NCBI GenBank assembly: GCA_947625865.1
Contig: CANQQD010000013.1
Coordinates: 1 to 41,752 of the forward strand
DNA: 41,752 nt
Reading direction: 5' to 3'
From: an uncultured Clostridia bacterium
GTDB taxonomy: Bacteria > Bacillota > Clostridia > Christensenellales > Borkfalkiaceae
Part shown: in pieces, positions 1-41,752 of the stretch
Layout: each line of letters opens with the position of its first letter
Position numbering within the stretch: the first letter of the stretch is position 1
Made by a program: the position numbers and the translations under genes
Notes under the pieces: generated by a model
The model's input: only the letters and a program-made list of their open reading frames with translations
Told to the model about the DNA's origin: nothing
The model's database searches: none

Positions 1-120
1 CCTTAGGAGGGGCTTGTTATATCCATTTAACTACGGAAACTTACTATAAAATATGATACAAGAATACTGCAAAAAAATCAAGCAATTTGAACACATTGGC
101 GATTTTTATTGGCTCTATTG
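1..120. other. Non-coding left edge downstream of luxS
   Basis: This 120-base stretch follows the luxS stop codon. I see no convincing gene or GC-rich hairpin. A run of seven A on the plus strand (about 70-76) would be a U run in the luxS transcript, but no strong stem precedes it, so I do not call a terminator. A ribosome-binding-like GGAGG lies at about 6-10 on the plus strand without a reading frame after it. Confidence 0.5.
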
Positions 121-582
121 TTAATATTTAAACCTTTTATGCGCTATTAATGCAGTCAAATAACGTTTTACATAGTACTTCGCCATACCGAGATTCTGCT
201 CGGAATAGTTCCCGCACTCCTCGGGCTTGGCTCCGGGAATTTCGCCATTGTAATCCAGAATAAAATTGCAAAGCTCTACAATCAAACCATAAATATCTTC
301 AGGCTCCGGTTCACCGAACATTAAAAGATAAAATCCCGTCCTGCATCCCATAGGTCCGAAGTAGACCACCTCGTTTTTACGCACAGAATTACGCAAAAAG
401 GTTGCGCCGAGATGCTCAATAGTATGTACTGCGGGCATATCCATAACGGGCTCGCGGTTGGGCGAAGTAAAACGCATATCGAACGTTGTTACGGTGCAGC
501 CGTTCGATCTGTCGCGACGGGAAACATACAGCCCCGGGTCAAGCGTCAAATGATTGACTTTGAAGCTCTCTATCTTCTCCAT
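121..582 (-). CDS. luxS: S-ribosylhomocysteine lyase LuxS
   Basis: LuxS cleaves S-ribosylhomocysteine to homocysteine and DPD, the precursor of autoinducer-2, as part of the cytosolic activated methyl cycle. The 153-residue length is normal. The metal site HTIEH is at residues 53-57 (H53, H57, with E56 as the catalytic acid/base), the third ligand is C123, and the active-site cysteine C80 sits in GPMGCRTGF. It is the last gene of its operon: its ATG lies one base after the stop of the flavodiiron gene, so translation is probably coupled and no strong Shine-Dalgarno is needed. No nucleosidase gene (pfs) is nearby. Identification is secure; whether AI-2 acts as a signal here cannot be told. Confidence 0.97.
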   Translation of the reverse strand: MEKIESFKVNHLTLDPGLYVSRRDRSNGCTVTTFDMRFTSPNREPVMDMPAVHTIEHLGATFLRNSVRKNEVVYFGPMGCRTGFYLLMFGEPEPEDIYGLIVELCNFILDYNGEIPGAKPEECGNYSEQNLGMAKYYVKRYLTALIAHKRFKY

Positions 583-583
583 A

Positions 584-1735
584 TTATTTGCTCATTTCTT
601 CGGCTAAAGCGTAAAGCTCTGCAAGGCTCTGCTCGTTCAACGCCGAGCGGATCTTAACCGAATTTTCGGCATATGCTATATCCTTGCTGTTTTCAAACAT
701 TCCCATTATGGTTTTTACGGCAAAAGGCGCCCAACTGCCGTTTTCTATCAAACCCACTTTGCGGCTGCGGAAATTACGCTCGGTAAGACTTTGGATAAAC
801 TCGCGCATAGCGGGGAATATACCGCCGTTATAGGTTGTTGTTGCAAATATTATCTTAGAATATCTGAACGCTTCGGCTATGCAGTAGGTTCTCTCCTCCC
901 TCACAACGTCGCACACTTCGACCTTTACGCCGAGCTCTTCCAATTTTTCCGCCAATTTTATCACTGCCGCTTTGGTGTGTCCGTAAACAGAGGTATAGGC
1001 GATGAACACGCCGTCGACTTCGGGCTCATAAGCCGACCATTTGGCGTAGAGCTCCAGATAATGACCGAGGTCGTCTTTGAGAACGGGACCGTGTAAGGAG
1101 CATATGGTCTTTATATCATAGGCTGCCACCTTTTTCAAAAGCGCCTGAACCTGCACGCCGAATTTGCCGACAATTGCAAAGTAATAACGGCGAGCCTCGT
1201 CATCCCACTCCCCGCCTTTGGAAACCGCGCCGAATTTGCCGAAAGCGTCCGCCGAAAAATAGGTTTTTGTGTAGCTTTCATAAGCCGTCATTACCTCGGG
1301 CCAATGAACCATGGGCGCAAATATGAACGTCAGCTCATGCTTACCCAAACTGAGTTTATCCCCGTCCTTGACCACCAGCCTTCTGTCCGCAAAATCCGTC
1401 CCGAAATATTCATTGAGCATAACAAAGGTCTTATTGTTACCCACTATTATCGTTTGAGGGTATTTTTTTGCGAACTCGAAAATACTTGCCGAATGGTCGG
1501 GCTCCATATGGAGAACGACAAGGTAATCGGGCTTTGCACCGTTTAACGCCTGCTCCAAATTATAAAGCCATTCTTTGCAGAAATGAGCGTCAACGCTGTC
1601 CATGATTGCAATTTTGTCGCTCTTTATCAAATAAGAATTATAATTTATGCCATCGGGTACAGGCAAATAGCCCTCGAACAAGTCAATTTGAGTATCCTCT
1701 ACGCCCACATTGTATATTGCCTCTGCAATACTCAT
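584..1735 (-). CDS. Flavodiiron protein (A-type flavoprotein, FprA family)
   Basis: Flavodiiron proteins reduce O2 to water, or NO to N2O, in the cytosol of anaerobes. The N-terminal metallo-beta-lactamase-like domain carries the di-iron ligands H76, E78, D80 and H81 (HxExDH motif), H144, D163 and H215. A flavodoxin domain begins near residue 245 with the FMN-loop sequence AYTSVYGHTK. The 383-residue length matches a class A protein with no C-terminal rubredoxin or reductase extension, so an external electron donor is needed. The start has AAGGAG eight bases upstream. It sits between an ABC exporter and luxS. A role in oxygen defence is inferred from the family; the O2 versus NO preference cannot be read from the sequence. 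Confidence 0.94.
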   Translation of the reverse strand: MSIAEAIYNVGVEDTQIDLFEGYLPVPDGINYNSYLIKSDKIAIMDSVDAHFCKEWLYNLEQALNGAKPDYLVVLHMEPDHSASIFEFAKKYPQTIIVGNNKTFVMLNEYFGTDFADRRLVVKDGDKLSLGKHELTFIFAPMVHWPEVMTAYESYTKTYFSADAFGKFGAVSKGGEWDDEARRYYFAIVGKFGVQVQALLKKVAAYDIKTICSLHGPVLKDDLGHYLELYAKWSAYEPEVDGVFIAYTSVYGHTKAAVIKLAEKLEELGVKVEVCDVVREERTYCIAEAFRYSKIIFATTTYNGGIFPAMREFIQSLTERNFRSRKVGLIENGSWAPFAVKTIMGMFENSKDIAYAENSVKIRSALNEQSLAELYALAEEMSK

Positions 1736-1752
1736 TTACATATCTCCTTGAA

Positions 1753-2754
1753 TTATTTTTTCTTTTTACGCTTCAATACTCCGCTCACCCTTATCAAGTG
1801 GCTGGATGAAAATACATTTACAATGACCAAAATTGCGCTGAATATGGCAAGCACAAGAGCCTGATACCCCGGATTTACGGAAGCGCCGAAGAACTGCAGG
1901 TTGAAACCAAAGCTCGTGTTCACGCTTTCTATAAGCATTTCACCGCCCTCTATTGCGCCCAGCTGCCCAACCATATTGCTTATAGGTGTGGACAAAAAGG
2001 CATAACGCAAAAGTGAACAGGTGTATGTCCCCGGGAAAAATCCGCACAGTGTGCCTACCCATGAAGGCATCATGCCCAAAGGCATATACGCGCCCATTAT
2101 AAAGCCTACTGCGGTGGAAAATATCATAACTATACTCCCCATCGTTGCGTCACGCTTGATAAACGAACATATAAAAACCGTGAAAAGCACCGAACTTATG
2201 GAGGAGTACACCATTATGGCAAATATTTGTAAAAAATTCACAAAATTGATGGTAAATTCTCCGAGGCATGCGAGATAAATGAGGCAAACCATCAGGAAAA
2301 TAAAGCAGATAATTACCGTTACAATGATGTTGTATAAAAAGTAGCTTGCAATCAAAAGCCCCTTGTTTATGGGGGACGAGGCAAAATCGCGGTTTACGCC
2401 GTTTTCTTTATCGTTTACGATAATATTGTTTGTCTGTAGCGACACGGTAATAGTTGAAATTGCGATAATACCGCTCAGCATCCATGAATCCACTACCGTT
2501 TCAATCGCCTTCTGATGATCCGTGTAGACAATAGGCGTGGCAAGATCAAATTCCGAGTTTATCTGACTGATGGCGGATTGTACGCTCCCCAGTTCAAGAT
2601 TTCTCAAAAACAGAATATATACGGCAAAAATAATCAAGGGCGCCATAACCGTAAAAAACATACGGATCTTATTGCGGAATAAAACCAGCATATGGCGTTT
2701 TGTGAGCTGAAAGAAGATATCCAAGTAATTGACCTTGCGCTTAACCGTTTGCAT
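1753..2754 (-). CDS. ABC-2 type exporter permease
   Basis: This 333-residue membrane protein has the layout of ABC-2 permeases: one hydrophobic segment near residues 29-50, an extracytoplasmic region of roughly 60-100 residues, and five or so further segments to the C-terminus, ending in a basic RKKKK tail. Its start overlaps the end of the ATPase gene by 14 bases, with a GGAGAGG-type site just before the ATG, so the two are almost certainly partners in one exporter. Family members move lipids, polysaccharides or antibiotics outward. The neighbouring glycosyltransferase hints at an envelope substrate, but that is inference. Confidence 0.88.
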   Translation of the reverse strand: MQTVKRKVNYLDIFFQLTKRHMLVLFRNKIRMFFTVMAPLIIFAVYILFLRNLELGSVQSAISQINSEFDLATPIVYTDHQKAIETVVDSWMLSGIIAISTITVSLQTNNIIVNDKENGVNRDFASSPINKGLLIASYFLYNIIVTVIICFIFLMVCLIYLACLGEFTINFVNFLQIFAIMVYSSISSVLFTVFICSFIKRDATMGSIVMIFSTAVGFIMGAYMPLGMMPSWVGTLCGFFPGTYTCSLLRYAFLSTPISNMVGQLGAIEGGEMLIESVNTSFGFNLQFFGASVNPGYQALVLAIFSAILVIVNVFSSSHLIRVSGVLKRKKKK

Positions 2755-3697
2755 CCTCTCCCCCCGTCATACGTATGTTTTTACCCGTCACATTCAAAAA
2801 CACGTCGTCCATCGTGCCTTTTAAAATTTCAATATCCGTAAGGTATTTATCGAACTCGGATATCAGCTTTTTGGCGTCGGCTGTATTTTCTATATAAATT
2901 TTATATGCTATACGCTCCTCGTCAAAAGAAAACGATACGCCTCTTTCAGTAAGCGCGCTTTCAAATTCTTCGTTGCGTTGCTTACAGAAATTCACTATAT
3001 AGTCCTTCGAATAAGCGTTTTTAAGCTCAATAGGCGTGCCGTGCGCGATTATTTTACCCTTGTCCATTATAACCACGTCCGTCGCAAGCTCGGCTTCCTC
3101 AAGATAATGTGTGGTCAAAAATACGGTCATGCCCGTCTCGGCTCTGATTTTGTCGATAAGCGACCAAACTATCATTCTCGTCTTGGGATCGAGACCGGTT
3201 GTGGGCTCGTCCAAAATAAGCAGTTTGGGGCGGTGAACCATGGCGCGGGCAATATCAACTCTCCGCATTTGCCCGCCGCTGAGATTGCGAACGGGCTTGT
3301 TTAAAATCGGTTCCAACTCAAGAAGCTTTATAATATCCGCAATATTTTGCTTTTTTTCGGCTTTTGAAAGGGAATAGAACGACGTGCGTATTTCGAGATT
3401 CTGCTTTACCGTAAGATCCTTGTCGAGTACGCTCGTCTGGAATACAATTCCTATTTCAGACTTGATCTGTGCGGAATTTTCGTCGAGGTCATAACCGTCA
3501 ACATAAATCTTGCCCGAATCTTTTGCGAGAATCGAGCAGGTAATATTTATAGTAGTGGACTTCCCCGCGCCGTTTATACCCAAAAACGCGAAAAGAGACC
3601 CCTTTGCAACCTCAAAAGAAATGTCGTCGACCGCTTTAATGTCGCCGTAGGATTTGCATAAATGTTCTATTTTTAATGCCGGTTCTTGATTTTCCAA
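2741..3697 (-). CDS. ABC exporter ATP-binding protein (DrrA-like)
   Basis: This is the ATPase subunit for the permease that follows. It has Walker A at residues 40-48 (GINGAGKST), Q-loop Q87, signature LSGGQ at 139-143, Walker B LLILDEP at 159-165 and the H-loop histidine at 197. About 90 residues after the nucleotide-binding domain form the C-terminal extension usual in DrrA/CcmA-type exporter ATPases. The most upstream plausible start is a TTG codon at 3695-3697 with AAAGGTG a few bases before it; no ATG fits near the family's usual N-terminus. It lies 14 bases after the glycosyltransferase gene in the same operon. Confidence 0.92.
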   Translation of the reverse strand: MENQEPALKIEHLCKSYGDIKAVDDISFEVAKGSLFAFLGINGAGKSTTINITCSILAKDSGKIYVDGYDLDENSAQIKSEIGIVFQTSVLDKDLTVKQNLEIRTSFYSLSKAEKKQNIADIIKLLELEPILNKPVRNLSGGQMRRVDIARAMVHRPKLLILDEPTTGLDPKTRMIVWSLIDKIRAETGMTVFLTTHYLEEAELATDVVIMDKGKIIAHGTPIELKNAYSKDYIVNFCKQRNEEFESALTERGVSFSFDEERIAYKIYIENTADAKKLISEFDKYLTDIEILKGTMDDVFLNVTGKNIRMTGGEDANG

Positions 3698-3711
3698 AAT
3701 TCACCTTTAAA

Positions 3712-5025
3712 TCAGCTTTTGCCTGTGTTGCGCTTTACCTTCACCCATTTGGGCTTTGACATAGTGCCGATACATATAGTAATGGAGTAAACGATCAAAA
3801 AGAACGGAAACAGCAGCACCGCGCTTGCAAGCTCGCTGCGTTTTTTAGCTCCCAGTTTTTTATATTCGACCATTGCGAGAATAAACGCCTGGATATATCC
3901 GAAAAATACAAACAGTCCCAAAAGAATACTAGCGCCTATTATGATAGTATTCCAAAGCAGAGTGTGGTAAAATTCCACGGGATATAGCGTAAGTTCCAGC
4001 CCTCCGTACGCGGCAAAGCCCAGGAATGTAAAATTATAAATATAAAACAGCGGGATCCATGTGGCAAGCAACACAGTATATATAAGCAAGCTGTACGTCA
4101 TGAATACTTCCAAACAGGACAAACTGCCGGTAGTAAAGAAATGCCCCAAAAGCTTAAAGAGCTTTGTTTTTAAAAGCTTTGACGTTCCGCTGCCTATACG
4201 CCTGTTTCTGTTATATGTAACCTTCAAAGACGAGGGCATGTCCTCATAAATGATAGCGTCCTCAACATACCTGCCCTTGATTCCCTGTAGCAGACGGTTG
4301 AAATAATATTCCGCATCTTCGGAAATCGTCTCGCAGTCGTAGCCGCCAGTTGCCTTCAACATTCTCACGCTCATCATCGCGCCGCTGCCGTTCACGTGAG
4401 CCGCCAGGTTTAACCTCTCGCGCACACGGCTCCCATAGCGCGATTCGAAAACATAGAACATTGCGCATGCTTTGGTGAAGAAATTCTGCGTGCCGTTTAT
4501 TGCGCCCTCATACGGACGGGCAAGATCGACGCCCGCCTGATAAGCGTCGTTCATTTTTGCGGAATAGACGTCGTTCAGGTGATTGTCTGCGTCCACCCTG
4601 ATTATTATTTCATACGGGTCGTTTTCGATCGACATAATATGATCCATGCCATAACGCAACGGATACAGCGCCATTCTGTGCGATTCGTCCGGATCATCGA
4701 GCGTAAGCACTATCGCTCCCGCCCTCTTTGCCTCCTCGGCGGTATTGTCCGTACAATTATGCGCCACCACAAACACGTCGAACTTTTCGCGCGGGTATTT
4801 CTGGTTATCCAATATGGATTTTACAGAATTATAAATTACGTCCTCTTCATTATTCGCGGGTATAAGATAGGCTATCTTTGCTTTAACATCCGATTCCTTC
4901 CATGTCTTCTTTTTTACAAACGAAAAAAGCACGTAAAGAATCTGGATCAAAAGCGGTATACCTATCAGCAATAAAACGATATAGTTTACAATGCTTAATA
5001 CGCGATATAAATATTCGTACCACAT
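3712..5025 (-). CDS. Membrane family 2 glycosyltransferase
   Basis: This 437-residue protein has an N-terminal membrane segment (about 14-36), a cytosolic GT-A domain, and several membrane segments from about 295 to 430, the topology of processive family 2 transferases. Sequence marks are PANNEE at 56-61, the metal-binding DAD at 145-147 and the acceptor-side ED pair at 236-237. The usual Q/RxxRW is represented only by RNRRIGSG near 273-280, without the tryptophan, so processive polymerisation is uncertain. It is the first gene of the leftward operon. An envelope or exported polysaccharide role with the adjacent ABC exporter is plausible but unproven. Confidence 0.88.
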   Translation of the reverse strand: MWYEYLYRVLSIVNYIVLLLIGIPLLIQILYVLFSFVKKKTWKESDVKAKIAYLIPANNEEDVIYNSVKSILDNQKYPREKFDVFVVAHNCTDNTAEEAKRAGAIVLTLDDPDESHRMALYPLRYGMDHIMSIENDPYEIIIRVDADNHLNDVYSAKMNDAYQAGVDLARPYEGAINGTQNFFTKACAMFYVFESRYGSRVRERLNLAAHVNGSGAMMSVRMLKATGGYDCETISEDAEYYFNRLLQGIKGRYVEDAIIYEDMPSSLKVTYNRNRRIGSGTSKLLKTKLFKLLGHFFTTGSLSCLEVFMTYSLLIYTVLLATWIPLFYIYNFTFLGFAAYGGLELTLYPVEFYHTLLWNTIIIGASILLGLFVFFGYIQAFILAMVEYKKLGAKKRSELASAVLLFPFFLIVYSITICIGTMSKPKWVKVKRNTGKS

Positions 5026-5104
5026 AATTTTTCCTGCGTTGGAGATTTATATTACGGCGACTACCTTAATTGCTATACTTTTAACCTTATTATGTATCAC
5101 CCAC

Positions 5105-5133
5105 AGTATACTTAAATTTGCCCGCAATGTCAA
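5105..5133 (-). promoter_or_regulatory. Sigma-A promoter of the glycosyltransferase-luxS operon
   Basis: Read on the minus strand, a perfect -35 TTGACA (5128-5133) is followed after exactly 17 bases by TATACT (5105-5110). The start of transcription would be near 5098, giving a leader of about 70 bases before the glycosyltransferase ATG. No other promoter is evident in the five-gene block. Confidence 0.8.
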
Positions 5134-5195
5134 GAATTTAGCCGTCAATTGATTAAAATGACATACTGTTGCCGAAAACTTATACGGAGGTATTT

Positions 5196-6449
5196 ATGAA
5201 TCCCATAAAAGAAAAAAGCAAATCGCTTGAAAACAACTTTTTACCCTTGAGAAAGATGTATCCGAAGAGCTATAATAAGGACAAAACTTCTCCTTATACC
5301 AAGACGCGCGTAATACTTATGAATGGGACAGAGTTCGAATCGCAGTGGTTTATGCATAACTTTGCGCGGCACTGCGACGAGCCCGAAATATTGCAGGCGC
5401 TCGCCGTTGTCCGCAGGCAGGAGCAACAACAGCAAAAACGCATAAGCTGTCTTAAACCTATCAACGAAAGCATACTCGAAACCACAATTGCATACGAGCA
5501 GCTTGCGGTTGATTTAACTGCGGTGCTCGCCATAAACGAAAAGGACGAGAACAACCGAAAGGCTTTGAATTTTGCGCTTTTGGAGGACTTCGACCACCTT
5601 TACCGCTATGCAAATCTGCTGAAAACGGACAAGAACATTGACGCAGACATGTTGGTCGGAAAATATACCGAAATTATGCCCGGTCGTCCAACGGTGGCTG
5701 AACACAGATTTCCCTCCGACGACATCAAACCCCACCTGAAAGCCGATAAAGCCGACCTGTACAGCAAGCTCGTCGCCTGCACGATTACAGCCGCGGAGCA
5801 GCAGACAATGAACTACTATATGAATATCGCGCAGTGGTACAAAAACGATCTCGGACGCAAACTCTACGCAGAGATCGCTATGATCGAGGAGGCGCATGTG
5901 ACCCAGTACGAAAGCTTAAAGGACCCCAACATGACATGGCTCGAGCAATGGGTCATGCATGAATACACCGAATGTTGGCTGTACTACTCAGCCATGCAGG
6001 ACGAGAGCGACGAGTCCATAAAGAAAATCTGGACTGAACACTTCAAAATGGAAATCGCCCATCTTAAAACAGCGGCAAAACTTCTTAAAAAATACGAAAA
6101 CAAAAGCTATGAAAGCGTGTTCGGAACGGGCGAGTTCCCCAAGCTTTTAAAGCTCGGGGGCAATAAAGAGTATATCCGTAAGGTGCTTGCGGACACAATA
6201 TTGCTTACCGCCGATAACACGCAGAATAAATTCGATTATAAGGATATCAAAAAAATCTCAGATGACCACAGATATTTCGGATATCAGAAATATATGTCGG
6301 GCGACCCTGATAAAAACCCTTCGCACCTCGTCATAGAAAAAGCCATAGAAAAGCTTGGCAGAGACTTCCGCTATCAAGACAGCGAGCACCCCGTCAAGGA
6401 GCTCAGAAACCGAAAGGACGACAACGTAAAAATCGCACGCACGAAATAA
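5196..6449 (+). CDS. Ferritin-like di-iron domain protein, unrecognised family
   Basis: I do not recognise this 417-residue protein as a named family. It is all-helical and hydrophilic. Four acidic positions in consecutive helices fit a ferritin-like di-iron four-helix bundle: E201, ExxH at 231-234, E256, and ExxH at 286-289. An earlier helix pair around E101 and 130-134 (acidic residues followed by H134) may be a degenerate extra half-bundle. There is no signal peptide or membrane segment, so it should be cytosolic. The ATG at 5196 is chosen because GGAGG lies at 5186-5190; a TTG-initiated extension from 5169 would overlap that site. It stands alone between a divergent operon and a convergent terminator. 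An oxidase, peroxidase or storage role is speculation from the fold. Confidence 0.8.
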   Translation: MNPIKEKSKSLENNFLPLRKMYPKSYNKDKTSPYTKTRVILMNGTEFESQWFMHNFARHCDEPEILQALAVVRRQEQQQQKRISCLKPINESILETTIAYEQLAVDLTAVLAINEKDENNRKALNFALLEDFDHLYRYANLLKTDKNIDADMLVGKYTEIMPGRPTVAEHRFPSDDIKPHLKADKADLYSKLVACTITAAEQQTMNYYMNIAQWYKNDLGRKLYAEIAMIEEAHVTQYESLKDPNMTWLEQWVMHEYTECWLYYSAMQDESDESIKKIWTEHFKMEIAHLKTAAKLLKKYENKSYESVFGTGEFPKLLKLGGNKEYIRKVLADTILLTADNTQNKFDYKDIKKISDDHRYFGYQKYMSGDPDKNPSHLVIEKAIEKLGRDFRYQDSEHPVKELRNRKDDNVKIARTK

Positions 6450-6461
6450 CAAAAAGCTTAA

Positions 6462-6499
6462 TTAAAGGCGTAGGTGCACATAAGCAGCTACGCCTTTAA
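6462..6499. terminator. Bidirectional terminator between convergent genes
   Basis: A 12-base perfect stem (6462-6473 with 6488-6499, TTAAAGGCGTAG and its complement) encloses a 14-base loop. It lies between the ferritin-like gene (plus) and the DUF5662 gene (minus). Plus-strand readthrough meets AATTATTTCTT, and minus-strand readthrough meets AATTAAGCTTTTTG, so it probably serves both directions. Confidence 0.8.
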
Positions 6500-6501
6500 A
6501 A

Positions 6502-7035
6502 TTATTTCTTACTTTTATTTTCTTTTACATACGCCTTCAACGCCTTAAATGTTTTCTCCTCTCCCTCGTCTCTTAGCATTGTAAGATAATATTTGAGCCT
6601 CTCGGCTGTTTTCGGATTCATTCCATCGATATCAGTGCGGCTTTCAAAATATTCCAGCGGCGCTGCGTCGGTGTACTTCTCCTTTAAATAGATCTTACTT
6701 GCCGCCACCCTGTCGCAGACCATTTCGGCAAAATACCGCGGCGGCATATCCACATAAACCCTTTTGCCGTCCGCAAAATCAGTCCAATACTCAAAGTGAT
6801 GCTTGTTCCTGCCTTTATGGTGAAGCCAGGCGGCGGAATAACCCAAAACCTCCCTTTCTCTTGCCTGCGGGCTTCTGTAACCCTGATAATACTTTACTCC
6901 CGCCCAAAATTCCTGACGGGAATATTTTGACAAATCGTGCGTAAGCCCCTGACGGATCAGCCCTGCCTTAAAGCATAATTTCCGCACTGCCCTGCGGTGC
7001 CTTCGCACGGTCGCAAGATGCTTAAAAAAATCCAT
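6502..7035 (-). CDS. DUF5662 family protein
   Basis: This 177-residue cytosolic protein matches what I remember of the DUF5662 family. It has HDLSKYS at residues 33-39 and a histidine-rich LHHKGRNKHHFEYW stretch at 71-84. The His/Asp-rich motifs suggest metal binding, but no biochemical function is known to me. It overlaps the end of the PhnP-like gene (TGATG), so it is the last gene of the long translation operon. The C-terminus is rich in Lys and Glu. Confidence 0.75.
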   Translation of the reverse strand: MDFFKHLATVRRHRRAVRKLCFKAGLIRQGLTHDLSKYSRQEFWAGVKYYQGYRSPQAREREVLGYSAAWLHHKGRNKHHFEYWTDFADGKRVYVDMPPRYFAEMVCDRVAASKIYLKEKYTDAAPLEYFESRTDIDGMNPKTAERLKYYLTMLRDEGEEKTFKALKAYVKENKSKK

Positions 7036-7871
7036 CAGAACACGACCTCTAAACCGTCGTAAGCCGCAATGACTCCATACTGCTCCTCAAGTCCTTTCAG
7101 AACAGTCCTATATGGCTTTCCGTTGTGTGAAAAATGAGTTATTACTATTTTTGTACCATTATCCGCTATGCCCCTCTCGATAAGCTTTTGTTTCATTAGC
7201 ATATTGTCGGGTATTCCCATATGTCTGGTAGTTTCGGTGCCGCTGTTTTCAACAAACGTACAGTCGAAGCTGATCAAGCCGACCCTTGCGCCTTTTTCTT
7301 TAAGATAATCCAACGCCTCGTCGCTGACCCTGCCGGTATCGTAGCAATGAAGATAGCCCTTGCCCCCGCGCTCGATATAATACAGTAGCGCATCCTCTGT
7401 TTTGCCGTGGTTTGCGGGAATAGCTACAACACGATAGCCCCCTACCGCAAATTCTTCAAAGGGCTTAACCTCTGTAAATTTGTAATTGGCCGCTACCTCA
7501 GGCTTCAATTCACGCGCCGTACACTCGCAAAATACGCTCCTTACGGCAGAGTTACCGTAAATTTCCATTACCGACTCGGCAATTTCAGCGTATTTGTATC
7601 CGCGCAAAATAAAATCGTGCGCATAAAAATGATCCATGTGCGAATGAGTCACGAGCAGATATTTTAAAGCCGACAGATCAACGCCGAACCTGAGTGAATG
7701 TGCATAAGCGTCAGGCGGAAAATCTATACATATGGTGTCGTCGAGTATTACCTGTGAACGCGTATGAAATTCGCTTTCACCCAACTCTCTTACTTTTCGG
7801 CAAAAATCACAATTGCAAAACATGGCGGGAATGCCTTCTGCCGCGCCTGTCCCTAAATAGCGTATCTTCAT
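7035..7871 (-). CDS. PhnP-like MBL-fold metallo-hydrolase
   Basis: This 278-residue metallo-beta-lactamase-fold hydrolase starts at MKIRYLGTGAAEG, the usual N-terminal strand of PhnP/RNase Z relatives. The metal motif HSHMDH is at residues 76-81. Further ligand candidates are in IPANHGK, CYDTG and ITHFSHNG. A CNCDFC cluster at 19-24 matches the structural zinc site of PhnP-type phosphodiesterases. A longer reading from 7943 would begin inside dtd and add a non-family N-terminus, so it was rejected. A stem-loop ends about ten bases before the ATG and I see no Shine-Dalgarno. It is probably a cyclic phosphodiester hydrolase; the substrate is unknown. Confidence 0.88.
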   Translation of the reverse strand: MKIRYLGTGAAEGIPAMFCNCDFCRKVRELGESEFHTRSQVILDDTICIDFPPDAYAHSLRFGVDLSALKYLLVTHSHMDHFYAHDFILRGYKYAEIAESVMEIYGNSAVRSVFCECTARELKPEVAANYKFTEVKPFEEFAVGGYRVVAIPANHGKTEDALLYYIERGGKGYLHCYDTGRVSDEALDYLKEKGARVGLISFDCTFVENSGTETTRHMGIPDNMLMKQKLIERGIADNGTKIVITHFSHNGKPYRTVLKGLEEQYGVIAAYDGLEVVF

Positions 7872-7881
7872 AATATACCAA

Positions 7882-7904
7882 AACAGGGCGGGTGCCGCCC
7901 TGTT
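7882..7904 (-). other. Stem-loop between dtd and the MBL gene
   Basis: A perfect 10-base stem AACAGGGCGG / CCGCCCTGTT (7882-7891 and 7895-7904) has a 3-base loop. In the minus-strand transcript it begins just after the dtd stop and is followed only by TTGG, not a U run. It therefore looks more like an intercistronic stability or translation-control hairpin than a terminator. Confidence 0.6.
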
Positions 7905-7908
7905 AAAT

Positions 7909-8346
7909 TTACATTTCCAAAATAATAGTAACAGGTCCGTCATTGAACTGTTCTATTTTCATATCTGCGCCGAAAACTCCGGTTTTTACTGTTATACCCC
8001 ATCCGCGCAGTTTCTCGGCGGTCAGTTCATAGAGCCGCTCGGCGCGTTCGGGGCGTTCTGCATCGGTGAAACTCGGGCGGTTTCCGTGCGAGCAATCGCC
8101 TAAAAGCGTAAACTGGGAAATCAACAAAACCTGCCCGCCGACATCCTTGACCGACAGGTTCATTTTACCGTTCTCGTCTTCAAAAATACGGAGATTGGCT
8201 ATTTTTTTAGCCATAGCGTCCGTTTGAGATTCGCTATCGCCCACCTTTATGCCGAGAAAGACGGCAAGCCCGGAATCGATTTCCGAAATAAGATCGCCGT
8301 CTACCGAGAGCGCCGTACGCTTTACGCGCTGCACCACCGCTTTCAT
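7909..8346 (-). CDS. dtd: D-aminoacyl-tRNA deacylase
   Basis: DTD hydrolyses D-aminoacyl-tRNA, and glycyl-tRNA(Ala), to prevent misincorporation. The 145 residues start with the family's MKAVVQRV. The SQFTL motif is at residues 77-81, and the cross-subunit Gly-cisPro pair is G137-P138 in NDGPVTI near the C-terminus. The gene lies five bases after efp, with the stem-loop noted at 7882-7904 just downstream. In many Gram-positives dtd follows relA; here it is in the efp end of the translation operon. Confidence 0.96.
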   Translation of the reverse strand: MKAVVQRVKRTALSVDGDLISEIDSGLAVFLGIKVGDSESQTDAMAKKIANLRIFEDENGKMNLSVKDVGGQVLLISQFTLLGDCSHGNRPSFTDAERPERAERLYELTAEKLRGWGITVKTGVFGADMKIEQFNDGPVTIILEM

Positions 8347-8351
8347 TTAAA

Positions 8352-8927
8352 TTACTTGCCGACCCTCGACATATACTCGCCGGTGCGGGTATCTATACGA
8401 ATGGTTTCGCCCTCTTCGACAAACATCGGCACCTGAATGGTTGCACCCGTTTCCACGACGGCATTCTTCATAACGTTGGTTGCCGTATTGCCGCGGACGC
8501 CCGGTTCGCACTCAATGATCTTGAGCTCAACAAAGTTTTCGGGCTCCACAGAGAAAGCAACGCCGTTTAAAGATTTAACTGTCACGATGTCGTTTTCCTT
8601 GATATATTTGAGAGCTTCTTCTACCTGATCATGGTTTAAAGCGATAATATCAAAAGTGTCGGGATCCATGAAGTTATAGAATTCGCCGTCGAAATAGGAA
8701 TACGTCATTTTTCTTGTTTCGACCTGCGCCGTTTCAAGCTTTGCGGTAGGGTTGAACGTTATATCGGAAAGAACCTGTCCAGTAACTACGTTTTTAAGCG
8801 TAGTTCTTACGAACGCCGCGCCCTTTCCGGGTTTAACGTGCTGGAACTCGGTTACCGTGTAAACGCCCTTACCGTTGTACTCGAAGGTTGTGCCCTTTCT
8901 TATATCGCCTGCTAAAATCGATGCCAT
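8352..8927 (-). CDS. efp: Translation elongation factor P
   Basis: EF-P relieves ribosome stalling at polyproline stretches. The 191-residue protein has the KOW-like N-domain with the modification loop VKPGKGAAF, where K35 is the tip lysine that carries a modification in many bacteria. Two OB-like domains follow, ending in the conserved GEYMSRV. The length is a few residues more than the usual 185. The start has AAGGAG eight bases upstream. It follows an Xaa-Pro peptidase gene, the arrangement usual in Bacillota. Confidence 0.97.
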
Positions 8928-8949
8928 AAATTTTCTCCTTATATAAACC

Positions 8950-9999
8950 TTATAAAACGGTTAATTTTTTATCTGAATCGGTCAAGCTGACAACGCAACC
9001 GTCCTTAAGCATGACCGTGTCCTCTATTCTTATACCGAACTTGCCGGCAAAATATACGCCCGGTTCGTCTGAAAAAACCATGTTGTTTTTCAACGTCTCG
9101 ATGCTCTTCGGTGAAAGATATGGAAGCTCGTGAACGTTGATACCTATGCCGTGACCCAGCGTATGGGTAAAATATTTATCAAGACCATATCTGCACAGGC
9201 AATCCCTTGCGAAGGCGTCCGCCTGTTTGCCGCTGATACCGGCTTTGATTTTTTCTTTTGCAAACAGGTGGGCGTCCAAAACATGCCCGTACGCCTCTTT
9301 GAATTCTTCATGATCGCCGTCGTCGCCGAAAAGAAAGGTTCTTGTACAGTCCGAACAGTACCCGCCGTATTTACAGCCGAAATCAATTAAAATTATGTCG
9401 CCGTATTTAAGCCTTCTGTAGCCGGTCTCGTGATGCGGAACGCTGGAATTTTCCCCGAAAGCAACAATGGTATCGAAGCTCGTACCCGTTGCACCGTAGC
9501 TGCGCATTAAATACTCGAGCTCGGCGGCAACTTCGTTTTCGTTCATTCCCTCTTTGATCCTGCCGAGAAGGGAAACATAGGCTTTATCCGTAATTTCGCA
9601 GGCTTTCTTGATAAATGCCATCTCCTCGTCCTCTTTAATCGCCATTGCGGTCTCGAACGCCGGAGTGCTGTCCACTATTTTAAGCTTCATATCCGAAAGC
9701 TGCTTCCAGCTTTGGAAAAGCGTGCGCGAAAGAGGAATCGCCACCTCATTGTAAGGTTCAAGCAGTTTCTCAAGCGACCCGTCGAAAAGCTTTACGTAAA
9801 TACCCCTCTTTACAAGAACATTTTCAGCCATTTCCAGATATCTGGGATCGGTATAAAAAGTACTGCCGTTTTTATCGCTCAAAACATAGCCGAAGGATGT
9901 TGAAAGTCCTGTAAGATATTGCCGCAAATCGTGTTGCTCTGTCAAAACAGCCTGCGCGGACACCGCATTGAAAATTTTTTCAGTGTTATTGATTGCCAT
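8950..9999 (-). CDS. M24 family Xaa-Pro aminopeptidase/dipeptidase
   Basis: This 349-residue 'pita-bread' metallopeptidase releases residues next to proline in the cytosol. All five metal ligands are visible: D206, D217, H283, E312 and E326. The N-terminal creatinase-like domain covers about residues 1-120. AAAGG lies shortly before the ATG. It sits directly upstream of efp, as in many Gram-positives, which is a loose functional link because both deal with proline-rich proteins. I cannot tell aminopeptidase P from prolidase (PepQ) specificity. Confidence 0.93.
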
Positions 10000-10030
10000 A
10001 TTATGCCTTTAAATTATTTTACCAAAAAAA

Positions 10031-10885
10031 TTATTGAGTGTCAACACTATTATATATCCGTTTCATTTCTGCGGCGTCCTCGGCTTGCGTTCCCGCTGAT
10101 TCGCTTACGATGTAGGGCTCCAATTTCAACTCCTTGAGCGCAATTGCAAGCGGTTCGAACTCAGGTCCGTAGACAGCGTCCTCAAAAGTGAGATGCTTTA
10201 TCTCCCCCTTCCCGCCGTACATGATTTTCGAAAAATGAACGTGAATGTTCTTCACCCTCTCATAGCCGAGTTCGCCGATCATATACTCAAGGCGGGTTTT
10301 ATAGTCGCTGATTGTCTTCAAACTTCCATGTTCCCGTGCGTTAATGTGCCCGAAGTCGACCGCAGGGGTATAGCAATTGTCGATTTTACAAAATTCCACA
10401 ATCTCTTCGAGCGTGCCGATTTGGGCAAGCTTACCCATCGTTTCGGGACAAAACATAATATCTTCATACCCGTTGCGATAGATAAGATCCCGCAAAATCT
10501 TAAGCCTGTCCGCAGTTTTTGCGACCGCCTCGTCTCTTGACGCTTTACCTTGTGCGGCGGGATGAAATACCACTCTGTTGCCGCCCAGCAGCTTTAGGCA
10601 CGCCGCGCTTGCGAGCACGTAGTTATATGATTTTTCGGCAGCCTCGTCGTCGGGATTGGCAAAATTAATGAAATAAGGCGCATGTACGCTTATTTCAACC
10701 TGGGCATTTTTAAAAGCCGCACCTATTTCAACAGCCTTGCTTTCGGATAGGTTTACTCCCCTGCCGAACGAATATTCATAGCAGTCGAGCCCGAGATCCC
10801 GGCAATATGCTGCGGCCTCGGTCGTATGTTTATATCCTGCGGCATAAAATGCTTCACCGTTGCCGCTCGGTCCGAATTTAATCAT
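10031..10885 (-). CDS. Endonuclease IV-like TIM-barrel protein
   Basis: This 284-residue TIM-barrel protein has the metal-ligand pattern of AP endonuclease IV: ISVHAPY (about 75-81), VVFHP, CPETMG, VDFGHINAREHG, HVHFSK, and a final Glu in IVSES. The stretch MYGGKGEIKHL resembles the endonuclease IV-like proteins of archaea and some Clostridia, rather than E. coli Nfo with its SKxxxGSRxDRH block. It probably cleaves abasic sites in DNA, but a sugar-phosphate isomerase-like role cannot be excluded. It overlaps the end of ribF by eight bases, so it belongs to the translation operon. Confidence 0.8.
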   Translation of the reverse strand: MIKFGPSGNGEAFYAAGYKHTTEAAAYCRDLGLDCYEYSFGRGVNLSESKAVEIGAAFKNAQVEISVHAPYFINFANPDDEAAEKSYNYVLASAACLKLLGGNRVVFHPAAQGKASRDEAVAKTADRLKILRDLIYRNGYEDIMFCPETMGKLAQIGTLEEIVEFCKIDNCYTPAVDFGHINAREHGSLKTISDYKTRLEYMIGELGYERVKNIHVHFSKIMYGGKGEIKHLTFEDAVYGPEFEPLAIALKELKLEPYIVSESAGTQAEDAAEMKRIYNSVDTQ

Positions 10886-11777
10886 TGTTTTCCGTTATTC
10901 TTAAAATATCTTTATCAAGCTGTTCTTTAAGCGCTTCGGCATTGTCAAACCTTTGTATGTCGCGGATGTAATCACAAAATTCAATCTTTACTTCCTTTCC
11001 GTACAAATCGCCGTCAAAGCCGACCAAGTGCGCCTCAAGTATAGGCGCTTCCTCATTGAATGTCGGTCTCGCCCCGTAGTTTGCTATGCCCTTGTATGTA
11101 TTCCCGTCAACCGAGCATAAAACGGTATATACACCCGTTTTTACCTCAACCTTATTTTCGGGATAGGTAACGTTTATTGTGGGGTAGTCCAAAAGCTTTC
11201 CGCCTCTGTCGGCGCCGGGCACGACCCTGCCGCATATGAAATAATTCCTGCCGAGAAGCTCGTTTGCGATCCTGATATTTCCGTCTTCTATCAATGACTT
11301 GATCAATGTAGTGCTTATTTTCTCTTCGCCGTACATTACGTCCTTTACAGACTCGTACCAAACGCCGTTATCCTCATCATCCGCATAGCTCTTCAGCGTA
11401 GAGGCTTTGCCCTTGGCTCCCGCTCCGAAACGGAAGTCCCTTCCGCTCATTAAGCCCTTGATGTTTATTTTTTTGTCTAAGACATGTAAAAAATCATTTG
11501 CGGTAGTCTTTTTGAATTCTTCGTTAAAATCGATTTTCAGAACAAATTTAACATTATATGCCTTCAAAAACTCCAGACGTTCCTCGTACGTGAAAACCTG
11601 CTTGCCGCCCTTGCCCCCGGCAAAGAGCATTACGCCCAAATCAAGCCCGTTTATCTTTGCCTGCAATCTGGCCTTTTTTAAGAGCGCGGCATGCCCATTA
11701 TGTAAAGCGTCGAAACAACCGAGAACCAAAAGAGTCGGAAAGCCGTATTCGTCTTTATTGTAGTTTACCTCTAACAT
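10878..11777 (-). CDS. ribF: Bifunctional riboflavin kinase/FAD synthetase
   Basis: RibF phosphorylates riboflavin to FMN and adenylates FMN to FAD. The 299-residue protein has the nucleotidyltransferase signature GCFDALHNGH (residues 20-29) and MSGRDFRFGAGAKG in the N-terminal half, and a flavokinase barrel from about residue 175 with the substrate loop GGKLLDYPTINV. It overlaps truB by seven bases at its start. The truB-ribF pair is the standard arrangement in this operon. No FMN riboswitch is seen. Confidence 0.97.
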   Translation of the reverse strand: MLEVNYNKDEYGFPTLLVLGCFDALHNGHAALLKKARLQAKINGLDLGVMLFAGGKGGKQVFTYEERLEFLKAYNVKFVLKIDFNEEFKKTTANDFLHVLDKKINIKGLMSGRDFRFGAGAKGKASTLKSYADDEDNGVWYESVKDVMYGEEKISTTLIKSLIEDGNIRIANELLGRNYFICGRVVPGADRGGKLLDYPTINVTYPENKVEVKTGVYTVLCSVDGNTYKGIANYGARPTFNEEAPILEAHLVGFDGDLYGKEVKIEFCDYIRDIQRFDNAEALKEQLDKDILRITENND

Positions 11778-12619
11778 AGCTTCGTCTTGACCTTTAAAAT
11801 ACTTGATTTAACTTCCGCAAGTCCGTAAAACGCACCCTTGCCGTCAAAGAATTTATATGTCCCGTCGGGCTTGTCGCATCTCACGGACAGTCCGTTTAAA
11901 AGCTTTTTTGCCTCCGCTTCGGAGGGATAAATGCTGTTAAAACTCAACACGTCCTGCGTTTTTATGATATATCCGTCCAGATTTTCGCAAGTCAGCGTCT
12001 CCGTCCGCACAGAATTTTCTATTGTAAACGGTCCGCTCTGCGTTCGCACAAGACTGCTCATGGCGGCGCAGGTCCCGAGCCGTTTCCCCAAGTCTCTCGC
12101 TATAGAACGGATATAGGTTCCGCCGCCGCACTCGATCTCAAAGGAATATTCGTCCTCGCTTAACCGATCCAGCAGCTTGACCGATTTTATTTTAACTGTT
12201 TTTGGCGGGAGTTCAAAGTCAACGCCTGCACGGGCAAGCTGATAACCTCTTCTGCCGTTTACGGATTTTGCGCTGTAATTCGGCGGTATTTGTCCGATTT
12301 CCCCGACAAATTCGCTCAAAACGCTCTCGATCTCTGTGCGTTCCGGAATTCTACCGCCGCCCAAAAGCAAATTACCTGTAACATCCAGCGTATCGTAGTC
12401 GACGCCGAATTTGAAAACCGCGACATATGTTTTTTCTTTTGACAAAAAATAGTCGAAAAGCCTTGCTGCGTTTCCTATTGCGACAGGCAATACTCCCGAA
12501 GCCATAGGATCAAGCGTACCCATATGTCCGCAGGGAGTCTTTGCAAGAAACTTTATTCTGGCGACCTCTCTCGCCGACGAAACGCCCTGTTCTTTATTTA
12601 CGTTTATAAAACCCGTCAT
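11771..12619 (-). CDS. truB: tRNA pseudouridine(55) synthase
   Basis: TruB makes pseudouridine 55 in the T-loop of tRNAs. The catalytic aspartate is D37 in HMGTLDPMASGVLP, a near-perfect family signature. The length (282 residues) is normal for Bacillota, with a short C-terminal PUA-like tail. Its ATG overlaps the nrnA stop (ATGA), so translation is coupled. Confidence 0.97.
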   Translation of the reverse strand: MTGFINVNKEQGVSSAREVARIKFLAKTPCGHMGTLDPMASGVLPVAIGNAARLFDYFLSKEKTYVAVFKFGVDYDTLDVTGNLLLGGGRIPERTEIESVLSEFVGEIGQIPPNYSAKSVNGRRGYQLARAGVDFELPPKTVKIKSVKLLDRLSEDEYSFEIECGGGTYIRSIARDLGKRLGTCAAMSSLVRTQSGPFTIENSVRTETLTCENLDGYIIKTQDVLSFNSIYPSEAEAKKLLNGLSVRCDKPDGTYKFFDGKGAFYGLAEVKSSILKVKTKLC

Positions 12620-13575
12620 ATATTGAGTGAAACTGCCCGCGTAAGCCTTTCGATCACATCCTCAAGTTCGCCGAAAAGCATGCAGCCGCTTGCAAGAATG
12701 TGCCCGCCGCCGCCAAACGTTGCGGCTATGGAACTTACGTTTACCTTGCCCTTGCTCCTCAATGAAGTTTTATATTGTCCGGCCTTATACTCCATTACAG
12801 AGATTGCCACCTCCACGCCTTCCACGGTGAGAGGGAAATCAACAAAGCCCTCGGTAAGGCTCTTGTCCGCCCCGAGCTCCGCCATATCCTTTTCGGTAAT
12901 TACTACGATAGCAAGCTTATTATCAAGTGCGAAACGCATTTTGCTCATCGCCCTTCCGTAGAGAAGCGCGCGCGCCTTGGGCTGGCGAACATTGACGTTA
13001 TAGTTAATTAAATTACAATCCGCGCCCTTGGCTCGCAAATAGCCCGCTGTTTTAAAGGTATTCTCCGTCACGTCGCAATGTGTGAAATTCCCGCTGTCGG
13101 TTATCATGCCGAGCATTAAAAGATCTGCGATCTCCGTGGTTATTTCAAAGCCGCCCTTCACCAAAATATCGGTCATGATTTCGCAGCTTGCCGGACAATC
13201 GATTATGTAGTTTAACTTACCGTAGCCGTTGTTGGAAATGTGGTGGTCGATATTCAGCGTGTCCTTCTTGAATCTGTTATAGCGTCTTGAAAAAATTCCC
13301 ATTCTCGTGCTGTCTGCACAATCAACGCTTACAAACAAATCGTAATCGATTTGCGGAAGCTGCTGAAGCACCATTTTTATCGAAGGCAAAAAATGAAACC
13401 TTTCGGGTGGAACGTCCTCGCAGCACATTACCGCTTTTTTACCGGCGTTTTGCAGTGCGAGACAAAGCGCAAGCCCGCTGCCGAGCGCGTCGCCGTCCGG
13501 TCTTGCATGGCAGAATATCGCCACGCGTTTTGCACTGTTGAGTTTTGAAATAATTTCCTCGAGGGTATTATTCAT
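12616..13575 (-). CDS. nrnA: DHH-family oligoribonuclease/pAp phosphatase NrnA
   Basis: NrnA degrades very short RNA oligomers and dephosphorylates pAp in the cytosol. The 319 residues contain the DHH domain with H23, D27 and D29 in HARPDGDALG, SVDCAD near residues 83-88, and the naming DHH at 110-112. The DHHA1 domain carries GGGGH at 288-292. It overlaps rbfA at its start by eight bases. The rbfA-nrnA-truB order is the norm in Clostridia. Confidence 0.95.
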   Translation of the reverse strand: MNNTLEEIISKLNSAKRVAIFCHARPDGDALGSGLALCLALQNAGKKAVMCCEDVPPERFHFLPSIKMVLQQLPQIDYDLFVSVDCADSTRMGIFSRRYNRFKKDTLNIDHHISNNGYGKLNYIIDCPASCEIMTDILVKGGFEITTEIADLLMLGMITDSGNFTHCDVTENTFKTAGYLRAKGADCNLINYNVNVRQPKARALLYGRAMSKMRFALDNKLAIVVITEKDMAELGADKSLTEGFVDFPLTVEGVEVAISVMEYKAGQYKTSLRSKGKVNVSSIAATFGGGGHILASGCMLFGELEDVIERLTRAVSLNI

Positions 13576-13930
13576 TTTCTTTTTCTATATCGGAAAGAAG
13601 TTTGTCGATTTTCTCGCCGTATTCCATGCTGCCGTCCAAAATAAACCTGAGTTCCGGCATCGTCCTTATGTGCATTACCTGCGCAAGCTCATGTCTTATA
13701 AAGCCTGCGTTTTGTTTTATGATCTCAAAGCTGTTTTTCTCTCTGTCCTTGTTTGTATCATATACGCTTACATAAATTTTTGCGCTCTTCAGATCGGGCG
13801 CAACATCTGCAGCCGTTATGCTTATGATAGCAGAAAGCTCGGGAAATTTAGCCCGTAATTTTCCCGAGATAACGCTTGATATTTCCTTTTGGAATTCGCC
13901 CGCAAGGCGTTCTCCTCTTACACCCTTCAT
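13568..13930 (-). CDS. rbfA: 30S ribosome-binding factor A
   Basis: RbfA is a small KH-type factor for late 30S subunit maturation. The 120 residues have the family pattern: start RGERLAGEFQKEISSVI, then SITAADVAPDLKSAKIYVSV, and the C-terminal RTMPELRFILDGSMEYGEKID. It lies one base after infB and overlaps nrnA, so it is translationally coupled to both. Confidence 0.96.
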   Translation of the reverse strand: MKGVRGERLAGEFQKEISSVISGKLRAKFPELSAIISITAADVAPDLKSAKIYVSVYDTNKDREKNSFEIIKQNAGFIRHELAQVMHIRTMPELRFILDGSMEYGEKIDKLLSDIEKENE

Positions 13931-13931
13931 A

Positions 13932-16418
13932 TTATACTGCCGCCACCTGTTCGATAAGGTAACATTCGATTATATCGCCTATCTGTATGTCGTTGAAACC
14001 CTCGATCGCACAGCCGCACTCAAAGCCAGCATTCACTTCCTTCACGTCGTCTTTAAAACGTTTAAGCTGCTTCACGTTGCCCTCGACAACGAGCACGTCT
14101 TCACGGTAGATACGAAGTTTGCCGCCACGCACTATTTTGCCGTCGAGCACATAGCAGCCCGCGATGTTTCCGACACCCGTAATTTTGAAGGTCTGGCGGA
14201 CCTCGCACTTTCCGAGATATATTTCCTGATATTTGGGCGCCAGCATACCTTTTAACGCGGCTTCCACATCATCGAGCAAATCATAAATTATGCGGTAGGT
14301 TCTTATATCTACCTTGCTTCTTTCCGCAAGCGCCTTCGCCTTGGAATCGGGACGGACATTGAATGCGAGAATGATGGCGTTTGAGGAATCTGCAAGCATA
14401 ACATCCGTTTCCGTCACGGCGCCCGCGCCGCTGTGGATGACCTTGACCTTGACCTCGTCGTTGGAGAACTTTACGACCGACTGCTTGATCGCCTCCACCG
14501 AGCCCTGTACGTCGCCCTTGATTATAAGATTGAGCGTTTTAAGATTGCCCTCGGCAATGTTGTTGAATATATCGTCCAAAGAGATCTTTGCGGCAGTCTT
14601 TATCATGGATTCGCTCTCTTTCCTCTTGCGCTCGTCCATAACCTGTTTCATGAGCGACTGTGATACCGCATAAATTGAATCGCCCGAGTTGGGAACCTCT
14701 TCCAGACCGAGGACATTGACCGCCATGGAGGGACCTGCCTCCTTTACCGTTCTGCCCTTGTCGTCGATCATGGCACGTACTCTGCCGGTCACCGTACCTG
14801 AAATAAGGTTGTCGCCCGTGTGTAATGTGCCGTTCTGAATAAGTACAGTCGCAACGGGTCCCTTGCCCTTATCGAGCTGCGCCTCGATTATAACGCCTCT
14901 TGCCTCTCTTGCGGGATTTGCGAGCAATTCCTTCATTTCGGCAACAAGCAATAAACTCTCCAACAGCTGGTCTATGCCCTCGCCCGTCTTGCATGAAATG
15001 GGACACACCATCGTATCGCCGCCCCACTCTTCGGGAACAAGTCCGTGCGCAGTCAGATCCTGCTTTACTTTTTCTATATTGGCGCCTGCCTTATCTATTT
15101 TATTTACAGCGGCGATTATGGTGACGCCTGCGGCTTTGGCATGGTTTATAGCTTCCACGGTCTGCGGCATTACGCCGTCGTCTGCGGCCACAACCAAAAT
15201 TACTATATCGGTAATCTGGGCGCCGCGCGCACGCATTGCCGTGAACGCCTCGTGACCGGGCGTATCTATAAAGGTTATGCCCTTGCCGTTTACCGTGACG
15301 GTGTACGCGCCTATGTGCTGGGTTATGCCGCCCGCTTCTCCTGCGGCAACCTTGGTATGCTTAATGTAGTCGAGAAGAGAGGTTTTGCCGTGGTCGACGT
15401 GCCCCATTACGGTAACGACGGGCGCGCGGGGAACAAGGCTCTCGATCTCCTCAACCGTGTCAGCCTGTTTCTCAAACAATACTTCTTCGGCTGTCTTTTC
15501 GGGCTTGTATTCAAGCTCTATCCCGAGATCCGCGGCAAGCAAAGCGGCTGTATCGTAGTCCACCGACTCGTTCACGGTTTTCATGATGCCCTCTTTAAAG
15601 AGTCTCTTGGTTATTTCAACGGCAGAAATGCCGAGCTTTTCGGAGAGTATCTTCAAAGGTATCTCGTTTGTTGTGACTACAGCCTTCTCTATTTTTATGA
15701 TCTGCGTGTTCTGCTTGGTTTTATCCTTCTTGACGCGCAGTTTTCTGTAGCCGCTTTTATTCTCGTCAAAATCCTCTATGCTTGCGCCCTGTTGCTTCTG
15801 GAGAGCGCGCTTGGAGGGAGCACGGCGCTCCTTTTCCACATAGGTTTTCTCGTAGCTCTGCTTCTTTTTATCGGGTCCGAAATTCTTTTTCGGAGCCTGT
15901 GCCGCAGGCACCTGCGTTCCCGCAGCGGGGGTGAATTTTGCGCCCGTCTGTGAGTGTCCGGGCTGCTGCGGACGTTGCGGCAATGCGGCATGTGGAGCCA
16001 TACCCTTTTTGTCGCCCTTGGGGGGACGTGTATCGCGGTTTATAAAGGTTCTGTTATCTTTTGCGGGCTGTTGAGGCTTTTGCTCCGCAGTTTTTTCCGC
16101 TGTTTGCTGTACGGGAGAAGGCGCCTGCGGCTTTTCGGCGGCGGGCACTTGTTCTGTTTTTTGCTCATCCTGCTTTTGAAGTTCGGCAGTTTCCTTTTCG
16201 GCGGCCCGCTTTGCCGCCTCTTCCGCTGCGGCTTTCTCCGCCGCAATTCTCTCCTCTTCAAGCTTTGCCTGCAATTTCGCGGCTTCGTAATCATTCAGCT
16301 TTTTAAGAATTTCCGAAGCCGTGCGTTCAGCGGCAACAACTTTTTTTGAGAGTTCGGAAATAGCCCCGTCCGAAATGAGCTTAACAATATTTTCGATATT
16401 CTCGTACTTTTTTGCCAT
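13932..16418 (-). CDS. infB: Translation initiation factor IF-2
   Basis: IF-2 is the GTPase that recruits fMet-tRNA to the ribosome. The 828-residue protein has a long low-complexity N-terminus (about 1-235, rich in Ala, Lys, Glu, Gln and Pro), an IF2N module near 250-300, and a G domain with G1 GHVDHGKT (339-346), G3 DTPGH (385-389) and G4 NKID (439-442), followed by the beta-barrel and C-terminal tRNA-binding domains. The gene starts two bases after ylxQ. Long open frames on the opposite strand here are shadows. Confidence 0.98.
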
Positions 16419-16420
16419 AT

Positions 16421-16744
16421 TTAATAATTGCCTCCGGCATATAATTCGTAATTGTCGTCTATGTTATCCAAAATAGCTTTTGCAAGCTGCATATCCCGTA
16501 CCGCCGCAATTTTGCAATCCGGCTTATTTACTATCACGTCAAAATCCGACTTGCAAACAAGCAGCGGGCACAGGAATCTGTTTTTAAATTTTACTGCGAG
16601 TTTTTTTGTGTTTTGGGACGCATCGACGCTGACTATCAGCAAATACACTTCCTTCTTTAGCGTATCCACGGCGCCTGCCCCGAGCGAGAGTTTGCCCGAC
16701 TTTTTGCAAAACCCTATAAACGTTTCAATTCTGGTTCTTCCCAA
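16421..16744 (-). CDS. L7Ae-family ribosomal-protein-like RNA-binding protein YlxQ
   Basis: This 107-residue protein belongs to the L7Ae/L30e/S12e/Gadd45 fold: an N-terminal FIGFCKKSGKLSLGAGAV, then VYLLIVSVDASQNTKKLAVKF. Relatives bind kink-turn RNA. The start is a TTG (16742-16744) inside the end of rnpM, preceded by GGAGGAG within that gene, and no ATG fits the family N-terminus. It sits between rnpM and infB, as in Bacillus. Confidence 0.9.
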   Translation of the reverse strand: MGRTRIETFIGFCKKSGKLSLGAGAVDTLKKEVYLLIVSVDASQNTKKLAVKFKNRFLCPLLVCKSDFDVIVNKPDCKIAAVRDMQLAKAILDNIDDNYELYAGGNY

Positions 16745-17000
16745 AATACTCCTCCTCTACGGCGGCATAAATCGCGTCGTCCACCGCACAGGAAAACACC
16801 CTGTTCAAAAGCCGTCCCTTTTTAAGCTTTTTTATACATTCCGGGTTATCGCAAATATATGCTCCCCTGCCCGCGGCCTTGGAAGAAAAATCAAGAAAGA
16901 TTTTGCCCTCGGAATTTTTTACGACCCTGAGCATTGATCTTTTTTCCTTGAGTTCCCTGCACGCTATACACTGGCGGAGAGGAATTTTTTTATCGGGCAT
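16725..17000 (-). CDS. rnpM: RNase P modulator RnpM (YlxR family)
   Basis: This 91-residue protein has the YlxR signature IPLRQCIACRELKEKRSMLRVV, with C11 and C14, then GRGAYICDNPECIKKLKK. Family members bind RNA, and in Bacillus the protein has been linked to modulation of RNase P. I start it at MPDKK (17000), five bases after the nusA stop; a longer frame from 17075 lies inside nusA and adds a basic stretch not found in the family. Its end overlaps ylxQ by 20 bases. Confidence 0.92.
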   Translation of the reverse strand: MPDKKIPLRQCIACRELKEKRSMLRVVKNSEGKIFLDFSSKAAGRGAYICDNPECIKKLKKGRLLNRVFSCAVDDAIYAAVEEEYFGKNQN

Positions 17001-17005
17001 ATCTT

Positions 17006-18082
17006 TTATTCCTGTTCGCTTGCGGTAAATCCGAGCTTTGCTGCGGCAGATTCGCTTTTTACGTCGATCTTCCAACCCGTAAGCCTTACTGCAAGGCGGG
17101 CGTTCTGACCGTCCTTACCTATTGCAAGCGACAATTTGTCGTCGGGTACCACTGCCATAGCCGTCTTATCGCCGTCGAGCTGTGTAACCGAGATCACCTT
17201 TGCGGGTGAAAGAGCCTTTGCAATAAATTCCAAAGGATTCTCGCTCCAAGGTATTATATCTATCTTCTCGCCTCTGAGTTCCTCTACTACGGCGTTTACC
17301 CTCGCGCCCTTGTTGCCGACGCATGCGCCTATAGCGTCCACTCTCTCATCCTCGGAATAAATAGCAATCTTGGTCCTTGCGCCGGCTTCGCGGCTGATTT
17401 CTTTGATTATGACCGTACCCTGCTTTATTTCGGGCACTTCTTCCTCAAAAAGCTTTCTGACCAACCCGGGAGCCGAGCGGCTTACAAGCACCTGTGCGCC
17501 ATGATATCCGCTCTTTACCCTTTTCACGAATACTTTGATTTTATCGTTTACGTTATATTTTTCGCCCGGAACCTGATCGGAGGGAAGCATAAGCCCTTCA
17601 ACCTGTCCCTTGCCGAGTTCCACATAAACGTTGCGCGCGTCTATTTTTCTTATGATACCGACAAGCAACTCGCCCTCTTTGTTGGAGAACTCGTTCATCG
17701 CGGCGTCGCGCTCCGTTTCATGGATCTTTTGCAGTATGACCTGCTTTGCAGTCTGCGCGGCTATGCGGCTGAAGTCTTTGGGAACAAACTTTTCGGCAAC
17801 CTGATCGCCTACCTTATAGCTCTTCTTGATTTTTTGGGCATCCTCTAAGGATATCTCCATTTCACTGTCGGCAACCTCTTCCACAACCGTTTTGACTGTG
17901 TAGAAATCAATGGTACCCTTTTCGGGATTCAATTTTATATCGACCTGTCCTGCCGCAACCGCATACTGCTTTTTGCAAGCGGAAACAAGGGCGTTCGAAA
18001 GCGCCTCCATGAATACTTCCTGAGGTATGCCTTTTTCTTTTTCAAGGTCTTCCAAGGCTACAAAAAAATCTTTGTTGGTCAT
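17006..18082 (-). CDS. nusA: Transcription termination/antitermination factor NusA
   Basis: NusA binds RNA polymerase and nascent RNA to control pausing, termination and antitermination. The 358 residues contain the N-terminal polymerase-binding domain, an S1 domain (about 130-200, with VGIIRKIDARNVYVELG), and tandem KH domains, including GACVGNKGARVNAVVEELRGE and LAIGKDGQNARLAVRLTG. There is no C-terminal acidic-repeat extension, as usual in Bacillota. AGGAG precedes the ATG. Confidence 0.97.
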   Translation of the reverse strand: MTNKDFFVALEDLEKEKGIPQEVFMEALSNALVSACKKQYAVAAGQVDIKLNPEKGTIDFYTVKTVVEEVADSEMEISLEDAQKIKKSYKVGDQVAEKFVPKDFSRIAAQTAKQVILQKIHETERDAAMNEFSNKEGELLVGIIRKIDARNVYVELGKGQVEGLMLPSDQVPGEKYNVNDKIKVFVKRVKSGYHGAQVLVSRSAPGLVRKLFEEEVPEIKQGTVIIKEISREAGARTKIAIYSEDERVDAIGACVGNKGARVNAVVEELRGEKIDIIPWSENPLEFIAKALSPAKVISVTQLDGDKTAMAVVPDDKLSLAIGKDGQNARLAVRLTGWKIDVKSESAAAKLGFTASEQE

Positions 18083-18108
18083 TTTAATTCTCCTGACAAT
18101 TGTAAGGT

Positions 18109-18567
18109 TTATTCAAATTTAATGGCTTTATTTATTTTTGCGATTCTGTTGAGGGCTATTTTCAACTCTTCCTTTTCCGTTTTCAGCGTAATTGCGTTCC
18201 CGTCATACTCGAGCAAAAGCCCCTCATAATATTTCCTGCCTTTAATGGGCGCATAGAGCTTGACCTCCACTTCTTTATCGAGATTCCTCTCAAAGTCGCG
18301 CCCTGTCTTAAAAGGTCTGTCAAGTCCGGGGCTTGAAACATTTAATGTGTATGGAGCGTCGTATGTCGGATCGAGCACGTCGATAGGATCCATGATCGCA
18401 TTGTGAAACTCTTCGCAAACATCTAAACTGACGCCGTTCTCAGTATCAATAAGAACTGTCAGTTCCGACGAACGGTCGTTCCATTCAACGTCAACAACCT
18501 CAATGCCCATAGGCGTTGCTATGCTCTCCATAAAAGCGCGGATCTCGGATAAAGGTTTTATGTTCAT
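18109..18567 (-). CDS. rimP: Ribosome maturation factor RimP
   Basis: RimP assists 30S assembly. The 152 residues show the family features VVDVEWNDRSSELTVLID and the conserved YTLNVSSPGLDRPFKTGRDFERNL block, followed by a C-terminal Sm-like domain. The ATG is preceded by GAGGG. It is the first gene after the stem-loop and candidate promoter at 18586-18667, so the rimP-nusA-infB segment may have its own transcription start. Confidence 0.95.
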   Translation of the reverse strand: MNIKPLSEIRAFMESIATPMGIEVVDVEWNDRSSELTVLIDTENGVSLDVCEEFHNAIMDPIDVLDPTYDAPYTLNVSSPGLDRPFKTGRDFERNLDKEVEVKLYAPIKGRKYYEGLLLEYDGNAITLKTEKEELKIALNRIAKINKAIKFE

Positions 18568-18585
18568 ACACCCTCAAATACAAGT

Positions 18586-18611
18586 ATTGAGTGCCCCGCA
18601 GGGCACTCAAT
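18586..18611 (-). other. Stem-loop upstream of rimP
   Basis: A perfect 11-base stem ATTGAGTGCCC / GGGCACTCAAT (18586-18596, 18601-18611) has a 4-base loop. It lies in the 116-base gap between the PolC-like gene and rimP, 19 bases before the rimP ATG. There is no U run after it on either strand, so it could be a 5' UTR structure of rimP, or a processing or stability element, rather than a terminator. Confidence 0.65.
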
Positions 18612-18638
18612 CTTAACATTTCTATTAAGGTTACTGTT

Positions 18639-18667
18639 ATTTTAACATAGCGCCGCAAAAAAAGCAA
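18639..18667 (-). promoter_or_regulatory. Candidate promoter for rimP-nusA-infB
   Basis: On the minus strand TTGCTT (18662-18667) and TAAAAT (18639-18644) are separated by exactly 17 bases, in the gap between the PolC-like gene and rimP. Transcription would start near 18632 and include the stem-loop at 18586-18611 in the leader. The match is moderate, so this may supplement readthrough from nrdR. Confidence 0.45.
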
Positions 18668-18683
18668 CTTATTTTCAGAAAAT

Positions 18684-20222
18684 TTATCCAAACTTAGGCA
18701 AAGATTTTTTAAGCTTTATAAGCTCAATAAATATCTTAGCCGTGGCTAACGCGTCGTCTATGGCTCTGTGATGATTGAAAACGATATTGAATTTGTCGGC
18801 TACGGTATTGAGCTTGTAATTTGAAAGAAACAGTAGCTCTTGCGCGAGTGGGATAGTATCTATCATTTTTCTGTCAAGGATATATCCAAGGCGCGCACAA
18901 TAATATTCCACGAACTTAAAGTCGAAGCCCTCAATATTGTGTCCGACGAGAATACTGCCGCTGCAGAATTTATAAAAATCGGGCATTACCTCCTCGTACG
19001 TGGGCGCGCCGGCTACCATATCCTCGGTTATACCCGTCAGTCTTATAATTTCATCCGAAAGCTTTACCTGAGGATTGACAAACGTAGAGAACGATTCGCA
19101 AATCCTTCCGTCCTCTATCTTAAATGCGCCGATCTCGATTATTTTATCCATATTTCCGGATAACGGCGAGGAATTCAAACCGGTAGTCTCAAGATCGAGG
19201 ACTACAAAGGTTTTGTTTTTGAGACACTCGGGAATTACGTTTTGAGAAAACAGATCTGTTTGCCGAACGTCTGAAAACGGTTGCGGCGAAACGTAATGAT
19301 AATATCTCGGAACAGGCTTCGACGCCCTTTTCCGGGGCACGAAATTTTCGGGATATTTGCCGTAGTCGATTATATTTGCCGTATATCTCAAGCTGCCGTT
19401 ATACATCTCGTTGGAGCCTGTGCATACTATGCTGTCACCAACCTTAAGGCACTTGATCTTATCGTAGCTCTTCTGGCGGATAAAATAGGTTATATGTATG
19501 CTCGCCGTTGTATCTGATAATACCAGCGACAGATATGTTTTTTTAATGCCCTTTTTATTTGTATACTCGCGCTCGTTTAATTGCTCTATGGTCCCGCAAA
19601 TCACCACTTCCTCTGCGGCAAAATTCAGATCGGAAAGATAGACGGCGGTGGTCTGCTTTTTTGTGCCTTCGAGGTATCTGAACCCGTTTATCTCAAACCT
19701 GCGCACAGGAACCTCATATTCTATTTCGTCGCGCTTTTCCTCGACCTTGATATCATCAGCACCCCTTTTCGAAGAAATACATTCGCCGCGGAAGTCTCCG
19801 CAAAAATGTGTTTTCAAATATCCGTCTATTTTTTCCGTGAAATCTTGCCCGACCTGCATAAACGGCATTACCGCAATCGTATAGTAAAAGCCGTAATCTG
19901 TTTTTTCAACCTTAATATCCTCTTCTTTGACTGTAACGTAGACCGCCTTGAAGTTGAGCGAAATTGCCTCTTCTATTTTACGCTTCACCATTTCACAGTC
20001 GGGAGCAAGCTTGATAATGCTGACTTCACAATCAAAATATGCCGGCACGGCGGGTTGGACCACCGAAAGAACGGCGTTTTTATCGGCTTCGCCGAACGTC
20101 GTTTCTGTTATAAATTCAATATTGACCGTGCGCGTTGCTTTTTCGACGGTGACCGAACGCAAAATCGCGTTTTTCATGTTTTCGGAAGAAGCGCGCACTG
20201 CTTCTAAAATATCACCGCTCAT
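18684..20222 (-). CDS. PolC-derived N-terminal/OB/exonuclease protein lacking PHP and polymerase
   Basis: This 512-residue protein occupies the place polC holds in Clostridia (ispG-polC-rimP-nusA). Residues about 1-180 resemble the PolC N-terminal region. An OB fold lies at about 200-290 (CGTIEQLNEREY to RYTANIIDYG). After a 40-residue linker comes a DEDDh exonuclease with D343 and E345 in LDLETTG, D434 in GHNIEGFDF, and H485/D490 in HHRAIDDALATA. The PHP domain, in which the exonuclease is normally inserted, and the whole polymerase module are missing; the frame ends naturally and the next 116 bases hold no remnant. It overlaps ispG by 11 bases. It could act as a separate proofreading or repair 3'-5' exonuclease. 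Confidence 0.88.
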   Translation of the reverse strand: MSGDILEAVRASSENMKNAILRSVTVEKATRTVNIEFITETTFGEADKNAVLSVVQPAVPAYFDCEVSIIKLAPDCEMVKRKIEEAISLNFKAVYVTVKEEDIKVEKTDYGFYYTIAVMPFMQVGQDFTEKIDGYLKTHFCGDFRGECISSKRGADDIKVEEKRDEIEYEVPVRRFEINGFRYLEGTKKQTTAVYLSDLNFAAEEVVICGTIEQLNEREYTNKKGIKKTYLSLVLSDTTASIHITYFIRQKSYDKIKCLKVGDSIVCTGSNEMYNGSLRYTANIIDYGKYPENFVPRKRASKPVPRYYHYVSPQPFSDVRQTDLFSQNVIPECLKNKTFVVLDLETTGLNSSPLSGNMDKIIEIGAFKIEDGRICESFSTFVNPQVKLSDEIIRLTGITEDMVAGAPTYEEVMPDFYKFCSGSILVGHNIEGFDFKFVEYYCARLGYILDRKMIDTIPLAQELLFLSNYKLNTVADKFNIVFNHHRAIDDALATAKIFIELIKLKKSLPKFG

Positions 20223-21267
20223 TTAAAAGCTTGTCTATCTCCTTAAAAAATTCTTCTTCTGCAACAGTTGCGGCGACCTTTTTTATGATTTCGCCGCCCT
20301 TGAAAATAACGCAATAATCCTTTGCGCCCGCAATTCCGAGGTCGCAGTCCTTCGCCTCGCCGGGTCCGTTCACAACGCAGCCCATGACGGCGATATTCAA
20401 AGACCTATTGCTGTTCTCCACATATTCGGTAACCTTCTTTGCTATCTCCATAGAATTCCACATGCATCTGCCGCATGTGGGGCAAGAAATTACGTTTACA
20501 TAATTTTTATCGAGCCCGACCGCCCTTAAAAGCCTGCGCGCGGCAAGTACTTCCTTTACCGGATCGTCGGTTATGGAGACACGCATTGTATCCCCGATAC
20601 CGTCTAACAGCAAGGCGCCGAGAGCGGCAGCCGATTTGACAACCGCCATTTGCTCCGTTCCCGCCTCCGTCACGCCTATATGCAAGGGATAATCCGTACG
20701 CGAAGCGAGCAGGCGGTATGCCTTTACCGTTAAAGGCACGCTCGACGCTTTTACAGAGATAACGATATCCTGCACGCCGTACTTTTCCAGAACCCCCACG
20801 CTTTTTAAGGCGCTTTCCACAAGCGAATATTCGTTTTTGCCGTATTTTTGCAAAAAATCCTTTTCTATGCTGCCGGTGTTGGCGCCCACCCTTACGGGAA
20901 TACCGTGGGATTTAATGCAGTCGGCGACATATCCTATCTCTTTATCGCCGCCGATATTGCCGGGATTTATGCGCACTTTATCGGCGCCGTTTTCAATAGC
21001 TTTAACGGCAAGCTCCGCCGAAAAATGGATGTCCGCAACAATCGGAATATGTATTTTATTTTTTATTTCCGCAATAGCTCGGGCGTCATACGCGTCGAGC
21101 ACCGACACTCTTATAATTTCACAGCCCGCTTCTTCCAGCCGCAAAATCTGCGCGCATGTAGCTTCGGCGTCCGACGTTTTTGTCGTGCACATCGATTGAA
21201 TTTTAACGCTTTCGCCGCCGCCGATTCTAACGTTGCCTATTGTTACCTTTTTTGATTTGTATTCCAT
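20212..21267 (-). CDS. ispG: Flavodoxin-dependent HMBPP synthase (IspG/GcpE)
   Basis: IspG converts MEcPP to HMBPP in the MEP isoprenoid pathway, using a [4Fe-4S] cluster. The 351 residues show a TIM-barrel N-terminus (TIGNVRIGGG...IQSMC) and the C-terminal cluster region with cysteines in CPTCGRCMWN and GCVVNGPGEAKDCDLG. The gene normally lies with ispC and rseP; these are absent and nrdR is upstream instead. No clear Shine-Dalgarno precedes the ATG, where the sequence reads TATTCTTTGAAAT. Confidence 0.96.
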   Translation of the reverse strand: MEYKSKKVTIGNVRIGGGESVKIQSMCTTKTSDAEATCAQILRLEEAGCEIIRVSVLDAYDARAIAEIKNKIHIPIVADIHFSAELAVKAIENGADKVRINPGNIGGDKEIGYVADCIKSHGIPVRVGANTGSIEKDFLQKYGKNEYSLVESALKSVGVLEKYGVQDIVISVKASSVPLTVKAYRLLASRTDYPLHIGVTEAGTEQMAVVKSAAALGALLLDGIGDTMRVSITDDPVKEVLAARRLLRAVGLDKNYVNVISCPTCGRCMWNSMEIAKKVTEYVENSNRSLNIAVMGCVVNGPGEAKDCDLGIAGAKDYCVIFKGGEIIKKVAATVAEEEFFKEIDKLLNER

Positions 21268-21280
21268 ATTTCAAAGAATA

Positions 21281-21303
21281 CAGACAGCGAATTTCACTGT
21301 CTG
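21281..21303 (-). other. Short stem-loop between nrdR and ispG
   Basis: A 7-base stem CAGACAG / CTGTCTG with a 9-base loop fills much of the 43-base gap between the nrdR stop and the ispG start. In the minus transcript it is followed by TATTCTTTG, a poor U tract. It could attenuate readthrough from nrdR or be a processing site. Confidence 0.45.
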
Positions 21304-21310
21304 CAAAAAA

Positions 21311-21769
21311 TTATTTTTTGTTTTCCATCAACTTCTGAAGTTCTTCCATAAAGCTCGGTATGTCCTTGAACGAGCGATAAACGCTTGCATAGCGCACGTA
21401 TGCGACCTCGTCAACCTTTTTGAGCTCCTCCATGACCATCTCACCGATTTTTTTAGATGAAATTTCCTGTTCCATGGAGTTATATATCTTCTTGGTTATA
21501 GCCGTTACCATATCGTCAATGGTATTGAGAGATACGGGACGCTTTTCGCAGGACTTGATAATTCCGTTTTTTATCTTCTGGGGGTCGTAAGCCTGACGCA
21601 GTCCGCTCGCCTTTACGACAAGCACGGGCGTATCTTCAATGGTTTCATAAGTAGTGAAGCGCTTGCCGCATTGCACGCACTCGCGCCTTCTTCTGATCGT
21701 TCTGCCCTCGTCTGCCGAACGGCTGTCTATAACCTTGCTGTCCTCGCAACCGCAATATAAACATTTCAT
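21311..21769 (-). CDS. nrdR: Transcriptional repressor NrdR
   Basis: NrdR senses ATP/dATP through an ATP-cone and represses ribonucleotide reductase genes. The 152 residues have the zinc ribbon with C3, C6, C31 and C34 (CLYC...CVQC), then RRRRECVQCGKRFTTYE and the ATP-cone from about residue 50. GAGAGGA lies seven bases before the ATG. Its own promoter carries two NrdR-like boxes, pointing to autoregulation. It heads the block leading into ispG and the PolC-derived gene. Confidence 0.97.
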   Translation of the reverse strand: MKCLYCGCEDSKVIDSRSADEGRTIRRRRECVQCGKRFTTYETIEDTPVLVVKASGLRQAYDPQKIKNGIIKSCEKRPVSLNTIDDMVTAITKKIYNSMEQEISSKKIGEMVMEELKKVDEVAYVRYASVYRSFKDIPSFMEELQKLMENKK

Positions 21770-21781
21770 ATAATATTCCTC

Positions 21782-21797
21782 TCAAAATATATTGTAT
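21782..21797. promoter_or_regulatory. NrdR-like box 1 of nrdR promoter
   Basis: The 16 bases TCAAAATATATTGTAT agree with the remembered NrdR box acaCwAtATaTwGtgt at 13 of 16 positions. The site lies just downstream of the expected transcription start and 31 bp (start to start) from box 2. Confidence 0.65.
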
Positions 21798-21806
21798 GAT
21801 TATTGT

Positions 21807-21835
21807 ATTATAGCACAATATATCGGCTTTGTAAA
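21807..21835 (-). promoter_or_regulatory. Promoter of nrdR
   Basis: On the minus strand, -35 TTTACA (21830-21835) and -10 TATAAT (21807-21812) are 17 bases apart, with an extended -10 TG (TGCTATAAT). Transcription would start near 21800, about 30 bases before the nrdR ATG. NrdR-like boxes flank the -10. Confidence 0.8.
21813..21828. promoter_or_regulatory. NrdR-like box 2 of nrdR promoter
   Basis: GCACAATATATCGGCT matches 12 of 16 positions of the NrdR box, including all six most conserved ones. It lies in the spacer between -10 and -35, so bound NrdR would block RNA polymerase. Confidence 0.65.
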
Positions 21836-21860
21836 GCGTTTGATAAAAGCCAAACGCTTT
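21833..21860 (-). other. Stem-loop downstream of purL
   Basis: A 10-base perfect stem AAAGCGTTTG / CAAACGCTTT (21833-21842, 21851-21860) with an 8-base loop lies between the nrdR promoter and the purL stop. An alternative pairing of GGCTTT (21825-21830) with AAAGCC (21846-21851) excludes it. It precedes purL's end in map order but lies downstream of the purL stop in the transcript, so it may help end the purine transcript, although no U run follows. Confidence 0.45.
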
Positions 21861-21883
21861 GCCGTTTAGTAACCGTTATTAAA

Positions 21884-24800
21884 TTATTTAAAATATTTAA
21901 CGCCGCTTTCGAAAATTTTCATATCGAAATTTCCGTTAAAGTTTTTATAGAGATCCTTACCCGTCCTTTCGCTATGCCCCATTTTGCCGAACACTCTGCC
22001 ATTTGGAGAGGTTATTCCCTCGATAGCCCAAGCGCTTCCGTTGGGATTATAAGGGCTCTCCATTGTAGGCTTCCCATTCAAATCCACATACTGGGTGGCA
22101 ATCTGTCCATTCCTGTGCATTTTTTCAAGTTCTTCAACGGGAGCTACTATCTTCCCTTCGCCGTGTGACACGGGCACCGAGTACACGTCGCCCACCCTGC
22201 AGCCGGAAAGCCATGGACTCAAGGTAGACGCTACGCGTATGTTTACCATTGTGGAAACATGGCGGGAAATGTTATTGAATGTCAATGTGGGCGATGAAGA
22301 AGTAAGCGGACTTACCATACCGTAGGGCACAAGCCCGAGCTTGATAAGCGCCTGAAATCCGTTGCATATACCGAGCGCAAGTCCGTCGCGATACTCCAAA
22401 AGCTCCATAATTCTTTCGGATATTGCGGGGTTTTTAAATGTAGTAGCAATAAACTTACCCGATCCGTCTGGCTCGTCGCCCCCCGAAAAGCCTCCGGGAA
22501 AGGCAATTATATTACATTCGTCAATAGCCTTGATGATCGCCTTAACGCTCTCCTCTATATCTGACGGAGTGCGGTTTTTGATTACGAGTATTTTAGCTTC
22601 CGCACCCGCAAGCTCAAACGCACGGGCCGTGTCGAGTTCGCAATTTGTCCCCGGAAATGCGGGAATAAACACGCGCGGCTTGGCAATTTTTGCAGATATA
22701 CCCGAATACTTGCCGCCGCCCTTATAGTCGCAGTCGGGGAAAGCGCCCTCCGCTATGGCTGTAGTGGGGAACACGCCTTCGAGCCTGCCGGTATATGCCG
22801 AAAGCGCCTCGGCTATGGATATGCTCTCTTTGCCGTGGGTAAACCCGCCATCCGCCGTTGCGCCGAGTTCGACGACGTCAAAGCCATTAAATTCAGAGAT
22901 TTCCTTTGCCGAGACTATTATTGCTCCGTATCGCTCCGCAAAAAGCGTATTGTAATCCGCGGTAAATTCAAAGCCGAGCCCGTTGCCGAAGCACGATTTG
23001 GCAACTGCGGCAAACGCGCCTCCCTTTTCTATTACCGTTGCGTGCTTTACGTTACCGCTTTCGATATTTGCGTTTATTGCAGAATACAGCTTTTTAAGAT
23101 ATTCAAAGTCAGGCACGCTGTTCTTGTCCGTTTTAATGGGCAACAAGTATAGCTTTTCGCCGGCGTTTCCGAGAACGTTGGTTATCAGCCTTGAAGCCTT
23201 TGCAGGCGCAAGCGCAAACGAAATAAGCGTAGGCGGAACGTCTATATCCTCAAACGAACCGCTCATACTGTCCTTGCCGCCGATCGCGCCGATCCCGAGA
23301 CCGATCTGTGCATACAATGCACCGAGAAGCGCCGCCACAGGCACGCCCCATCTCTTTTTGTCGTCGCGCACCCTCATGAAAAATTCCTGAAGCGAAAGCC
23401 TTATATCCTCATACTTCGCTCCCGCCGCAACCACCTTCGAGGCCGAAGCGACTATCGAATATATCGCGCCCGTGAAGGGCGAGGTCGACATAAGGTCGGG
23501 GTTGTATCCGTATGCGGAAACGGTGCAATCGTCCGTCTCCCCACCGGTAAGCTTAGCCGCCATGGCTATTACGGGAGTTAACTGATATTTGCCGCCGAAT
23601 GGCATGTACACGGACTTTGCGCCTATGGTAGAGTCAAACATTTCGGCAAGTCCCTTTTTGGAGCACACGTTGAGGTGGGAAAGCGTTTCTTTTGCCGCGT
23701 TTTCAAAAGGTTTAGCTGTAGGCGCGTCGAAAAACGGAGTAACACTCTCGTTTATTTCGGCGTCGGCTTGCTGCTTTACGCCGTTAGTGTCGAGAAAATC
23801 GCGCGAGATGTTTACTATGGCTCTGCCGCGGTGGAACATTTTCATTCTTCTGTCGTCGGTCACAACTGCGACGGGAGTAGCGGCAAGATTCTCGGCAGCG
23901 GCAAGCTCGGAGAATTTTTTTACGTTCTCCTTAGCCACAACCACCGCCATTCTTTCCTGGGACTCGGAAATGGCGAGTTCGGTTCCGGAGAGTCCCTCGT
24001 ATTTTTTCGGAACGCGGTCCAAGTCTATCTCCAAACCGTCGGCAAGCTCGCCTATGGCAACCGAAACGCCGCCCGCTCCGAAATCGTTGCATTTTTTAAT
24101 AAGAGTAGTCGCTTCCCTGTTCAGGAAAAGGCGCTGGAGTTTGCGCTCGGTCAAGGCATTGCCCTTCTGGACTTCTGCGCCGCAGGTCTGAACAGACTTT
24201 TTATCGTGCGCCTTGGAGGATCCGGTCGCACCGCCGCAGCCGTCGCGCCCCGTTTCTCCGCCCAAAAGAATTATTACGTCGCCCTTTTGAGGCTTTTCAC
24301 GGTAAATCATTTCAGATTTTGCGCCGCCGACGACAAACCCCGTTTCAAGTCTCTTCGCCTTATATCCGGGATGATACACTTCTTCAACCTGTCCGGTGGC
24401 AAGTCCTATCTGGTTGCCGTACGACGAAAAGCCCGCCGCCGCGGTTTTTGTTATAATTCTCTGCGGGAGCTTGCCGGCAAGCGTATTCTCTATGGGTTCA
24501 GTGGGATCGGCGCAACCTGTAACGCGCATTGACTGTAATACATAGGTCCTCCCCGACAGAGGGTCGCGTATTGCGCCGCCGAGGCAGGTCGCCGCGCCGC
24601 CGAACGGCTCGATTTCGGTGGGATGGTTATGCGTTTCGTTTTTGAACATTATGGTGTATTTCTGCGACTTGCCGTCCAATGTTGCGTCGACTTTGATCGA
24701 GCAGGCGTTAATCTCATCCGATTCGTCGAGATTCTCAAGTTTGCCCTCTTTTTTCAGCTTTTTCACGGCAATCGTGGCAATATCCATAAGACAGGGGTAT

Positions 24801-25582
24801 TTGTCGGGTCTGTCCTTATACATCTCCGCAAAAAGCTCCCTGTATAGCTTCAGAGCTTCTTCCACCTTTTCGTTATTGCTGTTTACCGTTATATTTTTAA
24901 GCTCGGTGGCAAAAGTTGTGTGGCGGCAATGATCCGACCAATACGTGTCGATAACTTTGATTTCGGTCTCGGTGGGATCTCTTCCCTCTTCTTTGAAATA
25001 ATCGCGCACGAAAGCAAGGTCCTCCACCGACATTGCAAGACCCATTTTTTTGTGATATTCGCGTATTGCTTCGTTATCAAATGTTATAAAGCCCGCAACA
25101 TCCTTTACATCCTCCGCCCCGACCGCAACATGGGCAAGAGAAGCGGGCTTCCCGAGCGGCACCTCCTCGCTCTCCACGGGATTTATAAGGTGCTTTTTTA
25201 TCCTTGCAAGTTGTTCCCCGTCCACGCCCTTTATCGCATATATATTGGCGCATTTGATTAAGGGACGCTCCTTTTGAGTTAAAAGCTGAACGCACTGGGC
25301 CGCGCTGTCCGCGCGCTGGTCGTACTGCCCCGTAAGATATGCAATTGCAAACACCTTGTAGCCCGTAGGGAAAGATATGTTTTCGAAATATACGTTATCG
25401 ACGGGCGGTTCGGAAAATACGCATGGAACGGCGGCATTGAATTCCTCCTCGGAAATGCCGTCGACGTCATAGCGCAAAAGCTGCCTGACGTCCTCAACGG
25501 ATATTTTCAAGAGATTACGGATATCGCTCTTTATTTGCTTTGCCTTTAAATTGTCTTTCTTTTCAACGTAAATTCTGTACAT
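21884..25582 (-). CDS. purL: Phosphoribosylformylglycinamidine synthase, fused large form
   Basis: PurL converts FGAR, glutamine and ATP to FGAM, the fourth step of purine synthesis. At 1232 residues it is the single-chain form, with synthetase and glutaminase fused, of the clostridial/streptococcal clade rather than the Bacillus PurS-PurQ-PurL set. The central FGAM synthetase core includes DTYWSDHCRHTTF and FKNETHNHPTEIEPFGGAATC. The C-terminal class I glutaminase has nucleophile C1073 in GICNGFQ, with H1203 and E1205 in GHSER. It is the last gene of the purine operon, two bases after purD. Confidence 0.97.
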   Translation of the reverse strand: MYRIYVEKKDNLKAKQIKSDIRNLLKISVEDVRQLLRYDVDGISEEEFNAAVPCVFSEPPVDNVYFENISFPTGYKVFAIAYLTGQYDQRADSAAQCVQLLTQKERPLIKCANIYAIKGVDGEQLARIKKHLINPVESEEVPLGKPASLAHVAVGAEDVKDVAGFITFDNEAIREYHKKMGLAMSVEDLAFVRDYFKEEGRDPTETEIKVIDTYWSDHCRHTTFATELKNITVNSNNEKVEEALKLYRELFAEMYKDRPDKYPCLMDIATIAVKKLKKEGKLENLDESDEINACSIKVDATLDGKSQKYTIMFKNETHNHPTEIEPFGGAATCLGGAIRDPLSGRTYVLQSMRVTGCADPTEPIENTLAGKLPQRIITKTAAAGFSSYGNQIGLATGQVEEVYHPGYKAKRLETGFVVGGAKSEMIYREKPQKGDVIILLGGETGRDGCGGATGSSKAHDKKSVQTCGAEVQKGNALTERKLQRLFLNREATTLIKKCNDFGAGGVSVAIGELADGLEIDLDRVPKKYEGLSGTELAISESQERMAVVVAKENVKKFSELAAAENLAATPVAVVTDDRRMKMFHRGRAIVNISRDFLDTNGVKQQADAEINESVTPFFDAPTAKPFENAAKETLSHLNVCSKKGLAEMFDSTIGAKSVYMPFGGKYQLTPVIAMAAKLTGGETDDCTVSAYGYNPDLMSTSPFTGAIYSIVASASKVVAAGAKYEDIRLSLQEFFMRVRDDKKRWGVPVAALLGALYAQIGLGIGAIGGKDSMSGSFEDIDVPPTLISFALAPAKASRLITNVLGNAGEKLYLLPIKTDKNSVPDFEYLKKLYSAINANIESGNVKHATVIEKGGAFAAVAKSCFGNGLGFEFTADYNTLFAERYGAIIVSAKEISEFNGFDVVELGATADGGFTHGKESISIAEALSAYTGRLEGVFPTTAIAEGAFPDCDYKGGGKYSGISAKIAKPRVFIPAFPGTNCELDTARAFELAGAEAKILVIKNRTPSDIEESVKAIIKAIDECNIIAFPGGFSGGDEPDGSGKFIATTFKNPAISERIMELLEYRDGLALGICNGFQALIKLGLVPYGMVSPLTSSSPTLTFNNISRHVSTMVNIRVASTLSPWLSGCRVGDVYSVPVSHGEGKIVAPVEELEKMHRNGQIATQYVDLNGKPTMESPYNPNGSAWAIEGITSPNGRVFGKMGHSERTGKDLYKNFNGNFDMKIFESGVKYFK

Positions 25583-25584
25583 CT

Positions 25585-26865
25585 TTAACCTTCACGATAT
25601 TTTATGCCTATATCCTTGCGGTAAAACATATTTTCCCAGCTTATATTTCGGGCTGTGGCATACGCTTTTACACGCGCAGCCTCGATATTTGCGCCCTTGG
25701 CTACTACGTCTAAAACTCTGCCGCCGTTTGTGACGAGTTTACCGTCCTTTATCGCCGTGCCCGCATGAACGATGGTACAGTCGCCGACGTCTCCTATTGT
25801 TATTTCTTTGCCCTTGACATAGCTCAAAGGATATCCGCCGCTTGCAAGCACGACGCAGACGCACGCGCCGTCCTCCCATTCGACCTTGATATCCGAAAGC
25901 CTGCCGTCGGTAACAGCTTCGAAGATCTCGATGAGGTCGGTCTTCAGCATGGGCAGAACGACCTGCGTTTCGGGATCGCCGAAGCGTGAATTGTACTCCA
26001 CAACCTTCATTCCCTTGTCCGTGCGCATGAGCCCGAAATACAGACAGCCCTTGAATGTTCTTCCCTCGGCGTTCAGCGCGTTCATAGTGGGTATCATTAT
26101 TTTTTCAAGAACTTCCTTTTCAAGCTCCTTCGTCCAGAAAGGACAGGGCGAAAACGTGCCCATACCGCCCGTATTCAAGCCTTTATCGCCGTCGCCCGCG
26201 CGCTTATGGTCGCAGGAGGTTATCATGGGAACTATTGTTTTGCCGTCGGTAAACGACAGAACGGAAACCTCTTCTCCCGGCGTATATTTCAACCCGTGTA
26301 AACATTCCTCTATAACTATAATGTTGCCGGCGGCGCCGAACGCCTTGTCGAGCATAATTTCCTTTAAGCCCTCTTCCGCCTCCTTCAGAGTTTCGCAAAC
26401 AAGCACGCCCTTGCCGAGCGCAAGCCCGCTGGCTTTTAAAACTATAGGCGCGCCTTTCCTGCGGACATATTCGAGCGCCTTTTCGTAATTATCGAAAATC
26501 TCCGCCTCAGCCGTAGGAATATTATATTTTTTCATCAGCGTCTTGGCATATGCCTTGCTCGATTCTATCATTGCCGCATTTTTATGCGGACCGAAGCAGC
26601 GCTTGCCCATTGCCTCGAGTTCATCCACAAGTCCGAGTGCGAGCGGGTCGTCGGGAGCCACCACGTAATAATCTATTTCGGGGTGTTCTACGGCAAATTT
26701 TTTTACCGCTTCCATATTCATATAGTCGATATTTACGTTTTCGGCAATTTCGGCGGTGCCGGCGTTACCTTTCATGCAGTAGAGCTTATCAACTTTGGGG
26801 CTCTTTTTCAAAGCCAACAAAATGGCATGTTCCCTGCCGCCGTTACCTATAACAAGAACATTCAT
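25585..26865 (-). CDS. purD: Phosphoribosylamine-glycine ligase
   Basis: PurD joins phosphoribosylamine and glycine to make GAR, using ATP. The ATP-grasp protein starts at MNVLVIGNGGREHA (426 residues), chosen over an upstream frame from 26934 because AAGGG lies eight bases before this ATG and the family begins here. Motifs include APDDPLALGLVDELEA, KASGLALGKGV and EYNSRFGDPETQVVLP. It follows purH by 28 bases. Confidence 0.97.
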   Translation of the reverse strand: MNVLVIGNGGREHAILLALKKSPKVDKLYCMKGNAGTAEIAENVNIDYMNMEAVKKFAVEHPEIDYYVVAPDDPLALGLVDELEAMGKRCFGPHKNAAMIESSKAYAKTLMKKYNIPTAEAEIFDNYEKALEYVRRKGAPIVLKASGLALGKGVLVCETLKEAEEGLKEIMLDKAFGAAGNIIVIEECLHGLKYTPGEEVSVLSFTDGKTIVPMITSCDHKRAGDGDKGLNTGGMGTFSPCPFWTKELEKEVLEKIMIPTMNALNAEGRTFKGCLYFGLMRTDKGMKVVEYNSRFGDPETQVVLPMLKTDLIEIFEAVTDGRLSDIKVEWEDGACVCVVLASGGYPLSYVKGKEITIGDVGDCTIVHAGTAIKDGKLVTNGGRVLDVVAKGANIEAARVKAYATARNISWENMFYRKDIGIKYREG

Positions 26866-26893
26866 GATGCGTACCCTTATCGGTTTAAATAAA

Positions 26894-28513
26894 TCAATGC
26901 TTAAAGTGTCTGTCGCCGACAAAAACCATTGCAATTCCCGCGGCGTTGCAGGCGTTCACGGAAGCCTCGTCCTGAATGGAGCCGCCCGGCTGGATTATAG
27001 CGGTAATTCCCGCCTTTACGCACTCCTCTACACAGTCGGGGAAGGGAAAGAATGCGTCCGAAGCCATTACCGAGCCCTTCGCCTCTGCCCCCGCATGGGC
27101 TATCGCCTGTTGTGCCGCCCAAATACGGTTGGTCTGTCCCATGCCTATGCCAGTCGTCCTGCCGGCTTTTCCTATAACGATCGCATTGGATTTTGTATGC
27201 TTCACAACCTTCCAGTTGAATAAAAGCGCCTCGATTTCATCTGCGGTCGGAGCACGGTCTGTCACAACGCCCAACCCGTAACTCTTTCTCTTTTTGCCGG
27301 AGGCTGTAGTGATCTCCTCCACCGTTGCTTTGTTTTTGAAAAGATCCATGTCCTCGCCGCGTATAAGACTTTCGTCATACTGCTGCACAAGAAGTCCGCC
27401 GTACACCTTTTTCATATCGAATGCCGAAGCCTCGCGCCTTGCGGATATATCTTCGATTTTAAGTAGACGGATGTTTTTCTTCCCTTCGAGAATTTCAAGA
27501 GCTTCTGCCGTATAATCGGGCGCCATCACTATCTCAATGAAAATTTTATTGATTTCGGTTGCCGTTTCTGCGTCGACTGTGCCGTTTATTGCAAGTATCC
27601 CGCCGAATACGGAAACGGGATCGGAATTGTATGCGCGCATGTACGCCTCGTAGATTGTTTCGCCGGTGCCCACTCCGCAGGGATTGGCATGTTTGCAGGC
27701 AACGACCGCGGGCGTGGAACCGTATTCCTTTAAAAGCTCAAGCGCGCCGTTGGCGTCGTTGATATTATTGTATGAAAGCTCCTTACCCCAAAGCTGTTTT
27801 GCCGAGGACAGCGATCCCTTGCGGATAAATTCTTCGTTATAGAACACAGCCTGCTGCTGGGGGTTTTCTCCATAACGCATATCCTGAGCCTTTTCGTATG
27901 CAAAGGTAATTTGGTCGGGGAAGGTTATCCCAAGCTGCGCCGCGAGATAATTGGAAATCAAGCTGTCATATACGGCGGTATGCGCAAAAACCTTGTACTG
28001 GAGATATTTCTTCGTTTCAAGCGTGACCCCGCCGTTTTTAAGCTCCTCCAAAACCTTGCCGTAATCTTTTGGATCGACGATAACGGCAACATCCTGATAA
28101 TTCTTAGCCGCCGCTCTTATCATTGTGGGACCGCCGATATCGATATTTTCAATACAGGTGGCAAAATCCGCACCCTTGGCAAGCGTAGCCTTAAAAGGAT
28201 ATAAGTTTACACAGACGATATCTATGGTGTTGATATTGAGCTTTTCGAGCTGCGCCATATGCTCGGGGTTTGAGCGCATTGCAAGAAGCCCCGCATGCAC
28301 GTTGGGATGAAGAGTCTTTACTCTTCCGTCCAAACATTCGGGAAAACCCGTAATTTCGGAAATACCTATAACCTTGAGCCCGGCCTCTTTCAATACTTTT
28401 GCCGTGCCGCCCGTTGAAATGATTTCAAAGCCGTTTTCCACAAGCCCCTTGCAGAACTCGACTATCCCCGACTTGTCGGATACGCTCACAAGAGCACGTT
28501 TTTTCATTATCAT
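26894..28513 (-). CDS. purH: Bifunctional AICAR transformylase/IMP cyclohydrolase
   Basis: PurH carries out the last two steps to IMP. The 539 residues comprise an N-terminal MGS-like cyclohydrolase domain (about 1-200, [11 protein letters not shown] and STGGT) and the C-terminal transformylase with the catalytic Lys-His in [10 protein letters not shown] and the ending [20 protein letters not shown] lies eight bases before the first ATG; a second ATG is two codons inside. Confidence 0.97.
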
Positions 28514-28532
28514 ACTTATATCCTCCTCAAAT

Positions 28533-29147
28533 TTATCTTATTGTAACTCTTCTGCCAAGCTTTTCTATCTTGCCCTCGCAGAGCTTTTTTACGCAAAACG
28601 GAAGAAGCCTGTGCTCTTCCTCAAGTATGCGCGCTTGGAGTGTTTCGGGCGTGTCGCCCTCCTCCACATTAACTGCTACCTGCGCAATTATCGCGCCACC
28701 GTCAGGTATTTCGTTGACAAAATGTACAGTGCAGCCCGATATTTTTGCGCCGTATTCGATTACGGCACGGTGAACCTTAAGTCCGTAGTAGCCGGCTCCG
28801 CAAAACGCGGGAATAAGCGACGGATGAATATTTATTATCCTGTCGGCAAAGGTCTTTATAAAGCTTTCGGGAATTATTTTGAGCCAGCCGGCAAGAACAA
28901 TATAATCTATTTGTTTTTTTATTAAAAGCGAAGTCAGCTCGCCATAGAGCGTATCGAGATCGGGATAATCTCTTTTGGAAAAAACCGCAGTATCTATACC
29001 GTGATTTTGGGCTCTTTCTATGGCGCCTATTCCTTCCTTTGAAGCAATAAGAACGGATATTTCGCAAAAATGCTCTCTTTCGTTGGCGTCTATGACCGAC
29101 TGAAAATCGGTGCCGCCTCCCGACGCAAAAACGGCTATGCGCTTCAT
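28533..29147 (-). CDS. purN: Phosphoribosylglycinamide formyltransferase
   Basis: PurN formylates GAR with 10-formyl-tetrahydrofolate. The 204 residues have the catalytic N106 and H108 in [11 protein letters not shown] and D149 in IPDGGAII. The phosphate loop reads [11 protein letters not shown], a variant of the usual GSGSNLQ. Its ATG overlaps the purM stop (ATGA). Confidence 0.96.
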
Positions 29148-30163
29148 TTTAAAATAACTCCGCTTCCCTTTACAGTCTTACCGAGAACAGCGCAGCTTTC
29201 GCCTGTGCTTTCAAGCTGGGCAATCGCAGCGTCGACGTCCTTTTTAGCAACGCATACAACCATTCCTATACCCATATTGAATGTGTTATAAGCCTGCTGT
29301 TTGGTGATTTTCGCCTTTTTGGCCATGAGTTTGAAAATTTGCGGAACTTCATAGGATTTCGTATCTATGCGGCAACCTATCCCCTCGGGGAATATGCGGG
29401 GAATATTTTCTATAAATCCGCCGCCCGTTATGTGGGCTATACCCTTTACCTTAACCTTATCTATGAGAGCAAGTATGCTCTTAACATATATTTTTGTGGG
29501 CGTCAGCAAAACGTCCAAAGGAGCCGCTCCAAGGTCGGCGTCGTACTTCTTTAAATCTTCCACGTCCTCGCCCCAAAGCTTTCTCACAAGAGAGTAGCCG
29601 TTGGAATGGATCCCGCTCGACCTTAAACCTATAAGCACGTCGCCCGATTTAATGTTGCTGCCGTTTATGATTTTCTTTTTATCCACTACGCCGACAGCAA
29701 AGCCCGCAACATCAAAGTCCCCGCCGGGATAAAACCCCGGCATTTCGGCTGTTTCTCCGCCTATAAGCGCGGCTCCGGATTGTCTGCAGCCCTCGGCGAC
29801 CCCCGAAACGACCTCGGCTACCTGAGCCGGGTCAAGTTTGCCCGAAGCGAAATAATCGAGGAAAAAAAGCGGCTTCGCGCCCTGGCAAACAATGTCGTTA
29901 ACGCACATTGCGACCGCGTCAATACCTATAGTATTATATTTTTCGGAAATTATGGCGTACTTCAATTTTGTGCCCACGCCGTCGGTTCCCGCAACAAGCA
30001 CGGGCTCCTTCATTCCCTTTGGCATTGCAAAAAAACCGCCGAACGATCCTATGTCGCCGAGCACGCCTTCGGTATAGGTGGATTTGACATGCTCTTTCAT
30101 GAGACGTACCGCCTCGTAACCTCTCTCTACGTCTACGCCGCTGTCTTTATAGGAAATTGCCAT
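29144..30163 (-). CDS. purM: Phosphoribosylformylglycinamidine cyclo-ligase
   Basis: PurM (AIR synthetase) closes the imidazole ring of FGAM with ATP. I start it at MAISYKDSGVD (339 residues), because GGAGG lies six bases before this ATG; an upstream frame from 30184 overlaps purF and adds seven non-family residues. Motifs include LVAGTDGVGTKL, GGETAEMPGFY and AHITGGGFIENIPR. It lies 17 bases after purF. Confidence 0.97.
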   Translation of the reverse strand: MAISYKDSGVDVERGYEAVRLMKEHVKSTYTEGVLGDIGSFGGFFAMPKGMKEPVLVAGTDGVGTKLKYAIISEKYNTIGIDAVAMCVNDIVCQGAKPLFFLDYFASGKLDPAQVAEVVSGVAEGCRQSGAALIGGETAEMPGFYPGGDFDVAGFAVGVVDKKKIINGSNIKSGDVLIGLRSSGIHSNGYSLVRKLWGEDVEDLKKYDADLGAAPLDVLLTPTKIYVKSILALIDKVKVKGIAHITGGGFIENIPRIFPEGIGCRIDTKSYEVPQIFKLMAKKAKITKQQAYNTFNMGIGMVVCVAKKDVDAAIAQLESTGESCAVLGKTVKGSGVILK

Positions 30164-30180
30164 TGTCGACCTCCGTATTG

Positions 30181-31593
30181 TCATTCGAGTTTTAATTTAT
30201 CTGTTTCATAATCTTCAGGGGGATACGGATATTCTCCGTTGAAGCAACCGAGGCAAAAGCCGGTGTTTGCCCCCTTGCATGTGCTCACAAGCTGATCTAC
30301 CGAAAGATATCTTACGCTGTCCGCGCCAAGGCTCTCGCATATCTGCTCCTCGTTTTTATAAGCGCCTATCAACTGGGAATATGTTTGTATATCTATGCCG
30401 AGGTGGCATGGATGCTTTATTATGGGGGAGCATATTCTTATATGCACCTCCCTCGCGCCCGCGTTTCTAAGCATTTTTATGATCCTGCGCATTGTGGTGC
30501 CGCGTACAATCGAGTCGTCGATAATTATTACGCGCTTGTCGCGGATGTTGGCGCGTAACGCATTCATCTTTACGTTTAAGCTGTTCTCCCTCTGCCGCTG
30601 GTCGGGCTGGATGAATGTTCTGCCAACGTATCTGTTTTTGGCGAGAGCCTCAACGAACGGTATCCCGCTCTCCTCGGCATAGCCGCGCGCGGCAACATTT
30701 GCAGAATCCGGAACGCCCGACACAAGATCTGCCTCCACAGGATAATATTTTGCAAGCAGCTTGCCGGCTTCCTTGCGCGCTTCATACACGCTATATCCCT
30801 CCAATACGGAATCGTGGCGGGCAAAATATACATATTCGAATATGCACATTCTTGACTGCCCGGGTATGTTGTCCATAAACTCCGAACGCATACCGCTGTC
30901 GTCGACGATCACTATCTCCCCCGGCTTTACGTCGCGCAGAAAGTTTGCGCTTACCGCGTCAAGCGCACAGGTTTCGCTTGCCACAACGACGTCGCTGTCC
31001 GTTGTGCCCAAGCATAACGGACGGATCCCGTAGGGGTCGCGTACGGCTATGAGCTTATCGCACGTCATTATCACCAGAGCGTACGAGCCCTTGATTTTGG
31101 CACACGCGCGCTTGATGCCCTGTACTATATCCCCGTCAGACAGACTGTTTATCATTATCGCTATGACTTCCGAGTCGATAGTGGTCTGGAAAACGGCGTT
31201 CTGCGCTATCATTTCATCGCGCAGCCGCTTTGTATTTATAAGGTTCCCGTTATGGGCTACAGCCATTTTGCCGCATTTACCCGTAAAAACCACGGGCTGG
31301 GCATTCAAAAGCTGGCTGGCGCCCGTTGTAGAATAACGCACATGCCCTATTGCCACATCGCCTTCGGGCAAGGCGTCGAACGCGCCGTGTGCAAACACAT
31401 CGGCGGCAAGCCCCATGCCCTTATAGTAAGTCATTTTATCGGCGAACGCAACAGCTATCCCCGCGCTCTCCTGCCCTCTGTGTTGCAGGGCAAACAGCCC
31501 GTAATACACGGTTTGCGCCACGTTGCGGTTTTCCTGTGAAAACACTCCGAAAACGCCACATTCCTCATGGATTTCGTTTTGAATATCGTCCAT
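30181..31593 (-). CDS. purF: Amidophosphoribosyltransferase (active-type PurF)
   Basis: PurF makes phosphoribosylamine from PRPP and glutamine, the committed step. The 470 residues begin with an 11-residue propeptide before the nucleophile C12 in EECGVFGVF. The PRTase domain has the PRPP loop VIIIDDSIVRGTT near residue 355. Cysteines in RMCIFEY, RICSPII and C447/C450 (FCLGCF) fit the oxygen-labile [4Fe-4S] type. It is directly downstream of a paralogue whose nucleophile is replaced. Confidence 0.97.
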   Translation of the reverse strand: MDDIQNEIHEECGVFGVFSQENRNVAQTVYYGLFALQHRGQESAGIAVAFADKMTYYKGMGLAADVFAHGAFDALPEGDVAIGHVRYSTTGASQLLNAQPVVFTGKCGKMAVAHNGNLINTKRLRDEMIAQNAVFQTTIDSEVIAIMINSLSDGDIVQGIKRACAKIKGSYALVIMTCDKLIAVRDPYGIRPLCLGTTDSDVVVASETCALDAVSANFLRDVKPGEIVIVDDSGMRSEFMDNIPGQSRMCIFEYVYFARHDSVLEGYSVYEARKEAGKLLAKYYPVEADLVSGVPDSANVAARGYAEESGIPFVEALAKNRYVGRTFIQPDQRQRENSLNVKMNALRANIRDKRVIIIDDSIVRGTTMRRIIKMLRNAGAREVHIRICSPIIKHPCHLGIDIQTYSQLIGAYKNEEQICESLGADSVRYLSVDQLVSTCKGANTGFCLGCFNGEYPYPPEDYETDKLKLE

Positions 31594-31610
31594 TTTTAAC
31601 CCCGCAACGG

Positions 31611-33032
31611 CTATTCCTTACCGGTCCAACAATATGTGCACAGTTTGCAGGGCTCCAAGCCTATCGCCTCTGTCAGCCCGTCAATAGACTGGAACTCCAA
31701 GGATTCGAACTGGAATTTATCGCATATAGCCTTGCGCATGGCTTTTCCCCTTTCGGTTTCGGAATCCGCATATTCGTCCATATGTTTTATTGCTTCCTCG
31801 CCCTCAAGTTCCATCATGGTGCGGCGTGTAATAAGATCCATGTCGCTCGACGACCTTGAAAAATTGAGGTATTTGCAGCCGTACATTATCGGCGGACAAG
31901 CCGAACGCATATGCACGGCTTTTGCGCCGTGCGAATAGAGAAAATCAACCGTTTCCTTGAGCTGAGTGCCGCGGACTATGGAGTCGTCCACAAGAAGAAG
32001 TCTCTTGCCTTCGATAAACTCATGGACGGGAATAAGCTTCATTTTGGCGACCTTATTGCGCTCCGACTGGTTTACCGGCATAAAACTTCGCGACCATGTT
32101 GGCGTATATTTTATATATGGACGCGCAAACGGCACCTTGCACGCGTTCGCGTAGCCGATTGCATGAGGGGTGCCCGAATCAGGGACGCCGCCCACATAGT
32201 CTATTTCATGCATATCGTGCACCTTCGAGTCGTTTCTCGCAAAAATTTCACCGTTTCTGCAACGCATGACCTCTACATTCACGCCCTCGTAGCTGGACGT
32301 GGGATAGCCGTAGTATGACCAAAGGAAGGCACATATCCTCATCTCCTTTCCCGGGGGAGAAAGTTGCGTTATGCCATCTGCGGAAAGCTCCACTATCTCC
32401 GCCGGTCCGAGTTCCCGAACGTCGGAATAACCGAGTTTTCTGTACGCAAAATTTTCAAACGAAGCACAATATCCGTCGTCGCTCCTGCCTATTTGTATGG
32501 GCAGTCTGCCCATTTTGTCGCGTGCGGCAATGATCGTGCCCTTGTCCGTCAAAAGCAGAATAGAAGCTGTACCGGCTATCTTGGACTGGGCATAACGGAT
32601 GCCTTCCACGTAGTCCCCTTTGCTATTGATAAGCGCCGCAACTATCTCGTTTGCATTTACCTTGCTGCCCGTCATTGCGTCGAAATAACCGCCGTTGGCG
32701 AGCACCTCGCCGATTATTTCCGCCTCATTATGGATAATTCCTATGGTGCAGACGGCATAGGTGCCGAATTTTGACACCATTATCAACGGTTGCGGGTCCG
32801 TGTCGCTTATGCAGCCTATAGCCGCGTTTCCCTTCATTTCAGAGACGACTTTTTCGAATTTCGTCCGGAATGGCGCGTTTTCGATATTGTGTATTTCGCG
32901 CTGTAGTCCTATTGCGGGAAAATATGCCGCCATGCCGCCCCGCTTGGTTCCGAGGTGGGAATGATAGTCGGTGCCTATAAAAACATCGAAAACGGCGTCG
33001 GTTTTTTTGACTGCCCCGAAAAATCCGCCCAT
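31611..33032 (-). CDS. PurF paralogue without the nucleophile cysteine
   Basis: This 473-residue protein aligns by eye with PurF: an Ntn-hydrolase glutaminase-like N-terminus, GTKRGGMAAYF, then a PRTase domain with LLLVDDSIVRGTQL. It begins MGGFFGA where active PurF has CGVFG, so the nucleophile cysteine is replaced by glycine and there is no propeptide. The PRPP loop is intact, and cysteines in RICAF, SACPP and C462/C465/C468 suggest a retained iron-sulfur cluster. Similar proteins occur in Clostridia and are usually annotated as purF. It may use ammonia, partner with PurF, or be regulatory. It overlaps the purC stop by one base (TAATG). Confidence 0.85.
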   Translation of the reverse strand: MGGFFGAVKKTDAVFDVFIGTDYHSHLGTKRGGMAAYFPAIGLQREIHNIENAPFRTKFEKVVSEMKGNAAIGCISDTDPQPLIMVSKFGTYAVCTIGIIHNEAEIIGEVLANGGYFDAMTGSKVNANEIVAALINSKGDYVEGIRYAQSKIAGTASILLLTDKGTIIAARDKMGRLPIQIGRSDDGYCASFENFAYRKLGYSDVRELGPAEIVELSADGITQLSPPGKEMRICAFLWSYYGYPTSSYEGVNVEVMRCRNGEIFARNDSKVHDMHEIDYVGGVPDSGTPHAIGYANACKVPFARPYIKYTPTWSRSFMPVNQSERNKVAKMKLIPVHEFIEGKRLLLVDDSIVRGTQLKETVDFLYSHGAKAVHMRSACPPIMYGCKYLNFSRSSSDMDLITRRTMMELEGEEAIKHMDEYADSETERGKAMRKAICDKFQFESLEFQSIDGLTEAIGLEPCKLCTYCWTGKE

Positions 33033-33757
33033 TACTCTTCTCCCGTCAGGCGCTTGAAGATTTCGCGGTATGCGTCCTCAACGCCGCCGAGATCGCGGCG
33101 GAATCTGTCCTTATCAAGACTTACATGCTTCGTCGTATCCCAACTTCCGGCTTCCCAAAAACGGCATGTATCGGGAGAAATTTCGTCGGCAAGCACTATC
33201 TGTCCGTGGAATCTTCCGAATTCGAGCTTGAAGTCTATGAGGTCGATATGCAGTTCCTTGAAGAACGCTTTCATTTCGTCGTTCACCGCAAAAGCCATCT
33301 TTTTTATGGTATCTATCTCCTCTGCGGTTGCCAGCCCCAAGGCGAGCGCGTGATAATCGTTGATCAGCGGATCGCCGAGTTCGTCGTTCTTGTATGAAAA
33401 CTCAATTGTGGGAGACCTAAAGGCAGTGCCTTCGGGCACGCCGTAACGCTTTGAAAAACTACCTGCGGCAACATTTCTTACGATCACCTCGAGAGGAACT
33501 ATCTGAACCTTTTTAACGAGCGTATTCCTGTCGTCTATCTGCTCTGCAAAATGAGTGGGGATACCCTTTTTTTCAAGCATAGCCATCATGAGATTGCTCA
33601 TTTTGTTGTTGATAACGCCCTTGCCCGCAATTGTCCCCTTTTTGAGTCCGTTAAATGCCGTCGCGTCGTCCTTGTAGGACACTATAACGTAGTCGGGGTC
33701 TTCGGTTGCGTACACCTTCTTTGCTTTGCCTTCGTAAAGCTGTTCCTTTTTCTGCAT
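33032..33757 (-). CDS. purC: SAICAR synthetase
   Basis: PurC joins CAIR and aspartate with ATP. The 241-residue protein opens with [17 protein letters not shown], has VEVIVRN-type sequence ([14 protein letters not shown]) and [15 protein letters not shown] precedes the ATG by seven bases. An 87-base gap separates it from purE, with a TATAAT element, a stem-loop and a perfect palindrome, so an internal promoter is possible. Confidence 0.97.
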
Positions 33758-33787
33758 AAGTTTTCTCCTTTAAAAAATTAAATGTTG

Positions 33788-33799
33788 CCGAAATTTCGG
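33788..33799. repeat. 12-bp perfect palindrome upstream of purC
   Basis: CCGAAATTTCGG is a perfect 12-bp palindrome just downstream of a TATAAT element, where transcription of purC would begin. With its flank (AATACCGAAATTT on the minus strand) it agrees with the remembered Bacillus PurR box AWWWCCGAACWWT at 12 of 13 positions, but the two half-sites overlap instead of being spaced. Operator function is inference. Confidence 0.5.
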
Positions 33800-33800
33800 T

Positions 33801-33806
33801 ATTATA
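33801..33806 (-). promoter_or_regulatory. Candidate -10 element for purC
   Basis: A perfect TATAAT on the minus strand lies 44 bases upstream of the purC ATG. At 17-18 bases upstream the -35 is poor (GTATTC/TGTATT), so an internal promoter would need an activator or be weak. Confidence 0.35.
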
Positions 33807-33816
33807 AAAAGCTATA

Positions 33817-33838
33817 ACCCGCAGAATACACTGCGGGT
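33817..33838 (-). other. Stem-loop between purE and purC
   Basis: An 8-base stem ACCCGCAG / CTGCGGGT has a 6-base loop. In the purE transcript it is followed after five bases by a short U run (GCTTTTTA), so it may act as a weak terminator or stability hairpin that separates purE from the rest. Confidence 0.55.
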
Positions 33839-33844
33839 ATTAAA

Positions 33845-34342
33845 TTAAAGCTGTCCGAGCTCGGATTGTAGCGCCAGATCGTCGGAGTTTACTTTTTCTC
33901 TCATTTCTGATTTGTATTTAGCAAGCTTTACCGAGATATCGGGATATTTTATGCCCAAGATCTGCAGGGCAAGAAGTCCAGCGTTTTCTCCGCCGTTTAC
34001 GCCGACGGTAGCCACAGGTATGCCCGACGGCATCTGTACGATGGAAAGGAGACTGTCCAGCCCGCCCATCATATCCGTTTTTACCGGTAAGCCTATAACG
34101 GGCAACGTCGTGTTTGCCGCTATAACTCCGCCGAGGTGCGCCGCCTTGCCCGCCGCGCATATTATCACTTCAATCCCGCGGTCCTTTGCAGAGCGCGAAA
34201 ACTCGTGCGCCTCTTCGGGAGTACGGTGCGCCGAAATGACGCGCACCTCGAACTCTATGCCAAAGCTTTTGAGTATTCCGATAGCCGGCTTAACCACACC
34301 GAGATCGGATTTGCTGCCCATTATGATTGCAACCTGTGCCAT
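33845..34342 (-). CDS. purE: N5-CAIR mutase / AIR carboxylase PurE
   Basis: PurE forms CAIR. The 165 residues show VAIIMGSKSDLGVVKPA, RVISAHRTPEEAHEF and the nucleotide loop AGKAAHLGGVIAANTTLPVIG. No purK lies in the window, so whether it acts on N5-CAIR (class I, needing PurK) or directly on AIR (class II) cannot be told from context. GGAGG lies just before the ATG. Only 43 bases separate it from the divergent DUF1294-like gene, so its promoter probably lies inside or beyond that gene. Confidence 0.95.
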   Translation of the reverse strand: MAQVAIIMGSKSDLGVVKPAIGILKSFGIEFEVRVISAHRTPEEAHEFSRSAKDRGIEVIICAAGKAAHLGGVIAANTTLPVIGLPVKTDMMGGLDSLLSIVQMPSGIPVATVGVNGGENAGLLALQILGIKYPDISVKLAKYKSEMREKVNSDDLALQSELGQL

Positions 34343-34385
34343 ATGCCCTCCGTATTTTTAAGATGTATTTGAACATACTTTAGGT

Positions 34386-34685
34386 ATGATTTTGCTGTAT
34401 ATAATTTTTGCAGTCTATATCATGGCAATCAATTTCTACGCCGTTATGCTGATACGCACGCAACGGGACGAATACGGCGACGACCAGCCGCATATGACCG
34501 GAGACGGAAAACTTATATTGACCGCCATTCTCGGCGGCGCAATAGCCATTTACATCAGCATGTTTGTTATGAAATACAGGCTTAAAAACATGCTTTTAAT
34601 GGTCCTTCTCCCCGTAATAGGTGTTTTTAACGTTTATTTCTTTTATCTCGCCTTCCGTTCGGGCTTCACGTTTTTTGTCTTGTAA
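34386..34685 (+). CDS. DUF1294-like small membrane protein
   Basis: This 99-residue protein has three hydrophobic segments (about 1-22, 43-63 and 69-92). The centre and end ([22 protein letters not shown]...[13 protein letters not shown]) resemble DUF1294 membrane proteins of unknown function. The ATG has no useful Shine-Dalgarno; CATACT ends six bases before it, which hints at a leaderless transcript, though no good -35 is seen. It is divergent from purE, and a leftward promoter at 34711 would transcribe it in antisense. Confidence 0.75.
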
Positions 34686-34700
34686 CACTATATTTTCAAG
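34685..34700. promoter_or_regulatory. NrdR-like box 1 of the 34711 promoter
   Basis: ACACTATATTTTCAAG matches the first nine positions of the remembered NrdR box exactly and 11 of 16 overall. It begins 32 bp from box 2 and its first base is the last base of the DUF1294-like stop codon. Confidence 0.5.
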
Positions 34701-34710
34701 CTACGTACAA

Positions 34711-34716
34711 ATTATA
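34711..34716 (-). promoter_or_regulatory. Leftward extended -10 between NrdR-like boxes
   Basis: On the minus strand TGTGCTATAAT gives a perfect -10 with the extended TG, identical over 12 bases (plus strand ATTATAGCACAA) to the nrdR promoter. The -35 at 17 bases (TTTATT, 34734-34739) is weak. Transcription would start near 34704 and run antisense through the DUF1294-like gene into purE. Confidence 0.55.
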
Positions 34717-34732
34717 GCACAAGATATAGTAA
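34717..34732. promoter_or_regulatory. NrdR-like box 2 of the 34711 promoter
   Basis: GCACAAGATATAGTAA matches 12 of 16 positions, including all six most conserved ones, and directly abuts the -10, as box 2 does at nrdR. Confidence 0.55.
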
Positions 34733-34832
34733 AAATAAAATGTTTACAGCGGTATTTGCAAAATATATTTTACAAAAATTTCTTAAACAGCCCCGAAAAC
34801 GCCTTGACAAAATAAAAAATCACATTTTTTGA

Positions 34833-34869
34833 AAAAATTTACGCCGTCCGCAGGCTGCGCGGACGGCGT
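34833..34869 (-). terminator. Terminator of mscL
   Basis: A perfect 11-base GC-rich stem ACGCCGTCCGC / GCGGACGGCGT (34841-34851, 34859-34869) with a 7-base loop is followed in the minus transcript by TAAATTTTTTC. It lies 14 bases after the mscL stop. Confidence 0.85.
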
Positions 34870-34883
34870 TTAAGGTATTTGAA

Positions 34884-35501
34884 TTATTCGGACTTTCCGC
34901 TTTGCGCTTTAAGCAGGTCGCGGATATCGGAAAGCAATTTCTGCTCGCTCTCGGGAGCGTTTGCCGCTGCTTCCTCGGCAGCCTTCTTAGCCGCTTCCTC
35001 GTCTGCTGCTTTTTTAGCTGCGGCTGCGGCAACGATCTCATCGTTGCTCTTGCCCTCTTTTCTTAAAGCCTTTACCTCTTCCTTTGTAAGAGGAGCATAT
35101 TTGCCCTTCTGCTTCGCTGCGCCCTCATGCAGACTGTTTATCAGCTTGATGATAAGGAACAGCACAAACGCGATCAACAGGAAGTTGATTATAGCAGTGA
35201 TAAATGCGCCCCAATCAATATAGATGGAATTTGCCAGATCTATCACCTTTTCGCCGTCTTGTAGCAGATACTCGCCCGCATCGGTCAACATGTAGGCAGG
35301 TCTGAGCATGGTGACTGCGCCCTGCATACCTTCGCCGTGTGTGATAACCGCCAAAAACCAGTTAATGAGCGGCATAAGGATTTGGTTCGTTAAAGCGGTA
35401 ACGATCGCGCTGAACGCGCCGCCGATTATAACGCCGACAGCCATGTCAACAACGTTACCGCGCATTATGAATTGCTTAAATTCGCCAAAAAATTTCTTCA
35501 T
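34884..35501 (-). CDS. mscL: Large-conductance mechanosensitive channel with C-terminal insertion
   Basis: MscL opens under membrane tension to release solutes. I start it at MKKFFGEFKQFIMRGNVVD, with AAGGAG upstream, giving 205 residues against a usual 130-150. TM1 is at about 15-45 and TM2 at about 100-125. The conserved C-terminal helix (LLSDIRDLLKAQ) is near 190-201. Between TM2 and that helix lies an insertion of about 55-60 residues that is very rich in Ala, Lys and Glu and probably a charged helix. It has its own promoter and terminator. Confidence 0.94.
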   Translation of the reverse strand: MKKFFGEFKQFIMRGNVVDMAVGVIIGGAFSAIVTALTNQILMPLINWFLAVITHGEGMQGAVTMLRPAYMLTDAGEYLLQDGEKVIDLANSIYIDWGAFITAIINFLLIAFVLFLIIKLINSLHEGAAKQKGKYAPLTKEEVKALRKEGKSNDEIVAAAAAKKAADEEAAKKAAEEAAANAPESEQKLLSDIRDLLKAQSGKSE

Positions 35502-35531
35502 CCCTTTCTCCTTAAAGTTTTTACATTGGAT

Positions 35532-35560
35532 ATTATAATTTTCAAAATAAACAAAGTCAA
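35532..35560 (-). promoter_or_regulatory. Promoter of mscL
   Basis: TTGACT (35555-35560) and TATAAT (35532-35537) on the minus strand are exactly 17 bases apart, in the gap between the ABC ATPase gene and mscL. The leader would be about 25 bases. Confidence 0.8.
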
Positions 35561-35580
35561 GCAAATATCGGCGGCGTAAT

Positions 35581-36240
35581 TTATTTTATCAACAAATTGA
35601 CGAGTTTTTCACGCAGCTCTCCGCCCCCGTACAGCGGTCTGGGCGCACATGCTTGCGGAAAGATGTCCTCTGCTATTACCCCGTCTTTTAAAAATATGAT
35701 GCGCTGTGCAATGGAAGCCGCCTCGTCGGGGTCATGCGTAACAATGAGCACTGTCCGTTTATCCTCCTTCCACATCTCGAAAAACAGCTCGATTATCTGC
35801 TTTTTTATTTTTAAATCGAGAGAGGAAAACGGCTCGTCCATAAGCAAAATGTCGCTCTTATAGAGAAAGGCGCGGGCTATCGCCACTCTTTGCGCTTCTC
35901 CGCCCGAAAGCTTTATGGGATAGCTGTTCTCTTTTTCGCTAAGCCCCACGCGCGCTATCATATTCTTTATCGCTTCGTCGTCATTGCAAACAAGTTTCAA
36001 ATTGCCGTAAACCGTAAGATTGGGAACGAGCGTGGGCGACTGGAAAATATAAGAGCAGTTGAGTTTCGGCGCTTCGCCGTCATATGGAATTATTCCTGCA
36101 ATAGCATTTAAAAGCGTTGTTTTGCCGCTGCCGCTGCTGCCCAAAAGACAGGTGATTTCGCCCTCGGTGAGTGTAAGACTGAAATTGCTGTAAACGGTTT
36201 TATCGCCGTAGCGCTTTGTAAGATTTTTTATTTCAATCAT
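35581..36240 (-). CDS. ABC importer ATP-binding protein
   Basis: This 219-residue ATPase has Walker A GSSGSGKTT, signature LSGGEAQRVAIARA, Walker B ILLMDEPFSSLD and an H-loop in IVTHDPDEAA. It resembles the SsuB/TauB/ThiZ-type subunits of NMT1-like importers. I start it at MIEIKNL, with GGGAGG seven bases upstream; this ATG overlaps the permease stop (ATGA). It is the last gene of the TM1266 ABC operon. Confidence 0.92.
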   Translation of the reverse strand: MIEIKNLTKRYGDKTVYSNFSLTLTEGEITCLLGSSGSGKTTLLNAIAGIIPYDGEAPKLNCSYIFQSPTLVPNLTVYGNLKLVCNDDEAIKNMIARVGLSEKENSYPIKLSGGEAQRVAIARAFLYKSDILLMDEPFSSLDLKIKKQIIELFFEMWKEDKRTVLIVTHDPDEAASIAQRIIFLKDGVIAEDIFPQACAPRPLYGGGELREKLVNLLIK

Positions 36241-37019
36241 CCTGCGCCCTCCTTCCTGCTCCACTTATAAGTCAAGCGGGCAATCTGTGAAAAGGCGATA
36301 TCGACCAAAAGTCCCAGTATCACCGTAAGAACAGTCAGGGCGGCGAGGCGGGCGATCATTATATCGCTGTTTGCATTGTGCATCAACCCGCCCAATCCAA
36401 ACGTACTTGTGATTATTTCTCCCGAAACCATTATTTTTAGACCAAGAGATATGTTTGCGCCGGTTTGACCCAAAATGTTGGGACTTATGGCAGGCAGATA
36501 TATTTTAAACAACGCCACTGTCCTTTTGATTTTATAAACCTTGACCAAATTCCCAAGCCCCGCGTCTATACCGTCCGCCGCAGCCAAAATTTGCGCGTAT
36601 ATCATAGGAAACAATACAAGGACCGTCACTATTATAGGCGCAATGTTTTTGTTTGTTTCGGTCCATCGCAAAATGATTACGATAGCCGCGACCGTAGGCA
36701 ATATCCTTATAAACGCCATTACAGGGCGAAGGGCTGCCCGGACCGGCGGCAAGCAATATGCAGGCGCAGCGCAAGCCACAGCCAAGGCGAAAGATATTAC
36801 GAAAGCCGTCAGCGTTCTCCATAACGAGCCGCCCAAAGCGGACCAAAAGTCCGCGCCCGTAAAGCACGCGGACATTTCCCTGACAGTATCGCCGAAGGAC
36901 GGGACGATCAAGCTGTTGCCAACGGCTTTATATGCAATGACCCATGCCGCCCACATCACAATGATGGCGACCAAAGAATAAATTATATTGAATTTTCTGT
37001 CCGAAAAAAATTTTTTCAT
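36237..37019 (-). CDS. ABC importer permease
   Basis: This 260-residue permease has about six membrane segments and the BPD_transp_1-type EAA region (about 135-165, LAAADGIDAGLGNLVKVYKIKR). It resembles SsuC/TauC/ThiX permeases. The ATG at 37019 overlaps the stop of the binding-protein gene (TGATG). The substrate is not evident; related importers take up sulfonates, nitrate or thiamine precursors. Confidence 0.9.
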   Translation of the reverse strand: MKKFFSDRKFNIIYSLVAIIVMWAAWVIAYKAVGNSLIVPSFGDTVREMSACFTGADFWSALGGSLWRTLTAFVISFALAVACAAPAYCLPPVRAALRPVMAFIRILPTVAAIVIILRWTETNKNIAPIIVTVLVLFPMIYAQILAAADGIDAGLGNLVKVYKIKRTVALFKIYLPAISPNILGQTGANISLGLKIMVSGEIITSTFGLGGLMHNANSDIMIARLAALTVLTVILGLLVDIAFSQIARLTYKWSRKEGAG

Positions 37020-38008
37020 CAATTGTCGGATATATAAAAGAAACTGTCGTTGACTTCTTTTGCGAATTGGGCGTTTACCGTTTTAAACTTTGTAAGAAGA
37101 GATTGAACGTCGGCTTTGCAGGATGAAGCTCCTTCAAAACGCACCGCACAGCCGGAAATAACATTTTTCGTAAGATTGGTAAACGCAGGCGTAGTATTGT
37201 CGGGGTCGGGATAATGCGCTTTAATGGCAGACAATATCATGTCCGAAGTAACGCTATCGCTCATAAGCCATTCCGCGGCGTCGGCAAGCGCGTCTGTAAA
37301 ATTGTTTATAAACGCCGTGTTGCTTTCAATCAAAGCGGTCTTAGCCATAATCACGGCTTGTGGATATCCGCCCTCCCCGTAGAGCTCCTGAACGTTTCCG
37401 ACGATTGCAAGTTCGGTTGCAGCGTTTCCCGCCTTTGTGCTTGCCGCCGGTTCGGGGACTATAAAGTAATCGTGCGTTTGGTCGGTTCCCGTTACGCTCT
37501 GCGCAACTACCGAAGAAAGCCCGGCTTCAACTCCGTAATCGGCAAGCAACGTATTAAACATTACCCCGGGAAATTCCGAAAGATTTATAACGCCTACTCT
37601 TTTCCCGCTTATATTTTGGGCAAAATTGTCCTTTGTAAGCGGCTCAACATTCTTGTTTGCAAGGATATAGAGGTTGCCGTGCGTCACAGCACCGAGCATC
37701 TTATATCTTGACCCGTCATTAAGCAATTTGCTTGCCATGTTTACGGGCATAATTATCAAATCTGCGTTTTTATCCTCCTCCTCAGCCGTAACACGGCTTG
37801 CCAGAGTACCGGCGTCAACGATATGATAACTTACGCTTTCGCCGAAACCGTTTTCCTCATGCATGAGTTTGGCAAGCGCAAGCGCCGGCGCGCCGTCGGG
37901 GGCGTAAACGTCTATCACCGCCCCGCTGCCATTGTTGCATGCCGTAAAACCGATAGCCGCGACTACCGAAATTACCGCAAGTAAAACTGTTGCTAAAAAT
38001 TTTTTCAT
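37019..38008 (-). CDS. ABC importer substrate-binding lipoprotein
   Basis: This 329-residue protein has a lipoprotein signal: MKKFLATVLLAVIS and a lipobox ending GFTAC, with C23 or so as the lipidated residue. The mature part looks like an NMT1/periplasmic-binding type II protein (VYAPDGAPALALAKLM, ADLIIMPVNMASKLL, VGVINLSEFPGVMF). AGGAG precedes the ATG. The substrate is unknown. It follows a TM1266-type regulator by 50 bases. Confidence 0.9.
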   Translation of the reverse strand: MKKFLATVLLAVISVVAAIGFTACNNGSGAVIDVYAPDGAPALALAKLMHEENGFGESVSYHIVDAGTLASRVTAEEEDKNADLIIMPVNMASKLLNDGSRYKMLGAVTHGNLYILANKNVEPLTKDNFAQNISGKRVGVINLSEFPGVMFNTLLADYGVEAGLSSVVAQSVTGTDQTHDYFIVPEPAASTKAGNAATELAIVGNVQELYGEGGYPQAVIMAKTALIESNTAFINNFTDALADAAEWLMSDSVTSDMILSAIKAHYPDPDNTTPAFTNLTKNVISGCAVRFEGASSCKADVQSLLTKFKTVNAQFAKEVNDSFFYISDN

Positions 38009-38058
38009 ATTTACTCCTTTTCGGTATCAGGTTTAGCCTTTTACCTCAAAATTTTTTA

Positions 38059-38307
38059 TCAATGCTTTGACATCAAGGTTTTTGCGGTAACGCCATCCAG
38101 TTGCCCGATTTTGCCTGTTATGGTGTTTATGACTTCTGCGGGCGCGTCGACGGCTACGCTTATTATGAATACGGATTTTTGTTTATATGGTATTCCCATT
38201 CTTCCGATTATAAAGTCGCCGAACTCGGATAAAATTGCGTTTATTCTGGGGCTTTGCTCCCTTGCTTCCGTTATTATGCTTATTACCGCTATTCTGCTTT
38301 CGGACAT
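38059..38307 (-). CDS. TM1266-type putative iron-only hydrogenase system regulator
   Basis: This 82-residue ACT-like domain protein matches the TM1266 family: RIAVISIITEARE, ILSEFGDFIIGRMGIPYK, SVFIISVAVDAP and INTITGKIGQLDGVTAKTLMSK. In many anaerobes the gene lies with the [FeFe]-hydrogenase maturases HydE, HydF and HydG; none is present here. GAGGAGG lies eight bases before the ATG. It leads an ABC import operon. Confidence 0.9.
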   Translation of the reverse strand: MSESRIAVISIITEAREQSPRINAILSEFGDFIIGRMGIPYKQKSVFIISVAVDAPAEVINTITGKIGQLDGVTAKTLMSKH

Positions 38308-38346
38308 AAAAAATTCCTCCTCGGGTTTAAGGGGGAAAGAGCAAAC

Positions 38347-38368
38347 TCCGCCATAACAGTATGGCGGA
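38347..38368 (-). other. Stem-loop in the leader of the TM1266 operon
   Basis: A 9-base stem TCCGCCATA / TATGGCGGA with a 4-base loop lies in the approximately 105-base 5' leader predicted from the promoter at 38419-38447. No U run follows, so it is a leader structure rather than a terminator. I see no known riboswitch. Confidence 0.5.
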
Positions 38369-38418
38369 TATATTTAAGCCCTTTGCCCTCAGATAATTCT
38401 TTGCGTTCAGGTAATTAT

Positions 38419-38447
38419 ATTTTAACCGATATTTATTGACTTTGCAA
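38419..38447 (-). promoter_or_regulatory. Promoter of the TM1266-ABC operon
   Basis: TTGCAA (38442-38447) and TAAAAT (38419-38424) on the minus strand are 17 bases apart. Transcription would start near 38412 with a leader of about 105 bases. Confidence 0.55.
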
Positions 38448-38451
38448 CTCT

Positions 38452-38481
38452 TTGCATAACCCAATTTTAAATATCCATACT
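38452..38481 (+). promoter_or_regulatory. Candidate promoter of the small secreted protein
   Basis: TTGCAT (38452-38457) and CATACT (38476-38481) are 18 bases apart, and the ATG follows six bases after the -10. That would put the transcription start at or next to the ATG, so the message may be leaderless. Confidence 0.4.
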
Positions 38482-38487
38482 GTTGAT

Positions 38488-38757
38488 ATGAAAAAATTGT
38501 TGTATTTTCTTGTAAGCATGTTGAGCTTAGCTATCATTTTTGCGGCAGGATGGGCTTCGGCGGCAAGTAGCTCCTCCGAACAATTGCCGGTTAATGTGCG
38601 GGAAGCTACGGAGGAAAACGGGGACATAACCTCCGATGAAAAAGAGAGCCCGGAGCGCCACGAAAAGAGAACCGGACACAGGCACGGGTTCAGGGTTAAA
38701 ATGCCACAGCCGCGCTTTGACGACGATGTTATTTTAATACCCAAAATGCCGTTATAA
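38488..38757 (+). CDS. Small secreted protein of unknown function
   Basis: The 89-residue product has a Sec-type signal peptide (MKKLLYFLVSMLSLAIIFAAGWASA, likely cleaved near residue 25), then a short hydrophilic, charged and probably disordered tail with an HEKRTGHRHG stretch. I do not recognise the family. There is no Shine-Dalgarno; the ATG follows a possible -10 by six bases. A strong plus-strand terminator directly after the stop supports real expression. The overlapping frame on the minus strand lacks signals. Confidence 0.65.
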   Translation: MKKLLYFLVSMLSLAIIFAAGWASAASSSSEQLPVNVREATEENGDITSDEKESPERHEKRTGHRHGFRVKMPQPRFDDDVILIPKMPL

Positions 38758-38798
38758 ACATAAGCTCCGCCGTTTGCGGAGCTTATGTTTAATTTTTC
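38756..38798 (+). terminator. Terminator of the small secreted protein gene
   Basis: A perfect 15-base stem (38756-38770 with 38776-38790) and a 5-base loop are followed on the plus strand by AATTTTTCTT. The stop codon of the minus-strand hydratase gene (38789-38791) lies in the right arm, so the hairpin may also protect or end that transcript. Confidence 0.85.
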
Positions 38799-41011
38799 TT
38801 GTTGTAATTTATCAGGCAGCCCGAGAGAATGATTTTCTTTTCCTCCTCGGCAAGCACATCAAGGCTGAGCACGATATTTTTAATTTTACCGCCCGAAATA
38901 TGCTTTGCAGGTATTTCCGTAGTCCCCTCTTCGATCATTTTCGCTATATTTTCAATATAGATATAATCGCCTGCGTTAAAGTTGAAACTACGGCATATGA
39001 GAGGCAGCATGCCCCAGTTGATAAGATTGGAGCGGTAGCGCTTGGTGGCATACTCCAAAGCGATGTTCGCCACGCCGCCCAACACTCGCTGGCAGGAAGC
39101 CGCCTGTTCCCGCGCGGAACCGTCGCCCGGCTTTTTTGCAACCACCACGCTCCCGTAAGCGGTCTGCGGCGGTATGTCTATCCCGACTTCTTCTATCACC
39201 GGTTGTGGCAGAACGCCGTGTTCCCTGCGGTAGTCTTCACACGACTTAACTTCCTTTGCCAAACCGACATATTGAGGGTCCTTGCGGGAGAGTGCAAATT
39301 CGGAAAGTCTTAACGGGTTGGAACGGTAAGACGAGGTCTCGCCCGATGGAATCAACTCGTCCGTTGTAGTTACGGGATCGGAGAGCACCGAAGCTACTTT
39401 CATTAAAATATTGCTTGTAAGCGGCATCTGCTCCGGCCAGTCTGCAATATTCGGTCCGTACACGATCTCTGCGTTATAGTCGGGTCTGCCTGCTCCGCGA
39501 TATACCCTGTTATCGTAAATAGTTTTATCAAAGTAATATTTTTTGATTTTTTTGACGTACTGCACCTCGGTTGCGGGGGTGAGCGCGCCGCCGTTCAAGG
39601 CTGTTGCGGCTATTGACCGCGCGTCCATCAAAGCCACCGCGGCAAGCTGACCTTCCGTCGGTTTACTGCCCTCACGGTTTTCGAAATTGCGGGTCGTATG
39701 GCGAATTGAAAGCCCGTTGTTGGCGGGAGTGTCACCCGCGCCGAAACACGGTCCGCAAAACGCCGTTTTAATAATTGCGCCGGAGGTTACAAGGCTCGAC
39801 ACATATCCGTTATCGGCAAGACATTTAAAAACAGGCTGGCTCTGAGGATATATGCTAAGGGAAAATCCGCCGTTTCCGCAGCCTCCGCCGCGGAGAATTT
39901 CGGCAGCCTCGGCTATGTTTTCATAATTGCCGCCAGCGCAGCCGGCAATTATACCTTGGTCCACGTAAACCTTGCCGTTTCTGATCTTGTCACGCAGCTT
40001 AAAGACGCCGTTTTTGAGTAGCTTTTTGCCCTCTTCCTCAGTATGGGCAAGTATATCCTCCGCGTTCTCCGAAAATTCTCTTATAGTGTAAGCGTTGGAA
40101 GGATGGAAAGGCAGAGCTATCATAGGTTCGATACGCGAAAGATCTATAACCACCGCGCCGTCGTAATACGCCGGCTGGACGGGATGCATGGGTTTATAAT
40201 CCTCCTCTCTGCCATGCGTTTTAAAAAATTCTTTTGCTATGTCGTCCGTTTCCCAGATGCTTGAAAGACAAGCCGTTTCGGTAGTCATTACGTCTATGCC
40301 GCAACGGAAATCCATTGAAAGATTTTTTATTCCCGGTCCTATAAACTCAAGCACCTTGTTTTTAACCAGCCCTTTTTTGAATGTTGCCGCAACCAGCGCT
40401 ATCGCCACATCATGGGGACCGACGCCCTTGGCGGGCTTGCCCTTAAGGTAAACCGCTATTATCTCGGGGCGCTTTATGTCGTAAGTCTGACCCAAAAGTT
40501 GCTTCACAAGCTCTGGCCCGCCCTCGCCAACCGCCATTGTGCCCAAAGCTCCGTAGCGGGTATGGCTGTCCGAGCCCAATATCATGGCTCCGCACTTCGC
40601 CTCCTGCTCACGCATATATTGATGGATGACCGCAAGGTGCGGAGGCACAAAATTCCCGCCGTATCGCTTTGCCGCGGAGAGCCCGAACACGTGGTCGTCC
40701 TCGTTTATCGTACCGCCTACGGCACAGAGCGAATTATGGCAATTTGTGAGCGTATAGGGCACCGGAAACTCTTTAAGACCCGAAGCCTTGGCGGTCTGTA
40801 TTATGCCGACATAGGTAATATCGTGCGAGGTAAGGGCGTCAAATTTTATTTTTAAATTCTCTGCGTCCCCCTTGTTATGCGCACGGAGCACGCCGTACGC
40901 CATTGTATTTTTTATGGCAGCCTGTTTTTTACTTTCCACCATAAAGGCGACGTTCTCTTTTACAAGTCCGCCGTTCATATAATAAACTCCGTTCTTAATA
41001 AGCTTTATCAT
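38789..41011 (-). CDS. Aconitase-family hydratase (YbhJ-like)
   Basis: The 740-residue protein is a single-chain member of the aconitase superfamily. The SDSHT motif is at 147-151, the [4Fe-4S] ligands fit C358, C419 and C422 (GCAGG and FCGPC), and RNFENREG at 441-448 matches the RNFE(G)R substrate loop. A swivel domain forms the last 200 residues. It resembles the YbhJ-type 'hydratase' group more than AcnA or LeuCD; the substrate is unknown. I start it at [12 protein letters not shown], with AAGGA just upstream, instead of a 19-residue longer frame. Confidence 0.88.
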
Positions 41012-41039
41012 AACGTTTTCCTTAAAATTGATATAATTT

Positions 41040-41068
41040 ATTTTACAACGGTTTTGTCTTTTTTTCAA
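41040..41068 (-). promoter_or_regulatory. Promoter of the aconitase-family gene
   Basis: TTGAAA (41063-41068) and TAAAAT (41040-41045) on the minus strand are exactly 17 bases apart. The leader would be about 20 bases and contains the AAGGA site. Confidence 0.65.
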
Positions 41069-41105
41069 TTGTTTAAAGGGCTGAATTTTAATTGAGGGAT
41101 TTTTG

Positions 41106-41134
41106 TTGCTTTTTGAGCGCGTTTGAACTATAAT
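41106..41134 (+). promoter_or_regulatory. Promoter of the PH-like membrane protein (leaderless geometry)
   Basis: TTGCTT (41106-41111) and a perfect TATAAT (41129-41134) are 17 bases apart. The ATG at 41141 is seven bases after the last -10 base, which is the normal transcription start, and no Shine-Dalgarno is present. Confidence 0.75.
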
Positions 41135-41140
41135 AACGCT

Positions 41141-41623
41141 ATGAAGATTTTCAGATTCAAATTTTCAAAGCTGACCACGGTTTTTATTTACGCGGGCATC
41201 GTGCTTGCGCTCGCAGCCTTCGGCGTCACTCTCTACAATGTGATTAAAGCCGACTATATCTATTCGAACAAAGTAATATACTCCATAATAGGCTTTGTGG
41301 CGATGTTTATAGTCTCGATCCTGCTTTTGGTCATCCTTGTCAGTCTGCTCCTGTCCTCCTATTATTCGGTCGGCGGGAACGAGCTTAAAACGAGCTTCGG
41401 AATAATCAAGAGCCGTTTTAAAATAAGCGATATAGAAAGGGTAATACTTGACAGAACCACGGGAAAGCTTGCGGCATACTTCAAAAATGAATCTTATATA
41501 ATGATCGTCGTTAAGCCCGAATGGTATGAAGATTTTGTGAACGAGCTTTTAAAATGCAACCCGCAGATCGAATATGTTATAAACTCCGCTAAAAATTCCC
41601 CTGACGATCAGCTTAAAAAATGA
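41141..41623 (+). CDS. Small membrane protein with PH-like domain
   Basis: This 160-residue protein has two membrane segments (about 14-35 and 48-75), then a soluble part of about 80 residues. The core [35 protein letters not shown] is typical of bacterial PH-like domains found in small membrane proteins. The function is unknown. I start it at the ATG 41141, because the longer TTG-initiated frame at 41123 lies inside the -10 region. It is divergent from the aconitase-family gene. Confidence 0.8.
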
Positions 41624-41637
41624 CGCTTTATAAAGCT

Positions 41638-41663
41638 TGCGCCGCCCGGCATGCCGGGCGGCG
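41638..41663 (+). terminator. Terminator after the PH-like gene
   Basis: A perfect 26-base GC-rich palindrome (arms GCGCCGCCCGGCA and TGCCGGGCGGCGC) starts 14 bases after the stop codon. The following CTTTACGTT is only weakly U-rich, so termination efficiency is uncertain. Confidence 0.65.
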
Positions 41664-41752
41664 CTTTACGTTATGGGTGAATTATCATATCAAGTGCAAC
41701 GGGTGAGGGCAAAAAAGTAGTTCATATAAATCAACTGTGTTAGAATAGGATT

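Follow-up and report, generated by a model that had tools for sequence, protein, structure and literature searches.

The question that this locus raises is what stands in the place of polC in an uncultured Clostridia bacterium, and what it does there. The window, i.e., the whole stretch of DNA that was analysed (41,752 nucleotides), holds the arrangement ispG, ORF, rimP, nusA, infB, these being the names that we presume for the neighbours. An earlier note had regarded ispG-polC-rimP-nusA as the usual arrangement in Clostridia. This arrangement does occur, but it is not universal within the taxonomic order to which the bacterium belongs: ispG and rimP lay directly on both sides of full PolC loci in 10 of 28 cases, and ispG alone in most of the others. 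The features of the slot are as follows.

18684..20222, minus strand: reduced polC gene, 512 amino acids, ATG start, encoding a PolC N-terminal domain (NTD), an OB fold, a linker and a DEDDh exonuclease
19689..20222, minus strand: residues 1-178, PolC-type NTD (NTD profile match and AlphaFold2 model)
19329..19676, minus strand: residues 183-298, PolC-type OB fold (sub-threshold Pfam match and profile comparison)
19218..19328, minus strand: residues 299-335, linker at the site of the former first part of the PHP domain (alignments, low pLDDT)
19248..19262, minus strand: residues 321-325, QTDLF, putative sliding-clamp-binding pentapeptide of the QxxLF type (translation, column conservation)
18699..19217, minus strand: residues 336-508, PolC-type DEDDh 3'-5' exonuclease with D343, E345, D434, H485 and D490 (Pfam, alignment, solved relatives)
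20212..21267, minus strand: presumed ispG, upstream neighbour (ORF, conserved neighbourhood)
18109..18567, minus strand: presumed rimP, downstream neighbour (ORF, conserved neighbourhood)
17006..18082, minus strand: presumed nusA, next neighbour downstream (ORF, conserved neighbourhood)

The description of the ORF in the earlier note, 512 residues with a PolC-like N-terminal region, an OB fold and a complete DEDDh set, was confirmed by the ORF itself, Pfam, alignment and profile comparison. RNase_T matched residues 340-498 (E 5.1e-36), and D343, E345, D434, H485 and D490 were invariant in 26 aligned sequences including that of the window. The OB fold at residues 206-278 reached 22.7 bits, which is under the Pfam cut-off of 27, and the best NCBI family model for the protein was PolC, with 172.6 bits against the cut-off of 873 for full PolC (TIGR01405 / NF001688). 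The ORF stops four residues past residue 508, and Pfam gave no match to a helicase domain as in the DinG and DEDD helicase fusions. In the AlphaFold2 single-chain model (mean pLDDT 85.1, pTM 0.55), the N-terminal subdomains are folded, the OB stretch is rich in strands, the exonuclease is present and the linker is floppy, with pLDDT below 50 at residues 322-327. The predicted NTD (pLDDT mostly 79-92 up to residue 150 and 50-69 at residues 151-170) consists of alternating helices and strands, which would fit two KH-like subdomains; the NTD of PolC is described as KH-like in a part of PMC3919608. The OB and KH-like fold assignments rest on profiles and the secondary structure of the model, with which they are compatible. 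The domain order is well supported, and the relative placement of the domains in the model is without such support.

Descent of the gene from polC, of which it appears to be the front end, is likewise well supported by sequence comparison. The profile of 26 reduced proteins aligned with that of seven full PolCs of the order over 479 colinear columns (100%, E 3.6e-59). The comparison was also done part by part, so that the exonuclease could not drive the scores of the NTD and the OB fold; using 71 reduced proteins and 31 full PolCs, the NTD alone matched the PolC NTD in hhalign at 98.2% (E 3.6e-14), as against at most 1.6% for seven control profiles, and the OB fold alone matched the PolC OB fold at 99.5% (E 1.3e-22), followed by the OB fold of DnaE at 95.4% and, as the next best, a reversed control at 8.7%. 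The view that the N-terminal 300 residues are PolC-like, which an unrelated N-terminus would have overturned, was thus borne out. The nearest solved relatives of the exonuclease were PolC exonucleases (E 1.3e-54 and 3.9e-39), with DnaQ and DinG at 1.1e-29 or worse, and, the window's own match excepted, 29 of the 30 matches to the exonuclease profile at E 1e-55 or better in a phylum sample lay in PolC-sized ORFs. The proteobacterial DnaQ equivalog TIGR01406 was not reached (91.8 bits, cut-off 222.7), and the broader domain model TIGR00573 was passed (100.8 against 71.5 bits). The tree of PolC, DnaQ and DinG exonucleases that the earlier note had proposed did not settle the matter: with 79 rows, among them E. 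coli DnaQ and further proteins of the DEDDh type, the deep branches stayed unresolved. In this exonuclease-only tree, one row of the other proteins fell amid the reduced rows, DnaQ sat on a long branch and the reduced rows needed three changes, and, its deep branches being what they are, it was set aside as evidence of descent.

The PHP domain around the exonuclease, the palm, the fingers and the HhH of PolC are missing in the reduced protein, as is the C-terminal clamp motif, in place of which a motif is found in the linker. The loss of PHP had been recognised before, together with its replacement by a linker of about 40 residues; the second part needs refinement in one detail. In full-length relatives, the stretch from the OB fold to the exonuclease measured 77-95 amino acids in 31 of 33 extracted cases (the other two were extraction errors), and therefore the linker stands for 80-90 residues, and a further stretch of about 900 residues behind the exonuclease is also gone. 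The absence of any polymerase remnant was confirmed by tblastn of 35 ORFs longer than 1,300 amino acids from PolC loci against the window, with matches accepted up to E 1; two of these queries (L059 and L150) were another long ORF of the locus in the wrong frame. There were 53 matches in the window, and 31 of the 32 in the slot stemmed from the NTD or exonuclease part of the query. The other 22 of the 53 matches had E 0.002 or worse, and the window thus showed no remnant of the PolC polymerase or PHP. A decaying remnant or an assembly artefact would also lack a polymerase, which is truly missing here, in a sequence that comes from a MAG. We give this explanation practically no credence: a full-length or nearly full-length ORF was present in 21 of 25 genomes of the same genus (the other four comprised three pieces at contig ends and one genome without a match), the reduced form occurs in 15 families, and dN/dS is well below 1.

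The earlier note had asked whether the replicative polymerase was moved, split or replaced. The polymerase of PolC is lost, and DnaE is the sole C-family polymerase that was found. The genome of the window, which is 94% complete, has one PF07733 match, in a DnaE frame of 1210 amino acids, and it showed no second and no full-length polC. A moved or split polymerase was rejected on the searches of the genome, the clade and the order. In the set of 41 genomes of relatives, exactly one C-family match was present in 29 of the 32 genomes of the reduced clade and more than one in none of the 32; none was found in the remaining G005, G009 and G016. All 19 complete DnaEs that were read, one of them from a genome whose reduced protein has a dead exonuclease, keep the PHP signature residues (one histidine was read by eye) and have an internal clamp motif of the QxSxF type, which in one is QTTIF. 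An intact PHP together with the clamp motifs would make this DnaE DnaE1-like. The clamp gene is present.

How far the reduced form extends was addressed in 198 genomes from the order; all but one had a completeness of 90% or more and a contamination of no more than 5%. PolC over the cut-off was found in 67 and clear PolC fragments in two more (G067 and G078), and neither was found in 129. The 71 reduced proteins that were read came from 15 families (f1, f3, f6, f8, f9, f10, f14, f16, f18, f19, f20, f23, f25, f26 and f28). The survey of related genomes suggested by the earlier note thus revealed a form common to a clade of 15 families and not an oddity of one genome. Its gene was flanked by ispG and rimP in 18 of 20 loci (L002-L021), in 5 of 6 loci from other families and in 15 of another 20; some of the remaining loci stop at a contig end, and four from f25 had no ispG found alongside. 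Named loci with the reduced protein, 29 in number, belonged to uncultured Clostridia or Clostridiales MAGs, one of which was labelled Christensenella. In the class sample, PolC was over the cut-off in 269 of 293 genomes, and nine of the other 24 lay outside the order; eight of these yielded no full reduced protein in a search with the reduced profile, and the ninth, G403, had a strong partial PolC match (1.7e-197). In the phylum sample of 199 genomes, the profile was matched by 31 at E 1e-55 or better, a threshold that could miss strongly diverged short forms; these were the window's own protein, 29 ORFs of 1403-1543 amino acids and one frame of 701 amino acids near a contig end. Beyond the order, the genomes searched in the class and phylum samples yielded no short form. 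From other families, G297, G452 and G474 gave exonuclease-only matches in frames of 177-212 amino acids. In G253 and G276 (f59) and in G430 and G485 (f93), from other families of the class, there was neither PolC over the cut-off nor a convincing reduced form, and PolC may have been wholly lost in these four. In G058 (f11), the search turned up no PolC and no reduced form, and a DEDDh match at L168:2430-3332 presumably belongs to a Cas2-DEDDh fusion.

A species tree from ispG, nusA, infB and rimP, obtained by a quick search on the 55 of 60 loci that had two or more of these genes, placed all 35 reduced taxa, including seven with a dead exonuclease, in one clade (SH-aLRT 100), nested among PolC-bearing taxa of the order and with PolC-bearing outgroups. 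Trees from the OB fold and the exonuclease, which held PolC sequences only and left out the 15 dead-exonuclease proteins and most of the window's own genus, agreed. In the final one, 30 reduced rows formed one clade (99/100, the bootstrap not having settled) beside 21 full and 10 outgroup rows; it was also made without seven near relatives, the mis-extracted L059, L149 and L225, and L150, which had no domain. In the version with 35 PolC ORFs and 30 reduced rows, the three mis-extracted rows fell among the reduced ones; L059 was presumably the other long ORF of its locus, and L149 and L225 the wrong domain row. A smaller tree of 39 of the 71 reduced proteins and 15 motif-filtered PolC rows (12 from the order and three outgroup) again gave one reduced clade (99/98). 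The sampled carriers being a single clade nested within relatives that have PolC, these sequences are most simply explained by a single reduction. The reverse course, in which full-length PolC arose from an ancestral short form, would agree with how widespread the short form is in the order, but we hold it to be very improbable given the nesting of the reduced taxa, the PolC-bearing outgroups and the confinement of the short form to the order in the samples searched, in which diverged ones could be missed.

The earlier note had also claimed that the exonuclease was kept under selection, and in the window's own genus this is the case: its median dN/dS was 0.14 (35 of 210 pairs with dS below 2), and it was the best conserved part, with a mean identity of 73% versus 41% for the NTD and 54% for the OB fold. 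The DEDDh set was complete in 56 of the 71 reduced proteins. The linker has a conserved element of its own. In the 26 aligned sequences, Q321 was invariant and F325 was conserved in at least 90%, and Q-x-x-[LMIF]-[FL] stood at the QTDLF column in 49 of the 56 proteins with an intact exonuclease (1.9 expected from shuffled linkers) and, beyond the own genus, in 24 of 30 (1.1 expected), the expectation counting the motif anywhere in the linker; the strict motif was missing in 7 of the 56. Of 37 full-length PolCs, 35 had the motif close to the C-terminus and one had it at the junction of OB fold and PHP. The motif of PolC was therefore lost with its C-terminus, and the reduced protein has one at a new place, in a segment that is predicted to be flexible from its low pLDDT. 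An excerpt of PMC12309361 gives QL[S/D]LF or QxxLF as the clamp-binding consensus and describes a dimeric clamp with two sites. The linker motif probably ties the protein to the sliding clamp.

Taking these features together, we consider it likely that the protein is a PolC-derived, clamp-tethered proofreader that works on DnaE in trans, as an analogue of epsilon. PolC lost its polymerase and PHP parts, most simply once, in the common ancestor of a large clade of one clostridial order, leaving DnaE as the sole C-family replicase, and the NTD-OB-exonuclease piece was retained at the old locus with the clamp motif, formerly at the C-terminus of PolC, now in the linker between the OB fold and the exonuclease. 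The reduced protein would occupy one pocket of the dimeric clamp via Q-x-x-[L/M/I/F]-[F/L] and DnaE the other via its internal QxSxF, and the exonuclease, if active, could thus reach and trim a mispaired 3' end left by DnaE, being epsilon-like in action and PolC-derived in origin. There is a precedent in Bacillus subtilis, where, according to a part of PMC5627055, the exonuclease of PolC corrects in trans the errors that DnaE makes, and synthesis by DnaE is stimulated by polymerase-deficient PolC, slightly more so with DnaN. By analogy, the reduced protein looks like a natural, shortened polymerase-deficient PolC. On the other hand, a DnaE with a full PHP metal site may proofread by itself, and its PHP could then leave the reduced protein free to be a clamp-bound repair exonuclease, for example in mismatch-repair excision or primer removal, a role to which a clamp motif and an exonuclease are equally suited. 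We regard such a repair role as unlikely, because the protein originates from the proofreading domain of a replicase and is retained where DnaE was the sole C-family polymerase to be found, and because trans-proofreading has a precedent in B. subtilis.

A further point that speaks against a trans-acting proofreader comes from the lineages in which the exonuclease is dead. Of the 71 proteins, 15 have lost either all five DEDDh residues (14 proteins) or four of them (G134); they belong to f16, part of f19 and the genus g68 of f28, and the species tree with its seven dead-exonuclease taxa needs three changes for the loss. These proteins remain next to ispG. None of the 15 has the strict motif at the aligned column, and 12 have Q there in a looser Q-h-x-h. 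The gene persists after the loss of DEDDh, and therefore more than nuclease activity alone is being kept. The protein could then be mainly a structural replisome adaptor made of the NTD, the OB fold and the clamp motif, its nuclease being secondary. In favour of this are the three lineages that keep the protein, the locus and the loose motif without nearly the whole DEDDh set, and purifying selection in the dead-exonuclease proteins of f19 (dN/dS 0.17-0.24 by region, from one to five pairs). Selection looks weaker in f16 (0.44-0.71) and in g68 of f28 (0.40-0.65), each from few pairs, and the exonuclease is the most conserved part in the own genus, so that an adaptor in the first place seems improbable to us.

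A proofreading role would fit what accompanies the loss. In a search with PF00929 at E 1e-10 or better in 45 genomes, a separate DEDDh-family frame of 190-236 amino acids was found in 9 of 15 dead-exonuclease genomes versus 2 of 30 with an intact exonuclease (G026 and, weakly at 2.5e-11, G061), which, treating the genomes as independent, gives a Fisher value of 2e-4, or 5e-5 without G061. G029, an intact-exonuclease genome outside the 45, also has a small exonuclease, and with it the counts are 3 of 31 and the value 6e-4. No such separate frame was seen in the other 6 of 15, and longer frames of 334-474 amino acids with PF00929 matches were present in both groups. This correlation suggests that the small frame replaced the proofreader in the dead-exonuclease lineages. 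The fuller account, in which polC was converted once, in place, into the clamp-tethered proofreader of another polymerase with the motif re-created in the linker, and in which a separate DEDDh exonuclease later took over from this proofreader on three occasions while the pseudo-exonuclease persisted as a replisome adaptor, has in our view slightly less than an even chance of being right. Two small stand-alone DEDDh exonucleases, at L190:1444-2007 and L191:1372-1941, come from genomes whose reduced PolC has a dead exonuclease and are candidate replacing proofreaders. When these two were read for a clamp motif of their own, there was no convincing case.

Among known systems, PolC shares with the reduced protein the locus and the colinear NTD, OB fold and DEDDh exonuclease, but the latter is without the PHP domain, the polymerase and the C-terminal clamp motif and has its motif in the linker. 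DnaQ, the epsilon of E. coli Pol III, is likewise a separate DEDDh exonuclease beside a DnaE, as judged here from residues and the ORF, whereas the reduced protein has a PolC-type exonuclease by similarity, an N-terminal NTD and OB fold, and an origin by reduction of a polymerase. Epsilon has a C-terminal tail that binds alpha. It also contacts the clamp, very weakly, as stated in a section of PMC12309361. A part of PMC3919608 describes PolCs without the exonuclease insertion, 6% of PolCs and nearly all from Clostridia and Negativicutes; these resemble the present case as a domain loss from PolC within the same class, but there the polymerase is kept and the exonuclease gone, so that the opposite part was lost. 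With the polymerase-deficient PolC of B. subtilis in vitro (part of PMC5627055), the likeness would be a DnaE helped by an exonuclease without polymerase activity, and the difference is that it is a laboratory mutant of the polymerase and not a natural short protein.

Clostridia with PolC and DnaE1, and some with DnaE1 alone, are described in excerpts of PMC3919608, which call the PolC plus DnaE1 system experimentally uncharacterised and ask what role PolC has in Clostridia whose DnaE1 can replicate alone. A part of PMC4070872 names two Clostridia without PolC, and most Clostridia have three potentially active proofreaders according to a portion of the 2026 polymerase and proofreader survey PMC12926913. 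A PolC-derived stand-alone exonuclease was not found described in the open-licence PMC literature searched; the C-family polymerase section of PMC12926913 does not mention such a protein, nor do excerpts of PMC3919608, PMC4070872 and PMC3774996. The present data reveal a whole clade that dropped the polymerase of PolC and kept its proofreading part, and what PolC durably contributes in cells of this kind may accordingly be proofreading. The reduction would represent a route for the origin of a trans-acting proofreader that is distinct from DnaQ, and the later loss of the exonuclease in three lineages constitutes a natural experiment.

Some minor observations concern individual loci. In L129, L130, L131 and L171 (genus g19), the ORFs are 555-666 amino acids long with the first start codon within ispG, and their true start is uncertain. 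L118:2992-3630 encodes an exonuclease-only relative of 213 amino acids without the NTD and OB fold; the frame upstream of it is presumably ThiI-like, and therefore a copy of the linker-exonuclease piece may have moved. Between the reduced polC and rimP, the window has a perfect inverted repeat at 18587-18610, TTGAGTGCCC, four bases and GGGCACTCAA, which could be a terminator or attenuator.
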